This document shows, in pieces, positions 1 through 64,000 of a DNA stretch of 64,000 bases. Location of the stretch: positions 1,563,789 to 1,627,788 of the forward strand of contig NC_009440.1 of assembly GCF_000016605.1 (NCBI RefSeq), read 5' to 3'. The notes beneath the pieces are model-generated. The model was given only the letters and a program-made list of their open reading frames with translations. It had not been told where the DNA came from and searched no databases. The translations under genes and the position numbers were made by a program. Source of the stretch: Metallosphaera sedula DSM 5348. GTDB lineage: Archaea > Thermoproteota > Thermoprotei_A > Sulfolobales > Sulfolobaceae. Positions within the stretch are counted from its first letter, which is position 1, and every line of letters starts with the position of its first letter.

Positions 1-1
1 T

Positions 2-556
2 CAAGGTAAAGCCTCAATGTACGTTGCCAAGCTTCTGGATCCGAGGCCTGACGAAATAATAGTTGATATGAATGCGTATCCGGGAGGGAAACTCACCCAT
101 GTTTATCAGCTACAACCTAAGGCAAAAATCATGGGGTTTGACCATACAAGAAAAAAGATAGATAAATTAAGAAATATTCTGGATACCCTAAAGATGAAGA
201 TGGATGTGTATGTGGCTGACTCCAGGTATCTGTACGAGGATCTGGGTATCAGGAACGTGGACAAGGTTATGATCGATCCACCCTGTTCTGCTCTAGGTGT
301 TAGACCGAAAATCTTTGATAGAAAGACCAAGGAGGACATACAAAACTTCTCCTCCTATCAGAAGCAATTTCTTAACTCGGCGTACAAAATACTGAAGCCG
401 GGAGGAACGGTCATCTACTCGACGTGTACCACAACTTTAGCCGAAAACGAAGAAGTAATTACAGATCCGCGCTTCGAGATAGAGTTCATGATCAGGTTCC
501 ACCCAAACGTGCATCAGATGACCGGTTTCTTTATAGCGAAGTTGATCAAAAGGTGA
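2..556 (+). CDS. RNA (cytosine-C5) methyltransferase, NOL1/NOP2/Sun family, 5'-truncated
   Basis: The reading frame is open to the left edge, so this is the C-terminal catalytic part of a longer protein. It carries the SAM-binding Rossmann segment (VDMNAYPGGK, then an acidic residue in FDHTRKK), the DPPCSALG motif with the catalytic-cycle cysteine and the STCT motif with the second cysteine, both diagnostic of RsmB/Nop2/NSUN m5C methyltransferases acting on tRNA or rRNA. The codons before the first internal ATG at 17 read QGKAS, which resembles the conserved family segment, so that ATG is not the real start. The next gene begins 2 nt after the stop, and its Shine-Dalgarno (GGTGAG) overlaps this stop. 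Substrate RNA cannot be told from the sequence. Confidence 0.85.
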   Translation, partial: QGKASMYVAKLLDPRPDEIIVDMNAYPGGKLTHVYQLQPKAKIMGFDHTRKKIDKLRNILDTLKMKMDVYVADSRYLYEDLGIRNVDKVMIDPPCSALGVRPKIFDRKTKEDIQNFSSYQKQFLNSAYKILKPGGTVIYSTCTTTLAENEEVITDPRFEIEFMIRFHPNVHQMTGFFIAKLIKR

Positions 557-558
557 GT

Positions 559-1077
559 ATGCCCGTTGAAGAGTTTCTAGGTAAGAAACCAAGGATATCC
601 CCTAAGGTCTACCTTCACCCCACATCTTATGTTATAGGGGATGTAACAATAGGGGAACTAACTAGCGTGTGGCATTACGCTGTTATAAGGGGCGACAATG
701 ACAGTATATCAATTGGAAAAAGAACAAACATCCAAGAGAACTGTTCCCTTCATACGGACAAGGGATACAAGATAGAGATTGGCGACTTAGTGAGCGTAGG
801 CCATAACGCCGTGGTTCACGGGGCAAGAATAGGTAACAACGTCATAGTGGGAATGGGAGCAATCCTCCTAAACGGGGCCAAAATAGGGGATAACGTTATC
901 ATTGGAGCAGGTGCGGTAGTGACGGAGGGAAAGGAGATACCCTCCAATAGCTTGGTCCTGGGAGTGCCAGCCAGAGTAGTTAGAAAACTTACCGAAGAGG
1001 AGATTCACATGATTGAGGCGAATGCAATGGAATACGTTGAAGAACTATTAATAATGCTAGGAGAACATAAGGCCTAA
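559..1077 (+). CDS. gamma-class carbonic anhydrase-like left-handed beta-helix protein
   Basis: The 172-residue protein is built of hexapeptide repeats (I-G-D/N-x-V-x-I type) over most of its length, the left-handed beta-helix of the gamma carbonic anhydrase/transferase superfamily. H65, H82 and H87 (the last two in GHNAVVHG) fit the three zinc histidines of Cam-type enzymes, with R44, D46 and Q59 nearby. I chose the ATG at 559 because it has GGTGAG just upstream and follows the methyltransferase by 2 nt; the frame extends upstream, but that part is only the overlap with the previous gene. It likely acts in the cytoplasm. Whether it hydrates CO2 or has a structural/acyltransferase role is open; many short gamma-CA homologues lack measured activity. 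Confidence 0.82.
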   Translation: MPVEEFLGKKPRISPKVYLHPTSYVIGDVTIGELTSVWHYAVIRGDNDSISIGKRTNIQENCSLHTDKGYKIEIGDLVSVGHNAVVHGARIGNNVIVGMGAILLNGAKIGDNVIIGAGAVVTEGKEIPSNSLVLGVPARVVRKLTEEEIHMIEANAMEYVEELLIMLGEHKA

Positions 1078-1934
1078 GTCTCAAAGGCTCTCCTATAGGC
1101 GTTCTCTAGGTCCTCTGTGACCAAGTGCGTGTAGATTTGCGTAGTTTTGATGTCCTTGTGTCCCATTAACCTCTGCACTGCAGGAAGTGGAACTCCTCTC
1201 CTTATGGCGTTGGTGGCGAACGTGTGACGGAGTACGTGCGGCCTCAACCAGGTTAGCCCGGTCTTTCTACCAAGCCTCTTTATGAGCTTGTACAATGCTT
1301 GGTAGGAGAGGTTGAACAGGGGAGCGTCATCGCTTTCCTTATCTTGGGTCTTCCTTAAGTATTGCCTAAGTAGGGTTGCCGTTCTAGAGGTGAAGAAGAC
1401 TATCCTTTCCTCTCCGTTCTTGGTCTCTCGAACCCTAATGAGCATTCTTTCCAGATCTACGTCGCTTCTCCTCAACGAGAGTAGCTCAGAGGAACGAAGA
1501 CCAGTGTCCACCAAGAGTGAAACTATGACCTTGTCCCTCAACCTCCTGCAGGCCGAGAGAAGAGCTACAATATCTTCCTCTCTCAAGGCCATCCTTTCAG
1601 GGCTCCTTATTCTGGGCACAGGAGGTTTCACATTTACCCCCAGCCACTTCAGAAATCTTCTCACCGCGATTACGTAGCTTCTGATTGTTGCCGACCTGCC
1701 CCTTTTATCCACTACCCTCGATCTTCCCTTTCTGGAGTTAAGGGAACCGATCCAGTCTATCACGTCCTGGGTGGTAACACTCCTAGGATCCTTCTTGACG
1801 AACTGTAAAAAGTCCTGGATGGCGGTAGAGTATAGCTTTATTGTTCCTTGACCAGCACCAGAAAACTTTAGTGACTCCATGAAATAAATGAAGGGATCTG
1901 CATCAGTGGGTGGCTCGCCAAGCTGAAGTTTCAT
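1074..1934 (-). CDS. xerA: XerA-type tyrosine recombinase/integrase
   Basis: The protein has 286 residues, with an N-terminal SAM-like core-binding domain (about 1-100) and a C-terminal catalytic domain. The catalytic set is complete: R147 (TGLRSSE), K171/K172 in the beta-hairpin, H233-x-x-R236 (HVLRH), H259 (LMGHKD) and nucleophile Y268 (TQIYTH). The length and compact form match archaeal XerA, which resolves chromosome dimers at a dif site, rather than virus-type SSV integrases. It is convergent with the carbonic anhydrase gene, overlapping its stop by 4 nt. No tRNA, attachment repeat or other mobile gene lies near it, which supports a housekeeping role. I could not identify a dif site by eye. 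Confidence 0.83.
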   Translation of the reverse strand: MKLQLGEPPTDADPFIYFMESLKFSGAGQGTIKLYSTAIQDFLQFVKKDPRSVTTQDVIDWIGSLNSRKGRSRVVDKRGRSATIRSYVIAVRRFLKWLGVNVKPPVPRIRSPERMALREEDIVALLSACRRLRDKVIVSLLVDTGLRSSELLSLRRSDVDLERMLIRVRETKNGEERIVFFTSRTATLLRQYLRKTQDKESDDAPLFNLSYQALYKLIKRLGRKTGLTWLRPHVLRHTFATNAIRRGVPLPAVQRLMGHKDIKTTQIYTHLVTEDLENAYRRAFET

Positions 1935-1981
1935 AAGAAAGTACTTGAGTGTAACACGATAAAAGCCGGAGTGCCACGATA

Positions 1982-3613
1982 CTAGTACGCCTTGAGGCTT
2001 AGGTATAACTCACCTCCACTGGACAAGGGCAAGGAAGCGGAGTAGAGCTCTCCTTGGTTTAGAGACGGCGTAACTAGATGACCTCCTGGGGCAACGTAGG
2101 AATAAATGGTTCCAAAGTAGAACGTGTAGTTGTGGATGCCTGGGTAAATTGCAAGCCTCTGCTCATATGGTGAAAAGTAAGACCAATAACCAGTGTAGTA
2201 CTGATTTCCATTGAGGTTAACAGGTTCGGCATAAACTACTGAGGGATAGGTTGAGTCTAGGGTTACATTAACTTTGTAGAAATATATGGTGCCCTCTGTG
2301 TTCCAGCAAAAGATGTTAGTATTTACCAGAGTTATTCCTCCACCACCCACTTGAAATACTGACCCAACAGGTCCATCCACAGGAGTACCGTTAGAAACAC
2401 TGAGTTTGCTCAGCAAGACCACTGTATAAGGACCGTTGGAAAGAGATCCCGGATTATTTGTCACAACGTAGTTTCCGCACGACGCTTCCTCTCCAGCAGG
2501 GAGGTTCAGTATGGCCTCCCCATGCAGGAGATGTCCAGGTATAAATGGGGTATTGAATTCCTCAACCCCGTTTCCAACTACCGTGTTAAACATCAAAGGT
2601 TGGCCGTTTATTAGAATCTCTATACCATCTGGCGTATCCTGGATGGACATGTCCGCACTCCCAGTAAATGACTGAGCATGAGAGGTTGCGGTAATGGAGT
2701 TGATCTTTACCGTATAGTATCCTATATTAGGATTGTCCATGACATTGCCCGGGGAGAAAGCAGCCACAAAGGCTAAGGGAGTTAGAAATGATACAGGGTA
2801 ACTATGATACTCTATCCATATCACTTGTGTTTGTTGTGGGTTATATATTACAAGAGATAAAGGAAGGGTAGCATAGCCTAAGTCAAGGTAACCGTTGATG
2901 GGTCCAGACTCGTAAGCGTTGCTATACCATCCAGTTTCCCATATTCTTCCAAGTGTCCAAGAATATTGTAATTCTATTGATGATCCATTATAGAACGGGA
3001 AGAGAATCGAGGAGTTATAGATGGACCCATAGAGATAGTGATTAGGGTAAGTATAGGTGAAACCTTGAGTCATCTCTGGATCGAATCCAGTGAAAGTTGA
3101 AGAAACATAACCCTGAAAGGATGAGGGTATTATGGAGCCTATGTCATACTGCCCAGGTATGTAGTAGTATACTTTACCCCCATATTGGTATGAATATCCA
3201 CCTACTAGAGATCCCGAGGGAAGCCATGGAAATATCGATTGTGAACCACCCACCGACTCCGCTATGTTAGAGATGTTAAAGACCTGTCCCTGATCTGTGA
3301 CGACAAGGATCCAGCCATAACCCCCCAACAAGGAGCTAATTGACCTAGGTTGAGGCCCGACTCTCATGTTGATTTTTTCAAATTGCCCGTTAGGAAATAC
3401 CACGTATGATATGTTAACTGGATTATTGGAATAAACCTGACCTCCAGGTAGCTGTACTATTGACGCTGGCGCATTATCGAGCTGGGACGCAACGTAAGAA
3501 ATACCCTTAAAGGTGGAGTTCTGTAGATATAGAATTACACTTACTGCGGATACAAAGATAATTACCAGAATTAGGCTTGATATTATTCCTGAGATTCCCT
3601 TTACCCTCTTCAT
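1982..3613 (-). CDS. large secreted pilin-like protein with class III-type signal
   Basis: The 543-residue protein starts with a short basic segment and a glycine (MKRVKG) followed by a hydrophobic stretch of about 20 residues (ISGIISSLILVIIF...). That is the layout of a PibD-processed class III (type IV pilin) signal, with likely cleavage after G6. The rest is predicted extracellular: rich in Y, S, G, N and P, many N-glycosylation sequons, two cysteines (in ASCGNY and NIFCWN), no enzyme motif. A segment near residues 90-115 (ILVVTDQGQVFNIS) resembles segments in the genes at 19767 and 21362 (IIMVSGEGNVYFL, IIIVTSLGNVFFL), so they share a domain. A TATA-like element lies about 25-30 nt before the ATG on the minus strand. 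It stands alone, divergent from the DUF711 gene. Function unknown; a surface filament subunit or adhesin is an inference. Confidence 0.75.
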   Translation of the reverse strand: MKRVKGISGIISSLILVIIFVSAVSVILYLQNSTFKGISYVASQLDNAPASIVQLPGGQVYSNNPVNISYVVFPNGQFEKINMRVGPQPRSISSLLGGYGWILVVTDQGQVFNISNIAESVGGSQSIFPWLPSGSLVGGYSYQYGGKVYYYIPGQYDIGSIIPSSFQGYVSSTFTGFDPEMTQGFTYTYPNHYLYGSIYNSSILFPFYNGSSIELQYSWTLGRIWETGWYSNAYESGPINGYLDLGYATLPLSLVIYNPQQTQVIWIEYHSYPVSFLTPLAFVAAFSPGNVMDNPNIGYYTVKINSITATSHAQSFTGSADMSIQDTPDGIEILINGQPLMFNTVVGNGVEEFNTPFIPGHLLHGEAILNLPAGEEASCGNYVVTNNPGSLSNGPYTVVLLSKLSVSNGTPVDGPVGSVFQVGGGGITLVNTNIFCWNTEGTIYFYKVNVTLDSTYPSVVYAEPVNLNGNQYYTGYWSYFSPYEQRLAIYPGIHNYTFYFGTIYSYVAPGGHLVTPSLNQGELYSASLPLSSGGELYLSLKAY

Positions 3614-3700
3614 AATCCCTTGAAGCTAGCAACCCTAATTTTGAATAGACACCTCACCGAAACTTGATAGATTTATTTTGATCCAACAGAAGCATTAGTC

Positions 3701-4699
3701 ATGAGGATTAGAGCCTTCACGGCTTTCTTGAACAAGATATCACGTGAAATGGTAGAAGAGAATGTACATAAGCTAACCTCAATAAAGATTGACGCTTTTT
3801 CCAAGAGATTAACGCTCCCTCAACCTCCTAGGGACCTCTCCTTGGACAAGATTGTTGATATTTTACCTCAGGGAGACATTCTTTACTCATTGGGAGGACT
3901 TAGAGACAACGATCCTAGAATATCACATATCCCAGATGTTTTGACTGCCTCCAACAACATGTTCGTTCATGTTCTCCTTACAAATCGGGACAACATATCC
4001 CCCATTGTTAAGATGATGTCTAGACTGGAACCTGAACAGGCGACTAGGTTCGCCATTCTTCTCAATGAGGAGTTTCTCCTGAGTCCATATTACCCAACCT
4101 CGTCTGGAGATGGAGTTCACACTGGCTTTGCAGTATCTCTGATATACGTTAACGAAATCATGAAGGGCGAGATGACCACTTCACTAATCAAGGCCAAAGA
4201 GGTAGGAGAAAAGGTTGAAAAGGACGTCGGACTACGTTTCCTTGGGATTGACCCCTCTATCTCACCTTGGATGGAGGAAAGCGTGGGGGAACTTATTGAA
4301 TCAAGACTGGGAAAAGAACTGTTTTCCCCAGGTTCCCTTTCTGTAATTAGGGAGTTAAATAACGAGATATTGGCAAGCTCCGTGGAAGCAGGTATCGAGC
4401 CACTTGGCTTCTCAGAACTAATGCTTCCCGTGGCGGAAGACGATATCTTGAGAAAGAGAGTACTTGAGGGTAAAATCACGTTGACTCACCTAGTCGCCAT
4501 GAGCACTGCCTGTGTCGCCGGACTGGATATGGCTGGAATAGAATATGACTTGAAACTTTATACCGATCTTATTAAAGATTTGATGGTTATTCATTTCTTG
4601 AAAAAGAGACCATACGGTATTAGAATCATACCTTCCTGGGGAGAAGAAAAAATATTCACCAAAAGTTTTGGCATTATACCAGTGATCAAAACAGTATAG
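3701..4699 (+). CDS. DUF711 family protein
   Basis: The 332-residue protein matches the DUF711/UPF0210 family in its C-terminal half: [10 protein letters not shown], the [10 protein letters not shown] segment and the closing [10 protein letters not shown] stretch correspond to conserved family blocks as I remember them. It is shorter than bacterial members (about 450 residues), as is common in Sulfolobales. No biochemical function is established. An AT-rich TATA-like element (ATTTATTTT, about 3671-3680) precedes the ATG at a spacing that suits a nearly leaderless mRNA. The PhoU-like gene downstream has its own TATA box, so the two need not form an operon. Confidence 0.72.
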
Positions 4700-4716
4700 A
4701 CTCAGTTTAAATTACT

Positions 4717-4724
4717 TTTATATA
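4717..4724 (+). promoter_or_regulatory. TATA box of the AbrB/PhoU-like gene
   Basis: TTTATATA-type box centred near 4720. Twenty-six to 27 nt downstream falls at 4747-4749, directly at the ATG at 4749. This favours a leaderless transcript and decides against the upstream in-frame TTG at 4728. Confidence 0.6.
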
Positions 4725-4748
4725 CTCTTGAACTATATAGAGAGTTAT

Positions 4749-5798
4749 ATGGAAGTTAGAAGAGTTCAAAAATTCGGGAAATCTACCCTTATGGTTTCAC
4801 TTCCTGCTGATTGGGTAAAGGAAGTCAGCCTTAACCCAGGTGAGAGTATTTACCTTGAGGTAGATGAGGATGGCAGTCTGAAGGTTTACCCACCGAACCT
4901 GAAGACAGAGAATGCCCCAAGGGAAATGAAGGTGAAGATCTCAGTAACAACTTCACCTGAACTTGTAACCAGGATAATTTACAGTTTATATATTCTAGGA
5001 TTCGACAGAATACTAATAGAGACAACTAATGGGCCGTTTAATGAGGACCTTCTGAGAAAGATAAAGGAGACAGCCAGGAGTTTAATAGGCCTAGAGATAG
5101 TTTCACAGGATGTAACTAGCATCCAGATACAATCATTTCTAGATCCAACCAAGTACAACATAGGTAGTCTGATAAACAGGTTAACCAACACACTCAAGCA
5201 AATGCTACACTACCTAAACCTTGGAATCAGGGAGGCTAGTAGAACCTTCCTACAGGAGGTTGTAGAACTGGAAAAGGAAGTTGATAGGCTCTATTACCTT
5301 TCCCTCAGACAATTACTTCTGGCTCAAGTGAACAGGAGCCTCGCCTACATGATAGGAGTCAAGAGGATACAAATTGTGGGCAATAGGATACTGATGAAGG
5401 CGGCGGAGGAAGCCGCTGATGAGATCAGTGAAGCTGCCAATGACTTACTCAGTTTACATCCTGAGGATCTAGCCCTACTCAAAATGTCGTGGGATAAGAT
5501 GGACATGCTCATAGATCAAACCGCTGTTGTGATAGATCACGTAGTTAAGGTCTTGAACAAGGAGGATATTAAACTAGTGAACGAGGCGTTGGAAGAGTTG
5601 AGGACATTGAGAAGAGTTCTCCTCTCCGACGCTCTGATCCTTGAGGAAAGAATACAGAGAATGAACGCTCCCAAGGTGGCAACTGCAATTAGAACCCTGA
5701 ACCTCAGACTATATAATGCCATAAGAAGGATGGAACCCATTGCTGAGATAGCGTTCAACAGAGGTATAGAGAACCTAAAAGAAGTTGTAATAGAATAG
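4749..5798 (+). CDS. PhoU-like regulator with N-terminal AbrB/SpoVT domain
   Basis: The 349-residue protein begins with an AbrB/SpoVT swapped-hairpin domain ([19 protein letters not shown]..., about residues 1-50) that normally binds DNA, followed by alpha-helical PhoU-type repeats with long helices to about residue 345. Sulfolobales carry several such fusions, commonly annotated as phosphate uptake regulators. No pst phosphate transporter genes are nearby, so the phosphate link is not supported by context. A paralogue of the same architecture lies at 38580-39560 next to the suf genes. The gene abuts pncB tail to tail, with 0 nt between the two stops. Start chosen from the TATA spacing. Confidence 0.8.
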
Positions 5799-6965
5799 CT
5801 ATCTCTCCTGTTGCGCGGGCACTGAAATTTTCTTGAGCTGGGATAGGACCCTTTCTCTTATCTCTGAAGGAGTTGGTAAGCTTCTAGTTAGTTTTCCTTT
5901 CTCCATATACTTTTTGAGAAGAGGCTCGCATTCCATTTCCTTCCCCCAAGGAACTATATGATCCTCCGTTCCACATCGATACACTTGCTTGAATCCAGGC
6001 CACTTACCCCTCTTTGTGATGGGGATCCATTTTCCGTCCACAAATTTCTCAACGATGTCCGCACTGAAGTCCACGCTCTCCGGGAAGGCAACGCTTGTCC
6101 CAACCCCAAAGCCGTCTACGTAGTCCCGCAACTCAACTACTTGAGCCTCATCTAAGCCTCCACTCACTATAATCTTTACATCAGTAAACCCGTGAAGATT
6201 AAGGGTCCATCTAACTTCCTGAATAATTTTCTTAAAGTTCCCCCTCCTACTTGAGGGAGTATCGAGTCTAATTCCGTATAGCTTTTTGCCCAGAAGTCGA
6301 GCTGCCTTGAGAGCCTCGGTTCTTTCATCCTCAAAGGTGTCCACTAGGATTATCCTCGGAACGTCAGATTCAACGCCTGCATCAAATATCTTCCAAGCCT
6401 CTACATTATCCCCCACAGCGAGCATTAATGCATGGGGCATGGTACCGGAGGGCTTAACTCCCAATTCCCTTTCGCTAAATGCGCCTGAAACTCCATCCAT
6501 TCCGCCTATATAGGCCGACCTATCAACCATGGGCGCTATAGCTGGATGAACTGATCTGAGACCGAAAAATATGACCTGCTTGTCCATGGCAAGGCTCTTT
6601 ATTCTAGCAGCCTTGGTTGCAATACTGCTGGCATGCCTTAAAACGCCAAGAAGTGCTGTCTCCAAGATCCCAAACTCCAGATAGTTCCCCTCTATTACCA
6701 GGACGGGCTCGATTTCCCTGAACAATGTTCCCTCATCCATTGCATAAACATCTACATTCCTACCTTCCAAGAGGTACAGTGCCTCCTCTAAACCCGCAAA
6801 AACTCCCCATTCGTAGCCCTTCGGCAATCCGTAAGAGTGAAACTCCATCCTAACCTTCACGTCGGTTATTCCAGCCTTCTCCAACGCCCTTGAGGTTCTT
6901 TCGAAATATATGTCAGTTATCTTTCCCTCCCTTATTTCCTGTGATGTAGCTATGTGTAACTTCAC
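5799..6965 (-). CDS. pncB: nicotinate phosphoribosyltransferase
   Basis: The 388-residue protein resembles the archaeal NAPRTase of the type II PRTase fold: an N-terminal segment ([18 protein letters not shown]), the [14 protein letters not shown] region, [24 protein letters not shown] and [26 protein letters not shown], which forms the phosphate-binding part of the barrel. A cysteine pair near the C terminus (YRCGTEDH...MECEP) fits the small zinc-binding module of the Thermoplasma enzyme. The reaction is nicotinate + PRPP (+ATP) to nicotinate mononucleotide, salvage of NAD. It is monocistronic by position, divergent from the ribosomal S19e operon and convergent with the PhoU-like gene. Confidence 0.85.
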
Positions 6966-6987
6966 GGGACCATATTGATGAGGTTAA

Positions 6988-6996
6988 TTTTTAAAC
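6988..6996 (+). promoter_or_regulatory. TATA box of the rps19e operon
   Basis: TTTTTAAAC centred at 6992 puts the start site near 7018, about 8 nt before the ATG at 7026. This is the only clear promoter before the eight-gene run to ftsY. Confidence 0.55.
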
Positions 6997-7025
6997 CTTG
7001 AGGAAGAGCTACTACTGAATCTAAT

Positions 7026-7496
7026 ATGATCACAGCTAACATGGTACCGCCAGACTTGCTGGTCAAAAGATTATCAGATTACATTAAGAATAATGTTAGT
7101 GAGGTTCAACCCCCAGATTGGTCACTCATCACAAAGACAGCCTCCTTCAAGGAGAGAATTCCGGACGACCCACAGTCCTGGTGGTATATGAGGGCAGCAT
7201 CTATCCTCAGGAAACTTTACGTTCTGGAGCACTTTGGAGTCTCTGAGTCCACTAGATTATATGGAGGCCTTAAGAGAAGGGGAACAAAGCCACCAGTTTC
7301 AGCCAGAGCCCCAGGTCACTCAACTAGGTTAATATTTCAGCAACTGGAAAGGGCCGGCCTAGTTGCTAAGACAAGGGGAGCTAGGAAAGGTAGGGTCCTA
7401 ACACCTAAGGGAAGGTCTCTCTTAGATAAAATGGCTCACGAAATCTTTATAGATCTAGCAAACAATAATCCTGCTTTGAAGAAATACTTGGAGTGA
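7026..7496 (+). CDS. rps19e: 30S ribosomal protein S19e
   Basis: The 156-residue protein is a full-length S19e with the winged-helix core: [47 protein letters not shown] and [14 protein letters not shown] are the family's conserved blocks. This archaeal/eukaryal-specific protein acts in small-subunit maturation and sits on the head of the 30S subunit. I kept the ATG at 7026 because the N terminus MITANMVPP agrees with how I recall crenarchaeal S19e beginning; a second ATG lies at 7041. It is the first gene of the translation/secretion operon. Confidence 0.93.
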
Positions 7497-7504
7497 GAGG
7501 ATAA

Positions 7505-7858
7505 ATGTCCCAGGATGACTATTCTGATCCAGAGCTTGAGGAACTTCTAAGGAGAAGGGCTCAAACAGAGAGCAGGAGGGCTGCTGAGGAGAGACAAAGG
7601 AAAGCAGAACTAGAGGCAAGGAAGGATGCTTTACTTCGTTCCATTTTGACGCCAGAGGCAAGACAGAGGCTAAGTAACGTAAAGTTAGTCAAACCAGAAC
7701 TAGCAGAATCGCTGGAGGACCAGCTAATTGCCCTAGCTCAAAGCGGAAGGATAAGGGTGCCTGTCACAGACGAAGAGCTTAAGGAGATCTTATCCCAAAT
7801 AGCGGGTCAGTCAAAGAGAGACTTTAAGATCCAGATAAGGGAGAGGGGTTGGAAATGA
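7505..7858 (+). CDS. PDCD5-family DNA-binding protein
   Basis: The 117-residue protein is highly charged and helical, with the family features: acidic N terminus, a long E/K/R-rich helix ([24 protein letters not shown]), [21 protein letters not shown] and the closing compact helices. Archaeal members (MTH1615-type, human PDCD5 homologues) are described as DNA-binding proteins; the exact role is unknown. It follows S19e after 8 nt with a purine-rich site before the ATG, and its stop overlaps the next start (ATGA). Confidence 0.9.
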
Positions 7859-8010
7859 GCAGATACAAACCATCTGGTCTAAAGAAGAGGTTAAACAAGG
7901 CACTAAAGTCAAACTCCTCCGTACCAGCCTGGGTCATTCTCAAGACCAACGGCGAAGTTAGATTTAATCCAAAGAGAAGGAACTGGAGAAGAAACGACCT
8001 TAAGGTGTAA
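7855..8010 (+). CDS. rpl39e: 50S ribosomal protein L39e
   Basis: A 51-residue, very basic protein beginning [20 protein letters not shown] and ending with [11 protein letters not shown]. This is the complete L39e, which lines the peptide exit tunnel of archaeal and eukaryal ribosomes. The start overlaps the PDCD5 stop by 4 nt (ATGA), and L31e begins 3 nt after its stop, so it sits firmly inside the operon. Confidence 0.95.
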
Positions 8011-8013
8011 ACC

Positions 8014-8277
8014 ATGGAGCAGAAGGATAATTTTGAGATGGTTATAAACTTAAGGAAAGCACACGACTCCAAAAGGCCAAAGAAGTTCAAGAGCGCGGTC
8101 AATCTGATAAGGGGGACTGTATCGAGGCACTTTGGTGCAGAAAAAGTGATTCTAGATCCATTTCTACTTAGCTATATCTCTTCAAACTCTAAGGATAAAA
8201 TAACGAGAAGAGTGAGAGTGGTAGTCACTAAGATAGGAGAAAAGACTTTTCTTGTGAAGCTAGCAGTGAAGCCTTAA
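8014..8277 (+). CDS. rpl31e: 50S ribosomal protein L31e
   Basis: The 87-residue protein has the L31e core: [24 protein letters not shown], the [12 protein letters not shown] segment and [16 protein letters not shown]. This archaeal/eukaryal protein lies near the tunnel exit, where SRP and nascent-chain factors dock. Its stop TAA shares its last base with the ATG of aIF6. The L39e-L31e-aIF6-LX order is conserved in crenarchaea as I recall it. Confidence 0.94.
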
Positions 8278-8948
8278 TGAATCTACAAAGATTTAGCATA
8301 TTCGGTAGCGACAACATCGGAGTTTACATTTTTACAAACGATAAGTACACCATTATCCCGACCAATCTAGATAAACAAAGCAAGAGCATAATACAGGAGA
8401 ACCTTAATACAGAGCTTATCGAGACCACCGTCGCTGACAGTTTCCTGACGGGGATATTTGTAGCTGGAAATAATGAAACAATTCTCCTTCCTAGGATCGT
8501 AAGAGACGTTGAAATTAACGCAATTAAGAGCGTTGCTAAGGACGTAAACATTGAAGTAGTTGACGTTAGAGCCACTGCCCTAGGTAATGTTATCTTGGCT
8601 AATGATAATGCGGCCCTGGTCTATCCTGAATTTTCCGATGCTGAGATGAACATCATTGGTAAGGCCTTGAACGTTAAGGAGATAAGGAAAGGAACTATTG
8701 CTCAAGTTTTGGTTGTTGGGTCAGCGGGAGTTGTCACATCAAAGGGAGGTCTCCTTCATGTTGAGGCGACAGAGGAGGAGGTTAAGTCGTTAAGTTCATT
8801 TTTCAAGGTTAACCTAGACGTGGGGACTGTGAACTTTGGAAGCGCTTTCATCAGAAGCGGAATGGTGGCAAATAGCCATGGAATACTCGTTGGCTCCTCA
8901 ACTACCGGGCCAGAGATTTTAAGAATACAAAGAGCCTTTAGTGATTGA
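8277..8948 (+). CDS. eif6: translation initiation factor aIF6
   Basis: The 223-residue protein is a full-length aIF6, built of five pseudo-repeats of alpha/beta units. Recognisable stretches are [14 protein letters not shown] near the N terminus, [47 protein letters not shown] and the closing [26 protein letters not shown]. It binds the 50S subunit and prevents premature association with 30S, and assists late 60S/50S maturation. Starts on the last base of the L31e stop. Confidence 0.94.
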
Positions 8949-8949
8949 G

Positions 8950-9210
8950 ATGACTGAAGTTAAAACTTTCATGGTTAAGGGGGCTGCTCTCTTCAACGAG
9001 AGCGAATTTCCAGTAAGGCAGAGCTTCACTAAGTACGTGAGAGCGCTTAACGAAGAACAAGCGAAAGAGAAGGTTTACATGGATCTGGGAAGCAAAAACA
9101 AGATCAAGAGGAGGAACATAACCTTCCTAGAGATCAAGGAAGTAGATCCGTCAACGGTTAAAGAAAAAAGGATAAAAGAACTATCTAAGATAGATAAAAT
9201 AATATTGTGA
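8950..9210 (+). CDS. rpl18a: 50S ribosomal protein LX (L18Ae/L20e)
   Basis: The 86-residue protein begins [18 protein letters not shown] and has the family block [20 protein letters not shown] followed by [19 protein letters not shown], the LX/L18Ae protein of archaeal ribosomes. I prefer the ATG at 8950 over the in-frame GTG at 8941 because that GTG is part of GTGAT, a match to the anti-Shine-Dalgarno, placed 4 nt before the ATG and overlapping the aIF6 stop. Confidence 0.9.
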
Positions 9211-9215
9211 TAGAA

Positions 9216-9650
9216 ATGGCTGAATCCAACAACAGAATGGTGGTTAGCCTAGAGGATTTGCTGGCTCAAGCAGATGCACTCAGAAAGGAGATAGACGCTC
9301 TTCAGAAGCTTAGGGACGAGATAGCGGAGTCGCTTAATGCAGCAAGGAGTGCCAAGGAGGCAATTAACCTAATAAAGGGACAGGGGAAGGACCTCCTGTT
9401 ATCTGCAGATAGAAGAGGGTTTGTTCTGTTGAAGGTCACAGAGATTCCTTCCTCAAAGGTCTTGGTTAACTTGGGTTTAGGCTATTACGCCGAGATCGAG
9501 CCAGATCAGGCTTCCAAGATACTCGACGAAAGGGAAGAACAGCTAAATAAGAGCCTCCAGGACATTACGGCCCGGCTTAACAATGCAGTTAATGCCTACA
9601 CCCAGATAGCCGAGATTCTGAACAGGGCTCAGCAACAGCAAGGTGAGTGA
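9216..9650 (+). CDS. pfdA: prefoldin alpha subunit
   Basis: The 144-residue protein has the prefoldin alpha pattern: an N-terminal coiled coil (about 5-55), two beta-hairpins around SADRRGFVLLKVTEIPSSKVLVNLGLGYYAEIE, and a C-terminal coiled coil (about 95-140) ending with a Q-rich tip. Together with beta subunits, coded elsewhere, it forms the hexameric jellyfish-like chaperone that hands unfolded proteins to the thermosome. The ATG at 9216 follows GTGAT (9207-9211), which overlaps the LX stop, so translation is probably coupled. Confidence 0.9.
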   Translation: MAESNNRMVVSLEDLLAQADALRKEIDALQKLRDEIAESLNAARSAKEAINLIKGQGKDLLLSADRRGFVLLKVTEIPSSKVLVNLGLGYYAEIEPDQASKILDEREEQLNKSLQDITARLNNAVNAYTQIAEILNRAQQQQGE

Positions 9651-10768
9651 ACTGTTTCGACAGGTTAAAGAAAGCCTTTTCGTCCTTTACAGAGAAACTT
9701 TCCAATAAGTTCGAGAAAGAGGAACCTAGGGAGGAACAAAAACAGGAGGAAAATGTTCCTCAAATCTCTCCTTCTCAAGCTCAACCCTCACAAGAGACTG
9801 TGTCTCAGCCACCACAGGAACCAACGCCTCAACCAGCTCAACCGGTACAGTCTAGGAAAGAGGTTGAGGAAAAACCCAAGGAGAAGGAGTCCAAGTCTGG
9901 CTTCTTTAGTTTCTTCAAGTACAGGGAAATTAAGGAGGAGGACATCTCTGACCTCATTGAGGAGCTCAGGATAGAACTCCTTGAAGATGACGTCTCCCTC
10001 GAGGTAACGGATAAGATCTTAGAGGACCTGAAGAACACCCTTGTGGGTCAGAAGGTCTCAAGAAGGGAAAACATTGAGGAGCTTATACAGGAGTCACTAA
10101 AAAAATCACTAAGGGAGATTCTAAGAAAAAATTACAGAGAAAGAGACATGATTGAAACCATTAAGAGTTCCAAGAAACCCTACGTTATAGTGTTCTTTGG
10201 AGTTAACGGCGTGGGGAAGACGACCACAATTGCAAAGTTCGCCATGTTACTTAGGAAGAATGGGTTATCCGTGATCATAGCTGCTTCAGACACCTTCAGG
10301 GCAGCGGCTCAGGAACAGCTCGCCTATCATGCAACTAAACTCGAGGTTCCACTGGTCAAGGGAAAATATGGGGGAGATCCAGCCTCAGTGGCCTTTGACG
10401 CAATCCAGTCCGCCAAGAGTAGAGGTATAGACGTAGTCCTAGTGGACACGGCCGGAAGGATGCATACCGACAAGGACTTAACGGAGGAACTCAAGAGAGT
10501 GGTAAGGGTAGCCAAGCCAGACCTCAAGATCCTTGTTCTAGATTCGCTGGCAGGAAATGATGCACTACAACAGGCTGAGTATTTCGAGAAGAACGTGGGG
10601 TATGACGCCGTTATCCTCACGAAGGTTGATGCAGACGCCAAGGGAGGAGTAGCCCTTTCTCTGGCATATAAGCTGGGGAAACCCGTGATCTATCTGGGAA
10701 TGGGTCAGGATTACGAATCCCTTATTAAGTTTGACCCAGATTGGTTCGCGGACAGATTATTAAGTTAA
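9647..10768 (+). CDS. ftsY: signal recognition particle receptor FtsY
   Basis: The 373-residue SRP GTPase has a low-complexity, Q/P/E-rich N-terminal region (about 20-85), an N domain, then the NG GTPase core: G1 GVNGVGKTTT, G2 DTFRAAAQEQL, G3 VDTAGR, G4 TKVDADAKGG and the closing GQDYESLIKFDPDWF. It receives ribosome-SRP complexes at the membrane and delivers them to SecYE. The start is a GTG at 9647, overlapping the prefoldin stop by 4 nt; no better in-frame start follows closely. It is the last gene of the operon that begins with S19e. Confidence 0.95.
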   Translation: MNCFDRLKKAFSSFTEKLSNKFEKEEPREEQKQEENVPQISPSQAQPSQETVSQPPQEPTPQPAQPVQSRKEVEEKPKEKESKSGFFSFFKYREIKEEDISDLIEELRIELLEDDVSLEVTDKILEDLKNTLVGQKVSRRENIEELIQESLKKSLREILRKNYRERDMIETIKSSKKPYVIVFFGVNGVGKTTTIAKFAMLLRKNGLSVIIAASDTFRAAAQEQLAYHATKLEVPLVKGKYGGDPASVAFDAIQSAKSRGIDVVLVDTAGRMHTDKDLTEELKRVVRVAKPDLKILVLDSLAGNDALQQAEYFEKNVGYDAVILTKVDADAKGGVALSLAYKLGKPVIYLGMGQDYESLIKFDPDWFADRLLS

Positions 10769-10817
10769 GATCCATTTTCGTATACCTAGGCAAGTAGTTC
10801 ATTCCACGGCCTCTCAG

Positions 10818-10827
10818 TTAAATTAAT
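10818..10827 (+). promoter_or_regulatory. TATA box of the secE-spt5-ribosomal operon
   Basis: TTAAATTAAT centred near 10822 places the start site near 10848, just before the ATG at 10852. It separates this operon from ftsY. Confidence 0.5.
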
Positions 10828-10851
10828 ATTTTCACGGGAAAGATAGTGAGT

Positions 10852-11031
10852 ATGGGCTTAGCTGATAGGATAAAGAAACTCAGGGAAGATTGGAAAAGGA
10901 TAATCAGCGTCGCCAAGAAACCAGACAAGAGCATGTTCTACCTGAACTTGAGAGTAACACTTATTGTCCTTCTCTTCGTAGGCTTACTGGCATTTCTAGT
11001 CCAATTAGCCTTCTCTATTCTTCTAGGTTAG
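10852..11031 (+). CDS. secE: preprotein translocase subunit SecE
   Basis: The 59-residue protein has a basic amphipathic N-terminal helix (GLADRIKKLREDWKRIISVAKKPDK) and one C-terminal transmembrane helix (about 36-58), the minimal archaeal SecE/Sec61-gamma. It clamps SecY in the translocon. I chose the ATG at 10852 over the upstream GTG (10846) because of the TATA spacing and the usual N terminus. It heads the operon with Spt5, in the conserved secE-spt5-rpl11-rpl1-rpl10-rpl12 order. Confidence 0.92.
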   Translation: MGLADRIKKLREDWKRIISVAKKPDKSMFYLNLRVTLIVLLFVGLLAFLVQLAFSILLG

Positions 11032-11042
11032 AGGGATGCTAA

Positions 11043-11504
11043 GTGGAAGCACCGAAAGTTAGGAACTTCTATGCCGTGAAGGTTACAGGGGGTCAGGAAA
11101 TAAGTGTCGCAATTATGCTTGAGGAGAGAATTAAGACAAACGGCATTGGAGACGTTTACTCCATCATAGTCCCGCCAGGACTCAAGGGATATGTTATTGT
11201 GGAGAGTTCTGGTCCACATGTGGTGAAGTTCATCATCGCTGGTATCAGGCATGTGAGAGGCGTTGCCCCTGGGCTTGTTCCCAAGGATGACATTATGAAG
11301 ATGGTATCAAAGAAGCAGACAGGTCCTTCCATAAAGACAGGTGACATGGTGGAGGTCGTGTCAGGCCCATTCAGGGGAATGCAGGCCCAGGTCATGAGTT
11401 ATAATGCGGATCGCGGAGAAGTAGTTTTAAATATACTAGAATCGGCCTTTCCTCTACAGGTAACAATACCTGTAGACCAAATTAGACCCGTTAAAAAGAC
11501 GTAA
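11043..11504 (+). CDS. spt5: transcription elongation factor Spt5 (NusG homologue)
   Basis: The 153-residue protein has an NGN domain (about 1-90, including YAVKVTGGQE and the VESSGPHVVKFIIAGIRHVRG segment) and one KOW domain (about 95-150: TGDMVEVVSGPFRGMQAQV). It binds the RNA polymerase clamp, with Spt4, and raises processivity. It begins with GTG 11 nt after secE. The NGN plus single-KOW length is standard for archaea. Confidence 0.94.
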   Translation: MEAPKVRNFYAVKVTGGQEISVAIMLEERIKTNGIGDVYSIIVPPGLKGYVIVESSGPHVVKFIIAGIRHVRGVAPGLVPKDDIMKMVSKKQTGPSIKTGDMVEVVSGPFRGMQAQVMSYNADRGEVVLNILESAFPLQVTIPVDQIRPVKKT

Positions 11505-11515
11505 GGTGAAATTTC

Positions 11516-12022
11516 ATGGCTAAAAAATCCATAAAAGTAGTGGTAGAGGGAGGGAACGTAAAACCCGGTCCACCCCTCGCCCCAACCCTATCCCAACTTG
11601 GGTTAAACGTTGGGGAAGTGGTCAAGAAGATAAATGAGGCCACGTCTCAGTTCAAGGGGATGACAGTCCCCGTCACACTGGACGTGGACACGGACACTAA
11701 GAAGTATGAGGTGTCCGTGGGAGTTCCGACCACTACTTCTCTCCTTGTGAAGAAGGCAGGAGCAAGCGGTCCATCTGGGGATCCAGAGCACAAGAAAATA
11801 GGTAACATCTCCATGGATGATGTGATTGAGGTCGCTATCTCGAAGAAGCCATCCCTAACAGCCAAGGAACTGAAGGGAGCTGTGAAGAGTATCCTGGGAA
11901 CAGCTAAATCAATTGGCCTAACAGTGGATAACAAGGATCCCAAGCTAGTGGTGAGAGAAGTAGAAGAAGGTAAATATGACGATAAGATAAAGGAAATGGA
12001 GGAAAAGTGGTCTTCAGGGTGA
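11516..12022 (+). CDS. rpl11: 50S ribosomal protein L11
   Basis: The 168-residue protein contains the L11 N-terminal proline-rich segment ([21 protein letters not shown]), the hinge, and the rRNA-binding C-terminal domain with [20 protein letters not shown]. It forms the GTPase-associated centre with 23S rRNA and the L10/L12 stalk. A clear GGTGA lies 6 nt before the ATG. The C-terminal extension of about 25 acidic/charged residues is typical for Sulfolobales. Confidence 0.95.
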
Positions 12023-12026
12023 TTAA

Positions 12027-12683
12027 ATGATAGTCCCAAAGGAGAAAATTGAGGAGGCAGTTAAGCAGGCACTCTCTAAGGAGAATAACCCCAAGAGGGG
12101 GTTCACACAAAGCGTCGAGTTGATCATCGCCTTTAAGGACGTGGACATGAAGAGGGGTGACATAAAGCTCAGGGAGGCAATAGTCCTACCGAAACCGCCA
12201 TCAAAGCCCAGGAACGTCCTTGTGGTTCCGTCGCTGGAACAGATGGAATCGGCAAAGAGGGCTGAACCCAACGTTATCCTGTCCAAGGAGGAACTTCAGA
12301 AACTCCAGGGCGCAAAGAGGGCCGTGAAGAAGCTAGCGAGTAAGAATCAATGGTTCCTTATAGCTCAGGACTCCATGTCCCTAGCAGGTAGGATCTTGGG
12401 TCCGTCCCTAGGACCCAGGGGGAAGTTTCCAACCCCCTTACCCTCATCTTCAGATGTTTCTGAGTACATTCTCAGATATAAGAGATCTACCCTAGTGAAA
12501 ACAAAGGACCAGCCACAGACCCAGACCTTCGTTGGAACCGAGGATCAGCCATCTGGGGACCTTGCGGAGAATGTGTTCGCTGTCCTCAATAGCATAGAGG
12601 GAAAGATAAAGGGGCCAGCCTACATCAAAGCTATATACGTGAAAACCTCTATGGGTAAACCAGTTCAGATTAATCTGAAGTGA
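12027..12683 (+). CDS. rpl1: 50S ribosomal protein L1
   Basis: The 218-residue protein has the two-domain L1 signature, including the central block with [17 protein letters not shown] that contacts rRNA. It forms the mobile L1 stalk at the E site. In archaea L1 is also known as the autogenous repressor of its operon; I did not recognise the mRNA target here. GGTGAT (12018-12023) overlaps the L11 stop and serves as Shine-Dalgarno. Confidence 0.95.
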
Positions 12684-12688
12684 TCACC

Positions 12689-13678
12689 ATGAGCATAACA
12701 GAGGAAAGGAAAATCCCAAAATGGAAGATTGACGAAGTAGCTGAGCTAGAGGAAAAGATCAAGAACTCTAGCACCGTCATGATTGCTGACATCCAAGGAT
12801 TCCCCACAGACAAGCTACACGAGATTAGGAAAAAGTTAAGGGGAAAGGCAGAGATCAAAGTGACCAAGAACACCCTCTTCCTAATTGCTGCGAAGAGGGC
12901 AGGGATTGACGTCAGCAAAATCGAGAACTATATCACGGGGAGTAACGCCTTCATTTTCTCCAATGACAACCCCTTTGCGATCTCAATCTTCCTATCCAAG
13001 TTTAAGCTAAAGAGGTATCCAATGCCCGGAGACAAGGCGGACGAGGAGGTCGTGATTCCCGCAGGAGACACTGGAATGACTGCAGGACCAATACTCAGCA
13101 CCTTTGGAAAGCTCAAGGTTCAGACCAAGGTACAGGATGGTAAGGTTCATGTAGTGAAGGACACCGTGATCGCGAAGCCTGGGGATCCAATACCTCCTGA
13201 GGCTGCCCCAATACTTCAGAAGTTAGGAATAATGCCAGTCTACGTCAAGCTGAAACTTAAGGCTGCATATCACGAAGGGTTAGTTATACCAGTAAGTGAG
13301 CTGGAGATCAACCTAGATCAATATTCCTCCATGGTCGCAGAGGCCTCAAGAAATTCCCTAGCTCTAGGCGTCGAGATAGCCTACCCAGTGCCAGAGGTCC
13401 TCAAGTTGACCATAGGGAAGGCCCACATGAGAGCATTAGCCCTTGCTGGAGAGTCGGGCTTCCTAACTCCAGACACTGCCAACTCAGTCCTAAGCAGGGC
13501 AGTAGCCAAGGCCTACGCATTGGTCTCGGCCTTGGGTGGGAAGGTAGATCTAGGGGTAGAGGTTCCAAAACAACAGACGGTCCAGCAAGAGAAGAAGGAG
13601 GAGAAGAAGGAAGAGGAGGAGAAGAAGGGTCCAAGCGACGAGGACGTAGGAGGAGGACTCTCCTCCCTGTTCGGATAA
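12689..13678 (+). CDS. rpl10: 50S ribosomal protein L10 (P0)
   Basis: The 329-residue protein has the N-terminal rRNA-binding domain ([27 protein letters not shown]), the archaeal insertion ([19 protein letters not shown]), the helical spine that binds L12 dimers, and a highly charged tail ending [15 protein letters not shown] took the ATG at 12689 rather than the GTG at 12680, as that GTG belongs to a GTGATC Shine-Dalgarno. Its last 92 nt are nearly identical to the end of rpl12. Confidence 0.95.
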
Positions 13679-13683
13679 ATTAG
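13592..13683 (+). repeat. 3'-end repeat shared by rpl10 and rpl12, copy 1
   Basis: This stretch encodes the K/E-rich tail of L10 and runs past the stop codon. It matches 13944-14035 at a constant offset of 352 nt. The differences are confined to positions 13645-13651; the flanking 53 nt and 32 nt are identical, including wobble positions and the bases after the stop. Confidence 0.9.
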
Positions 13684-13689
13684 TTTTTT
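13684..13689 (+). terminator. T-run after rpl10
   Basis: Six T residues 5 nt after the L10 stop. The same stretch (TTTTTTAAAG) could be a TATA box for rpl12, whose ATG is about 33 nt downstream, so partial termination and re-initiation between L10 and L12 is possible. Confidence 0.35.
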
Positions 13690-13721
13690 AAAGCGGATCC
13701 ACCACTTCATAGGTGATCGAA

Positions 13722-14030
13722 ATGGAATACATATACGCAAGTTTGCTTTTGCACACAGCAAAGAAGGAAATAACTGAGGACGCAGTGAAAAGCGTACTCA
13801 GTGCTGCTGGAGTTGAGGTTGACGAGGTCAGAGTGAAGGCAGTAGTGGCTGCCCTAAAGGAGGTAAACATTGACGAAGTTCTAAAGAACGCTACCGCAAT
13901 GCCCGTCGCCGCTGCACCAGCTGCAGCTCCAGCACAGGAGGCAAAGAAGGAGGAGAAGAAGGAAGAGGAGGAGAAGAAGGGTCCAAGCGACGAGGAAATT
14001 GCTGGAGGACTCTCCTCCCTGTTCGGATAA
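13722..14030 (+). CDS. rpl12: 50S ribosomal protein L12 (P1)
   Basis: The 102-residue P1-type stalk protein has a helical dimerisation domain ([26 protein letters not shown]...), an alanine/proline hinge (about 62-75) and an acidic-basic tail ending [14 protein letters not shown], which recruits translational GTPases. I chose the ATG at 13722 with GGTGATC just upstream; the GTG at 13713 lies within that site. The C-terminal 28 residues are nearly the same as those of L10, as is normal for P0/P1, but here the DNA is identical as well. Confidence 0.95.
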
Positions 14031-14035
14031 ATTAG
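13944..14035 (+). repeat. 3'-end repeat shared by rpl10 and rpl12, copy 2
   Basis: Second copy of the repeat at 13592-13683, covering the L12 tail codons, the stop and the first bases after it. Confidence 0.9.
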
Positions 14036-14039
14036 GTAG

Positions 14040-14045
14040 TTTTTT
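14040..14045 (+). terminator. T-run terminator after rpl12
   Basis: Six T residues 10 nt after the L12 stop, the usual archaeal intrinsic termination signal, followed directly by the alaS promoter. Confidence 0.5.
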
Positions 14046-14052
14046 AGAAGAC

Positions 14053-14060
14053 GTTTTAAT
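14053..14060 (+). promoter_or_regulatory. TATA box of alaS
   Basis: GTTTTAAT centred at 14056-14057 places the start near 14083, about 4 nt before the ATG at 14087; probably a leaderless mRNA. Confidence 0.5.
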
Positions 14061-14086
14061 CCTCTCGGGTTTTTATTCTACTCGAT

Positions 14087-16801
14087 ATGAAGGGAAATCA
14101 GGAGGAGTACAGGCTCAAGTTCTTTCTTGATCACGATTACCTAAGAAGGGAATGTAAGGTATGTAAAACTCCTTTCTGGAGCAAGGACAAGACCAGGGAG
14201 GACTGTGCAGATATCCCATGTTCAGACTACTACTTCCTGGACATGAAGGAGAGCAACCTCAATTGGAGCGTGAGTGAGGCTAGGAGGAGGTTCCTGGACT
14301 TCTTCAGGAGGAATGGGCACGAGATAATCCCACCGAAACCGGTGCTAGCAAGATGGAGAGAGGACCTCTACCTCACGATTGCGAGTATCGTTGATTTTCA
14401 GCCATATATCACGAGCGGGATCTCTCCACCACCTGCCAATCCCCTGGTCGTTTCACAACCCTGCATTAGAATGGATGACGTTGATAACGTTGGGATAACC
14501 TTCGGGAGACATCTCACGACCTTCGAGATGGGTGGTCATCATGCGTTCAACTACCCCGATAAGTTCCTGTATTGGAAGGATGAGACTGTTGCCTACGCCA
14601 AGGAGTTCTTCACGAAGGAGATGGGAATACCTGAGGAACTGCTCAACTTCAAGGAGTCCTGGTGGGAGGGAGGAGGAAATGCAGGACCGTCATTTGAAGT
14701 AACTGTGGGGGGGCTTGAGCTAGCAACCCTTGTGTTCATGCAATACGAGATAAGGGATGGAGAGTACGTACCCCTGAAGCTCAAGATCGTGGATACAGGA
14801 TACGGGATAGAGAGGCTCGCTTGGTTCACCCAGAAAACGCCAACTGCCTTCCACGCAATATATGGGGAGTTAGTGGACAAGTTTCTTGAAAAACTCGGTC
14901 TACCCAGCTTGAATCCAGATATGCTGAAAGTTGCGTCAAGGTTTGCAGGAAGGATTGACCCTGACGTTCCTTCCACGATCCAGGGACATAGGGAACAGGT
15001 CGCAAAGGCAATGGGTCTTCCCGTTAAGGAGGTTAGTGAGGAATTAACCAGGGCTGCCAGGGTGTTCCAAGTACTTGACCACACAAAGACGATTGCGCTC
15101 ATGCTTGGGGATGGCCTTGTCCCCTCAAGCGGAGGTGAAGGATACCTTGGAAGGCTGTTGATAAGGAGAGCCCTCAGGACCCTGAAGCTCTTGAACGTGG
15201 ATGTGAGACTCTCGGAGCTAGTGGATATGCAGATAGGCTTCTGGGGAAAGGACTTCACTCAACTCGTGAGGAACAGGGACTACATACTGGACGCAGTCAA
15301 CCTTGAACAGGAGAAGTTCAACGAGATACTCAACAGGATGAGCTCTGTGGTTAGCTCGCTTACCAAGAAGAAGGAGATTGGTGTTGAGGACCTGATCCAG
15401 CTGTACGACTCCCAGGGAATTCCCCCAGACCTGATGGCTGAGGAGATGAGGTCTAAGGGTCTTAAGGTTGAAGTTCCGCATAACTTCTACTCAATAGTCG
15501 CGAAGAGGCACCAGAGTGCTCCTGTCAAGAAGGAATGGGATACCACGAAGTTACCGCCAGAGGTTGTGAAACAGGTAAAGGACTTACCTCCAACGGAGAA
15601 GTTATACTACAAGGATCAATATGCCAGGAACTTTGAGGGCGTCATCGTTAAGTCTCTGGGTAAATACCTCGTGCTGGATAGGACCGTGTTCTACCCGGAG
15701 GGCGGTGGACAGTTGGGAGATCAGGGATGGCTTCTACTGGATGGACAAAGGGTAAAAGTTGTGGATACACAAAAGGTTGGTGATGTGGTAGTTCACGTTC
15801 TAGAGAGGGAGATCTCAGCGAAGGAAGGGGACAAGGTAAAGGGCGAGATCGACTGGGTCAGGAGGTTCAGGATGATGAGACACCACACCGGAACTCACGT
15901 TGTTCTAGCAGCCGCGAAGAAGCTCCTCGGTGATCACGTATGGCAGGCTGGCGCAGAGAAAACCCCAGAGAAGGCCAGGCTTGACATAACCCATCACAGG
16001 AACCTCACAAGGGAGGAGGTGAAAAGGATAGAGGAAATGGCCAACCTCGTCGTGGATGATAGGAGGCCCGTGACTCCATTTGAGATAAACAGGACTGAGG
16101 CCGAAACTAAGTACGGGGTCTCAATTTACGAGGGAGGAGTGCCCAACAAGGCAGTGATCAGGCTCCTTGAGATAAAGGACTGGGACGTGGAGAGCTGTGG
16201 AGGAACACACGTTGCAAACACTGCTGACATTGGCGGAATCAAGATAGTCAACGTTGAGAAAATACAGGATGGGATAATTAGGCTGGAGTACGTGGCTGGG
16301 GACGTCATCTCGTCTTATGCGGGGAACCTAGAGGACAAGCTTGAGGGGTTAGCGAGCAAACTTGAGACGTCAACCTCGCAGATTGAGAGCAGAGTTGAGA
16401 AATTGAAGGAAGAGAACGAGAGGATGAAGGAGTTAATAGCCTTCTACAGGAGGCAATACCTAGATGACCTTGAGAAACATGTGGAAACCAGGAACGTTGG
16501 GAAGGTCAAGATCGTGATACTACCAAGTCTGAAGGATGAGGATCTGGAGAGGGAGGCTATGAGGAGATTGACTTCAACTCAGGGAGTTGTTGTGATTCAC
16601 GTTAACCAGGTTAATGGGAAGCTACAGATAGAGATTGGAACTAGCAAGGACCTCAACGTGTCCACCGTCGTAACGGAGCTCGTAAAGGCGGGAGGAAAGG
16701 GAGGAGGAAGAGGGACCTTTGGATCAGTAATGATAGAGAAGGGAACAAAGGAGGAGGTAATTGATATCGTGGAGAGAGCAATTAAGGGAGGCAATTCTTG
16801 A
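14087..16801 (+). CDS. alaS: alanyl-tRNA synthetase
   Basis: The 904-residue enzyme has the archaeal AlaRS plan: an N-terminal extension with CxxC (CKVCKTPFW), the class II catalytic core (motif 1 around [31 protein letters not shown]), the alanine tRNA-recognition region, then the editing domain with HHTGTHV and CGGTHV, which supply the two histidines, cysteine and third histidine of the zinc site, and a C-terminal coiled-coil/C-Ala region rich in glycine ([11 protein letters not shown]). It charges tRNA-Ala and clears mischarged Ser/Gly. The downstream DUF434 frame overlaps its last 41 nt. Confidence 0.96.
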
Positions 16802-17384
16802 TTATAGGTACCTTCTAGATAGGGGATATGGAAGCAAGCCCTCGCTGGATCTGGTAACGGGGAGATATGGACTAAACGGAGAGGAAAGACTTCTCCTTTT
16901 TAGATGTATTCATCCCAAGAAGGAGGTTGAGATGATCAAGGGTAAAGTGAAGTTGGAGGAACCCTTGATCTTGGATGGGTTCAACGTTGGCTTGAGTCTA
17001 GTGAACGCCTGGGATGGGGAACAGCTCTTCCTCTGCGACGACAACTTTGTAAGAGACCTCGGGCTAGGGAGAAAGAAGGGCGACTCAAGGTTAGTGAACG
17101 CCTTAGTGTCTGTGGGGGAGCTCCTAATCTCGCTTGGGCTAAAGTTCAGGATAGTTCTAGATTCTCAGGTTAGTATGAGCGGTGAGATAGCGGGGAAGTT
17201 AAGGAGGCTAGGTTTAGACGTGAGTGTCGTGAATAGGGCAGACAAGGAGATTATCGCGTCTCAGGGAACGTCAGTGACGAGCGACTTCGTTATCCTTCGT
17301 GAATCTACGAAGGTGTTTGACCTTGTGGGATCTTTCATGGTTGATAGTTTTGACGTGAATAAGGTTCAAGACTTTCTGGAATAA
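16761..17384 (+). CDS. DUF434 family protein
   Basis: The 207-residue protein starts with a DUF434 block ([36 protein letters not shown], about 14-50) followed by a second conserved archaeal domain ([12 protein letters not shown]..., about 70-205) that looks like a Rossmann-like alpha/beta fold with acidic residues. No function is established for either; the second part loosely resembles NYN/PIN-type nucleases, which is only an impression. The start is a TTG at 16761 inside alaS, preceded by GGAGGT; later starts would cut the first helix. The 41-nt overlap implies coupled translation with alaS. Confidence 0.72.
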
Positions 17385-17396
17385 CAAAGTGAAAAG

Positions 17397-17487
<91 letters not shown>

Positions 17488-17583
17488 CTACAACTAAAGG
17501 GGAATACATCAAAAAAGATTTACTCTCATCAGCGATGCAGACATTTACCTTGTAACCACATGAAAGAAGTTGTTTTTAACGAG

Positions 17584-17600
17584 AGTCTTTAAAAAAGACT
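17584..17600 (-). terminator. hairpin at the 3' end of the LamG-type surface gene
   Basis: Perfect 7-bp inverted repeat (AGTCTTT / AAAGACT, 3-nt loop) overlapping the stop codon of the minus-strand gene. In RNA the loop side is U-rich. It could protect or terminate that transcript. Confidence 0.4.
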
Positions 17601-18939
17601 ATCCTATTATCCAGGTATTAGGCCCAGATTCCATCAAGTATGTAATGCTAGCATATTTATAATGACCTGATCCCGACGGCCAATACCAAACTATAGCAGA
17701 TAATATAGCTGGTGGAGAGGAGGATGGATACACAAAGTTCCAATAGACTATTCCGTTTAGAGACTGTTGAGCATGATTGATAGTCCAATTATACGCCATA
17801 GTATTATTATAATATGGACCATGAGTAAGCATAGTGGTAGATACGTTATAGAAAGATGTATCCGTGCCTGGACTATTGCTTTGTTTTGTCACTAAGAACG
17901 CTTGAGATATAGCGTCTGTAAAACTATTGGAACCAAAACTAATTTTCAACTCGGACCCATTAGTTTGACCAATAGGAAAAGCAACACTTCCAATAATTTT
18001 TCCAGTATCACTAAAAAGTATTACATTATTACCTGTTTGATGACCGTAAGTAAAGTTTAGGAAATACCAATTAAATGGAGATACTGAACCTAGAAGTTGG
18101 GGATTTCCATTGCTCTTACTGTAATTGGAACTAACGTAAATATTATATCCGCTTTGATATATTTTTAGATAGTAAAAATTGTTATTAGTAGTATTTAATG
18201 TGGCATAAAATATGGTAGAATTCGTTGTAGCATTACCCAGCGGTTCAAACCATAGACCTGTCTGAACTCCCTGGTTGTTGGTGAATAGATGAGGTGCTTG
18301 GAAATTCACTTGTTTACTATTTCCTAGATAATTGCCTGTGTGCGTTACAACATAAAGTCCTAAACCAGCATCAGCTGGGTTCACGAAGAAGTAGCCGAGC
18401 CTATACCACTTCCCGAACTCATGCGTTAAGACCCAGACCACAACGATCTGACCTGGCTTCACAACGAAATGTACAATATATGTCCCGGTGCTTGACGCGT
18501 TGTATGCTGGTACTCCTGACTTAAGTTGTTGCCCCTGTGGAGTATAAACAGGCGAATTAAGCGTGAAGTGGGGCAATATCTTAAGGCCTCCCGAGTAATT
18601 CATGAGAATAGTTGCGTTAGGATTTCCTTGGGGACTATACAGGTAAGTTCCCAGACCAGGCAAAGGATTAACCACGAATGGAACTAGAACCACATTCTTC
18701 ACTGGAGCAGAGTACCATAGTAGAAACGATACATTAAAATAAGTGTAGCTGGGCCCTATCCCCTTGAATGTTATAGGTGACACGAAGATCTCGGTTTGCT
18801 TCGATTGAGATACTACAATCTCATTTCCCGCAATTGTTGAGCCTTGGGTGGAAAAGTAAGAATTGTAAAGACCAAATACACCTATCGCTAGCATTAATGT
18901 AACGAGGACCACTAGAAGAGTTACCACCACTGACGGCAT
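17599..18939 (-). CDS. membrane-anchored surface protein with LamG-like C-terminal domain
   Basis: The 446-residue protein has an N-terminal hydrophobic helix (about 4-25) with no preceding K/R, so it is either a plain signal anchor or an unusual pilin-like signal. Residues 40-205 form a beta-rich domain shared with the gene at 19207: both have a PGQIVVVWVL / QGDIIVIWVL segment followed by RLGYFF / RIGYTF. Residues about 215-355 resemble a concanavalin-like LamG sandwich (GLWFEPLG, FYYLKIYQSGYNIYV, WYFLNFTYGH, GSVAFP). Many N-x-S/T sequons indicate exposure outside the cell. The DNA of the LamG part is visibly more AT-rich than the 5' half. A TTAAATAC box about 30 nt upstream suits a leaderless start. 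Divergent from the 19207-23351 operon. Function unknown; glycan binding is an inference. Confidence 0.75.
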   Translation of the reverse strand: MPSVVVTLLVVLVTLMLAIGVFGLYNSYFSTQGSTIAGNEIVVSQSKQTEIFVSPITFKGIGPSYTYFNVSFLLWYSAPVKNVVLVPFVVNPLPGLGTYLYSPQGNPNATILMNYSGGLKILPHFTLNSPVYTPQGQQLKSGVPAYNASSTGTYIVHFVVKPGQIVVVWVLTHEFGKWYRLGYFFVNPADAGLGLYVVTHTGNYLGNSKQVNFQAPHLFTNNQGVQTGLWFEPLGNATTNSTIFYATLNTTNNNFYYLKIYQSGYNIYVSSNYSKSNGNPQLLGSVSPFNWYFLNFTYGHQTGNNVILFSDTGKIIGSVAFPIGQTNGSELKISFGSNSFTDAISQAFLVTKQSNSPGTDTSFYNVSTTMLTHGPYYNNTMAYNWTINHAQQSLNGIVYWNFVYPSSSPPAILSAIVWYWPSGSGHYKYASITYLMESGPNTWIIG

Positions 18940-19206
18940 ATTATAAAATCAGTTAGCTAGTATTTAAGTCAATGAAGAGATTTCACGCGAAATCTGTGCC
19001 GAACCTGAGTCATCAGATCAAAACTTCTTAAATAGTTATAGATTTTGTTAATTTTTATATCGACATTGAAAATCAATTTTACTCGGTCTGAAAATGATCG
19101 GGAGCGGTTCCAAGGACTTATTCCGAAAACTCAACCCTAGCCAAGTTTTCCATCCCAATTCATTAAAACTTATTTACACTGAAGATTGCTATTTATATAG
19201 AAGTTC

Positions 19207-19770
19207 ATGCCTGAAAACATAGTCCAAGAGATAATATTAATTTCCGTAGTTGTGGCTTTGGGAATTGCTATAGTCGCTTTCTCGATCTCGGTGCTCTATC
19301 CTCAGATAATTCTAACATCTGAGGAACAGACTGCTAGCAATATCGCTTCACAAACGACTCTCAGCGTTGGACCTCTCCTGGTCAATTCAACGTCAGGTAG
19401 CTTGGTTCTGGAAGTTTATGATCCGGCAGAGAGCGGGAATGTTTCCATAGTTGCCTTTTACGTCCCACAAAGTTTTGAGCCGTCAATCTCCTTAGTTACA
19501 CCTACCAGTCCTCCAAGCTCCTCAACCTTTAAGGTCTACTCGGTTACCGGGGCTTTAGATAGGGCAGAGATCATCTCAAGAATATATGACTTGAATGGTC
19601 AAATTCTGTATAATTCTCCCTTGACCGCGTACAGCGTCCCCTTCAATACCCCAGTAACTGTGTTTGCGAAGGGGTACCAACAGGGGGATATAATTGTGAT
19701 ATGGGTTCTTTACGGTCAAGGGGATACCTTCAGGATAGGTTACACTTTCACGGGGGTGCCCTCCTCATGA
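19207..19770 (+). CDS. small membrane-anchored surface/pilin-like protein
   Basis: The 187-residue protein has an N-terminal hydrophobic helix (about 8-32) without a basic residue before it, then a beta-rich, sequon-containing domain. The domain matches the N-terminal half of the divergent 446-residue protein in order and spacing (AFYVP, YDLNGQILYNSPL, then GDIIVIWVL and FRIGYTF). There is no cysteine and no catalytic motif. It is the first gene of a tight operon; the next gene overlaps its stop (ATGA). A TATA-like AT-rich element near 19171-19180 fits a start near the ATG. It could be a minor pilin or a filament base/anchor protein, in the way FlaF/FlaG (ArlF/G) are; this is inference. Confidence 0.72.
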   Translation: MPENIVQEIILISVVVALGIAIVAFSISVLYPQIILTSEEQTASNIASQTTLSVGPLLVNSTSGSLVLEVYDPAESGNVSIVAFYVPQSFEPSISLVTPTSPPSSSTFKVYSVTGALDRAEIISRIYDLNGQILYNSPLTAYSVPFNTPVTVFAKGYQQGDIIVIWVLYGQGDTFRIGYTFTGVPSS

Positions 19771-21365
19771 TCAGGAGAGCCATATCAGTACCCATTTTCA
19801 TGGTCCTAATGTTCATTTTACTTGTTGCAGTCATAGTTCCAGCCTATCTTTTTATGAGTTCGACACAAATCTACTCGAATCAGGGATCACAACAGGCAAC
19901 TGGATACCTCGAGGGACAGACACAGGAGGTGAACCAGGTGTTTAGGGGGAACCCAAACGTTTACTATAACTCAAGCAAGTCACCATACCTTCAAGTTCTC
20001 TTCACGTCGATTCCATACCCGTTAAACGTGACGCAGATCTACTACTACAACGGAACAACATGGAGCCCTGTGTTAAAGGGTTCCCTGGTTGTTGCGGGAA
20101 ACACGTTCATACCGCTTCCGAGTAAGGCGTTTAATAAACCTATCATCATGGTGTCGGGCGAAGGTAATGTGTATTTCCTGAACCCAAATACCTCGATCAA
20201 CACAGTGAATGTGCAGGGACCAGCAGGGAAACTCCCGGTGTACATCGCGTCCTTTGTCGAGAATGGGTCTAAGTTCATACCTGTGTCTGTTCAGGTCATT
20301 TTCCCGACCACGGGAAGTAGCTCGATTACACCTCAGGTTTACTATGTTACGCCTGGGACCTATCCCCTAACTGATAAGAACCAGACTGTTTTCCTACCTC
20401 AGTACGGACTGACTGGAACCTTCCAGAACTGGTCCATAGTGGGAGGAACACTTAGTGCAACGAATCAACTTTCAACGTCCGTCACTGTGTTCTCTGCAAC
20501 TGTAATAACTGCGATTTATAAAGCTCAGACTACTAAGTATGAGGTTCAGATAGTGCCTAAGAATATTCCATTGGCCCCTAACGTAACAATTTTAAAAAGG
20601 CACTCTCTCTTGTCACTCTCACTTTCAAACTTGTCACTCTCATCATTAAATAAAACTATTCCAGTAAAAATAGATAACAAGACCTACCTCTTAAACTCCT
20701 CCGGCATTAAGCTAAACTTAACCTATGGATACCATCTTATACAGTTCCCGTCTTATTATAATATTTCGTTCAATTATACTTCCGAAACTCTTCTCAAAAA
20801 AATTCTGGGAAAATTTTTCATGTATGCTGGGGAGATTAATTGTTACGAATTTAATGGACTATCTTCACCTAACTCGAATGTTTCGATCAAGGGGACAGAT
20901 ATTGTCTTCGTAAACGGAAGTGGCAAGGTTTACGGGATCTATACTCAATCTAGCGTGTATTACGCCATGCTTGTGAACAATAGTTTTTCATTTCCATCGG
21001 GTGTAAGTTGTATTAGCTGCAGGCCATCCGTGATTGGAGATATTGCTGGACAGCTGATTCAAGTAAATAACAGTTTTGTAATAGGGCCTACAACTAATAA
21101 TGGTGTGGAAAGACTATATTTTAAGAATGGAACTACTATTTATTTTACAAAGGTTTACTTATATGGACCCTTTAGTGGGCAATTTCAGATATTAGATCAG
21201 AATAACCCAGAGAGTTTTTCTCAGTTGTTATCCAATCCTTGCTATATTAAAGTGGATTATCCTTTAGGAACTTATTCATTTAATCCGCCGTATTCATTTA
21301 ACATGAACTATCCTTACTACATCACAGATGTCCAACAGTGGGAATACGGAGGCTATGAGCTATGA
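19767..21365 (+). CDS. large pilin-like secreted protein with InlB-like repeat
   Basis: The 532-residue protein begins MIRRAISVPIFMVLMFILL: basic residues, alanine, then a hydrophobic helix, which fits the crenarchaeal PibD motif (R-A|I-S). After the helix comes a domain of about 190 residues shared with the next gene (VYYNSSKSP..., KPIIMVSGEGNVYFL), then a module at about 219-252 (FQNWSIVGGT ... VITAIYKA) that resembles the divergent InlB B-repeat (F-x-x-W ... T-A-x-Y). Downstream of this, from about 20540, the DNA turns strongly AT-rich and the protein has no evident family; three cysteines (one before, a CISC pair after). The start at 19767 overlaps the previous stop by 4 nt. Probably an exported filament or adhesin subunit. 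Confidence 0.75.
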   Translation: MIRRAISVPIFMVLMFILLVAVIVPAYLFMSSTQIYSNQGSQQATGYLEGQTQEVNQVFRGNPNVYYNSSKSPYLQVLFTSIPYPLNVTQIYYYNGTTWSPVLKGSLVVAGNTFIPLPSKAFNKPIIMVSGEGNVYFLNPNTSINTVNVQGPAGKLPVYIASFVENGSKFIPVSVQVIFPTTGSSSITPQVYYVTPGTYPLTDKNQTVFLPQYGLTGTFQNWSIVGGTLSATNQLSTSVTVFSATVITAIYKAQTTKYEVQIVPKNIPLAPNVTILKRHSLLSLSLSNLSLSSLNKTIPVKIDNKTYLLNSSGIKLNLTYGYHLIQFPSYYNISFNYTSETLLKKILGKFFMYAGEINCYEFNGLSSPNSNVSIKGTDIVFVNGSGKVYGIYTQSSVYYAMLVNNSFSFPSGVSCISCRPSVIGDIAGQLIQVNNSFVIGPTTNNGVERLYFKNGTTIYFTKVYLYGPFSGQFQILDQNNPESFSQLLSNPCYIKVDYPLGTYSFNPPYSFNMNYPYYITDVQQWEYGGYEL

Positions 21366-22867
21366 GACTCTCAAGAGGTTTAACTAATGCCATTGCAATT
21401 CTCATGCTTATTATTGTAGTCTTGGTAATCTCCATTCCCATGATTACATTCTTCACAAATACCCAACAGACAGGTACCGAGAAACTGGCACTAGTCAATA
21501 ACTACATTTTCCTCAAGAACCTTCAGGTTAAGCAAGTCGAATATGGACATCCTGCGATTTACTACGCCAATTCCTCCATAGAGTTCTACTACACCAACGG
21601 TACCTTTGTTCCGCCTACCAACCTCACCATTGTGAAGATCCTTTACCTCCAAGGTGGAGTATGGTTAAACCTTTCTTATCATTACCCTATCACAATTAAC
21701 GCGTTCACTAATCTGACCCTTCCTAGTTACGTTCAAGGGAAACCCATCATCATTGTGACCTCCCTAGGCAACGTTTTCTTCCTTACACCCAAATCGTCTA
21801 TTGGACCATACTCTACCTCAGCTAAGGGTGGTCTAGTTATCGCAGCTGAGATCGCTGAGCCTAATGGACCTATTGGAGTAGCCACTAACGTGACTACAAA
21901 CATTAATGGGCCGTACAAGAACTACACCACACCTATAGCGTTTCCAAATCAGACAGGAACTTTTGTGGTCAAGGCTCCTGAATACGTGTTTTATGAGAGA
22001 CCTAATGGATCTATTGTAACAGGGGTGTTTCACAACTGGATACTGGGGGGACAAGTTACTGCAAATTCTACTACCTCTAGTTCAATTAGTGTAAGTTTAA
22101 CAGGTGGTACCGCCACCCTAACCGCCAACTATACGCCTATAACTGACTATGTAAATCTAGAAGTTCAATCATTTAATGGTGAAAACGTAAATATTTTAAT
22201 TGATGGAAATAGGTACACAGTAACTGGTACCCAAAATATCAATGTATTAGCCGGTTACGTAAATATCACTATTTTGACCAATCAGTTCTATATTAATTCT
22301 ACTAACATACATAAACACTATATGCTGGTTAAAAGCGTATATAATGGTAAATCATACACAGCAGATAGCTACATTATCTTTGTTAACCCATTTAGTTCTT
22401 CTTCAAATATCTTAGATTTGGTATTCGAAAATGATTATTCTCTTTATAAAGTAAATATATACTATGGTGTATATACCAATAAATATGGAGTAGCAGCTCC
22501 GCCAAATGTGACTAAAATTACTCCTTACCTTGGTAACCCTGGCTCAAATAGCGGCTTATTCGAATTGAATTCTACAGAATATACCTATAATAATCCTTAT
22601 TGGATAAGAAACGGTACCTATGTGATTGGCTATGTAGGAACTGTCTATACAAACGGCACCTATGTGATTGACAATTTCCCGATTGTTATCAATTGTTTCT
22701 ATGTTAGTTTTAATGATAGCCCCCCTCAAAGCTATAGTGCCTTAGATTGGTTGCAATATGTTACCTATGTTAATGGAACCCCATATACTCAGCCAAATAT
22801 AACGATAGACAGTCCGCTCACTATTGAGGTTTACTATGCCTGGACGACTGGTTACACATCACTCTAG
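21362..22867 (+). CDS. large pilin-like secreted protein, paralogue of the preceding gene
   Basis: The 501-residue protein begins MRLSRGLTNAIAILMLIIVV, a good class III signal (R-G|L-T then hydrophobic helix). The N-terminal half parallels the upstream protein: YY-rich segment, KPIIIVTSLGNVFFL, then an InlB-like module at about 223-257 (FHNWILGGQV ... ATLTANY). After that, from about 22130, the DNA becomes AT-rich and the protein sequence diverges completely from the upstream paralogue. One cysteine. Many N-glycosylation sequons. ATGA overlap with the upstream gene. Function unknown; likely part of the same surface structure. Confidence 0.75.
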   Translation: MRLSRGLTNAIAILMLIIVVLVISIPMITFFTNTQQTGTEKLALVNNYIFLKNLQVKQVEYGHPAIYYANSSIEFYYTNGTFVPPTNLTIVKILYLQGGVWLNLSYHYPITINAFTNLTLPSYVQGKPIIIVTSLGNVFFLTPKSSIGPYSTSAKGGLVIAAEIAEPNGPIGVATNVTTNINGPYKNYTTPIAFPNQTGTFVVKAPEYVFYERPNGSIVTGVFHNWILGGQVTANSTTSSSISVSLTGGTATLTANYTPITDYVNLEVQSFNGENVNILIDGNRYTVTGTQNINVLAGYVNITILTNQFYINSTNIHKHYMLVKSVYNGKSYTADSYIIFVNPFSSSSNILDLVFENDYSLYKVNIYYGVYTNKYGVAAPPNVTKITPYLGNPGSNSGLFELNSTEYTYNNPYWIRNGTYVIGYVGTVYTNGTYVIDNFPIVINCFYVSFNDSPPQSYSALDWLQYVTYVNGTPYTQPNITIDSPLTIEVYYAWTTGYTSL

Positions 22868-22877
22868 GGGTATTAAA

Positions 22878-23351
22878 ATGAAAGCTCAATCCGAATTCAT
22901 TGCATTCATCATCGCAATAATCCTAATCGTCGTCATCCTAGTACCTCTGGCCTTCCTAGTTCTCGACTTCTCGAAACCCTCAGCTCAACAGGTAGACGAA
23001 ATCTCCGTCCTTAGAAGACAAATAGATGGAGGATCTATCCTCCTCTTCTTCAACTCCACGCCCTCTAAATCGACCTTGCTCACGATAAGAGGAGGGAGCA
23101 ACTACACTCTAGAAGGCGTATTCTATGACTATCACGGTCAATGGATAAACATCTCCAACAAGATCACACCTTCTGTCCCAGCCCCCTCATCTACAACTTC
23201 ACCCTCCCCTCTTACGTATGGAACAGAACTCTTCTCCTCGAGATCTCAGGTTACAACGTCTCAGTTTTCGCCACTGTTCTCCCCAACGAGACTGCCTTCG
23301 CATAGTAATTCCCTTTCTCCTCATCCCTTCTTTCTACCTCAAAACCTCTAG
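22878..23351 (+). CDS. pilin-like protein with probable frameshift in its C-terminal part
   Basis: The protein begins MKAQSEFIAFIIAIILIVVILVPL, fitting a short class III signal (K-A|Q-S). The first 100 or so residues look like a normal exported domain (GGSILLFFNSTPSKSTLL, GVFYDYHGQWINIS). After a run of five C at 23182-23186 the frame turns into Ser/Pro-rich sequence with no structure. In the -1 frame the sequence continues naturally (LIYNFTLPSYVWNRTLLLEI, then GYNVSVFATVLPNETAFA) and stops at 23305. So either one base is missing in the C run, by mutation or sequencing error, or the ribosome slips. The start at 22878 is chosen for the signal motif; the frame is open further upstream inside the previous gene. 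Fourth gene of the operon. Confidence 0.65.
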   Translation: MKAQSEFIAFIIAIILIVVILVPLAFLVLDFSKPSAQQVDEISVLRRQIDGGSILLFFNSTPSKSTLLTIRGGSNYTLEGVFYDYHGQWINISNKITPSVPAPSSTTSPSPLTYGTELFSSRSQVTTSQFSPLFSPTRLPSHSNSLSPHPFFLPQNL

Positions 23352-23405
23352 TTACATTTATTAATCCTAGATCCCTCTTCATCACGGAGGGTACAAGAAC
23401 AGGAG

Positions 23406-23792
23406 ATGTCTGAACAGGTCACGTTCCAATCCCACGAAGACAGAATAGTAGGGAAACATGTTTTCGGAAACCTATACGACATTGACCCGGAAGACCTGAA
23501 CAACGAGCAACTCCTCAAGGATCTAGTTCTGAAGGCAGTTGAGATCGCTCACATGAACCTGGTCGAGGCTAAGTCCTGGAGCTTCGGTGGAAAGAAGGGC
23601 GGAGTCTCGGTCATAGCCCTAATTGAGGAGAGCCACATCGCACTTCATACATGGAACGAATATAACTACGCTACCCTAGACGTTTACACCTGCGGAGAGG
23701 ACAGCGACCCCCAGGCTGCTTTCAAGTTCATCGTTGAGGCCCTAAAGCCTAGGCGGTACCAAGTCTTCTTCGCAGATAGAAGCTCCAGTTAA
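23406..23792 (+). CDS. pyruvoyl-dependent arginine decarboxylase proenzyme (SpeD/AdoMetDC family)
   Basis: The 128-residue protein belongs to the prokaryotic S-adenosylmethionine decarboxylase family. The self-cleavage site is E75-S76 in [11 protein letters not shown], which gives the pyruvoyl group on the alpha chain; C96 (YTCGED) is the conserved catalytic cysteine and the N-terminal [12 protein letters not shown] is typical. Sulfolobales have two such paralogues: a true AdoMetDC and one that evolved into arginine decarboxylase. As I recall, in S. solfataricus the ArgDC gene lies beside the HMG-CoA synthase/reductase cluster, exactly as here, so I call arginine decarboxylase (arginine to agmatine). 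AdoMetDC is the alternative. A T-run follows the stop. Confidence 0.8.
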
Positions 23793-23794
23793 TC

Positions 23795-23800
23795 TTTTTT
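23795..23800 (+). terminator. T-run terminator after the arginine decarboxylase gene
   Basis: Six T residues directly after the stop region; usual archaeal termination signal. Confidence 0.45.
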
Positions 23801-23806
23801 CGACTC

Positions 23807-23828
23807 TTGTCTATAACCCTATAGACAA
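23807..23828. promoter_or_regulatory. perfect inverted repeat upstream of the HMG-CoA synthase promoter
   Basis: Two 9-bp arms, TTGTCTATA and TATAGACAA, separated by ACCC. It ends 12 nt before the TATA box of the mevalonate operon, the position of an activator site or upstream operator. As RNA it would also form a hairpin behind the preceding gene's T-run. Confidence 0.45.
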
Positions 23829-23839
23829 TTACCGAAAAC

Positions 23840-23848
23840 CTTTATAAT
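23840..23848 (+). promoter_or_regulatory. TATA box of the mevalonate operon
   Basis: CTTTATAAT centred near 23844; 26-27 nt downstream is the ATG at 23870, so the HMG-CoA synthase mRNA is probably leaderless. Confidence 0.6.
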
Positions 23849-23869
23849 CATGATGAATTAAGGGACAGG

Positions 23870-24916
23870 ATGCATACAGGTATCATTGGATGGGGCTCTT
23901 ACGTTCCGAAGTATAGAATTAAGGTAAGCGATATTGCCTCTGTTTGGGGCAAGGAGGAGGGAGTTGTTAAGGCACTAGGTCTCACGGAGAAGTCAGTTCC
24001 AGCAGCTGATGAGGACTCAACGACGATGGCAATTGAGGCCTCTAGGGATGCCCTAACGAGGGCAATGATTGACCCTAGGGAAGTTGAGATGGCACTCTTT
24101 GGTTCTGAGTCAAAGGTTTACGCAGTGAAGTCAACCTCAGCGATCCTGATAGACGCGCTTGGTCTGTCCAAGTTCTCCTTAACGGCAGACCTAGAGTTCG
24201 CCTGCAGGGCTGCTTCGGCAGGACTCAGGATGGCTTTCTCCATGGTCGAGAGCGGTCAGGTTTCCTACTCCCTAGTGGTTGGATCTGATACGGCCCAATC
24301 CAACCCAGGTGACGTCCTCGAGTTAAGCTCTGCCGCAGCTGCAGTTGCCTTCGTTGTCGGAAGAGCGGAGGAGGCCTCAGCTGTGGTCGAGGCGAGTACA
24401 TCCTACGTTACCGATACCCCGGATTTCTGGAGGAGGGATGGAATGCCTTACCCGCTTCACGGGGAGGCCTTCACAGGAGAACCAGCTTACTTTGCCCACA
24501 TTTATGAGGCCGTGAATAGGTTGCTTCAGGACACCGGGCTCAAGGTTTCTGACTTTGACTACTTTGTGTTTCACCAACCCAACGGAAAGTTCCCGTTCCA
24601 GATGGCCAAGAAACTTGGGGTACCACTTGAAAAGGTGAAACAGGGGATGGTCTCAACCCTGATTGGGAATCCCTACAATGCCTCGGCTCTCCTCGGGTTC
24701 GCGAGGGTACTAGATGTGGCCAAGCCTGGCCAGAGGGTTCTCGTTGCTCCCTTCGGGAGCGGTGCTGGAAGTGACGCATACAGCTTCGTGATAACTGATA
24801 AGATCCTTGAAAGACAGAAGTTAGCCCACACCACGGACTACTACATCCAAAGAAAGAAGCTCGTGGATTACGCGAGTTACGCAAAGACAACCCACAAGTT
24901 CAAGGTTTACGACTAG
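23870..24916 (+). CDS. hydroxymethylglutaryl-CoA synthase
   Basis: The 348-residue enzyme has the archaeal HMGCS features: catalytic C112 in [12 protein letters not shown]80 (GSESKVY), H235 in [10 protein letters not shown] and the [12 protein letters not shown] and [12 protein letters not shown] blocks. It condenses acetyl-CoA with acetoacetyl-CoA to HMG-CoA in the mevalonate pathway to isoprenoid lipids. In archaea it forms a complex with a thiolase and a DUF35 protein, and those two genes follow here. It is the first gene of the operon. Confidence 0.93.
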
Positions 24917-24926
24917 GTGAAACCCC

Positions 24927-26009
24927 ATGAACGTTTTCGTTGCCACAGGATCTACCCTGAGGGTTGATAGGTATTATGAGAATAGCCTCCTGGACCTCGC
25001 CATAGCTGCGGTCTCGGAGCTCGAGGAGGAGCTTAGCGAGCACAAACCCGACGTTCTCCTACTGGCCAACGCCTATGGTGAAAGTACCGAGGAGCAGGTT
25101 CAGCTCGCGGGGAAACTTGCAAGAGCCCTAGGTTACAGAATCCCAGCTATCCGTGTCGAGAACGGAGACGCAAGCGGAGGATCTGCAATCTACTCCGCTT
25201 ACTCCCTAGTGAAGTCGGGCACGGCTAAGTCAGTGTTGGTGGTTGGAGCCGAGAAACTCGGCGATTTCCCCGCATCTCACCTGAACGACATACTGGCTGA
25301 GAACCTAGATGAGGAGTTCTCCTACAGGGCCGGGGTAATCCCTCAGGCCTTCGCTGCAATCCAGATGAAGCTCTACATGAGGAGGTACAACGTTCCCAGG
25401 GAGTACTTCGCTGAGTGGCCCTATCTCATGCACAAGTATGCCTCTGAGAATCATTACGCTTACCTGAAATTCCCCGTGGATAAGGAGACGATCCTTTCCT
25501 CACAGGTTGTGTCTGACCCGCTCAGGCTCTTCGACACGGCTGCGAGGGCAGACGGAGCCTCAGCAGTCCTGATCACGAACGAAGAGGTCGCGAGGAAGGT
25601 TAGCGAGGCACCTGTGAAGATAGAAGGGGTTAGCTTCTCAACTGCTGGGGTTAACCTGAGGGAATTGCTCTCCGTTAGGGATGCCGTATCCCCATGGAGG
25701 GAGTTTAAGCCTGACTTCTACGAAATCCACGATTCCTACAGTGTTACCGCGGCCATGATCCTAGACGAGCTAGGTCTTGAGAGGGGAAAATCCCTTCTTC
25801 ACCTTGATCAAGTTCAGGTTAACTACTCCGGAGGCCTAAAGGCAAGAGGTTACCCGGGAGGCGCCACGGGAGTTTACCAGGTTGCTGAGGGATATGCCCA
25901 GCTCACGGGGACATTCAAGGGGAGAAGGGTTAAGGACGCAAGGAGGGGGCTCGTTGTATCCATGGACGACCTGGGTTCAGTTGCGGTTACCGTAGCTCTT
26001 TCGAGGTGA
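24927..26009 (+). CDS. thiolase-fold protein of the HMG-CoA synthase operon, lacking the catalytic cysteine
   Basis: The 360-residue protein has the SCP-x/archaeal acetyl-CoA acetyltransferase fold: RVENGDASGGSAIYSAYSLV, EIHDSYSVTAAM (H268) and NYSGGLKARGYPGGATGVYQ. By family alignment from memory the nucleophilic cysteine of the ACASGG motif is D81 here (GDASGG), and the histidine of the GHP-x-GATG motif is Y309. I find no cysteine anywhere in the protein. The operon position between HMG-CoA synthase and DUF35 is that of acetoacetyl-CoA thiolase, but with these changes it may be a structural partner rather than a condensing enzyme. It begins 10 nt after the previous stop with GGTGAAA before the ATG. 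Confidence 0.85.
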   Translation: MNVFVATGSTLRVDRYYENSLLDLAIAAVSELEEELSEHKPDVLLLANAYGESTEEQVQLAGKLARALGYRIPAIRVENGDASGGSAIYSAYSLVKSGTAKSVLVVGAEKLGDFPASHLNDILAENLDEEFSYRAGVIPQAFAAIQMKLYMRRYNVPREYFAEWPYLMHKYASENHYAYLKFPVDKETILSSQVVSDPLRLFDTAARADGASAVLITNEEVARKVSEAPVKIEGVSFSTAGVNLRELLSVRDAVSPWREFKPDFYEIHDSYSVTAAMILDELGLERGKSLLHLDQVQVNYSGGLKARGYPGGATGVYQVAEGYAQLTGTFKGRRVKDARRGLVVSMDDLGSVAVTVALSR

Positions 26010-26013
26010 GAAT

Positions 26014-26421
26014 ATGAGGATTCTACCACCTAAGATCTGGAGAAACAAGGATACCCACTACTCTCTCGTGGCCTCAGTCTGCGAGAAGTGCGGTCATGTG
26101 AACTTTCCAGCCAGGACTGTATGCAGTAACTGCGGTTCCTTCAGGGTAACCACCAAGAGACTCTCAGGGAAGGGGGTACTTGTGTCCTACACGGTTTCCC
26201 ACCAGGTCAGGACTGGCCACGAGAAGGAATCCCCAGTCTATTACGGTCTCATAAGGCTCGACGAGGGGGTTGAGCTAGTAGCTCCCCTGGTAGACGTAGA
26301 CGAGGAACCTAGGGAGGGACAGAGGGTAGAGGCCACAATAAGGAGGTTAAGGGTTGACTCTAGCAATGGGCTTATAGAGTACGGCACGAAATTTAGGTTG
26401 GTAAGTGATGGACAAAATTGA
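26014..26421 (+). CDS. DUF35 OB-fold protein with zinc ribbon
   Basis: The 135-residue protein has an N-terminal rubredoxin-like zinc ribbon (C23, C26, C37, C40: CEKCG...CSNCG) and a C-terminal OB-fold (about 50-130, SYTVSHQVR...). In archaeal thiolase/HMG-CoA synthase complexes this DUF35 protein bridges the two enzymes and can bind CoA, so that acetoacetyl-CoA is channelled. It begins 4 nt after the thiolase-like gene and overlaps the reductase gene by 14 nt. Confidence 0.9.
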
Positions 26422-27640
26422 TGAAGTTGTGGAGAAGGTAGTTAAGGGAGAGATAGAGCTTCACAAGGTTGATGAGCACCTCGATGGAAACGCTGCCGTA
26501 GTAGCCAGGAGGATGGCAATAGAGAAGCTCACGGGAAAGAGTTTTCCTTCGATTGGGGCAACGATCATAGACTACCTCGATGTTAAGGGAAGGAACGCCG
26601 AGAACGTGATAGGGGCTGCCCAGGTACCTCTAGGGGTCGCCGGTCCCATCATGGTTGAGGGAGATTATGCTAAGGGCTCATTTTTCGTTCCCCTTGCCAC
26701 GACGGAAGGGGCGTTGATTGCCAGCGTTAATAGGGGAATGAAGGTCCTGAGACATGCTGGCCCCGTTAGGACAAAGGTCCTGAGAGATGGGATGACAAGG
26801 GCTCCAGTGTTTACCTTTGAGTCAGCGCTGGACGCCTTCAAGTTCACGGAATGGGTCAAGAGCAACTTTCAGGAGATAAAGAGGGTTGCCGAGTCTACCT
26901 CGTCTCACGCTAGACTTATCAAGATAGATCCACTACAGCTCGGAAATAACGTCTGGCTGAGGTTTGAGTATGAGACCGGTGATGCCATGGGAATGAACAT
27001 GGTTACCGTGGCAACCGAGGCCGCATGCTCCTACCTAGAGGAGAAGTTCCCCAGGGCGAGGTGCGTTGCAGTTAGCGGAAATGCCTGCAGTGACAAGAAA
27101 CAGTCGATGACCAACGAACTCCTGGGAAGGGGTAAGAGCGTGGTCGCTGAGGCATTGATACCCTCAAGGATTCTCGAGACTCACCTGAGAACTACTGCAG
27201 ACAGGATTCAGGAGGTCAACCTGAGAAAGAACTGGTTGGGTGGAGCTAGGGCTGGCACAATCTTCCAGTTCAATGCCCACTTTGCAAACATCATTGCTGC
27301 TATCTTCATCGCCACAGGACAGGACGTTGCGCAGGTGGTTGAGAGCAGTACGGGTTATACCTGGGTAGAGAACAGGAACGGTGATCTATACATCTCCGTC
27401 ACCCTTCCCTCCCTCGAGGTAGGTACTGTTGGAGGAGGGACGAGGTTACCCACGCAAAGGGAGGCCCTCTCTATGATGGGAGTAGACGGAGGTGGCAATC
27501 CACCTGGGAGTAATGCCAGAAAACTTGCAGAGATAATCTCCGCCGCCGTCTTGGCTGGCGAGCTGAACCTTCTGTCTGCTCTCTCCACAAGGGAGCTAGG
27601 GAAAGCACACCTGCGCTTAGGTAGGGGCATGAAGACTTAA
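26408..27640 (+). CDS. hmgA: 3-hydroxy-3-methylglutaryl-CoA reductase (NADPH, class I)
   Basis: The 410-residue enzyme carries the class I HMGR motifs: [30 protein letters not shown] (catalytic Glu), DAMGMNMVT with the NADP-binding region, [11 protein letters not shown] (catalytic Lys), [10 protein letters not shown] (Asp) and the C-terminal HLRLGRG with its histidine. It reduces HMG-CoA to mevalonate. Archaeal members lack the membrane domain, as here. I take the ATG at 26408 (a GTG precedes it at 26405); the start lies inside the DUF35 gene. A T-run follows the stop. Confidence 0.95.
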
Positions 27641-27646
27641 TTTTTT
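27637..27646 (+). promoter_or_regulatory. T-run after hmgA, possible TATA box of glyA
   Basis: TTAATTTTTT begins with the hmgA stop codon. Its T-run can terminate hmgA transcripts; its centre lies about 25 nt before the glyA ATG, so it may also act as the glyA TATA element. Confidence 0.4.
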
Positions 27647-27664
27647 GGAATTAATCTAAGACTC

Positions 27665-28960
27665 ATGGACGTTCAAAAGGAACTCGAAAAAGTGATTGAG
27701 CTCACCAGAAGTCAGAACAGGTGGAGAAGGACTGAGACCATCAATCTGATTGCCTCCGAGAACGTTATGAGTCCCTTGGCTGAAGCCCTCTACATGAGCG
27801 ATTTCATGTCAAGATACGCTGAGGGAAAACCCTTCAAGAGGTTCTATCAGGGAACGAAGTACGTGGATGAGGTCGAGACTCTGGCCATGGACTACATGAA
27901 CCAGGTCACGGGGAGCAAGTTCTGCGACCTAAGACCCACAAGTGGTACGTTGGCCAACGCCGCAGTGTTCAGGGTTCTGGCCAATCCTGGAGACAAGGCT
28001 TTAATCGCACCGGTTCAGGCTGGGGCTCACGTTAGTCACACAAAGTTTGGAACCCTTGGGGCCCTTGGAATAGAGCACATAGAGATGCCATACGATGAGG
28101 AAAACATGAACGTTGACGTGGATAGGGCAGTGAAAATGATAGAGCAGATTAAGCCCAAGTTCGTTGTTCTGGGAGGTAGCCTTTACCTTTTCCCGCATCC
28201 CACTAAGGACCTCGCGCCTCACGTTCACTCGGTGGGGGCAAAGCTGGTGTATGATGCAGCCCACGTTTATGGGCTCATGACTGGTAAGGTCTGGAGTAAT
28301 CCTCTTGATGAGGGAGCTGACTTCCTTAATGTTTCTACCCACAAAACTTTTCCAGGACCTCAAGGCGGAGCCATATTCTCGAACGAGGAGGAGGAGTTCA
28401 AGAAGGTGTCTAGGACAATCTTCCCCTGGTTCGTGAGTAACCACCATCTACATAGGTTACCCTCCACGGCTGTAACTGCGCTCGAGATGAAGGTTTACGG
28501 GGAGGATTACGCTAAGCAGATAACCAGGAACTCGAAAGCCTTGGCGGAGGCCCTAGCCTCTTTCGGCTTCAAGGTGATAGGAGAACACCTGGGATACACC
28601 AAGAGTCACCAGGTTGCTGTCGACGTGAAGAACCTTGGAGGAGGAGCCTACGTTGCGAAGACTCTCGAGAGTGCTAACATCATAGTGAACAAGAACCTCT
28701 TACCTCACGATCCACCGGAGGCAGTTAATGATCCAAGCGGAATAAGAATTGGGGTTCAGGAAATGACGAGATTCGGGATGAAGGAGGGTGAGATGGAAGA
28801 GATAGCAGAATTGATGAAGCAGATCCTCGTGGATAAGAGGGACATTAACGAGATGAGAAGGAAGGTAACCGAGATGAGATCCAGATTCCTTGAGGTTAAG
28901 TACGCGCTAACGTATGATCTGTCCAAGTATAACTCAAAGCTGATCCCGATGATACTCTAG
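27665..28960 (+). CDS. glyA: serine hydroxymethyltransferase
   Basis: The 431-residue PLP enzyme shows the SHMT blocks [55 protein letters not shown] with the PLP lysine (THKT) and a C-terminal part typical of archaeal SHMT. It interconverts serine and glycine with a tetrahydropterin C1 carrier. The glycine cleavage and serine synthesis genes in this same window complete that metabolism. 25 nt after hmgA. Confidence 0.95.
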
Positions 28961-28978
28961 ACAGGTCTGGTTTCAAAT

Positions 28979-29155
28979 TCACTTCAGGAGAAATCTCCAT
29001 AGCGGAGCAAAGCTAATTCCATCAATCTCGTCCTCGTAGTCCCAAGTGATGACTTTCCTTTTCCCCTTCACCTACATAAGGTTCTCTATTTCTCTTCTAG
29101 GTACCTCGTCTTTCCTGCTCGCATAGTTCACCCGGAGGAATCCATTTGGAGTCAC
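28979..29155 (-). pseudogene. short decayed coding frame with in-frame TAG
   Basis: A GTG at 29155 opens 27 codons (TPNGFLRVNYASRKDEVP..., protein-like), then an in-frame TAG at 29072-29074, then 30 more protein-like codons (VKGKRKVITWDYEDEIDG...) to a TGA at 28979. Both halves look like coding sequence in amino-acid usage, so this may be a small gene of about 58 codons broken by a nonsense change, or the end of a larger lost gene. I do not recognise the family. Chance cannot be excluded at this length. Confidence 0.3.
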
Positions 29156-29161
29156 GAAGTC

Positions 29162-29179
29162 TTATCAGTATACTGATAA
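29162..29179. repeat. perfect 18-bp palindrome
   Basis: TTATCAGTATACTGATAA reads the same on both strands. It lies 7 nt upstream of the decayed minus-strand frame, as an operator would. Confidence 0.55.
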
Positions 29180-29441
29180 AGCAAGATAAGAATCTTTCTC
29201 ACTTTACTTAGAAAGTATAGGAAGATGTGCCGGATGGCTTCAACTTGAACAAATCTCAACTCTAGATTCAGAAAAGTGTTAGACTCGTAAGAACTTTCAG
29301 CGATATACTCTTCTACGTTACACTAAACCGAATTCCTTGGCAGAATGTCTTACTACTCAGCTAAAAAGAGCTAACTTTAGACCAGGTCCTCTATTACGCG
29401 TTCTAAGGCATTTGAACGTTAACGTAATAGAGTCCCAAAAC

Positions 29442-29849
29442 TTACCTTACAACTATAACCGTTACAGGGGCATTAACGACAACAGAGAGGGCATTTGAAC
29501 CTGTGTTGATGTCACTGTTCGTCGTGTTCCCCCTGGCTCCCATTATCACGGCGTCAAACACGCCTTCCGATAGAACCTTGATGATCTCGTTGGACGTGCT
29601 ACTATCCCTTGGCACGTCTGCCACACGAAAGTCGTAGTCTATTCTATCCTCAATTTTCTCCCTTACCAGCTTCTGTATAGTCTCCTTATCTGAGCACCTA
29701 TCACATGCGTAGAACACTGTAACCCTGGACCCGTATCTCAGGCTGAAGTCAACAGCTAGTTCCAGCGCCCTCATGCTGTTCTCCGAGCCGTCCACCGGAA
29801 CCAAGATCTTCCTAAACCACATACTTACGGTGTAAGTTGGAGATCCCAT
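29442..29849 (-). CDS. universal stress protein (UspA family)
   Basis: The protein has the USP fold: MWFRKILVPVDGSENSMRALELAVDFS at the N terminus and VIMGARGNTT ... GSNALSVVVNAPVTVIVVR at the C terminus, including the G-x2-G-x9-GS ATP-binding pattern (GARGNTTNSDINTGSNA, slightly altered). Around 135 residues from the ATG at 29849, which follows GGTGTGATG overlapping the gap stop; the ATG at 29822 (MWFRKILVP) is an equally plausible start and agrees better with homologues. It follows gap-pgk on the same strand within 5 nt, so it is probably their operon partner. Confidence 0.85.
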   Translation of the reverse strand: MGSPTYTVSMWFRKILVPVDGSENSMRALELAVDFSLRYGSRVTVFYACDRCSDKETIQKLVREKIEDRIDYDFRVADVPRDSSTSNEIIKVLSEGVFDAVIMGARGNTTNSDINTGSNALSVVVNAPVTVIVVR

Positions 29850-29853
29850 GTCA

Positions 29854-30876
29854 TCACACCAGGTATCCCTTTCCAATTCCCATGGAGGCGTTGGTCATCT
29901 CAATTGACTTCCTTCCGTCTGCGAAACCTGAGACCGCCCTGATTGCGTCCACGTTCTCAGGGACAACGATAGATTCCTGGTGAACTGCGTACATTAAGAA
30001 GACCTCGTTTCCCCTGACTGAGACGGAGTCCTCGAAGACCACCAGCTCATATAGGTCATTTCTGGGTCTCCCCATGTCCCTGGCAACTTCAACTATCTCA
30101 GCGGTAGAGGACACCTTAGATTTCCCAGATGCCAGAAGTATCCTGGGGGTTGAGCTGAGCACCGAGAGGACGTCCTCCTTAGTAACTGGGCTACTTACCG
30201 TGACGTCTAGAAGGTGAACGTGCATCAGTGTCGTGGGAGCCACCACTGCCATGGTTACAATGTCCAGGTCCTTGAGCACTGTATTAACGTCCTTCGCATG
30301 ATGGCTTGGGATCGAGGCTGGATCAGGTACAAGGGAATTGATGGGTCCCTTCTTCACTTCCTTTGGGTCAGCAGCTCTCCTCACTATGGTTCCCCTGACT
30401 TTCGCAATCTTGCTTACCCTGTTCAGGGTGCACAGCGTCCTCAATAGCCCAGTGGTATTACAGGACACGACTCTTACGTACCGCTTATCCACTGCCTCGT
30501 CATAGTTGCAAAGAGCTGAGAAGGAAACGTCAGCCACATTGGCCTTCTCTCCTCCCTGAAATAGTGCCCTCTTACCCATGGACGAGTAAACCTGCTTATA
30601 TTGGGCACCAACGCCGTTTGGAGTGGCGTCCACCACAACGTCAGCTTCCTTGATCATGTCCTCCAGGACTCCCTTTACCTTGATCCCTGCCTCCTCAAAC
30701 TCCTTCAGCGACTCCTTAGTTACGTAGAGGTTTATCCCCATCTTCTGGGCCTGATATGCTTCGTAGTTGGGCGAGGTCTTAGATACCCCTACCAAGGTCA
30801 TGTCAGGTTGTGCAAGGATCGCACTCGCGACCCTCTTACCAATGGTTCCGTAACCGTTAACTGCTACCTTGATCAT
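29854..30876 (-). CDS. gap: glyceraldehyde-3-phosphate dehydrogenase, archaeal type
   Basis: The 340-residue protein is the archaeal phosphorylating [17 protein letters not shown] nucleotide-binding motif at the N terminus, catalytic C139 in [13 protein letters not shown], and the HVHLLDVTV segment. With PGK it converts glyceraldehyde-3-phosphate and 3-phosphoglycerate reversibly; in Sulfolobales the pair works mainly in gluconeogenesis because a non-phosphorylating GAPN serves glycolysis (family knowledge). It overlaps pgk by 4 nt. Confidence 0.95.
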
Positions 30877-32096
30877 TTCTTGAGCACCTCCCTGGCTGAA
30901 ATGTCTAGGGCCTCAAGGGCCGGTAACCTTTCGCCTGCAAGGAAAAGGAGGAGAGCTCCACCTCCTGTGGATACGTGAACCTTGGAACTATCTAGGGGTC
31001 CTATTCCCCCAAGGAGGCTGATCATGTGACCACCCCCGACAATGAGGTAACCGGGACTCTCCAGTGAGTTCTTGAGAAGCGTTCTACTAGATTCCCTGAA
31101 CCTTTCGTCCTCTATTACCCCCATTGGTCCCCTCATGACAATGATCTTCGCGTCCCTTATAAATGACGAATATATCCCAACTGTAGTTGAGCCTACGTCC
31201 TTGATTACTGCTGTGACCTTGTTTGCAGGTTCTTCGTATACCTGACCTCCCTTCTCCACCTTGAAGTCTACGGGAATCTCCACGGGAGCTCCAGACAAGA
31301 GAAGTTTTCTCGCCCTTGGAACTAAGCTAAGAACTCCGGCCTTCTCAAGAACCTGAAGATTGTCTTTCCCCAGGTCTAGTCCCTTGGCAACCGCGAAGAG
31401 CTCAGCAATGAGCCCGCCGGTCAATATCCTATCAGCTAGTCTCCTTTTCACGAGATTCTCAATTATCCTGAGGCTATCCAGAACCTTCCCGCCACCCATG
31501 ATGAAGACCTTGGGCTCCTCTCCCTCGTTGAAGACCTTGGCTAGAGCTGATACCTCCTTCTCCATTACCCTTCCTGCACTGGATCTTAGGACAAGTGGGA
31601 AACCCACGAGGCTAGCCTGACTTCTGTGGGCTGTAGCAAAGGCGTCGTTCACGTAACCCTGGAAGAGTGGTTGAAGTCTGCGAACCAGAAAGCTCCTCGA
31701 GTGTTGAAGGGGAGAGGCCTCTATTAACTCCTCCGATACGAACCTGACATTATCTAGAAGAAGGACGGACCCTAATTTCATGTTCCTTATCCTCTCCCTG
31801 GCATAGGGCCCCATGACGTCCCCCACAAACTCAACTTCCATATCGAGATGTTTCTGTAGTAGTCTCGAGTGTTCCTCGAGATCCGTAAAGTCATTGTCGC
31901 CTGGTCTTCCCTGATGCGAGACCAGGACCACCCCATTCCCTCGGCTCACAAGTTCACGAATAGTCTCAACGTGAGCCTTAATCCTGGAATCGTCTAGAAG
32001 TTTGCCCGTCTTTGAATCAACGGGCGAGTTTATGTCAATCCTCACAAGAACCTTGCTGTTGCTGAAGTTGAGATCATCCAGTGTGGGAATATTCAT
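30873..32096 (-). CDS. pgk: phosphoglycerate kinase
   Basis: The 407-residue enzyme has the PGK motifs: [49 protein letters not shown] (here [12 protein letters not shown]), the GGGKVLDSL nucleotide site and the C-terminal GGGHMI and STGGGALL blocks. It moves phosphate between 1,3-bisphosphoglycerate and ADP. It heads the pgk-gap-usp operon; GTTTAAAATG near 32130-32139 is a suitable TATA box on the minus strand, and AAGGTAAATG precedes the start. Confidence 0.95.
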
Positions 32097-32155
32097 GTCA
32101 TTTACCTTAATCAGAATTGATCCCCGCGATCATTTTAAACAAGGGGATTAAAATT

Positions 32156-32899
32156 TTAGCACGATGGATAGATCGAGAGAAAGTTATCCCAGAGCAGGGG
32201 GATCAGGGACTCCCTCCTAAGGTTGAGGAGAACTATCTCCACCTCAGTTGTCTGAGGATTTGGAGTCCTAGTCTTTAGCCTTAAACCTAGAGAGCTATCA
32301 AGAAAGTAGGAAAAGGATTCCCTTATCCTGAAGTAGTCCAGGTGAACTTTTCTGCAGTTAAAGGTTACCTTGGCTATCCTGGAATCCATGAAGTCTGTCT
32401 CGACGGTGCATTGGTCTCCTTCGCTCCCCATCATGGCGTTGAAGAGATGTTCGACAGTGTAGGGAATTTGAGAACTGGAGACGCCCAGTGGAGGGATGAG
32501 AAGCCTAACGTCTCCTGTTGAGTTCTTAATCTTCTTCGCAATAAAGTTGAAGTTGAAGAAAAGGAAGACGTCATTACACAATCTGAGCTTCACGGTCCTT
32601 ATCTCGCCCACGTTCCCAATGTCGTCAAAGACCTTCCTCAACGAGTCTTGAAAGGTCATCTCGGACACATTATAGCTAGTCTCTACCATTCCCTTCAACG
32701 AGAAGAGATTTGGAATAACTGGATCCTTGAGGTATTGGAGAATATATATCTCGTTCTTCCTGGAGCCTGCCTTCGAAATGGCCTTGGAGACTGTATTGGC
32801 AAGAAAGGAGAGCTCCCTATTTGATCCAACTATGGCCCATTCGCCAAACTTATCCCTTTCAAATCGTCGCTTATCTTTCCTGAAGATATTCCAGGGCAT
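32156..32899 (-). CDS. conserved-looking protein of unknown function
   Basis: A 247-residue soluble protein without a family I recognise. The N terminus is very basic (FRKDKRRFERDKFGEW); the middle is mixed alpha/beta with strands such as EIRTVKLRLCNDVFLFFNFNFIAKKI; two cysteines lie in QCTVE and FNCRK. There is no signal peptide or membrane helix. A GTTTTTATTG box lies about 25 nt before the ATG. Normal codon use for the window supports a real gene. It is 60 nt downstream of the pgk start and on the same strand, so unlinked to pgk. Confidence 0.6.
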   Translation of the reverse strand: MPWNIFRKDKRRFERDKFGEWAIVGSNRELSFLANTVSKAISKAGSRKNEIYILQYLKDPVIPNLFSLKGMVETSYNVSEMTFQDSLRKVFDDIGNVGEIRTVKLRLCNDVFLFFNFNFIAKKIKNSTGDVRLLIPPLGVSSSQIPYTVEHLFNAMMGSEGDQCTVETDFMDSRIAKVTFNCRKVHLDYFRIRESFSYFLDSSLGLRLKTRTPNPQTTEVEIVLLNLRRESLIPLLWDNFLSIYPSC

Positions 32900-33007
32900 T
32901 CATTAATGTTTAGATGGCTACAATAAAAACCTTGAGAAATAACCAGCACAAAACTTCTTGTGCACAGTTAATCACGACGCAGAACGACTTAACGGGATAT
33001 TAAGGAA

Positions 33008-33017
33008 GCTTTATAAC
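33008..33017 (+). promoter_or_regulatory. TATA box of tRNA-Gln
   Basis: GCTTTATAAC centred at 33013; 27 nt downstream is the first base of the mature tRNA at 33040. Confidence 0.55.
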
Positions 33018-33039
33018 GTGGAATTCAATTACTTTAATT

Positions 33040-33112
<73 letters not shown>

Positions 33113-33383
33113 CCTTCTTTGAGACTATCTCCTAAACTTGGGGTTTACGTTATGTTCTACCTTAGGGGTCTCTTACCCATCTGAACATATCCACGAGGGT
33201 CTATCCTCGCATTCAGCTATGATTACTCAAAAGGCAACCCATAAGTAAACTTCCAATTCTGTTAACCCTCAGGAGATAAAGGGATACCTATGCCCTGGGT
33301 CACGATCCTTTCAGAGGATCTTTCATCTAGTTCTCGGGCTTTTACTGTGAGAAAACTAAAAAGCGGAGGCAATTTCTCATCTC

Positions 33384-34247
33384 ATGAATCTAAATTCACA
33401 CATAGCCTTTGCACTGGCGGTAGGTCTAGCCCTATTCCACAACATCCCCCTGGCAGTTCTCGTTGGAATCGGTGCAGCTTTGCCTGACCTAGACAGGGAA
33501 TACATCTTCACCAGACGAAAGATATTTGCAAAGTATCAACTGCATAGGGCCCTCTTTCATAATGTTTTTATTGGACTAGCTGTGATGTACTTCAACTTCT
33601 ATCTGGGACTAGGGATGTTTCTCCACTTTGGACTAGACTTGTTAACCTCCCCCACGGATAGAGGCATCGAACTTTTCTTCCCACTTGGAAGACTAGTTAA
33701 GACGTTTAAGCTTCACTATGACGGGAAGGTATCCAGAGAAAAGGGGATAATGTGGTACCTAGAAGATCCTTCTACCCTCGTCAATAGGACTGCGGATCCT
33801 GGACTTAGGGAGATAGAAAGTATGCCATGGATCAGGGTCTATGGCCCATTTAAGAACAGCAGGTTGGTGGATTGGACAATCTTCTACGGTAGCTTCATCT
33901 TCATTCAACTCTACGAGATTAACAATCTGTTAAGTTGGTGGGAAAATTTCCTGTACACCGCGTTTATGAAATACCTTCTCATAGATGTCGGGATAGTGAT
34001 CTTTTACGCCTTGGGTGAACTGTGGAGGAGAAGACTCCAATTTAGACAGGTAAGCAGGAGGACCAAGTCAGCCATCTTGGGCGGAATGATACTTGGGCTA
34101 GTCCTAATATTGATCCAGGGAGCCACACTCTATTCTCCTATGACCCTTAACTCCAGGTTTTTGGAGTTGGGATTGCTCTCATTGATTCTAGGTTTAGTGC
34201 TTGCGACACTACACGTGAGGTTAAGGTTCAAGGAGATTGTCATGTAA
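33384..34247 (+). CDS. membrane protein of the DUF457/YdjM metal-dependent hydrolase-like family
   Basis: The 287-residue protein has the N-terminal YdjM-type pattern: MNLNSHIAFALAVGLAL, GAALPDLDREY, then HRALFHN and FLHFGLDLLTSPTDRG, where H, D and H residues form the conserved putative metal site. Several membrane helices follow (roughly 5-40, 60-90, 165-185, 195-215, 235-260, 262-280). The biochemical role of archaeal members is unknown; some act on membrane lipids or stress. AACTAAAAAG about 27 nt before the ATG suits a leaderless mRNA. Monocistronic, between tRNA-Gln and tRNA-Met. Confidence 0.8.
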   Translation: MNLNSHIAFALAVGLALFHNIPLAVLVGIGAALPDLDREYIFTRRKIFAKYQLHRALFHNVFIGLAVMYFNFYLGLGMFLHFGLDLLTSPTDRGIELFFPLGRLVKTFKLHYDGKVSREKGIMWYLEDPSTLVNRTADPGLREIESMPWIRVYGPFKNSRLVDWTIFYGSFIFIQLYEINNLLSWWENFLYTAFMKYLLIDVGIVIFYALGELWRRRLQFRQVSRRTKSAILGGMILGLVLILIQGATLYSPMTLNSRFLELGLLSLILGLVLATLHVRLRFKEIVM

Positions 34248-34488
34248 GTCCTGAAATAACGGCTTTCTAAACATAGATCTTGCTAACCTGGGCTCTCTTC
34301 GATTATAGCGTGGAATTAGTATCCAATATCTAATTACTTGACGCCTATCCTTACAGATAGTTCTGATTGAGTGAAGCGCATTAATTTTCAGATACCTACA
34401 CACTAGCGTGGATTGACGAATTTCGCTGCGCGAGCATCAACTAATCTCAATAGGCTTGAGAGAATGCAACGCTCTGGTCGCATACTCA

Positions 34489-34561
34489 ATGAGTTAGATT
34501 TTAATGGGTTCAAAAAATAGTTATAACGTGCCGCCGTAGCTCAGCCTGGCCAGAGCGCCGG
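34489..34561 (+). repeat. duplicated tRNA promoter and 5' half, copy 1
   Basis: 73 nt identical, except for one base (34535), to 34796-34868 at an offset of 307 nt. It contains the TATA element GATTTTAATG (centre about 34501) and the tRNA-Met 5' half up to the anticodon stem. Confidence 0.9.
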
Positions 34562-34617
34562 ACTCATACGGATGCTGGGTCATCCGGTCGTCCGGGGTTC
34601 AAATCCCCGCGGCGGCA
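34530..34617 (+). tRNA. tRNA-Met(CAT), elongator, with intron
   Basis: Acceptor GCCGCCG/CGGCGGC with A73, D stem GCTC/GAGC, anticodon stem CCGGA/TCCGG with loop CTCATA..A (CAT), T arm CGGGG-TTCAAAT-CCCCG. A 13-nt intron lies at 34569-34581 after position 37. The stem lacks the G-C pairs of initiators, so elongator Met; tRNA-Ile2(CAT) is less likely. CCA follows in the DNA (34618-34620). Confidence 0.92.
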
Positions 34618-34795
34618 CCATCTCCATGTGGTAATTTTAGAACATTACCTGGAGTTAGATAACTACCTCGCAGAAATCGTGACAAGCAGGTTCTTCACGA
34701 TTACACGTACGGAGAGTATACTTAAAGCGCAAGGACCCGTTCATCTCTACTGATGTATGTAACTAAAGACTCCTTAGAAAACTAGTTAACGGGCC

Positions 34796-34868
34796 ATGAG
34801 TTAGATTTTAATGGGTTCAAAAAATAGTTATAACGTGCCGCTGTAGCTCAGCCTGGCCAGAGCGCCGG
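34796..34868 (+). repeat. duplicated tRNA promoter and 5' half, copy 2
   Basis: Second copy, upstream of and into tRNA-Thr; see 34489-34561. Confidence 0.9.
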
Positions 34869-34925
34869 CCTTGTAAGGTTTCCCAAGCCAGCCGGCGGTC
34901 GCGGGTTCAAATCCCGCCAGCGGCT
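34837..34925 (+). tRNA. tRNA-Thr(TGT) with intron
   Basis: Acceptor GCCGCTG/CAGCGGC with T73, D stem GCTC/GAGC, anticodon stem CCGGC/GCCGG, loop CTTGTA..A (TGT), T arm GCGGG-TTCAAAT-CCCGC. A 14-nt intron (AGGTTTCCCAAGCC) follows position 37. The 3' half is overlapped on the other strand by the end of a small RHH gene. Confidence 0.92.
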
Positions 34926-35044
34926 TCTAGATACTTCCTGAGTGCGTCCCTGATAATCTCGCTCCTTGGAGTTCTCTTGTTCATAGCGTAGAGATCCAGC
35001 TTCAGCAGGAGATCCTCTTCCGCTTTAAACGTGATTACTCTCAT
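34907..35044 (-). CDS. small ribbon-helix-helix (CopG/Arc-type) DNA-binding protein
   Basis: Only 45 codons: MRVITFKAEEDLLLKLDLYA is the beta-strand and first helix, NKRTPRSEIIRDALRKYLEA the second helix, a near-perfect RHH domain. It should bind operator DNA as a dimer. A TAAATATATT box (35075-35084 on the plus strand) lies about 35 nt before the ATG, giving a short leader. The last residues and the stop are encoded by the antisense of the tRNA-Thr 3' part, an overlap of 19 nt. Located 82 nt downstream of sufD on the same strand. Target unknown; autoregulation or control of a neighbouring operon is inference. Confidence 0.82.
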   Translation of the reverse strand: MRVITFKAEEDLLLKLDLYAMNKRTPRSEIIRDALRKYLEAAGGI

Positions 35045-35126
35045 TTTCTCGGTATTACTACCTTGAAAAGCTACAATATATTTAGGATTTTCCCACGGGA
35101 AAGAAACAGGGAGATAACTGAAAGTG

Positions 35127-36263
35127 TTAATATCCCATCTTGCTAATCACGTCCTCAACAAGCTTCCTGATTATGTCGTTATCATTATCGTCGGTTAGGA
35201 AGCCCCTGATTATGAGTCCCTCGGCACACTTCTTGTCTAGCCCCCTGTTCTCCAAATAGAAAATGAGATCCTCATTCACCTTTGAGGCTGAGGCCGAGTG
35301 CTTCGCTGTGATAATTTTCCCAGTCTTTACCTCGAGCATAGGCGCAACCACGGCCTTAGCATCGTCGCCTATGATGAGCGCCCTTCCCAGTATTGTTGTG
35401 GAGGAGTCAATGGCGTTCTCTCCTATGACCGCGTCTCCCCTAATCACCGTGTAGGAGCTACCGGAGGCAACTGCTTTCAGTACCCCGTTACTAACGCTCT
35501 TTCTTCCCACGTGATTCACGTTGGCGAGAACATTGACCCTATTATTTCCTATTCCGAGGCTCTTAGCGTTAAAGTTGGCAACTGCCTCATCTGACAGTTC
35601 CACGTGATACTCCGTGTGCCCTAGGGATTGGCCCACGGAGAAAATCGAGGAATTGATCTCTCCCTTGATCGATCCCTTGGTGTAGGTATAGGCATAGGAA
35701 TCTCGGCTTGAGTTGACTATGGAGAAAGACATGGAGGAGCCCTTTGGAACGTCCAGGGAGATCACAGCGGAAGGCATGGCTCCCTCCGAACCGTCGGAAT
35801 AGTAGATCAAGTCCACGTTGTCCCCATCTGGAACACTGACCTCTACTAGAACTGGACAAAAGACTTTTCCCTGACATCTGTTATAAACGAGGTATTTCCC
35901 TCCCTTGTTAATCAATATCTTCCTGGAACCCGCCAGGGTTAAAGCCACGAGCTTGTGGTCCTCTGGCTTAACCAGGCCTGAGCTTACGGAGTCAAGTGGT
36001 GAGAAATTCAGGGGTATGTTATTCCCAATAACAAATGAATTATAGCCCTCAAGCGGGACAGAGAGGTCCTTGATGGGAGTGCCCTCTATACCTAAATTGA
36101 GGGCATCAAAAACAGACCACTCAGTGTAGTGCTTTATGGTGGGGGAGTCGCTGATTACCTGATAGGGTAAGGTTAGATATTTCTGAAAAATCTCTTCTCG
36201 TTCTGCTTTGGAGCCCAAGGACGAAATATACTTGAGGAAGCTATCTTGATCCACGACAGGCAT
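35127..36263 (-). CDS. sufD: Fe-S cluster assembly protein SufD
   Basis: The 378-residue protein has the SufB/SufD C-terminal beta-helix region (RVNVLANVNHVGRKSVSNGVLKAVASGSS..., ending with the KHSASASKVNEDLIFYLENRGLDKKCAEGLIIRGFL segment). It pairs with SufB in the SufBC2D scaffold that builds Fe-S clusters. The start overlaps the region of the sufB stop (TGA then ATG with 0 nt between). The N-terminal half is divergent, which is usual for archaeal SufD. Confidence 0.9.
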   Translation of the reverse strand: MPVVDQDSFLKYISSLGSKAEREEIFQKYLTLPYQVISDSPTIKHYTEWSVFDALNLGIEGTPIKDLSVPLEGYNSFVIGNNIPLNFSPLDSVSSGLVKPEDHKLVALTLAGSRKILINKGGKYLVYNRCQGKVFCPVLVEVSVPDGDNVDLIYYSDGSEGAMPSAVISLDVPKGSSMSFSIVNSSRDSYAYTYTKGSIKGEINSSIFSVGQSLGHTEYHVELSDEAVANFNAKSLGIGNNRVNVLANVNHVGRKSVSNGVLKAVASGSSYTVIRGDAVIGENAIDSSTTILGRALIIGDDAKAVVAPMLEVKTGKIITAKHSASASKVNEDLIFYLENRGLDKKCAEGLIIRGFLTDDNDNDIIRKLVEDVISKMGY

Positions 36264-37703
36264 TCATGCCACTGCTCCCAGCTTATCCAGCTCCAGCTTA
36301 ATAACCTTGTTAAGCATCGTGGCATACTCGAAGGGTAGCTCCTTCATGATTTCGTCAATGAAGCCTAGTACTAGCATTGATGTGGCCTCCTTCTCTCCTA
36401 TTCCCCTGTTCATCAAGTAGAATAGCTGATCTTCACTCATTCTGAAGGTATGAGCCTCGTGGGCCACGTCAGCGTCATCCTCAAGGACCTGGTTATGCGG
36501 GAAGGTGTAGGCCTTGGTCCTCTCGTCTAGCATGAGTGAGTCACACTTTACAAATGCCTTAGCTCCCTTGGCTCCCTTGTTGACCTTAATTAGTCCACGG
36601 TATATGTTAACGCCTCCGCCGAAACCTATGTTCTTGTTGACGATCTTGCTCTTTGTGTTGGGCGCCGCGTGTATCATCTTGGAACCGCTATCCTTCCACT
36701 CACCTTCACCCGAGGCCAGAGTGACCACAAGGCTGGTGGAACTTGCGTTTTGGCCTCTCAGGATCGTGGTTGGATATACGAAACTGTACTTGGAACCTAG
36801 AGATCCCTCAACCCACTCAATGTTGGCACTCTCGTCTGCCCATGCTCTCTTGTTATTGAAGTTAATCACGTTCTTGCTCCAGTTCTGGATCGTGGTGAAC
36901 TTTATCTTAGCGTTCCTCTTGGCATAAAGCTCAACCATCCCGTCGTGGAAGGAGAACTTCCTGAGCTGTGGGGCACTACAACCCTCAATGAAGTGCAGAT
37001 AAGACCCCTCATCGGCAACTATCAACGTGTGCTCAAACTGTCCCTCCATCTCCCTTCCAATGATGAAGAAGCCTTCCACCGGAGTCGTTATCTTAACTCC
37101 CTTGGGCACGTAAACGAAGACTCCCCCGCTCCAGAGGGCACCGTGTAGTGCAGCGAACTTATGATCCGATGCTGGAAAGATCTTCATGAAGTAATCCTTC
37201 ATGAAGTCTGGATACTTTCTCAGGGCATCCTCTGGTGGCATCATTATTACACCTTTCTTGGTCAGCTCTTCCTTCACGTTGGAGTAAATGGGTTCGGACT
37301 CAAAGACTGCCACTAACCCGCCGAGGTACTTCTTCTCGGACTCTGGTATCCCAAGGACATCGTAGTAATCCCTGATCTCCTTTGGAATCTGATCCCAATT
37401 GTTGGTCTGATCAACGTCAGGTTTCACATAGAGCTCAAGGCTTGAGACGTTAAGTGAGCCTAGCACATCAGGTAACCAGTTTGGAGTTGGAATCTTCTCA
37501 AAGAGCTCAAGGGACTTTAGCCTAAGCCTCAACATCCACTCTGGTTCCTTCTTTATCTTGGAGATCTCCTCAATTGTGCTCTTGGTTAGCCCTGACTCAA
37601 CTATCCTCCTGTGAAACTCATGTTGGTCCAATTTCTCATACTTCGCCTCTATGGACGCGTTGAGAATTTCGTTCATGTCTAGCGATAGTTTCTCTTCTGT
37701 CAT
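36264..37703 (-). CDS. sufB: Fe-S cluster assembly protein SufB
   Basis: The protein of about 479 residues carries the SufB core: NWLPDVLGSLNVSSLE near the N terminus, GVFVYVPKGVKITTPVEGFF, SYLHFIEGCSAPQ (with the conserved cysteine), AKIKFTTIQNWSKNV, CDSLMLDERTKAYTFP and ending with AHEAHTFRMSEDQLFYLMNRGIGEKEA. It is the scaffold on which Fe-S clusters form, with SufC ATPase. I take MTEEKLSLD (37703) as start; the ATG at 37715 (MVRKMTEE) is possible and would sit within the inverted repeat. Confidence 0.94.
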   Translation of the reverse strand: MTEEKLSLDMNEILNASIEAKYEKLDQHEFHRRIVESGLTKSTIEEISKIKKEPEWMLRLRLKSLELFEKIPTPNWLPDVLGSLNVSSLELYVKPDVDQTNNWDQIPKEIRDYYDVLGIPESEKKYLGGLVAVFESEPIYSNVKEELTKKGVIMMPPEDALRKYPDFMKDYFMKIFPASDHKFAALHGALWSGGVFVYVPKGVKITTPVEGFFIIGREMEGQFEHTLIVADEGSYLHFIEGCSAPQLRKFSFHDGMVELYAKRNAKIKFTTIQNWSKNVINFNNKRAWADESANIEWVEGSLGSKYSFVYPTTILRGQNASSTSLVVTLASGEGEWKDSGSKMIHAAPNTKSKIVNKNIGFGGGVNIYRGLIKVNKGAKGAKAFVKCDSLMLDERTKAYTFPHNQVLEDDADVAHEAHTFRMSEDQLFYLMNRGIGEKEATSMLVLGFIDEIMKELPFEYATMLNKVIKLELDKLGAVA

Positions 37704-37713
37704 CTTTCTTACC

Positions 37714-37734
37714 ATCTTTAACTGTGTTAAAGAT
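37714..37734. promoter_or_regulatory. perfect inverted repeat in the sufB promoter/start region
   Basis: Arms ATCTTTAAC and GTTAAAGAT with the spacer TGT. TATA candidates on the minus strand (GGCTTATAGC, AGATATAATA) lie just upstream at 37736-37760, so the repeat covers the expected start site and the sufB start: a typical repressor position. Confidence 0.5.
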
Positions 37735-37801
37735 AAGCTATAAGCCTTTCTATTATATCTTCTCAACTAAATTAAGCTAAATGAAAATTAAAGTTTAAAA
37801 A

Positions 37802-38548
37802 TCAGTTGCGAGATTTAATTACTCCCTCATAGCCCTTCTCGTCAATGAGCTTTGCCAGTTCCATTCCACCGCTGGCTATTATTGTTCCCCTATATAGAAC
37901 ATGGACCTTATCGGCATTGACGTAATCTAGGATCCTCCTGTAATGCGTGATTATCACGTAGCCTGTGTTGTTTTCGGCCCTGAGTTTCTTTATGCCTTCT
38001 GAAATTATCCTCAATCCGTCAACATCAACTCCGGAGTCGGGCTCGTCCAAGATAGCAAACTTGGGTTTCATGAGCAACATCTGAAGAATCTCGGTCCTTT
38101 TCTTCTCACCACCGCTAAAGCCGTCAAAGACTCCCCTGTTCAGAAGGGTCTCGTTAAGTCCAACAGACTTGGCAATGTTCCTAACATCACCAACTATCTC
38201 TGACACGGACTTATTGGAGCCTGATATCCTGTTATACTCGGCCACGAGAAGGGTGGACAACTTGACCCCGCTTATCTCTATGGGGTTCTGAAAGGCTAGA
38301 AATAGCCCCCTCTTGACCTTCTCGTCTGTCTCTAGGTTTGTTATGTCCTCACCGTCGAGTATGATTGAACCCTTGGTTATCTTATACTTGGGGTGTCCCA
38401 TGAGAGCCAAGGAAAGGGTGGTTTTACCGCTTCCGTTAGGACCCATCAAAGCATGTATCTCTCCGCTCTTGACCTCGAACGTAACTCCCTTAAGGACTTC
38501 CTTACCCTCAACCTCAACGTGAAGGTTTTCAACTTTAAGTGTTGACAT
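37802..38548 (-). CDS. sufC: Fe-S cluster assembly ATPase SufC
   Basis: The 248-residue ABC-type ATPase has Walker A (GPNGSGKTTLSLALMG), Q loop (AFQNPIEI), the signature (FSGGEKKRTEIL), Walker B (FAILDEPDSGVDVDGL) and the switch histidine (VIITHY). It energises the SufBCD scaffold. The ATG at 38548 (MSTLKVENLHV) has GGTGA 6-10 nt upstream; a longer frame begins at 38569. 31 nt downstream of the AbrB/PhoU-like gene on the same strand. Confidence 0.95.
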   Translation of the reverse strand: MSTLKVENLHVEVEGKEVLKGVTFEVKSGEIHALMGPNGSGKTTLSLALMGHPKYKITKGSIILDGEDITNLETDEKVKRGLFLAFQNPIEISGVKLSTLLVAEYNRISGSNKSVSEIVGDVRNIAKSVGLNETLLNRGVFDGFSGGEKKRTEILQMLLMKPKFAILDEPDSGVDVDGLRIISEGIKKLRAENNTGYVIITHYRRILDYVNADKVHVLYRGTIIASGGMELAKLIDEKGYEGVIKSRN

Positions 38549-38579
38549 TGTCAATTCACCACACACCATTTATTGCATC

Positions 38580-39560
38580 TTAAGTTAAGTTTCTTTCTAT
38601 CCAAGGCATATCCTCCAAGAACAGGGTGCAGGAGGAATTCTCTAGGGCGCTTTCCAAAAGCCCCACTATCTGCTTGATATACTCCACAATTGGCGTGTTG
38701 TTAAGTTGAGATAAGTTAGACCTGGATTCCTTGACTAGGTTGAGACCATTTAGAACCCTCTTGGTGCTGGGGAAGAGAACGGTCATGATGACCTCATCCA
38801 GGAGATCGTTAACCTTCTTCAAGGTCTCGACTAGAATCTTAGACTCCTCTTTGTCCGGATTAGAGGACCTCACAGCTTCCATCAACTTATCTATTACAGT
38901 ATCCACGTTGAGAAGCGTAGTCGTATTTATCACTATAAGCGAGTTCTTGGTCATGTTCTTGGCGGTCTCATATTTGCTTCCCATAACTCTCCTCATTAGC
39001 ATGTAATAGAGCCTTCGTAGATCCTCGTGGTTACCCGCGTTCTCCTTTGGCGTTTCCCCTGATATGAGTGCAATAACCTCGTCTACCCTCTTGGCCACGG
39101 TATTTAACATCCTCCTGAGGAGAGACTCTATCCCCACCTTTTCGGTGTCCAAAAGGCATTCCACCTTAATTCTTGTCTCCGAGGTTTCAGTTACCTCGAC
39201 TCCAACTATCTGCTTTGTTACCTGAATTAGGTCCTCAACGTCCTTTTGCTGGATAGATTTCCTGGATTCCAGGATAATTTCGTCATATCCAAGAGTATAA
39301 AGGCACGGGATTATACTGGGGATGGGTTGCTTCAGTGAGTCAACGTCGATCTTAATGGACCTATGGTTGTTCTCCATCTTTATCTTCTCTGCAATCAGCT
39401 TAAGTGAACCGTCGCTTGAGACCTCGATCAAGATTTTATCGCCTGGTTTCACGTTCCACTTGTTAATCCACTTTTTGGGCAGAGTAATGAACAGGGAAGA
39501 TGAACCAAGCTTCTGTACCTTCCTGGTCTCTATGTCCTTGGCATTGTTAAGCTCCTCCAA
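38580..39560 (-). CDS. PhoU-like regulator with N-terminal AbrB/SpoVT domain, upstream of suf
   Basis: The 326-residue protein has the same plan as the protein at 4749-5798: AbrB/SpoVT hairpin (ETRKVQKLGSSSLFITLPKKWINKW, about 12-55) followed by helical PhoU-type repeats. It lies directly upstream of sufC on the same strand with 31 nt between, and no phosphate transport gene is present, so a role in controlling suf is possible; this is inference from context. The start is a TTG with a GTTTATAAAC TATA box about 35 nt upstream. Confidence 0.78.
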   Translation of the reverse strand: MEELNNAKDIETRKVQKLGSSSLFITLPKKWINKWNVKPGDKILIEVSSDGSLKLIAEKIKMENNHRSIKIDVDSLKQPIPSIIPCLYTLGYDEIILESRKSIQQKDVEDLIQVTKQIVGVEVTETSETRIKVECLLDTEKVGIESLLRRMLNTVAKRVDEVIALISGETPKENAGNHEDLRRLYYMLMRRVMGSKYETAKNMTKNSLIVINTTTLLNVDTVIDKLMEAVRSSNPDKEESKILVETLKKVNDLLDEVIMTVLFPSTKRVLNGLNLVKESRSNLSQLNNTPIVEYIKQIVGLLESALENSSCTLFLEDMPWIERNLT

Positions 39561-39582
39561 AATGATCCCTTAACTAGTTATC

Positions 39583-39597
39583 TTAAACGCCGTTTAT
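39583..39597. promoter_or_regulatory. short inverted repeat overlapping the TATA box of the AbrB/PhoU-like gene
   Basis: TTAAAC and GTTTAT arms (5 of 6 bp paired) around GCC. Same 3-nt spacing and similar arm sequence as the sufB repeat. Weak on its own. Confidence 0.25.
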
Positions 39598-39729
39598 AAA
39601 CATGTTGCAACGTCTTCATAAGACTTTGAAAAAGGGGCTTTTATTATTACTCGTAAAGTTTTGATACTTTATATGATCGCAAATAAAGTTAGAAAGTAAA
39701 TTTAAAGTAACCTTGAAACTTTGAAATTG

Positions 39730-40116
39730 TCATTTAGTTTCTGTCTTGACTAACCTTAGGGTTATACGTCCCTTTACCCTGGAGACCTTAACCTCTGATC
39801 CTTCGAGTTCCTTGGGAATTTTTACCTTCAATCTATACTTTACTCCCCTCGAGTTAGTGCAGGAAAGTTCAAGGTTCTGTCCGTCCAATTTGACGTAAAC
39901 GGTTTCCTCCTTCAGGTGGGGCACATCCACAATGTAGATCAGCTCGTTTTCCCTTCTCTGCTCACTGTAGAGTGGGACAAGGCAACTCTCCCTCTCCACA
40001 GACTCCCTTATTTCGTTTGACATTAACTCTACCAAGTTTTCCATTTCTCTCATTTCAGACTCTATCGCCTTCTTTACCATGTCGTATAGATCCTTATATG
40101 CTGGCATGTCTTTCAC
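39730..40116 (-). CDS. small heat-shock-like (Hsp20/alpha-crystallin fold) protein
   Basis: The 128-residue protein has an N-terminal helical part (about 1-45) and a C-terminal beta-sandwich (about 55-125) of Hsp20/CS type: ELIYIVDVPHLKEETVYVKLDG, LELSC, YRLKVKIPKEL, SEVKVSRVKGRITLRLVK. No I-x-I/V motif is seen at the end, so it may not form the large sHSP oligomers. Its start overlaps the PAC2 gene stop by 4 nt, so it is the last gene of the gcvT-gcvH-PAC2 operon. Confidence 0.75.
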   Translation of the reverse strand: MKDMPAYKDLYDMVKKAIESEMREMENLVELMSNEIRESVERESCLVPLYSEQRRENELIYIVDVPHLKEETVYVKLDGQNLELSCTNSRGVKYRLKVKIPKELEGSEVKVSRVKGRITLRLVKTETK

Positions 40117-40865
40117 GCGTAGGTCATTGGTTTTCCTGAGGAGTAAGTGGGAAGCTCCCTCTTGGTTTGCTCCATTAGACCCTTGATCCTGGACCTTATC
40201 TCTTCTGCCTCCTGCAAGAGAGCGCTCGTATCAATGGTGAAACCCAGGTATTTTCCGACTATTTCTAGGGCTACAGCTGAGGCCTCCGGATCCGGTATGT
40301 CCAGAAAAGACTCCACCACAATGGCGAAGTTGCCAATGTTTTTCTTGGCAGTCTCATAGAGAATGGGAGCATATGGACCGGAGATATAACCCTGACCAAA
40401 TTTCTGAACATTGTCGAGCCCGCTCAAACTAGAAGCTAAATCCTTCGAGTTAGCTATCCAGTAAGCTGATGGTTTATCTATATCGAGTCTGTTGGGTATG
40501 GGAAGTCCCGTAATGGAAATTATTGAGCTGATGCCATACCTTATTGCATAATCTGTTATGAACCTAGCTAGGGGATAGGCTGAATTCACCGGGAGGGCGG
40601 TCCACGAGTGAAGGACTATGACGTTGATATCCTTTCCGTAATAGAGCCTTAGGGGAGACTTAGCAACACCATCATCAACGTGAAGTATTGGTGGAAGATA
40701 CTTTCTGGAAAACACCTGGCCGTATTCTTGAACTAGACCCTTACCGATCATATACTCTGTGGCTATCTCCCCAACTAGACCAGCATCAGGTATACCTACG
40801 ATCATGTACGCGGGTTTCCTTATATCAGGGACATAATTTTCCTCTATCTCAAATCCTTCCTCCAC
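40113..40865 (-). CDS. PAC2 family protein (proteasome assembly chaperone-like)
   Basis: The protein of about 250 residues matches archaeal PAC2/PbaB-type proteins: YMIVGIPDAGLVGEIATEYMI, KDINVIVLHSWTALP, IISITGLPIPN and the YGPYAPILYETAKKN-like segment (ISGPYAPILYE). Homologues in archaea and eukaryotes act in proteasome assembly or as ATP-independent chaperones. I prefer the GTG at 40865 because GGTGAT, overlapping the gcvH stop, lies just before it; a longer frame starts with ATG at 40892 and would overlap gcvH by 26 nt. Confidence 0.8.
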   Translation of the reverse strand: MEEGFEIEENYVPDIRKPAYMIVGIPDAGLVGEIATEYMIGKGLVQEYGQVFSRKYLPPILHVDDGVAKSPLRLYYGKDINVIVLHSWTALPVNSAYPLARFITDYAIRYGISSIISITGLPIPNRLDIDKPSAYWIANSKDLASSLSGLDNVQKFGQGYISGPYAPILYETAKKNIGNFAIVVESFLDIPDPEASAVALEIVGKYLGFTIDTSALLQEAEEIRSRIKGLMEQTKRELPTYSSGKPMTYA

Positions 40866-40866
40866 A

Positions 40867-41274
40867 TTAATCACCCTTAATCTTCTCCGCATATAATTCT
40901 GGAGAGAGAAGCTTTTTACTTTCCTCTGGGTTACTGATCCTTAACTTGAATAGCCAACCAGAGCCGTAAGGATCCTTGTTTATTAGCTCTGGGCTCGAAG
41001 TTAGCTCCTCGTTAACGTCAGTTACTTCCCCTGAAAGCGGTGAGTATATGTCGGCTGCAGCCTTAACAGACTCCACGACCGCTACCACCTCCCCAAGGGT
41101 TACCTTCTGCCCTCTCTTAGGTAAATCCACTCCCACGATATCCCTAAGCTTCTTTTGAGCATAATCCGTTATCCCAACTACTGCTTCCATACCGTTTAGC
41201 TTAACCCACTCATCACTTTCAGTGTAAAGCAGATCAGTTTTGAGAACGTATTTACCAACCCTTATTTCGCTCAA
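40867..41274 (-). CDS. gcvH: glycine cleavage system H protein
   Basis: The 135-residue lipoyl carrier has the family core: HEW-like [27 protein letters not shown] and the lipoylation site K71 in [14 protein letters not shown]. It shuttles the aminomethyl group between the P, T and L proteins. It lies 10 nt after gcvT. Confidence 0.95.
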
Positions 41275-41284
41275 ATTAAGCGCC

Positions 41285-42328
41285 TCACTTAAATAGTGGG
41301 AAATCCGACAATTTAACGCTATAATCCTTCCCTCTTACCTCAACTTCTGCGTTTCCACCCATGAGGAAATGCCTGGAACTTAGGTAGCCCATGCCTATAA
41401 CCCTTGATAGATAGGGAGAAAAGGTCGAACTGGTCACGTAACCTACTTCTTTCCCTGCTATCTTGATCTTGGAGGAGTTCCTAGGAATCACCCTCTGGTT
41501 CTTGGGTAGTTTTATACCAATTCTTAATCTGTCCACACCCGTCCTCAGGATATCCAAAAGGGCACCTTTCCCTATGAAGTCCTTATCCAGCGAGTAAACC
41601 CAGTACCTAGCTTCCACGGGGTTAACGTCTTCTCCTATGTCCTCTCCATAGAGGACGAAACCCATCTCCTGCCTTAAGCTATCTCTAGCTACTAGGCCAG
41701 CCCCCTTCACTCCTCGAGCTATGAGCCTCTCCAGGATGGATTGAGCCACCTCGGGTTTCGCCCAGAACTCTAATCCATCCTCTCCAGTCCAACCCGACCT
41801 ACTCAAAAGGAAAACCTCGTGCCCCTCAAACTTAGCGTTCAGCTTAAACTGCAGAGGAGACAGATCAGGTTTCTCCGCCACTTCCCAGATCCCACGTCCT
41901 TGAAGAGCTATCATGACTAGGTCAAAGGTTAAGTCCTCAACCTCGAGGGAAGAGTTCTTCCTGATCCAGTTTATCACCTTCTCCCTGTTTATTGCGTTGG
42001 TCACCACAAGAAACTCGGATTCTGATACCTTGTAGGTCATCACGTCATCCACGAAGCCTGCCTTATCGTTAAGAAAGGCCGTAGGACCAACCATGGTGCC
42101 AGGTGAGGAATCTGAAACCTTTTTTGCAACAAGATTTTCAAACTCTTGGAGTTTTCCAGTTATCCTTAGCCTACCCATGTGGGACAAATCGAAAAAGGCA
42201 GATTTTGTCCTGACTGCCATGTGCTCCTCTTGGTAGGAGGTGTAGGTCATGGGCATTTTCCAGCCTGCAAACTCACCTAGATTTGCTCCTAACTTTTCCT
42301 CAAAGTTAATCAAGGGAGTCCAAAACAT
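41285..42328 (-). CDS. gcvT: glycine cleavage system T protein (aminomethyltransferase)
   Basis: The 347-residue enzyme has the GcvT blocks: [62 protein letters not shown] and [21 protein letters not shown]. It transfers the methylene group from the H protein to the pterin carrier and frees ammonia. Divergent from gcvPA; the two promoters share 44 nt. Confidence 0.95.
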
Positions 42329-42372
42329 TCATAACCGCCTTCTATTGTTTGATATTTGCTGATGGAGTTTAA
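42329..42372. promoter_or_regulatory. divergent promoter region of gcvT and gcvPA
   Basis: Only 44 nt separate the two starts. GATATTTG in the middle can be read as a weak TATA element for both directions, at 22-27 nt from either start. Joint regulation of the two half-operons is likely. Confidence 0.4.
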
Positions 42373-43716
42373 ATGGACAACCATCCCTGGCTTCCAAATA
42401 TATCTAGGATTAAAGACATGTTGAGGGAGATTGGGGTAGACGACGTAGAACAGCTCTTTCAAGACGTTCCAAGGGATTTGATACTGCGGAGGGAACTGAA
42501 GGTAGGCTACGACTCTCCCTTGCCGGAGGAGGATATAAGATGGAGATTAAACCAAGTGGCCGAAAGGAACCTAAAGTTAAGATATCCCCCTTTTCTTGGG
42601 GCTGGAGCCTATCCCCACTCGATTCCTTCGGTGATAAGGTTCATCCTATCCAGGTCTGAGTTTTACACTGCCTACACTCCCTATCAACCTGAGGTCAATC
42701 AAGGTCTTCTGCAGGGCCTATTTGAGTACCAGAGCCTCATGGCTGAGCTCCTCGAGATGGACGTGGTAAACTCGTCGCATTATGATTGGGGAGGTAGTCT
42801 GGCTGAAGCAGTCCTGATGGGGTACAGAATAAACGGTAAAAGAAAAGTAGTAATTCCAGAATCCATCAACCCGCTTCACGAAGAAGTTCTGAGGACTTGG
42901 GTATCAGGGAGAGAGCTAGAAGTGGTCAAGATCCCTGTTGGGAAGGACGGTAAAATAGACCTGGACTTCCTGTCATCGCTCAACTCGGACGAGATATCCT
43001 CAATTTACATTCAACAACCCAACTTCTTTGGAGTAGTTGAGACAGAGCTGGAGTACGTTACCGACTGGGCCAGGAAAAATAATGTGGTGAGCATCATGGG
43101 GGTTAGTCCACTCTCTCTGGGATTAATAAAGACGCCAGGTGAACTTGGGTTCGATATAGCTGTTGGAGATGGACAGGAACTAGGAATACCGCTCAACTTT
43201 GGAGGCCCATATAGCGGTATTCTCGCCACTAGGATGGACATGAAACTTGTGAGACAGATGCCCGGAAGGATCGTGGGTATGACACAAGACTCTCAAGGAA
43301 GAAGAGGTTTCACCCTAATTCTCCAGACCAGGGAACAGTTCGCGAGAAGAGAGAAGGCAACATCCAACATTACCACAAATGAGGCCCTGATTGCTCTGGC
43401 CAACGCCGTCTACCTATCCCTCCTTGGGAAAGAGGGCATCAGGGAGTTAGCTACGGAGATTTATAAGAGGTCTCATTACGCCCTAAAGAGGATGGAGGAT
43501 GAGGAACTGGGCAAGAGGAAGTGGGAGTCGGATTTCTTTGAGGAGTTCACATTTGTGTTTAGGTCAGATTATGATAGGATTCACTCCGAGTTACTCAGGA
43601 GGGGTATCCACGGAGGGTTGAGACTAGGTCCTAGGGAAGCTCTGTTCTGCGTGACTGAAGTTCATACCAAGCGGGCAATAGATGATCTAGTTAATGCCAT
43701 GAAGGAGGTGGCCTAA
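42373..43716 (+). CDS. gcvPA: glycine dehydrogenase (P protein) subunit 1
   Basis: The 447-residue protein is the N-terminal half of the split archaeal P protein: FLGAGAYPHSIPSVIRFI, FYTAYTPYQPEVNQGLLQGLFEYQSL, the GDGQELGIPLNFGGPYSGILATR block and ATSNITTNEALIALANAVYLSLLG. The PLP lysine is on subunit 2. The genes of both subunits are adjacent (0 nt apart). Together they decarboxylate glycine. Confidence 0.95.
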   Translation: MDNHPWLPNISRIKDMLREIGVDDVEQLFQDVPRDLILRRELKVGYDSPLPEEDIRWRLNQVAERNLKLRYPPFLGAGAYPHSIPSVIRFILSRSEFYTAYTPYQPEVNQGLLQGLFEYQSLMAELLEMDVVNSSHYDWGGSLAEAVLMGYRINGKRKVVIPESINPLHEEVLRTWVSGRELEVVKIPVGKDGKIDLDFLSSLNSDEISSIYIQQPNFFGVVETELEYVTDWARKNNVVSIMGVSPLSLGLIKTPGELGFDIAVGDGQELGIPLNFGGPYSGILATRMDMKLVRQMPGRIVGMTQDSQGRRGFTLILQTREQFARREKATSNITTNEALIALANAVYLSLLGKEGIRELATEIYKRSHYALKRMEDEELGKRKWESDFFEEFTFVFRSDYDRIHSELLRRGIHGGLRLGPREALFCVTEVHTKRAIDDLVNAMKEVA

Positions 43717-45207
43717 ATGTGGAGGCAGGCGTATTGGGATGAACCTCTAATCACGGAGTATAAGGGGAAGGGAAGACAAGGCTTCCTCGTACCTAAGGAA
43801 GACCTAGACGTGGAAATTAAGTTACCTGAAAAGATCAAGAGGGGAAAGGAGCCTGAACTTCCCGAGGTTTCGGAGCTTGAGGTCGTTAGGCACTTCGTGA
43901 GACTATCCCAGATGAGCTTTGGCGTTGACACTGGAATGATGCCTTTGGGATCATGCACCATGAAGTACAATCCAAAGATAGAGGAAGAGACAGGGGTTGC
44001 AGATAGGACTCACCCATTACAGGATCAGGACACTGTTCAGGGGAACCTAGAGGTAATGTACGAAATGCAAAGGTGGCTTGCTGAGGCAACGGGAATGGAC
44101 GAATGTAGCTTACAGGTTCCGGCGGGATCAGCTGGCGAACTGGCTGGCGTGCTCATGATCAGGAAATACCACAGGGATCAGAATAGGAGGAGGGAGGAGA
44201 TGCTTGTTGCTGACTCAGCCCACGGAACAAATCCGGCAAGCGCAGCAATGGCTGGCTTCTCAGTGATCTACATCAAGTCTAACCAGGAGGGCTTGGTTGA
44301 CCTCAACGTGCTCAAAGGGACAATATCAGATAACGTTGCAGGGTTCATGTTAACTAATCCTAATACCTTGGGACTCTTTGAGGAAAACATCAAGGAGATA
44401 GCTGAGCTGGTTCACTCGGTAGACGGAGTCCTCTACTATGATGGCGCTAACCTAAACGGAATCCTGGGAATAGTGAGACCAGGGGACATGGGATTTGATA
44501 TAGTTCATCTCAATCTTCACAAGACCTTCGGAGTCCCCCATGGGGGTGGAGGTCCAGGGGCTGGAGCCGTGTGTGCCAAGGGTAAGATGACTAAGTATCT
44601 CCCGTACCCCATAGTGTCCAAGGGAGAGAGGTACTATCTTGTTAAGCCTGAGAGGTCCATAGGGAAGATCTCGGTGTTTAACGGAAACTTTGGTAACCTG
44701 ATGAGGTCCTATGCCTACATTCTTGGCCTTGGCGGAAAGGGAGTGTCCATGATTGGAAGAATGAGTACATTGGCCACAAACTACCTGATAGCGAAACTTA
44801 GAGGAGTGAGGGGACTGGAGTTGATGGCTCCTCACCGGTTCAGAAAACATGAGGTAGTATTCAGCGCAAAGAAACTGGCAGAGGAAACTGGGGTGACTGC
44901 GTTTGATATAGCCAAGGCTTTACTCGACAGGGGCTTCTATGCGCCCACCATATACTTCCCGCCCAATGTGGAGGAGGCTCTGATGATCGAGCCCACAGAA
45001 ACTGAGCCCATAGAAGTCCTGGATCAGTACGCCAACGCAATCAAGGATATTGTGGAGAAAGCATATTCCAACCCTTCCTCCATTACTTCGGCTCCCCAAA
45101 ACACGTCAGTGGGTAGACTTGATCAGGTTAAGGCAAATCATCCGAGCACTATGACCCCAACCTATAGGGTTCTCAAGTCTAGGTTAGCGAGCCAAGGAAG
45201 AAAGTAG
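43717..45207 (+). CDS. gcvPB: glycine dehydrogenase (P protein) subunit 2
   Basis: The 496-residue subunit carries the catalytic PLP lysine K269 in LNLHKTFGVPHGGGGPG. Other family blocks are GSCTMKYNPKI, THPLQDQDTVQGNLEVMYEMQRWL, DSAHGTNPASAAMAGF and LTNPNTLGLFEENI. Its 3' end overlaps the convergent signal peptidase gene by 24 nt. Confidence 0.95.
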   Translation: MWRQAYWDEPLITEYKGKGRQGFLVPKEDLDVEIKLPEKIKRGKEPELPEVSELEVVRHFVRLSQMSFGVDTGMMPLGSCTMKYNPKIEEETGVADRTHPLQDQDTVQGNLEVMYEMQRWLAEATGMDECSLQVPAGSAGELAGVLMIRKYHRDQNRRREEMLVADSAHGTNPASAAMAGFSVIYIKSNQEGLVDLNVLKGTISDNVAGFMLTNPNTLGLFEENIKEIAELVHSVDGVLYYDGANLNGILGIVRPGDMGFDIVHLNLHKTFGVPHGGGGPGAGAVCAKGKMTKYLPYPIVSKGERYYLVKPERSIGKISVFNGNFGNLMRSYAYILGLGGKGVSMIGRMSTLATNYLIAKLRGVRGLELMAPHRFRKHEVVFSAKKLAEETGVTAFDIAKALLDRGFYAPTIYFPPNVEEALMIEPTETEPIEVLDQYANAIKDIVEKAYSNPSSITSAPQNTSVGRLDQVKANHPSTMTPTYRVLKSRLASQGRK

Positions 45208-45606
45208 AATGGATAGGTAACCCAAGTAAGGAATGGAAATCACATACCCATCTATCTCAGTAACTTTTCCTATTACATCACTCGAGGGAACGCCAGGGGC
45301 CGGTTCTAACCCTATTTGATTATCAGGTTGCGGGTTTGATATCTTATCTACCCCCTGGGTTACGTAATACGTTCCGTCTACTCTAATGACCCTATGGATC
45401 ACATAGGTGTGTAGTTGAGGTGACCTGTATATTATGATTGAGTGATACGTAATGTGTGTGGGAGACTGATAGAAAGTGAGTGCGCCATTCTGAAAAATGG
45501 GATACATTGATACTCCCTCTACGCTCGCGGAGCTTACAATATTAGAGTAGAACACGATATAAACTAGGGCGATAAGAATGATGATCGCTATATCACTCTT
45601 CTTCAT
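45184..45606 (-). CDS. signal peptidase I, archaeal/ER (SEC11) type
   Basis: The 140-residue protein has an N-terminal membrane helix (about 6-27), the catalytic serine S33 in VEGVSMYPIF, the histidine H71 in VIHRVI (in place of the bacterial lysine) and D87 in TQGVDKIS; a second hydrophobic stretch closes the protein. It cleaves Sec/Tat signal peptides, not class III pilin signals, which need PibD. It overlaps the zinc-ribbon gene by 14 nt at its start. Confidence 0.88.
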   Translation of the reverse strand: MKKSDIAIIILIALVYIVFYSNIVSSASVEGVSMYPIFQNGALTFYQSPTHITYHSIIIYRSPQLHTYVIHRVIRVDGTYYVTQGVDKISNPQPDNQIGLEPAPGVPSSDVIGKVTEIDGYVISIPYLGYLSILLSSLAR

Positions 45607-45916
45607 CCAGATCGCCTAGATCCAGCTCTATTATTTCCCCTTCATCTGTCCTCTGTTCCTTCTTCTCCCCACCGAACTTCTTCACGCCTTTCTTACCCTC
45701 AACCTCTACCTCCGATCCGCCTGCCCTTATTTTGGAAACCACTGCCCTCCATCTATGACCACAATTGGGGCACTCATATGAACCCATCACTGTTATAGTT
45801 ATTCTACCGTAGGCATCAGGAAGGGGTGACACTAGGTTCCACGTCTTTATTGGCTTCTCAACCTTAGTCCCACAGTTAGGACAAACGTCCGGTTCACTTT
45901 GTTTCTTCTTGGGCAT
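45593..45916 (-). CDS. zinc-ribbon protein with acidic tail, unknown function
   Basis: The 107-residue protein has a CPNCG...CPNCG pair (CPNCGTKVEKP and ECPNCGHRWRAVV) forming one zinc ribbon around a beta-rich segment, then a lysine-rich linker and a strongly acidic end (IIELDLGDLDEEE). The ribbon resembles those of RNA polymerase/TFS-type and ribosomal proteins, but I do not recognise a named family. Start just after the membrane-protein gene, 6 nt from it, so part of a three-gene minus-strand run. Confidence 0.7.
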   Translation of the reverse strand: MPKKKQSEPDVCPNCGTKVEKPIKTWNLVSPLPDAYGRITITVMGSYECPNCGHRWRAVVSKIRAGGSEVEVEGKKGVKKFGGEKKEQRTDEGEIIELDLGDLDEEE

Positions 45917-45922
45917 ACGGGG

Positions 45923-46228
45923 TTATATGTAAGGTAACAGTTTAAAAAATAGTATCGTTATAACGGATGCAGTAAGGAAAAGTAATCCATTATAAATATA
46001 TTTGTAGCTCTTTTTTATTATTAGGATATAACCTATTATATTTAATGCTAGAATAATTGGAAGAATGTACAGATAAGATGAAAGATAAGGATAAGAGGCT
46101 AAAAAAGGAGCTGTAACCCATGTTACCGCAAACGCGGTCTGATTGCTCATCTTGTCCTTCAACAGATGATAGTAAATGGGTGACATAATGCCGTAAAACA
46201 GGAAGAGAGCTATTGGTACCATTAACAT
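45923..46228 (-). CDS. small integral membrane protein, unknown
   Basis: The 101-residue protein is almost entirely hydrophobic, with three or four predicted helices (about 3-18, 28-45, 52-70, 78-98) and a KKSYKY loop. No family recognised. Operon-like spacing to the zinc-ribbon gene (6 nt) supports it as real. The DNA is more AT-rich than its neighbours. Confidence 0.55.
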   Translation of the reverse strand: MLMVPIALFLFYGIMSPIYYHLLKDKMSNQTAFAVTWVTAPFLASYPYLSSYLYILPIILALNIIGYILIIKKSYKYIYNGLLFLTASVITILFFKLLPYI

Positions 46229-46263
46229 TTTAGCCTATGTATGGTGAGTTGAGATGAATTAAA

Positions 46264-47514
46264 ATGATGAACGGTTTCTCGATAGCTAATGTCCAGGGAT
46301 ATGAAATTATTGATTCTAGAGGAAATTTAACTGTTAGAGCCAGGGTTACCTTGGAGTCCGGGATAAGGGCTACTGGAGACGCGCCCTCAGGAGCGTCAAA
46401 GGGGACTCGGGAGGCCGTGGAACTTAGGGACAAGGACGGCTCGGTTAAGGGAGCCGTGGATTCCATAAACTACTACATTTCACCTGCCCTCATGGGTCTA
46501 GATGTGAGGGAACAGGGAAAAATAGACAGGATAATGATAGAGTTGGACGGGACCGAGAATAAGTCCAGGCTGGGAGCCAATGCAACCATAGCTACGTCTA
46601 TCGCAGTCGCCAAAACTGCGTCAATTTCCATGGGATTGGAACCTTTCATGTATATTGGCGGAGCCAGGACGCATACCTTGCCTGTACCCCTCCTCAACAT
46701 CTTGAATGGGGGTCTGCACGCTGGTAACATGTTAAAGATCCAGGAGTTCATGGTTATTCCGGTGAAATTTGACACTCTAAAGGAGGCCTTAATTGCTTCT
46801 ACCAAGATTTATAAGACCCTCAAGTCGCTCGTTACGGAGAGATACGGAAAGATATACACGGCTTTAGGAGACGAAGGGGGTATCTCCCCACCGCTCAGCG
46901 TTACTGAGGACGCCCTAAAGCTGGTGCATGAGGCGATCAAGAGGTCAGGAATGGAGGGGAGGGTCTTCATGGGGATGGACGCTGCAGCCTCGGATTTTTA
47001 CAACCCTGAGAAAGGGGTGTATGAAATAGATAACACGAGTAAGTCCCCGGACGAAATGATAGAGTTTTATGTTGATATAGCTAGCCGTTACCCCTTACTA
47101 TATCTGGAAGATCCTTTCGAGGAGAACGATTTCAGCAGATATTCAGAGTTGCAGAGCAGAATTAAGAACGTGATAGTCACTGGAGATGACCTGTTCACCA
47201 CTAACGTGAGATACCTTAGAAAGGGAATCGAGATGAAATCCGCTAGAGGAGTTATTGTTAAGGCTAACCAGATTGGAACGCTGACTGAAACCATTCAATT
47301 CTTCGATCTAGCTAAGGACAACTCCATTAAGACCGTAGTTAGTCATAGGAGCGGTGAAACCGAAGACAGCTTCATTGCCGACCTCGCCGTAGGCCTAAAC
47401 AGTGACTTCATAAAAACAGGAGCCCCTTCCAGAGGAGAAAGGACATCAAAATATAATAGATTACTTGAAATTGAAAATGAGTTCGGACTTGAATATCTCG
47501 GTAGAAGGCTCTAG
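46264..47514 (+). CDS. eno: enolase
   Basis: The 416-residue enzyme has the enolase motifs: [47 protein letters not shown], the magnesium residues in [20 protein letters not shown] and VTGDDLF, the catalytic lysine in [10 protein letters not shown] and the [18 protein letters not shown] and [15 protein letters not shown] blocks. It dehydrates 2-phosphoglycerate. ATG at 46264 with a second ATG at 46267. Its stop directly abuts that of the convergent membrane-protein gene. Confidence 0.95.
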
Positions 47515-47763
47515 TTATGGCAATAGTATTCCGATGACTACCAAGCCAGCGGCCAATAGTAGGAGGAAGAGGATGAATTGTTTAGTGGTAAGATTGGGTA
47601 CTGCCTTAACTGCCTTGAAGAGACCGTAGACCATTCCTCCTATGGCCACGAGGAACAGTACTATTAATCCCATTGCTATCAGCGTTATTGATAACGGTTC
47701 AGTGTTGAAGCTTAAGGGATGGAATAACTGGTTTGTTACGTTTACAAGCGTCTGTAACGTCAT
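47515..47763 (-). CDS. small two-helix membrane protein, unknown
   Basis: About 82 residues with two hydrophobic helices (about 26-48 and 58-80 from the ATG) and a short basic loop (KAVKAVPNLTTKQ). No family recognised. The start at the ATG 47763 follows from the TATA element TTTAAATAAAC (47791-47801, read on the minus strand), which places transcription at about 47769; the longer frame starts with TTG. The same AT element may also drive the opposite strand (see the ncRNA at 47823). Confidence 0.6.
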   Translation of the reverse strand: MTLQTLVNVTNQLFHPLSFNTEPLSITLIAMGLIVLFLVAIGGMVYGLFKAVKAVPNLTTKQFILFLLLLAAGLVVIGILLP

Positions 47764-47822
47764 GATCAAACCATAGATTGTTCATGGAAAGTTTATTTAA
47801 ATTGCCCCCCGGAATTACGTCT

Positions 47823-47878
47823 ACCAGTGATGAAGGTTAAAAGCGCGTATTGGATGAAGAAAAACCTACTCTGAGGGG
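47823..47878 (+). ncRNA. candidate C/D box sRNA
   Basis: Box C GTGATGA (47827-47833), a C'-like ATGAAGA (47854-47860) and box D CTGA (47871-47874) have the order and overall size (about 50-56 nt) of archaeal C/D guide RNAs. A TATA box (TTTATTTAA, 47792-47800) sits 26-27 nt before 47823, that is 4 nt before box C, where such RNAs usually begin. The D' box is not clear, and I could not match the guides to a target. Confidence 0.35.
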
Positions 47879-47886
47879 CACTAAGC

Positions 47887-47896
47887 CTTTTAAACT
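47887..47896 (+). promoter_or_regulatory. TATA box and Shine-Dalgarno of cdvA
   Basis: CTTTTAAACT centred near 47892 gives a start near 47918; GAGGAG follows at 47921-47926 and the ATG is at 47935. So cdvA has a short leader with a ribosome binding site, unlike the leaderless genes nearby. Confidence 0.5.
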
Positions 47897-47934
47897 ATTC
47901 TTGGAGTAACCAGTATTTTTGAGGAGTAATACCT

Positions 47935-48654
47935 ATGGCTATATCGTATGATAATTTAATGAAATTTATAGGTCAAAAGGTGAAGGATGTCTATGGAAGA
48001 GAAGTTGGGTACATAGTCCACGTGTACACCGAGGTTGATGGAACTGTCACTGGGATAGAGGTGGCTTATGGAAATACCTTCTCCACGTTGGACCCTTCTA
48101 GAATATCCTTAGTTAATGATGTACTGGCCATCTTACCTGACTGGAAGGCCGACTCTATGAAATCCATCATGCAAATGGAAAAAATAAGGAAGAGGCAAAG
48201 GGCCCTAGAAGAATTATACGCTAAGCAAGAAATTCCAAAATCTTCCTATGATGATATGAAAAGAAAACTTGATTCTGAAATGGTGAAAATTAGGGAGGAT
48301 TACGCCAAAATTAAGAGCAAGCTGAAGAGCAGACTAAACGAAGTAGAGGACCAGATCACGCATATAGATAGGGCAATGATTGCCGTTAAGATGAGCTACA
48401 TAGCTGCTGAGCTGACTGAAAGTGCCTATAAAGGCTCCATTGAGATACTGAGGCAGGCTAAGGAGAGTTATATCATAGAGAAGGACGATATAAGAAAGAC
48501 CATGGAGAAACTAGACTTAAGTGATAGGGATACTGGATTAGATATAAAAGGAGCAGGGTCCCTAACTAATGGAGCAGAGTCGTCAGCAAAACCCGATCTT
48601 AGCAGGACGGAATTACCAACACCAATACCTGTTAAAGTCTTAAGCACACAGTGA
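47935..48654 (+). CDS. cdvA: cell division protein CdvA
   Basis: The 239-residue protein has an N-terminal PRC-barrel-like domain (about 1-75: [25 protein letters not shown]), a long coiled coil (about 80-190, rich in K, E and R), a low-complexity linker and a C-terminal proline-containing tail ([10 protein letters not shown]) that fits the peptide by which CdvA binds the winged helix of CdvB. CdvA forms the first ring on membrane and DNA at mid-cell and recruits ESCRT-III. Own promoter; cdvB follows after 18 nt. Confidence 0.93.
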
Positions 48655-48672
48655 TCAACCTATTTCTTTAGG

Positions 48673-49485
48673 ATGAAGTTAAGCTCACTTTTCAACATTA
48701 CAAGAAAGAAGGATGAACAGGGATTGTTAGCTTCTAAAATAACTGAAATTTCTATTAAATTGAAAGATCAACAGGACAAGCTTGATGAGACCATGAGGAA
48801 GCTGGAGGAAAGGGACAGAGATCTTTTCGATAAGGTGGTGCGATCACAAGAGAATGGAGAGATGACCAGGGCCACAATCTACGCCCAGGAAATCTCCGAG
48901 ATAAGAAAAATCATGAAAATAGTTTACACTGCCAGACTGGCCATAGAGAAGGTCAGGATTAGATTGGAAACCATCCATGATATCCAAGGGGTATCTTTGG
49001 TTATTGGACCTGTGGGAAGGACTTTGGAGAGTCTAAAGGAGCAGGTAAGGGGAGTGGCTCCAGAAGTGGCCATATCTTTGGACTCAATTATTAGTAGCGT
49101 AAACAGCATTGCGGTGGAAACAGGAACTGCGGTGAGCGATAGAACTCTAGTCCCCACAGTGGACGATGAGGCAAGGAGAATCCTTGATGAGGCAAGGAAG
49201 ACTGCAGAGACTAAGATCAGCGAAAAAATGCCCAAACTAGATTTGCCTCATCCACCAAGGGATGTTTCTGCGCCCAGCGCAATAGGGCTTCCCTATCCTC
49301 CCTCATCTGAACCCAAGATAGTCAAAAGAAAGATAGGAGAGCAGGAACTGCTGGACCTTATCAGGAACAGTGGAGGTATACTGGACGTGTCCCTAGTGGC
49401 AGCCGAGTACGGCGTAGATAAGGAGGAGGTACTCGGAATACTGAACAATTTGGCCAGAAAGGGTCTGATTGCACTGGAGGCGTAG
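48673..49485 (+). CDS. cdvB: cell division protein CdvB (ESCRT-III homologue)
   Basis: The 270-residue protein has a basic helical ESCRT-III core (about 1-165, beginning [17 protein letters not shown]), a linker with MIM2-like proline motifs (LDLPHPPRD and [11 protein letters not shown], about 190-215) that bind the CdvC MIT domain, and a C-terminal winged helix (about 218-270: [26 protein letters not shown]) that binds CdvA. It polymerises in the division ring. Confidence 0.94.
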
Positions 49486-49490
49486 TCCAG

Positions 49491-50600
49491 ATGAGTGCCC
49501 AAGTAATGCTCGAGGAAATGGCTAGAAAATATGCTATCGCTGCAGTCAGGGCAGATAAGGAGGGCAGAAGGGAGGACGCCATTAACAATTACAAGAAGGC
49601 CATAGAAGTTCTGACCCAAATTGTAACCCTGTACCCTGACATGGTTGCGAGGAACGCGTATGAGCAGATGATTAACGAATACAAGAAGAGACTAGAGACC
49701 CTAAACCAGATGGTTCCTGAGGGGGGAGAAGAGACTGAAAAAGCCGAAGAAGACATAGTAATGAAGGAGAAGCCCAAGGTAACGCTAAACGAGATTGTGG
49801 GACTTGAGGATGTAAAGGAGGCGCTGAAGGAAGCGGTGGTCTATCCCAGTAAGAGACCAGACCTATTCCCGTTAGGTTGGCCAAGGGGAATACTGCTATA
49901 CGGACCTCCGGGATGCGGGAAAACCATGATAGCTGCCGCAGTGGCCAACGAGCTGGACTCTGAGTTCATCCATGTGGATGCTGCGTCAATCATGTCAAAA
50001 TGGCTTGGAGAGGCAGAGAAGAACGTAGCGAAGATATTTAAGACTGCCAGGGAGCTCTCCAAGAAGGAGAACAAACCAGCTATCATCTTCATTGACGAAC
50101 TTGACGCATTATTGGCCTCTTACACATCAGAGGTAGGAGGAGAAGCTAGGGTGAGAAACCAATTCCTCAAGGAGATGGACGGACTAGCTGATAAGAACGA
50201 GATCTCTAAGGTGTATGTGATAGGAGCTACTAACAAACCATGGAGATTGGATGAACCCTTCTTGAGGAGATTCCAGAAGAGGATATACATTACCCTTCCA
50301 GATAAGGCTCATAGGCTAGAACTATTGAAGCACTACTCTTCCAAGGTGAAGCTAGATCCAAATGTGAATCTTGAGGAACTAGCCGAGCTAACTGATGGAT
50401 ATACTGCAAGCGACATCAGGGACATAGTGCAGTCAGCTCATATGAGGGTTGTAAAGGAAATGTTTGAGAAGAACCTTCAGGAGCCTAGAGCAATAAACAT
50501 GGACGACTTTAGAGAAGTGCTAAAGGTGAGAAAACCAAGCGTAAATCAAGATATGCTGAAGGCATACGCAGCGTGGCACGAAAAGTTTAAGGCATTATAA
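49491..50600 (+). CDS. cdvC: cell division ATPase CdvC (Vps4 homologue)
   Basis: The 369-residue AAA ATPase has an N-terminal MIT domain (about 1-75), Walker [10 protein letters not shown] near residue 135, Walker [10 protein letters not shown] near 200, the second region of homology with [17 protein letters not shown] and C-terminal helical lid. It remodels CdvB filaments in cytokinesis. The MIT domain pairs with the MIM2 motifs of the preceding gene. 5 nt after cdvB. Confidence 0.96.
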
Positions 50601-50681
50601 CTTTCTTTTAAGATACTTTCGAGTCTTCTTGACCTTACTGGGGTTAGTTAAAATCAGATACCCCAGGTTTGTCTTCACCGA

Positions 50682-51014
50682 TCATTCGGCATGACTCACA
50701 TCATCAGCTAAAGGCCTAGGACTTTTTGAGATAATCTTCATTACAGATATAAGCTCAACTTTCCCATTGGGGAACCTCCTCCTTACACTTATGGGTAGGA
50801 GGTTAGATCTAAACTCTTCCTCGGCTATTCTAATGGAACTTGCCCCCTCTAGTCCTGTCGAGGAAACATCAATAAGAGGTGAAGCGCCCATGGCCAACTG
50901 AAGTGCCCTAGCGCTTATTATTCTAGCCCTCTCGTAAGAAGTGAGCCTATTTCTCCAGCTCTCCACATAAACCTCTGTCAAAGGATTAATTCCTTTGCCT
51001 TCGTCTTGACTCAT
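50682..51014 (-). CDS. rpoK: DNA-directed RNA polymerase subunit K (Rpo6)
   Basis: The 110-residue protein holds the Rpb6/omega core: LTSYERARIISARALQLAMGASPLI and IRIAEEEFRSNLLPISVRRRFPNGK. The charged N-terminal extension is typical of crenarchaeal Rpo6. I chose the ATG at 51014; a GTG lies 9 nt upstream. Convergent with cdvC. TTTATTTATTTAAAAC just before the gene can serve as its TATA box. Confidence 0.92.
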   Translation of the reverse strand: MSQDEGKGINPLTEVYVESWRNRLTSYERARIISARALQLAMGASPLIDVSSTGLEGASSIRIAEEEFRSNLLPISVRRRFPNGKVELISVMKIISKSPRPLADDVSHAE

Positions 51015-51044
51015 ACGGAACACCTGTTTTAAATAAATAAAAAA

Positions 51045-52163
51045 TTAGTTATCCCAATCGATTTCCTGGGCTATAACCTCTGGAAGCTTACAATCCGATG
51101 TGGGAACCTCGTTCAAATCCAGCTTAAGTATATCAGACAATGCATATCTTAGCCTAAGCACAGCCCTGTCGTCTATCATTCCTAAAGTCCCTATCCTTAC
51201 AATCTTATCCTTTAGCTCACCCATACCCCCAGAGATCTCTATTCCCCTTTTCGCGAGTTCGTCTATCATGGATTTGGGAGAAATTGGGGGACTTCCAGCT
51301 ACTACAGTGTTGGAAAAGTTACTCTCATTTCCAAGCAACGAAAAACCTGCCTTGCTTGTTATACTCCTTACGAACCTAGCGCAGGCCTCATGTCTCTTCC
51401 ATCTCCTTTCAACACCTTCTTGATGTAGAAGCTCCGTAGCTCTTAGCGTAGAAAAGAACACGCCTACTGCTGGGGTGAATGGTGTCTCTCTCCTGTCCTG
51501 AAACTTAAGGTGAAGCTTTAGATTGAGATAATTCGGCGCATCATCCTGCAAGTTACGGATACCCTCCTCTGATAAACCCACTAAACCCATCCCTGGTACA
51601 GAGGCTAGTGCCTTCTGGCTACCCGTTGCAACTGCGTCTATGTTCCAGTCGTTCACCCTTATCTCGTATGCGCCGAAACCAGAAACGGAGTCCACGAGAA
51701 CCTTTAGCCCCCTATCCTTAGCTAATCCCACAACTCTCCTTAAGTTCCTGAAGGCCATTCCAGTGCTAGTCTCATTATGAACAAAGGCAATGGCCGTGGC
51801 GTCCTTATTGATGTCAAGGATCTCCTTGATCTCATCTTCCGAAAATATTTCCCCAAAGGGTTTCCTATACACAACTGGGGAGGCTCCCCTTTTCACCACT
51901 GAGTCCAATAACCTCTCGCTGAACTCTCCATAGGTTAACACAATAACCTTCTCTCCCCTCTTTAGAAGGGAGAACACCATCGACTCCACAGCGAGAGTTC
52001 CCGATCCCGAAAGTAGGGCAACCCTAGAGGAGAAAAATGCACCCTTCAACAATTGCTCAAGCTGGGCTACCACTCCCCTGAACTTCTCAGATCTATGATT
52101 AACTATAACCGTGGAGTTCTGGGCTACACTTCTAGGAACGTTTACTGGACCTGGAATTAACAT
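51045..52163 (-). CDS. class V aminotransferase (serine-pyruvate/alanine-glyoxylate or phosphoserine type)
   Basis: The 372-residue PLP enzyme has [53 protein letters not shown] and the PLP lysine in [15 protein letters not shown]. It follows serA with overlapping stop and start (TGATG), so by context it is probably the transaminase of serine synthesis from 3-phosphohydroxypyruvate or hydroxypyruvate; the class also contains alanine-glyoxylate aminotransferases. ATG at 52163 chosen. Confidence 0.9.
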
Positions 52164-53134
52164 CAAAGTTTAACACCGAGCTCCTGAAGGGTCTTCAGTA
52201 GGTTTTCCGTGGTCATAACAGCTACCCTGTATTGGGCCTCCTTGGTCTGGGCTCCTATGTGGGTGGTTACGGTGACCCTCTCATGCTTAAGTAACTCCAA
52301 CTCCCACTCTTCCTTCGGGGGTTCGTGCCAGAATACATCTGTAGCGTAGGACATTATCTTCCCCTCCTTTATGTAGTGGAGGAGGGCCTTTCCGTCAACA
52401 GCGACTGCCCTGCTCGTGTTAACTATTATAACACCCTTTTTCATCATTTCGAACTCTCTGGAGGTTAGTATTGGTTTAGCGTCCTTCCCCACAGTCACAT
52501 GAATACTAATCACGTCGGATTGGGTAACCAATTCGTCAAGGGAAACTGCTCTTGCCCCTATCTCCATAGCTCTCTTGGAAACATCAACTACGTCGTATGC
52601 CAAAACATTCATTCCCATTGCCCTTGCGATCAGCCCAACCTTATACCCTATTCTTCCGAATCCAATTATTCCAATTGTTTTTCCGCTCAACTCCACGCCT
52701 TCAGTCTTCTTGTAGATTCCAGATTTCGCTAAGGTCATAGACGTAAACATGTTGCGAGCTCCAGCTAGCATGAGACCTATGGTTAACTCTGCTGCAGAAT
52801 CGGTGGAAGCCCCTGGAGCGTATACTACCCTAATTTTTCTCTTTTCCGCCTCCTCCGTGTCTATGTTATCCACTCCGATTCCTGCCCTCGCTATAACCTT
52901 TAGCCTCTTTCCCCTCTCTATGACCTCCTTGTCAACCTTAGTTCTGCTCCTTACCACAAGTACGTCGTAGTTCTCGACTACCTTAAGTAGCTCCTCCCTC
53001 TCTATGTCAGGTTGATAGTTAATCTTTAGCCCTTTAGTCTTCAGCGTCCTGATCATATACTCGTCTATAGGATCTGTTATTAATATGGCTAGATTTTCTT
53101 TATTTAGAGAAACATCCATAAAGTTGTCTGCCAT
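52163..53134 (-). CDS. serA: D-3-phosphoglycerate dehydrogenase
   Basis: The 323-residue D-2-hydroxyacid dehydrogenase has the NAD-binding [10 protein letters not shown] motif, [12 protein letters not shown], the catalytic arginine in [10 protein letters not shown], glutamate in DVFWHEPP and histidine in [11 protein letters not shown]. It oxidises 3-phosphoglycerate in serine synthesis. The short form without ACT domain is usual in crenarchaea. ATTTATTTAAC (53155-53165) places the start near 53133, at the ATG. Confidence 0.93.
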
Positions 53135-53346
53135 TCTGGTTCACCTTGTAAAGAATTTATTTAACAGGATGAGAGTGATGATGAAATAGATGAAAGAGAA
53201 ATAGAGAAATAGAAGCATCCAGAAACATAAACTTGGTTAAAATCACGTTGACCTCTCGCAGTAACTAATTCACCATTCATGTTTAGTCACTTTAATCGAT
53301 ATTCACTAGTTTATATACTTTTTTCTAACTAGAGTAAATGAGCAGT

Positions 53347-53952
53347 CTACTTAGCTAGCTTACCCGTTTTGAGATACCAGACGTATAGGTCCAGGACGCC
53401 CACTGGAAGGTCCAGGGCAGACGCGATACTCCTGAACACAGATTCCAGTTCAAAGTACTTGGATTTCGAGGAGATCTTCTGATCCTCTAGGTAGTCAGAG
53501 AAAAAGCGCAGGATGTGCCTGTCAATTATCGCCAAGTCCAGATAACCCATGTTCCTGAGAAAGTGACTCGCTTCCTTCATTCCAAGTCCTTTAATTTCAA
53601 GTAAAATTTCCCTTGCCTCAATCTGATCTCTGTCAGCTACTCGCCCAATCTCCCTAAGTTTACCGTAGTAAGATCTGCTCTCGATGATATACCTCGCCTT
53701 AAGGTTTGGAAACCTATAGCCCGCATTTTTCAGAGCACTGGAGATCTCCTCTATAGACCCATATAGTATGAGATCCCCCAAGTACTGAAGCGCTGTGAAA
53801 GCGCCGATGAAACTAGAATTGGCGGTGAGTATACAGAGCACCAGTTCCCTAAACCAAACCCTTTCGCTTGCCCTTTTATTTAGTCTAAACTCCTCTACTC
53901 TTTCTAGAACCCTTGCTCTTAACCTTGCGTCTCTTACGACTTTTCTTAGCAC
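53347..53952 (-). CDS. ogg: N-glycosylase/DNA lyase (Ogg2-type 8-oxoguanine glycosylase)
   Basis: The 201-residue HhH-GPD enzyme has the helix-hairpin-helix with catalytic K126 (IKGLGMKEASHFLRNMGY) and D144 (LAIIDRHIL). The N terminus, WFRELVLCILTANSSF, and the length match archaeal Ogg2, which removes 8-oxoguanine and cuts the strand. The start overlaps the preceding gene by 68 nt; the first residues (MLRKVVRDARLRARVLERV) agree with my memory of the Sulfolobus protein, so the overlap looks real. Confidence 0.88.
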   Translation of the reverse strand: MLRKVVRDARLRARVLERVEEFRLNKRASERVWFRELVLCILTANSSFIGAFTALQYLGDLILYGSIEEISSALKNAGYRFPNLKARYIIESRSYYGKLREIGRVADRDQIEAREILLEIKGLGMKEASHFLRNMGYLDLAIIDRHILRFFSDYLEDQKISSKSKYFELESVFRSIASALDLPVGVLDLYVWYLKTGKLAK

Positions 53953-54412
53953 GTTTCTTTCTCTTCTTCTCTGGGGTTTTAGATTCTCTCGGTACTTCGG
54001 GTTTGGTGTCCTGTATAGAGGAGAGCGAGATTATTCTGCCACCTTGCTCCGTTTCCACAATTATAAACGGAAGTGATGGTGAGAAATTGATGTTCACGCC
54101 TACATATCCATAGGGTTCAAGGACCTCCTTATACTCTACCTTTACTCCATCATTGGTAAACTCGCGCGGAACACCAACCCGTTTCACATTTACTATCTCA
54201 TTGAAAGGGTAAGTAACCTTAAGACCTATGTTAAGGGCTATTGTACCCTTTGCTCTCACCAATACTACTTTTCCCTCTACAGCTAGTTGCTCCATTTCTT
54301 CAACAGAATTAACTGACCTCTTCTCCTCTCGCTCATACTTAATCCCTACAAGGGAGACATCAGGAAAGACTGGCACAGTCACTGGATCATAGTAAATTAT
54401 AGTAGCATCCAA
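53885..54412 (-). CDS. protein of unknown function with very basic C-terminal tail
   Basis: The 175-residue protein has a beta-rich domain (about 1-130, VPVFPDVSLVGIKYE, IVNVKRVGVPREFTNDGV, LPFIIVETEQGGRIISLS) and a tail of about 45 residues made mostly of K, R and S. The tail suggests nucleic acid or ribosome binding. No family recognised. The tail's last 22 codons lie within the ogg coding sequence in another frame. Confidence 0.6.
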   Translation of the reverse strand: MDATIIYYDPVTVPVFPDVSLVGIKYEREEKRSVNSVEEMEQLAVEGKVVLVRAKGTIALNIGLKVTYPFNEIVNVKRVGVPREFTNDGVKVEYKEVLEPYGYVGVNINFSPSLPFIIVETEQGGRIISLSSIQDTKPEVPRESKTPEKKRKKRAKKSRKRRKVKSKGSRKSRGV

Positions 54413-54667
54413 ACTGACTCAAAATAACAACAGCAAATGTGTGTAATTAAACTTCTCATGTAACTAGTTGGTAAGACCTTCGGGACATCTCAATAAAGTA
54501 AAATCTGAACGTAATAAGGCTCTTGACGTGTGAAAGCCAGTAGATGTTAAGGCTTGAAGATCTCGAGCCCACGTGAATGTGAAGACTCCATTTCTCCTTC
54601 ATGAGTCTTTGTATACCGCACCCGGAAACTTTTATACCAGGAGAGATTTCATACATTTACGATAAAA

Positions 54668-54886
54668 ATGAGCTTGAGGTTAAAGGGAACTAACGCTTAT
54701 GGTCATCTTGGATGGTTTGAGGTTTACTGTTCCATATGCGACAGAACTTTGAGGCTTGGTATAGACGTGGTATACAAATGCCCTAAGTGCGAGAAAAAAT
54801 ATAGGGCATATTTCTGTGAAGCCGATAAGAGAGGGTTAAAGGGAAGATGCCCATACTGCAACACTGAACTGGTACCTGCAGTATGA
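54668..54886 (+). CDS. small double-CxxC zinc protein, unknown
   Basis: The 72-residue protein has cysteine pairs CSICDRTL, CPKCEKKY and CPYCNTEL, that is two zinc-binding knuckle sets, plus a lone cysteine in YFCEAD. It starts MSLRLKGTNAYGHLGWFEVY. CTTTTATACC (centre 54633) places transcription near 54660. The next gene overlaps by 4 nt (ATGA). Such ribbons occur in ribosome and RNA polymerase partners; I do not recognise a named family. Confidence 0.65.
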   Translation: MSLRLKGTNAYGHLGWFEVYCSICDRTLRLGIDVVYKCPKCEKKYRAYFCEADKRGLKGRCPYCNTELVPAV

Positions 54887-55179
54887 TAGAGAATTTTTAC
54901 GTGAATCATTTTAAGGTTTCATTCATTACGGATGAGGACAAAAGGCTGGTTTTTCTAGACCTCTCCATACCTTGCAATAGAAGAATAAAGGAACTTGAAT
55001 ATTTAGATACTTCTATCGAAACCAAGTATGGCACAGTTAGAAAGGTAGTGATTTGTCCCGTGAACGGGGTAGCGTTTATATGTAACGCAGTTGTTGAGTT
55101 GAACTCCTCGAGTCCTTCAGCGGAGGAGATTCATAGGGAAGTGGAATCAGAATTAATGAGAGTTGGATGTACCCCGTAA
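54883..55179 (+). CDS. small conserved-looking protein, unknown
   Basis: The 98-residue alpha/beta protein (VNHFKVSFITDEDKRLVFLDL, TKYGTVRKVVICPVNGVAFICNAVVEL) has no recognised family. Its ATGA overlap with the zinc protein upstream shows coupled translation and supports it as real. Its end overlaps the convergent gene at 55131 by 49 nt. Confidence 0.6.
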   Translation: MIENFYVNHFKVSFITDEDKRLVFLDLSIPCNRRIKELEYLDTSIETKYGTVRKVVICPVNGVAFICNAVVELNSSSPSAEEIHREVESELMRVGCTP

Positions 55180-55442
55180 TCCTTGAGTTTGAGGTTAATC
55201 TTCTCTGAGAAATTGACGATATCCTGCGAATCCTTGGATTTTATTCTAAATGCCAAATACATGGGTCTCATTTCCTGCTCAGCAAGATAAACCGTGATCA
55301 AGGATGAAGGTGAAGGGGAACACAGGAAAGACGCTCCAATCCTCACAGGAGAGCAAATGCCCTCGAGAACATTAACCATATCCTTGAAGATGTCCCTTAT
55401 ACGCTGAGGGTCAGTCTGAACTCCTAAAAGAACTTCGAACAA
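55131..55442 (-). CDS. small protein of unknown function
   Basis: The 103-residue frame starts with TTG after GAGGGG, 10 nt downstream of the preceding gene of the same strand. The sequence is mixed alpha/beta (MFEVLLGVQTDPQRIRDIFKD, SSLITVYLAEQEMRPMYLAFRI). Its size and shape vaguely recall the Pcc1 subunit of KEOPS, but no specific motif supports that. Position and spacing favour a real gene in the flavoprotein operon. Confidence 0.5.
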   Translation of the reverse strand: MFEVLLGVQTDPQRIRDIFKDMVNVLEGICSPVRIGASFLCSPSPSSLITVYLAEQEMRPMYLAFRIKSKDSQDIVNFSEKINLKLKDYGVHPTLINSDSTSL

Positions 55443-55452
55443 ATCTTTCCCC

Positions 55453-55830
55453 TCACTTTAGGTTCGATCTCTTTATGGGTATTTTGAGTGAATCCATCAC
55501 TGCCTTAACATAGGGGTAAAGATTTGCGTCACCTGATACTCTCTTTAGCTTAAGTTTTCTATAATTCATCTCCAGGGACACCGCACCATCCTTGATCACC
55601 ACTAACTTGCCCTTGACTCTTCCCCTGAGGTTCCTGACGAACCTTGCATAGATGAATATTCCCTTCTCCTTGAGGTTAACTAACACTGCCTCGCCGTCCC
55701 TGTAAAGTGGGGATATCTTAGTTCCCTTAGGATTAACCTGTTTTGGCTCATTATCCCATTTGAATAACAAGGACCTTACAGCATGTTTTCCTGACTTACT
55801 CTTAGATTGCTCAAGTACTAATTCCACCAC
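55453..55830 (-). CDS. conserved-looking protein of unknown function
   Basis: The 125-residue basic protein is beta-rich ([57 protein letters not shown]) with a helical end. No family recognised. It starts with GTG inside the flavoprotein gene (20-nt overlap), so it is translated from the same mRNA. Confidence 0.6.
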
Positions 55831-56788
55831 TTTTAATCAACTCCATAGATTCCTTGATCCCCTGAAAATCTAGTTTATCCTCGAGGAATGCATCTATTAA
55901 GATTTCACTCTTGAGGAAGTGCCTCAACATGGTTCTCCTCATGGAGATATTGGAGCTTCTGTACCAGTTAAGCAATAGGGATTGAATGGATATTCTGGAC
56001 TCGATTGTGGACAGTCCCTTCCTCAATTCCTGCTCCAAAGGCTTTCCCTTATTCAGTGCGCCGAAGGCTATCTCAGCAGAGATAGCCGAGGGCCTTATCC
56101 CTTCCCCGCTTAGGGGAAAGACCAGCCCCCTAGCCTCCCCAATTCTGCCCTCTTTCTTGGCAACCTTACCTATGGAGATGGGGGCGCCTCTAATATCGAG
56201 GATCTCATACTTGGTGAACCTTTCCCTTAAGTACTCCAAGAGGAGTTTCCTTGAATTCTTGTCCTCAAGGAAGCCAGCTCCAACGTTCAGTAAACCCTCT
56301 CCAGCCGGAAATATCCAATAGAACCCCGTCAGTCTTGTGTTAAACTCTAGGATGGCCTCAGGGTTGAAATTTTCTACCTTCATTATTACCCTGGTTGTGT
56401 AGACCACTTCCCTATCCATGGGATAGGGGCCTCTGGAATCCAGGACTACGTCGTAGTTATCAAGCTTGGGTTTTTCATTCCCCACCATCTGTCTTAACTT
56501 AGCTCTCATGGAGTTAATCCATTCGCTCTTGTTAATCGTCAACCACTTGGGACTCCTATAACTCACGTCATAAACCCTTTCCCCATCGAGGTAGAACGCA
56601 AAGTCCTTAATCTCATATTCAACCCTCCAAGGGAACGGAGGTCTGTAAACATTGGGAACTATATCACCGCAAGGTTTGAAGTACTTGTCCTTAATGTCGA
56701 AAAGGGTAACGTCGTGACCGGCATCATGAAGGAGGGAACCTATCAGAGACCCACCAACTCCTCCACCTATTACGGCAACCCTTAACAT
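55811..56788 (-). CDS. FAD-dependent oxidoreductase, geranylgeranyl reductase-like
   Basis: The 325-residue flavoprotein has the Rossmann motif [28 protein letters not shown], the GGR-type segment FKPCGDIVP (usually P-C-G-G), the [18 protein letters not shown] block and [19 protein letters not shown] near the FAD-binding end. This family saturates the isoprenoid chains of archaeal lipids or related polyprenoids. It is shorter than true GGRs (about 400-450), so the substrate is uncertain. ATG at 56788 chosen over the preceding TTG. Confidence 0.8.
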
Positions 56789-56864
56789 CAACTATACATT
56801 GTCGAAAAGTATAAAAGGTTCTTTGTAAGCTCGTTTTTATATTCTAGTTAGCGGTGATCCGTTA

Positions 56865-59291
56865 TTGTTGTCCCAGGATGAGATTTTAAAGAGAATGGAG
56901 GAATGGCCCAAGCATTATAATCCCAAGGATATTGAACCAAAGTGGCAGAAGCTCTGGTTGACCCAGGAGTACTGGGAAAAGATCTTCAAGTTCGATGAGA
57001 ACTCTGAAAAACCAGTCTTCTTCATTGATACCCCTCCGCCATTTACCAGCGGAGAACTGCACATGGGCCACGCCTATTGGGTTACCATAGCTGATGCAAT
57101 GGCGAGGTTCAAGAAGCTTCAGGGTTATAACGTTCTATTCCCTCAGGGGTGGGATACCCAAGGATTACCAACCGAGCTCAAGGTTCAGTACAAGCTCGGG
57201 ATACCCAAGGAGAACAGGGACCTCTTCCTAAAGAAGTGCGTGGAATGGACCGAGGACATGATAGGAAAAATGAAGTCTGCCATGATTAGACTGGGATATA
57301 GGCCCAACTGGGAGCAGTTTGAGTATAGAACATATCACCCCAATTACAGGAGGGTCATACAGAGAAGCCTCATCGAGATGCATCAAAAGGGCATGATAAG
57401 GATGAAACAGGGACCAGTGTATTGGTGTCCAAAGTGTGAGACCGCTGTGGCGCAGAGCGAGGTTGGATACCTAGAGAAGCAGGGCATCCTTGTTTACATT
57501 GGCTTCCCTCTGAAAGAAGGTGGGGAGATAGTTATTGCCACTACACGTCCAGAACTTCTAGGGGCCACTCAGGCTGTTGCAGTAAATCCTCAGGATGAAC
57601 GTTACAAGCACCTCGTGGGAAAGAAGGTAATTCTTCCGATCTTTGGAAAGGAAGTTCAGATAATAGCTGATCCAGACGTGGAAAAGGACTTCGGAACCGG
57701 GGCAGTGATGATAAGCACCTACGGTGACCCCCAGGACATAAGGTGGCAACTAAAGTATAACCTTCCCGTCACGGAACTCGTGGATGAGAGAGGTAGAATA
57801 AAGGGGACTGGTTTCCTAGACGGATTGAAAGTAGAAGAGGCTAAGAAGAAGATTGTCGAACTATTAAAGGAGAGGGGATACGTTAGGAAAATTGAAAGCA
57901 TAAAACACAACGTGCTCTCTCACACCGAGAGAAGCGACTGCCTCTCGCCAATAGAGTTCCTGGTGAAGGAACAGGTATACATAGATGTTGTTCCCTACAA
58001 AGGAAAACTCCTTGAGGAGTATAAGAAAATGAACTTTAAGCCACAGAGAATGGCAAGCAAACTTGAGGAGTGGATAAATAACATTGAGTGGGACTGGAAC
58101 ATAAGCAGACAAAGGCTTTACGGGACCCCCTTACCCTTCTGGTATTGCGATAACCTTCACCTAGTTCCGGCCGACATATCGTCTTTACCTGTGGATCCCA
58201 CCAAGAGTAACCCGCCTGTGGAAAAGTGCCCGCATTGCGGACTTCCCCTAAAACCACTTACTCATGTGGCTGATGTGTGGGTAGACTCAAGTGTGACTGT
58301 ACTATACCTCTCTGGGTTCTATGAGAATAAGTTGAGGTTTAGCAAGACCTTTCCGGCCGATGTGAGACTTCAGGGTACTGATATAATTAGAACCTGGCTA
58401 TTCTATACCTTCTTTAGAACCCTGATGCTGGCAGGGAATGTACCATTCAAGAGAGTAATAGTTCACGGACAAGTTCTAGGTCCAGATGGGACGAGGATGA
58501 GCAAGAGTAAGGGTAACAACGTATCTCCAATGGACAGAATAGATGAGTTTGGAGCTGATGCCATTAGGATGACCCTGCTGGACGCCTCAATAGGCGACGA
58601 TTTCCCCTTCAAGTGGGATACGGTAAAGGGGAAGAAACTACTCCTTCAGAAGTTATGGAACGCGAGCAGGCTAGCATATCCGTTCATACACGGTAGGAAA
58701 TTGGAGAAGCCTGAGGTGTTGCATCCAATTGACCAATGGATACTGGCTAAACACAAGGAATTTGTGGAGAAGGCTATCCAAGCCTATGAGAACCAGGACT
58801 TCTTCGTGATCCTTTCCATGCTTTATGAGTACTTCTGGGAGACCATAGCAGATGAATACCTTGAGCTTATCAAGCATAGATTGTTCAGCGATGATAGATC
58901 TGCCACCTATACCTTGGGGAGAATACTCAAGGATCTAATTATCTTACTACACCCAATTGCCCCCCACATAACAGAGGAAATCTATTCCCTTATCTTCGGT
59001 GAGAAGCAGAGCGTCCTTCTGGAGACCTTACCGTCAACTGAAGATATCAAGATAGCGGAGGAAGTTGTGAGAATGGGGGACTCTGTCAAGAAATTCAACT
59101 CGCTGGTGAGAACCAACAAGGTAAAAATGAGAATGTCCATGAACTCCCAAATTAGGGTGGAACTACAGGGACCTAAGCAGTTCGTAGAGGATGTAATGAA
59201 GGTCGAAGACGACCTGAAGAAAACGCTGAAAATAACTGAGATCGCCTACCGTGAGGCGGACCAACTCGACGTGAAGATATCTCCCACCTAA
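56865..59291 (+). CDS. valS: valyl-tRNA synthetase
   Basis: The 808-residue class I enzyme has the HIGH-type motif [20 protein letters not shown], the CP1 editing region ([18 protein letters not shown]), WISRQR-like [15 protein letters not shown], a zinc CPHCG, the KMSKS-type motif RMSKSKGNN and the anticodon-binding domain. It charges tRNA-Val and edits Thr. It starts with TTG at 56865 behind GGTGATC (56852-56858). Confidence 0.96.
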
Positions 59292-59337
59292 TTCAGACCA
59301 TGGGAGTTTTGATCATCGATCACCCGTAACTTTTTCA

Positions 59338-60528
59338 TCAACCTGTGAGTTTCTCCAGTGCCATTTTCATCCTTGACACGCCCTCTTTAATTTTCTCCTC
59401 ATCTAGGGCAAAGCTCAATCTCAGGAAGTTTCTCCCAACCTTTTCTGGAAACACCTCACCTGGGATAGTTACCACACCCCCCTCCTCAATTATTTTCACC
59501 GCTAAGGCCTTTGAATCCATTCCAGTCGTCTTCAGGATTTCGCTAACGTCTGGAAACATGTAGAATGCCCCAGACGACTTGTAAACCCTAATTCCCTTGA
59601 GGGACTTAAGCTCCGAGAACATAACGTCTCTCCTTCTCTTAAACAGGTCTATCATGCGTCTCACCTCGTCGAAGGTATCAAAGGAGGCTAATGCACCCCT
59701 TTGGGCAAAGCTAGTGGGACATGTGTATATATTGGACGCTAATATGCCAACCTTGTTAATGACCTCCCTTTTGGCAACAATATATCCCAGTCTCCAACCT
59801 GTCATGCTGAAGGTCTTGCTGAACCCGTTTATGTAAATCACGTTATCTCTCCACGCTTCCTGAAGCACGCTCCTGAAACCGCCGTCATAGACGAAGTAGT
59901 CGTAAATTTCGTCTGAAAGAAGGATTAACCTCTTCTCCCTAGCTATCTCAACTAGTTCCCTCGCAAGTTTATCGTTGAAGTTCATTCCAGTCGGGTTATG
60001 AGGGTTATTATAAACTATCATCTTGGTTCTGGGAGTGATCTTGGAAACTAACTCATCCATGTCGACACTGAAACCCGAGTTCTCGTCAAAGCTGAGAGGG
60101 ACATAAACTGGTTTTCCCCCTAGGAGGTTAACCACTTCTGCATAGGAGTAGAAGGAAGGATCGAATAGGATTACCTCATCGCCAGGGTTAACATACATGA
60201 GAAATGCCAGGAAGAGTGCAGTCTTAGCCCCAGGCGTAACAGCTACCTCTTCCTTCCTTATTTGATCCCCGTATCTCTGGGTAAGAAATTCCGCTATCTT
60301 GGATCTTAACTCGTCTAACCCCAGTGCTGGGGTGTATGCGGTGAAACCCTTATCCAGTGCCAGTTTAGCCTCTTCCCTTATTCTCTGAGGAGTTGGTAGA
60401 TCAGGTTGGCCTATGCCGAAGTTGATGGTCTTTATTCCCTTGGTCCTCTCCACGTTTCTGGCTATTTCCTGATAAAGGAGGGTTGACTCTCCAGTTAATC
60501 TTGAAAGCGAACCAGCGAAATTTTCCAT
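59338..60528 (-). CDS. class I/II aminotransferase (aspartate/aromatic type) in the trp operon
   Basis: The 396-residue PLP enzyme has the fold I motifs [45 protein letters not shown], the PLP lysine in [17 protein letters not shown] and the arginine in FLRLSFA. It resembles Sulfolobus aspartate aminotransferase. As the last gene behind trpC it may act in aromatic amino-acid synthesis, for example prephenate, phenylpyruvate or aspartate transamination. ATG at 60528 preferred over the TTG that overlaps trpC. Confidence 0.88.
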
Positions 60529-60541
60529 TTTTCCCCTTTTA

Positions 60542-61294
60542 TTACCCTTGAACAAACTCTTTAATCTTATCTGGATTGCGCATTAGACTGGATCCTATGA
60601 GAAAGGCGTCCGCTCCCTTCTCCCTCAAGAGCCTGATCTCTTCGGCGGACTCTATCCCGCTCTCGGCCACCTTGGTAACTGTGGAAGGTATCTGTTCCAG
60701 TAGCTTCATGGCCATCTCCTTCTGAATTGTGAGAGAGAAGAGATCCCTTGAGTTAACACCTATGAGGCTTGCGCCAGACCTTAAAGCTATATCGAGGTCC
60801 TCCCTATCATGAACCTCGACTAAGGCCTCCATCCCGTAAGATCTCACGTATTCTAGAAGGCCCGAGAGTTCCCTTTCCGTGAGAATTCTGACAATTAGTA
60901 GAACAAAATCGGCTCCAAGGTCATATGCAGTATCCACTTGGTTCTCACTGACTACGAAATCCTTCATGAGTAACGGAATCTTGACGTTCCTCGCTATCCT
61001 CTCCAGGTACTCGTAAGAGCCTCCGAACACGGTGTTCTCGGTAATCACGCTGATCGCAACGGCACCTCCTTGCTCCATTGACTTCGCATAGGATATTGGA
61101 TCCCTGTCCTCGGAAAATCCTGAGGGCGATTTCCTCTTATACTCAGCAATGACAGGATTTAGCCCCGCGCCCTTTACTGCCCTTATTCTTGGAATTATCT
61201 GTAGAACCGGTTTCTCTCTGCTCCTGGAAACGTAAGGCCTCCTCTTAGCATTTTCAACCACATCCTTGATCCATCCTTCAAGATATCTCGGCAT
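60542..61294 (-). CDS. trpC: indole-3-glycerol-phosphate synthase
   Basis: The 250-residue TIM barrel has the IGPS catalytic set: [10 protein letters not shown] (E and K), LLMKDFV (K), ALVEVHD (E), GVNSRDL (N) and AESGIES (E). It closes CdRP to indole glycerol phosphate in tryptophan synthesis. It follows trpG by 2 nt. Confidence 0.95.
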
Positions 61295-61296
61295 TA

Positions 61297-61878
61297 TCAG
61301 ATTCTGTTGAGGAAGTTGTAAAATATTTTTTGTCCGAGCGTAGTTCCCACGCTCTCAGGATGAAACTGAACCCCGTAAATCCTGTACTCTGCGTGATGTA
61401 GACCCATTATCTCTCCGTCCTCCTTGGAAACGGAGTCCACCATAAGAGGAGAGCTCACATTGTCCACAACTAGGCTGTGATACCTGGTTGCCTTGAACTC
61501 TGTCGGTAAGCCGGTGTATAGGGGACTATCGCCAGTCCTAATCACTGTACTCAGTTTCCCGTGATATATTACCCTTGCCCTCCTGATCCTAGCACCGAAC
61601 GTATAGCCTATGGCCTGATGCCCTAAGCAGACACCCAGGATTGGGATTCTCTTTCCCAGGATCCTTATAACCTCAGGAACTATCCCTACATCTTCAGCTT
61701 TCTCTGGGGATCCTGGCCCTGGCGATATCACTATTCTATCAGGCCTTAATCTCTCCACGCCTTTCACAGATATCTCGTCGTTTCTAACCACTAGGGGATA
61801 GCTTCCAAGTTCGCCTATGCTCTGCGCAATGTTGTAAACGAAACTGTCGTAATTGTCTATTATCAGGGTTATGTCCAT
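61297..61878 (-). CDS. trpG: anthranilate synthase component II (glutamine amidotransferase)
   Basis: The 193-residue class I amidotransferase has the catalytic triad C84 (GVCLGHQ), H173 and E175 (QFHPES) and the DNYDSFVYN start. It feeds ammonia to TrpE. It shares its start with the trpE stop (1-nt overlap). Confidence 0.95.
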
Positions 61879-63140
61879 TAGCTCACCCCAAGTGCCACCT
61901 TAAGGGCTCTCATTTTATGCTCAGTTTCATAGTACTCCTGCTCAGGAACTGAATCGTAGACTATCCCAGCTCCAGCTTGTATGCGAAGAATATCCCTGTT
62001 AATCATTGCGGTTCTGATGGTGATTGCAAACTCCGCTGAATTCCTTGAGATGAAACCCACTGCACCAGCATAGGGACCCCTCTTGTAAGGCTCTAGCAAC
62101 TCTATTATGTTCATTGCCATGGGCTTTGGAGCACCGCTGACTGTACCGGCAGGGAACATGGACTTTAGAACATCCAAGGAATTTGCATCCTTCCTCAGGG
62201 TTCCCACCACTCTACTAACAATGTGTTGTACGTGGCTGTACTTCTCAACGTAGGCAAATTCTGGGACCTTCACAGTTCCTGGTACACAGGACTTTCCTAT
62301 GTCGTTTCTGGCCAAATCCACAAGCATTAGGTGCTCGGCCATCTCCTTCTCAGAGGATAGAAGTTCCTGTTCCAGTTCAAAATCCTCTTCACTGGTCTTT
62401 CCCCTAGGTCTAGTGCCCGCGATCGGGAAAGTTTCAGCGATCCCCCTTTGAACTGAGAATAGAAGCTCCGGACTGGATCCAATGAGTTTCCTCTCCCCAA
62501 ATTTAATGTAAAACATGTAGGGAGATGGATTAATCTTTCGCAAGTTTCTGTAAAGTCTCATTGGGTCACCCTGGACAGCGTATCTATAGAACCTGGAGAG
62601 GACAACCTGAAATGCGTATCCTGACTTGATGTATTCTAGTATCGAGTTAACCCCTGACTCATACTCTTGTTTAGTCATCGACTCGTCATGGGGAGTCACC
62701 TTGAATTCCCCCTGTTCAAAACATCCAGCTATTGATGGTATATCTCCCTCCACAAACACCTTTCCCAGTGCATGATCGAAGACCAAAACGTTCTCTGGAA
62801 GGAAGAACTCGGCGTCTGGCCAATCCTCTATTGCAGGCTTCAAGTCCCTAACTGTTTCCCATCTTCTCACCGCGTCGTACGATATGTAACCTAGAAGACC
62901 ACCTGAAAACCTAAGCTCGCCCTCCTCTACACCTCTTAGAGCGTTCAGTATCGATTCCTCCAGGTCATCTCCCCTATTCACCTGTACCTTCCTCTTAACC
63001 CCCCAGGCAATTACGCTATATCTGGCGGTGTTTTGAGAGCCCTCTACACTCTCCATGAGAGCAGCAATCTCCTGATCTCTCTCAATGCACTGATAAACCT
63101 CATAGGGCTGAGCAAATGCCGTGATAGGGTAGGTCTTCAT
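61878..63140 (-). CDS. trpE: anthranilate synthase component I
   Basis: The 420-residue chorismate enzyme has the family blocks [58 protein letters not shown] and IRTAMI ... [11 protein letters not shown]. It makes anthranilate from chorismate. In Sulfolobus this enzyme is feedback-inhibited by tryptophan. It overlaps trpF by 4 nt. Confidence 0.95.
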
Positions 63141-63721
63141 CTAATCGCCTCCAAAATCTTTCTTACCTTACCCAGATTCTTCTTCCCCGGATAGTCCTCA
63201 ACTCCCCGGGATACGTCCAACCAACCAGGCTCAAGTTTCAGGAAATCGTGAACGTTATCAGGGGAGATACCTCCTCCAACGCCTAGTCCTGGGTAGTCCC
63301 TTAGAACCTTTGTCAAGAAACCAAAGTTAGGTTTATCTCCCTTCCTCTCCAAGTCTAGCAGAACCATGTTGGTGATGTCTAGGACCCTCCTTAGGTAATC
63401 CAAGTATCTCTCCGACGAAGGTACATAGAGAATGAACTTCCTAGAGTACGATCTAAGTAGTTCCAGTTCTTCCTCCTTCAAGACGCTATGTATCTGAACT
63501 ATATCGGCGAATGGGTTCTTAAGGGCAACGAGAAGCGGACGTAAAACATTCACCGAAACAAGGGGGGCAGAAACATTATCTCTCACAATCCTCAAGAAAT
63601 CGGGCTTAACGTACCTAGGGCTCACTGGGTCCTCAAGGAAACCTAGCATATCAACTCCTAGCCTAGATATGTCCACAGCATCATCCAGTGTAGCTATTCC
63701 GCAAATCTTCACCTTGGTCAT
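63137..63721 (-). CDS. trpF: phosphoribosylanthranilate isomerase
   Basis: The 194-residue TIM barrel has the N-terminal [11 protein letters not shown] with the catalytic cysteine, [11 protein letters not shown] and [15 protein letters not shown] at the C terminus. It converts PRA to CdRP. It overlaps trpD by 4 nt. Confidence 0.94.
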
Positions 63722-64000
63722 AGGGATCCCTTTATGGCCTTGATCTTACTAGGATCTCCATTGTCCCTTACCAAAGTCTCAATTCGATCTGGCAACTTTC
63801 TTACAAGTTCCTCTGATAATTCAAATCCATCCTTAAAATCAGAAACAAGTCCCGCAGTGTAAAGTGCGACGCTCACGTTTATTCTAATGAACTTCTCTAC
63901 GGCCTCATCCCTCCCCATGGACGCCATCAGAACTCTTCTCACGGAGTCGAGAGGATCTGTGGTCGTCAATCTGGAAACAGGAACTGGTTGACCTATAATT
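63718..64000 (-). CDS. trpD: anthranilate phosphoribosyltransferase, C-terminal part
   Basis: The frame is open to the right edge, so only the last 93 codons are present. The visible part (IIGQPVPVSRLTTTDPLDSV, then VSVALYTAGLVSDFKDGFELSEELV) fits the C-terminal helical end of TrpD, in which NTAVALY-like segments are conserved. Its position directly upstream of trpF agrees with the Sulfolobales order trpDFEGC. The apparent TTG start at 63969 is not the real start. Confidence 0.75.
   Translation of the reverse strand, partial: IIGQPVPVSRLTTTDPLDSVRRVLMASMGRDEAVEKFIRINVSVALYTAGLVSDFKDGFELSEELVRKLPDRIETLVRDNGDPSKIKAIKGSL

Follow-up and report, generated by a model that had tools for sequence, protein, structure and literature searches.

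Archaea depend on isoprenoid lipids, whose synthesis begins with a step usually attributed to a thiolase gene of the kind described here. The acetoacetyl-CoA thiolase subunit of Methanothermococcus thermolithotrophicus (PDB 6esq and 6et9) bears a catalytic cysteine and histidine, and the DUF35 protein of that organism is reportedly the scaffold of a complex of thiolase, HMG-CoA synthase (HMGCS), and DUF35. Genes for these three proteins also lie next to one another in the 64,000-nucleotide stretch of Metallosphaera sedula DSM 5348 DNA that was analyzed (the window, whose numbering is used throughout), and the Methanothermococcus subunit is the best structural match of the thiolase-like one. 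However, the window protein has D81 and Y309 at the catalytic positions and lacks the oxyanion-hole glycine.

The thiolase-like gene starts 10 bp after the HMGCS gene and ends 4 bp before the DUF35 gene (Table 1). The initial annotation had placed it between these two genes, and the TIGR00748 and PF01796 matches on either side bear this out. Inferred from paralogue order, the gene is probably Msed_1647. The TATA-box-like element upstream of the HMGCS gene, found by inspection only, is probably the promoter of a leaderless operon; a consensus promoter and terminator scan gives counts near chance. By eye, a small ORF just upstream of the operon (23406-23792) resembles archaeal S-adenosylmethionine decarboxylase, and an ORF 24 bp 3' of the HMG-CoA reductase (HMGR) gene (27665-28960) resembles serine hydroxymethyltransferase (SHMT). 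An aIF5A pull-down from Sulfolobus solfataricus contains SSO0534 (acetoacetyl-CoA thiolase) and SSO0530 (SHMT) (PMC6105217). The numbering suggests that the two genes belong to the same cluster.

Table 1 Features of the thiolase-like gene and its operon, in window coordinates.
Feature	Position	Strand	Basis or remark
TATA-box-like element TTTATAAT	23841..23848	+	~22 nt upstream of HMGCS ATG; by inspection
Archaeal HMG-CoA synthase, catalytic E80, C112, and H235 intact	23870..24916	+	TIGR00748, 431.7 bits
Thiolase-fold protein without catalytic Cys (probable pseudo-thiolase subunit)	24927..26009	+	ORF, Pfam, HMMER, AlphaFold2
D81 codon (GAC), thiolase nucleophile position	25167..25169	+	D in 22/22 Sulfolobaceae orthologues
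R207 codon	25545..25547	+	Invariant in Sulfolobaceae; I/V in Cys-bearing outgroups
H268 codon (HD motif)	25728..25730	+	H in 20/22 Sulfolobaceae
Y309 codon (TAC), replaces GHP His	25851..25853	+	Y in 19/22 Sulfolobaceae, H in 3
D347 codon, replaces invariant Gly of C-terminal GG (oxyanion-hole) motif	25965..25967	+	
DUF35/ChsH2-type zinc-ribbon OB-fold protein, four zinc Cys intact	26014..26421	+	PF01796
HMG-CoA reductase (class I)	26405..27640	+	17 bp overlap with DUF35 gene

The thiolase-like product is 360 residues long, has no cysteine, and matches both Thiolase_N and Thiolase_C_1 of Pfam. Its best sequence matches among solved structures are the Pyrococcus thiolase (7yvy), ST0096 (4yzo), and the Methanothermococcus complex thiolase (6esq). 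In HMMER alignments, D81, which sits in IRVENGDASGGSAI, is opposite the cysteine of 7yvy and 6esq, and Y309, which sits in RGYPGGATG, is opposite their GHP/GHA histidine. H268 is kept in the sequence EIHDSYS. The translation and the alignments, including the one with the Methanothermococcus thiolase that had been proposed as a check, thus agree with the residues first noted from the sequence: no cysteine, D81 for the nucleophile, Y309 for the GHP histidine, and H268 retained. A further loss had been missed: D347-D348 stands where Cys-bearing relatives have the invariant Gly-Gly of the oxyanion hole. The protein has the thiolase fold expected of an acetyl-CoA C-acetyltransferase (EC 2.3.1.9), but none of the nucleophilic cysteine, the GHP histidine, and the oxyanion-hole glycine. 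The change at the nucleophile site is the point that matters; the Cys-free whole chain, also stressed initially, is incidental and was dropped as the key feature, because several orthologues carry one cysteine elsewhere. The AlphaFold2 model has a mean pLDDT of 95.2, and its best PDB match is 6et9_C (Foldseek E 7.3e-33; Z 53.7, rmsd 1.5 over 358 residues), so the thiolase fold is intact as modeled.

All 22 orthologues from Sulfolobaceae (f1) are full-length ORFs in the order HMGCS-thiolase-DUF35, with HMGR next. S272 is invariant among them, as are D81 and R207; D347 is present in 21, and the two that lack H268 have serine. D81, R207, and D347 may touch one another in the fold. The seven outgroup thiolases of the same order all have cysteine at position 81, with Ile or Val at 207 and Gly at 347, which answers the initial call for an alignment within Sulfolobales. 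The comparison of M. sedula with M. javensis gives dN/dS values of 0.049 for the thiolase-like gene, 0.008 for HMGCS, 0.021 for DUF35, and 0.031 for HMGR. The estimate rests on this pair; in most of the others, synonymous sites are saturated. Judged by this ratio, the thiolase-like gene is under purifying selection. Together with the 22 orthologues, the ratio also indicates that D81 is neither chance nor a sequencing error.

The initial annotation treated the gene as a single oddity, but the feature recurs across the phylum, and Cys-less HMGCS-linked proteins in other families refute a restriction to Sulfolobaceae. A scan with an HMGCS alignment yielded 80 named loci, picked by HMGCS and not by thiolase; the family names of coded genomes are inferred. 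At most of these loci, the linked thiolase-like protein has Glu at the nucleophile position (Acidilobaceae, Caldisphaera, Aeropyrum, Thermodiscus, Hestiella, Zestosphaera, and others), and at some it has Gly, His, or Asp. The Thermoproteaceae-like group f18 has Asp, with RGN replacing GHP. In other groups surveyed the residue is Gly, Thr, Ser, or Ala, and in several it is still Cys; most Pyrodictiaceae keep ACGSGG. Further regions beyond the named loci give the same Cys-less pattern. Several Desulfurococcaceae and relatives (L049-L053, L065, L082, L087, and L088) have the DUF35 gene directly after HMGCS with no thiolase gene between, and related complete genomes have a single Cys thiolase located elsewhere. 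At L320:1660-2895, an HMGCS-linked thiolase-like protein has a deletion in the nucleophile loop and lies beside an HMGCS ORF of ~507 aa. Cys loss as a general consequence of the HP/HB carbon-fixation cycle was discarded, because the Aeropyrum, Caldisphaera, and Thermodiscus loci and group f18 are also Cys-less. In the open-access literature we found no paper reporting the loss, though it could already have been mentioned in the 2018 PNAS paper about the complex.

Counting as distinct the proteins with <97% identity, cysteine is lost in 104 of 129 HMGCS-linked proteins (Cys 25, Glu 44, Asp 43, Gly 10, others 7). The 36 distinct unlinked archaeal-type thiolases have Cys in 33 cases and Ser in 3. 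From a Cys codon, Asp requires two base changes and Glu three; Gly or Ser requires one. Because Asp or Glu is nevertheless kept in 87 of the 104 Cys-less proteins, an acid at the site is probably selected. On a tree of 134 rows with column 81 left out, the Cys/non-Cys pattern requires at least six changes, and 75 Cys-less rows fall to one side of a single starred branch; the tree is a quick search with long branches present.

The other catalytic residues are lost less uniformly. In the 71 Asp/Glu rows, Cys is lost in all, Gly347 in 85%, the GHP histidine in 42%, and the HD histidine in 17%, with both histidines mostly retained in the Glu lineages. Replacements are lineage-specific: Y, N, or E for the GHP histidine, S, R, or G for H268, and D, N, G, or S at 347. 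In the same 71 rows, K110, H169, D209, G210, D269, N299, G302, G303, K305, and G308 are invariant. The partners are intact: E80, C112, and H235 of HMGCS are invariant in 85/85 operons, and so are the zinc cysteines of DUF35 in all 81 sequences covering them. The ratio of thiolase to HMGCS divergence is 1.59 in 74 Cys-less operons versus 1.09 in 11 Cys-bearing ones (~1.5x), the pairs not being independent.

Other thiolases are present in the same genomes, as established by PF00108 searches of 58 genomes with motifs read from the loci. All 42 genomes with a Cys-less HMGCS-linked protein carry another thiolase, which has Cys in 40; in the remaining two (G008 and G019), the only other thiolase is a Ser-type protein. 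Where a genome has a single thiolase, that thiolase has Cys (10/10 and 3/3 read), and no single-thiolase genome without Cys occurs. The HMGCS-linked protein is the only thiolase in 6/9 genomes if it has Cys versus 0/42 if it does not (Fisher p = 4.7e-6); the p value is not corrected for shared ancestry, and its true weight is smaller. Within group f9, three genomes that are 98-99% complete (G008, G019, and G029; loci L174, L172, and L355) have no Cys thiolase by PF00108, and the one other thiolase they encode, linked to DUF35, is of the Ser type (ENTSGSGG, with GHP retained) and by its motifs a candidate serine thiolase. The initial question of other thiolase genes in the M. sedula genome has a positive answer: it encodes a bacterial-type canonical Cys thiolase (L163) and two archaeal-type ones (L008 and L009). 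Four more thiolase-like proteins of this genome lack the nucleophile cysteine (one, with Ser, in L007; two in L010; one in L012), and these probably include Msed_1290, 0270, and 0271, thiolase candidates in the literature (PMC7078158). Msed_0656 is the characterized β-ketothiolase of M. sedula, and Msed_1647 is a candidate whose activity is not determined (PMC7078158).

We consider it probable that the window protein is a conserved pseudo-thiolase of the archaeal thiolase/HMGCS/DUF35 complex that has lost acyl-transfer chemistry, with acetoacetyl-CoA made elsewhere. The complex, CoA binding, inactivity, and supply route are inferred, and there are no activity or complex data. Most likely the subunit would still fold, dimerize, and dock with DUF35 and HMGCS, and it may retain its own side of a shared CoA pocket, supporting HMGCS structurally or as a ligand-binding partner and not as the maker of acetoacetyl-CoA. 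The acetoacetyl-CoA would be supplied by a different thiolase and, in Sulfolobaceae, also by the HP/HB cycle, of which it is an intermediate; a link to this cycle may still hold for supply in that family. In M. sedula the putative source is the carbon-fixation enzymes or Msed_0656. A possible advantage is that a complex-bound thiolase would be unable to cleave acetoacetyl-CoA, its favored reaction. The pseudo-thiolase reading accounts for operon retention, the intact fold, the relaxed rate, and the second thiolase in every genome checked. The scaffold fed by another thiolase, proposed at the outset, is well supported by those second thiolases, by the relaxed rate relative to HMGCS, and by the lineage-specific residue decay. 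Against it, the retained acid and the invariant residues indicate that the pocket is not simply decaying, leaving ligand binding or unknown chemistry possible, and the compared genomes share ancestry.

The different chemistry that was the initial alternative to a scaffold is not excluded, because Asp and Glu are kept in most lineages despite their distance from Cys codons. In such a Cys-free reaction, D81 (or Glu) would act with H268, Y309, and D347 as acid/base at a remodeled site, for example in decarboxylation, enolization, or aldol reaction on a CoA thioester. The invariance of D81, R207, and S272 in Sulfolobaceae fits this idea, but the partner residues vary by lineage (H/Y/N/E at 309, H/S/R at 268, and D/N/G/S at 347), position 81 is Gly, Leu, Thr, or Gln in some lineages, and we know of no extra reaction required between acetoacetyl-CoA and HMG-CoA. 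We therefore regard it as unlikely, although in thiolase-fold aldolases that have DUF35 proteins as partners, the acid/base pairs are formed by Tyr or Cys (PMC12329534). Alternatively, the emptied pocket could bind CoA, acetyl-CoA, or acetoacetyl-CoA and tune HMGCS activity as a regulatory sensor. The residues surrounding the pocket are invariant in the Cys-less set, and the Methanothermococcus complex is reported to have a CoA site common to both enzymes (PMC12329534), but direct evidence is absent and the idea overlaps with a scaffold role, so that as a separate explanation it seems quite improbable. A wider proposal is conceivable but doubtful: that among the Thermoproteota sampled, the HMGCS-bound thiolase was turned more than once into a protein with an acidic site, whose selected function, whether catalysis or ligand sensing, needs no Cys and controls entry to archaeal lipid synthesis.

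An active acetoacetyl-CoA thiolase with D81 as nucleophile, proceeding via a mixed anhydride, would agree with the fold, the operon position, the retained H268, and the listing of the gene as a candidate of undetermined activity (PMC7078158). It is very hard to reconcile with the loss of the GHP histidine and the oxyanion-hole glycine as well as the cysteine, and with the constant presence of Cys where a genome has a single thiolase. Functionless decay can be given almost no credence: the gene evolves faster than HMGCS, but its dN/dS, its full-length ORFs throughout Sulfolobaceae, and its retained operon place speak against it.

The loss of catalytic residues is, on present alignments, common to M. 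sedula and most relatives sampled, with the partner genes still adjacent. If most Thermoproteota have an inactive subunit, the usual gene assignment is wrong for them, and metabolic models need another source of acetoacetyl-CoA; the channeling described for Methanothermococcus could also not work identically. Lineages whose complexes are alike except for Cys, Asp, Glu, or Gly at a single site are natural comparisons for the non-catalytic role of the thiolase subunit.

Other known systems resemble the window protein in part. ST0096 of Sulfolobus tokodaii (4yzo) is also an archaeal thiolase fold without the nucleophile cysteine, but it has Ser at the site and keeps GHP, and its homologues, L007 among them, lack the linkage to HMGCS and branch as a clade of their own. 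The steroid aldolases Ltp2 and Sal (6ok1 and 9myr) combine a thiolase fold and a DUF35 partner with an unused thiolase nucleophile, showing that the fold can work without it (PMC12329534). Their catalytic base comes from a YDHF/YDCY motif (PMC12329534), whereas the window protein has HDSY, with H268 and not Tyr at the first position; Y309 might correspond to the second catalytic tyrosine, Tyr344 of Ltp2, but no alignment covers that part. The PhlABC Friedel-Crafts acylase (5m3k) has a like three-part architecture, in which one thiolase-superfamily subunit lacks catalytic residues (PMC6392133). It is the mirror case: there the HMGCS-like PhlA no longer has its Cys and Glu, and activity lies with the thiolase-like PhlC (PMC6392133); in the window operon the situation is reversed.
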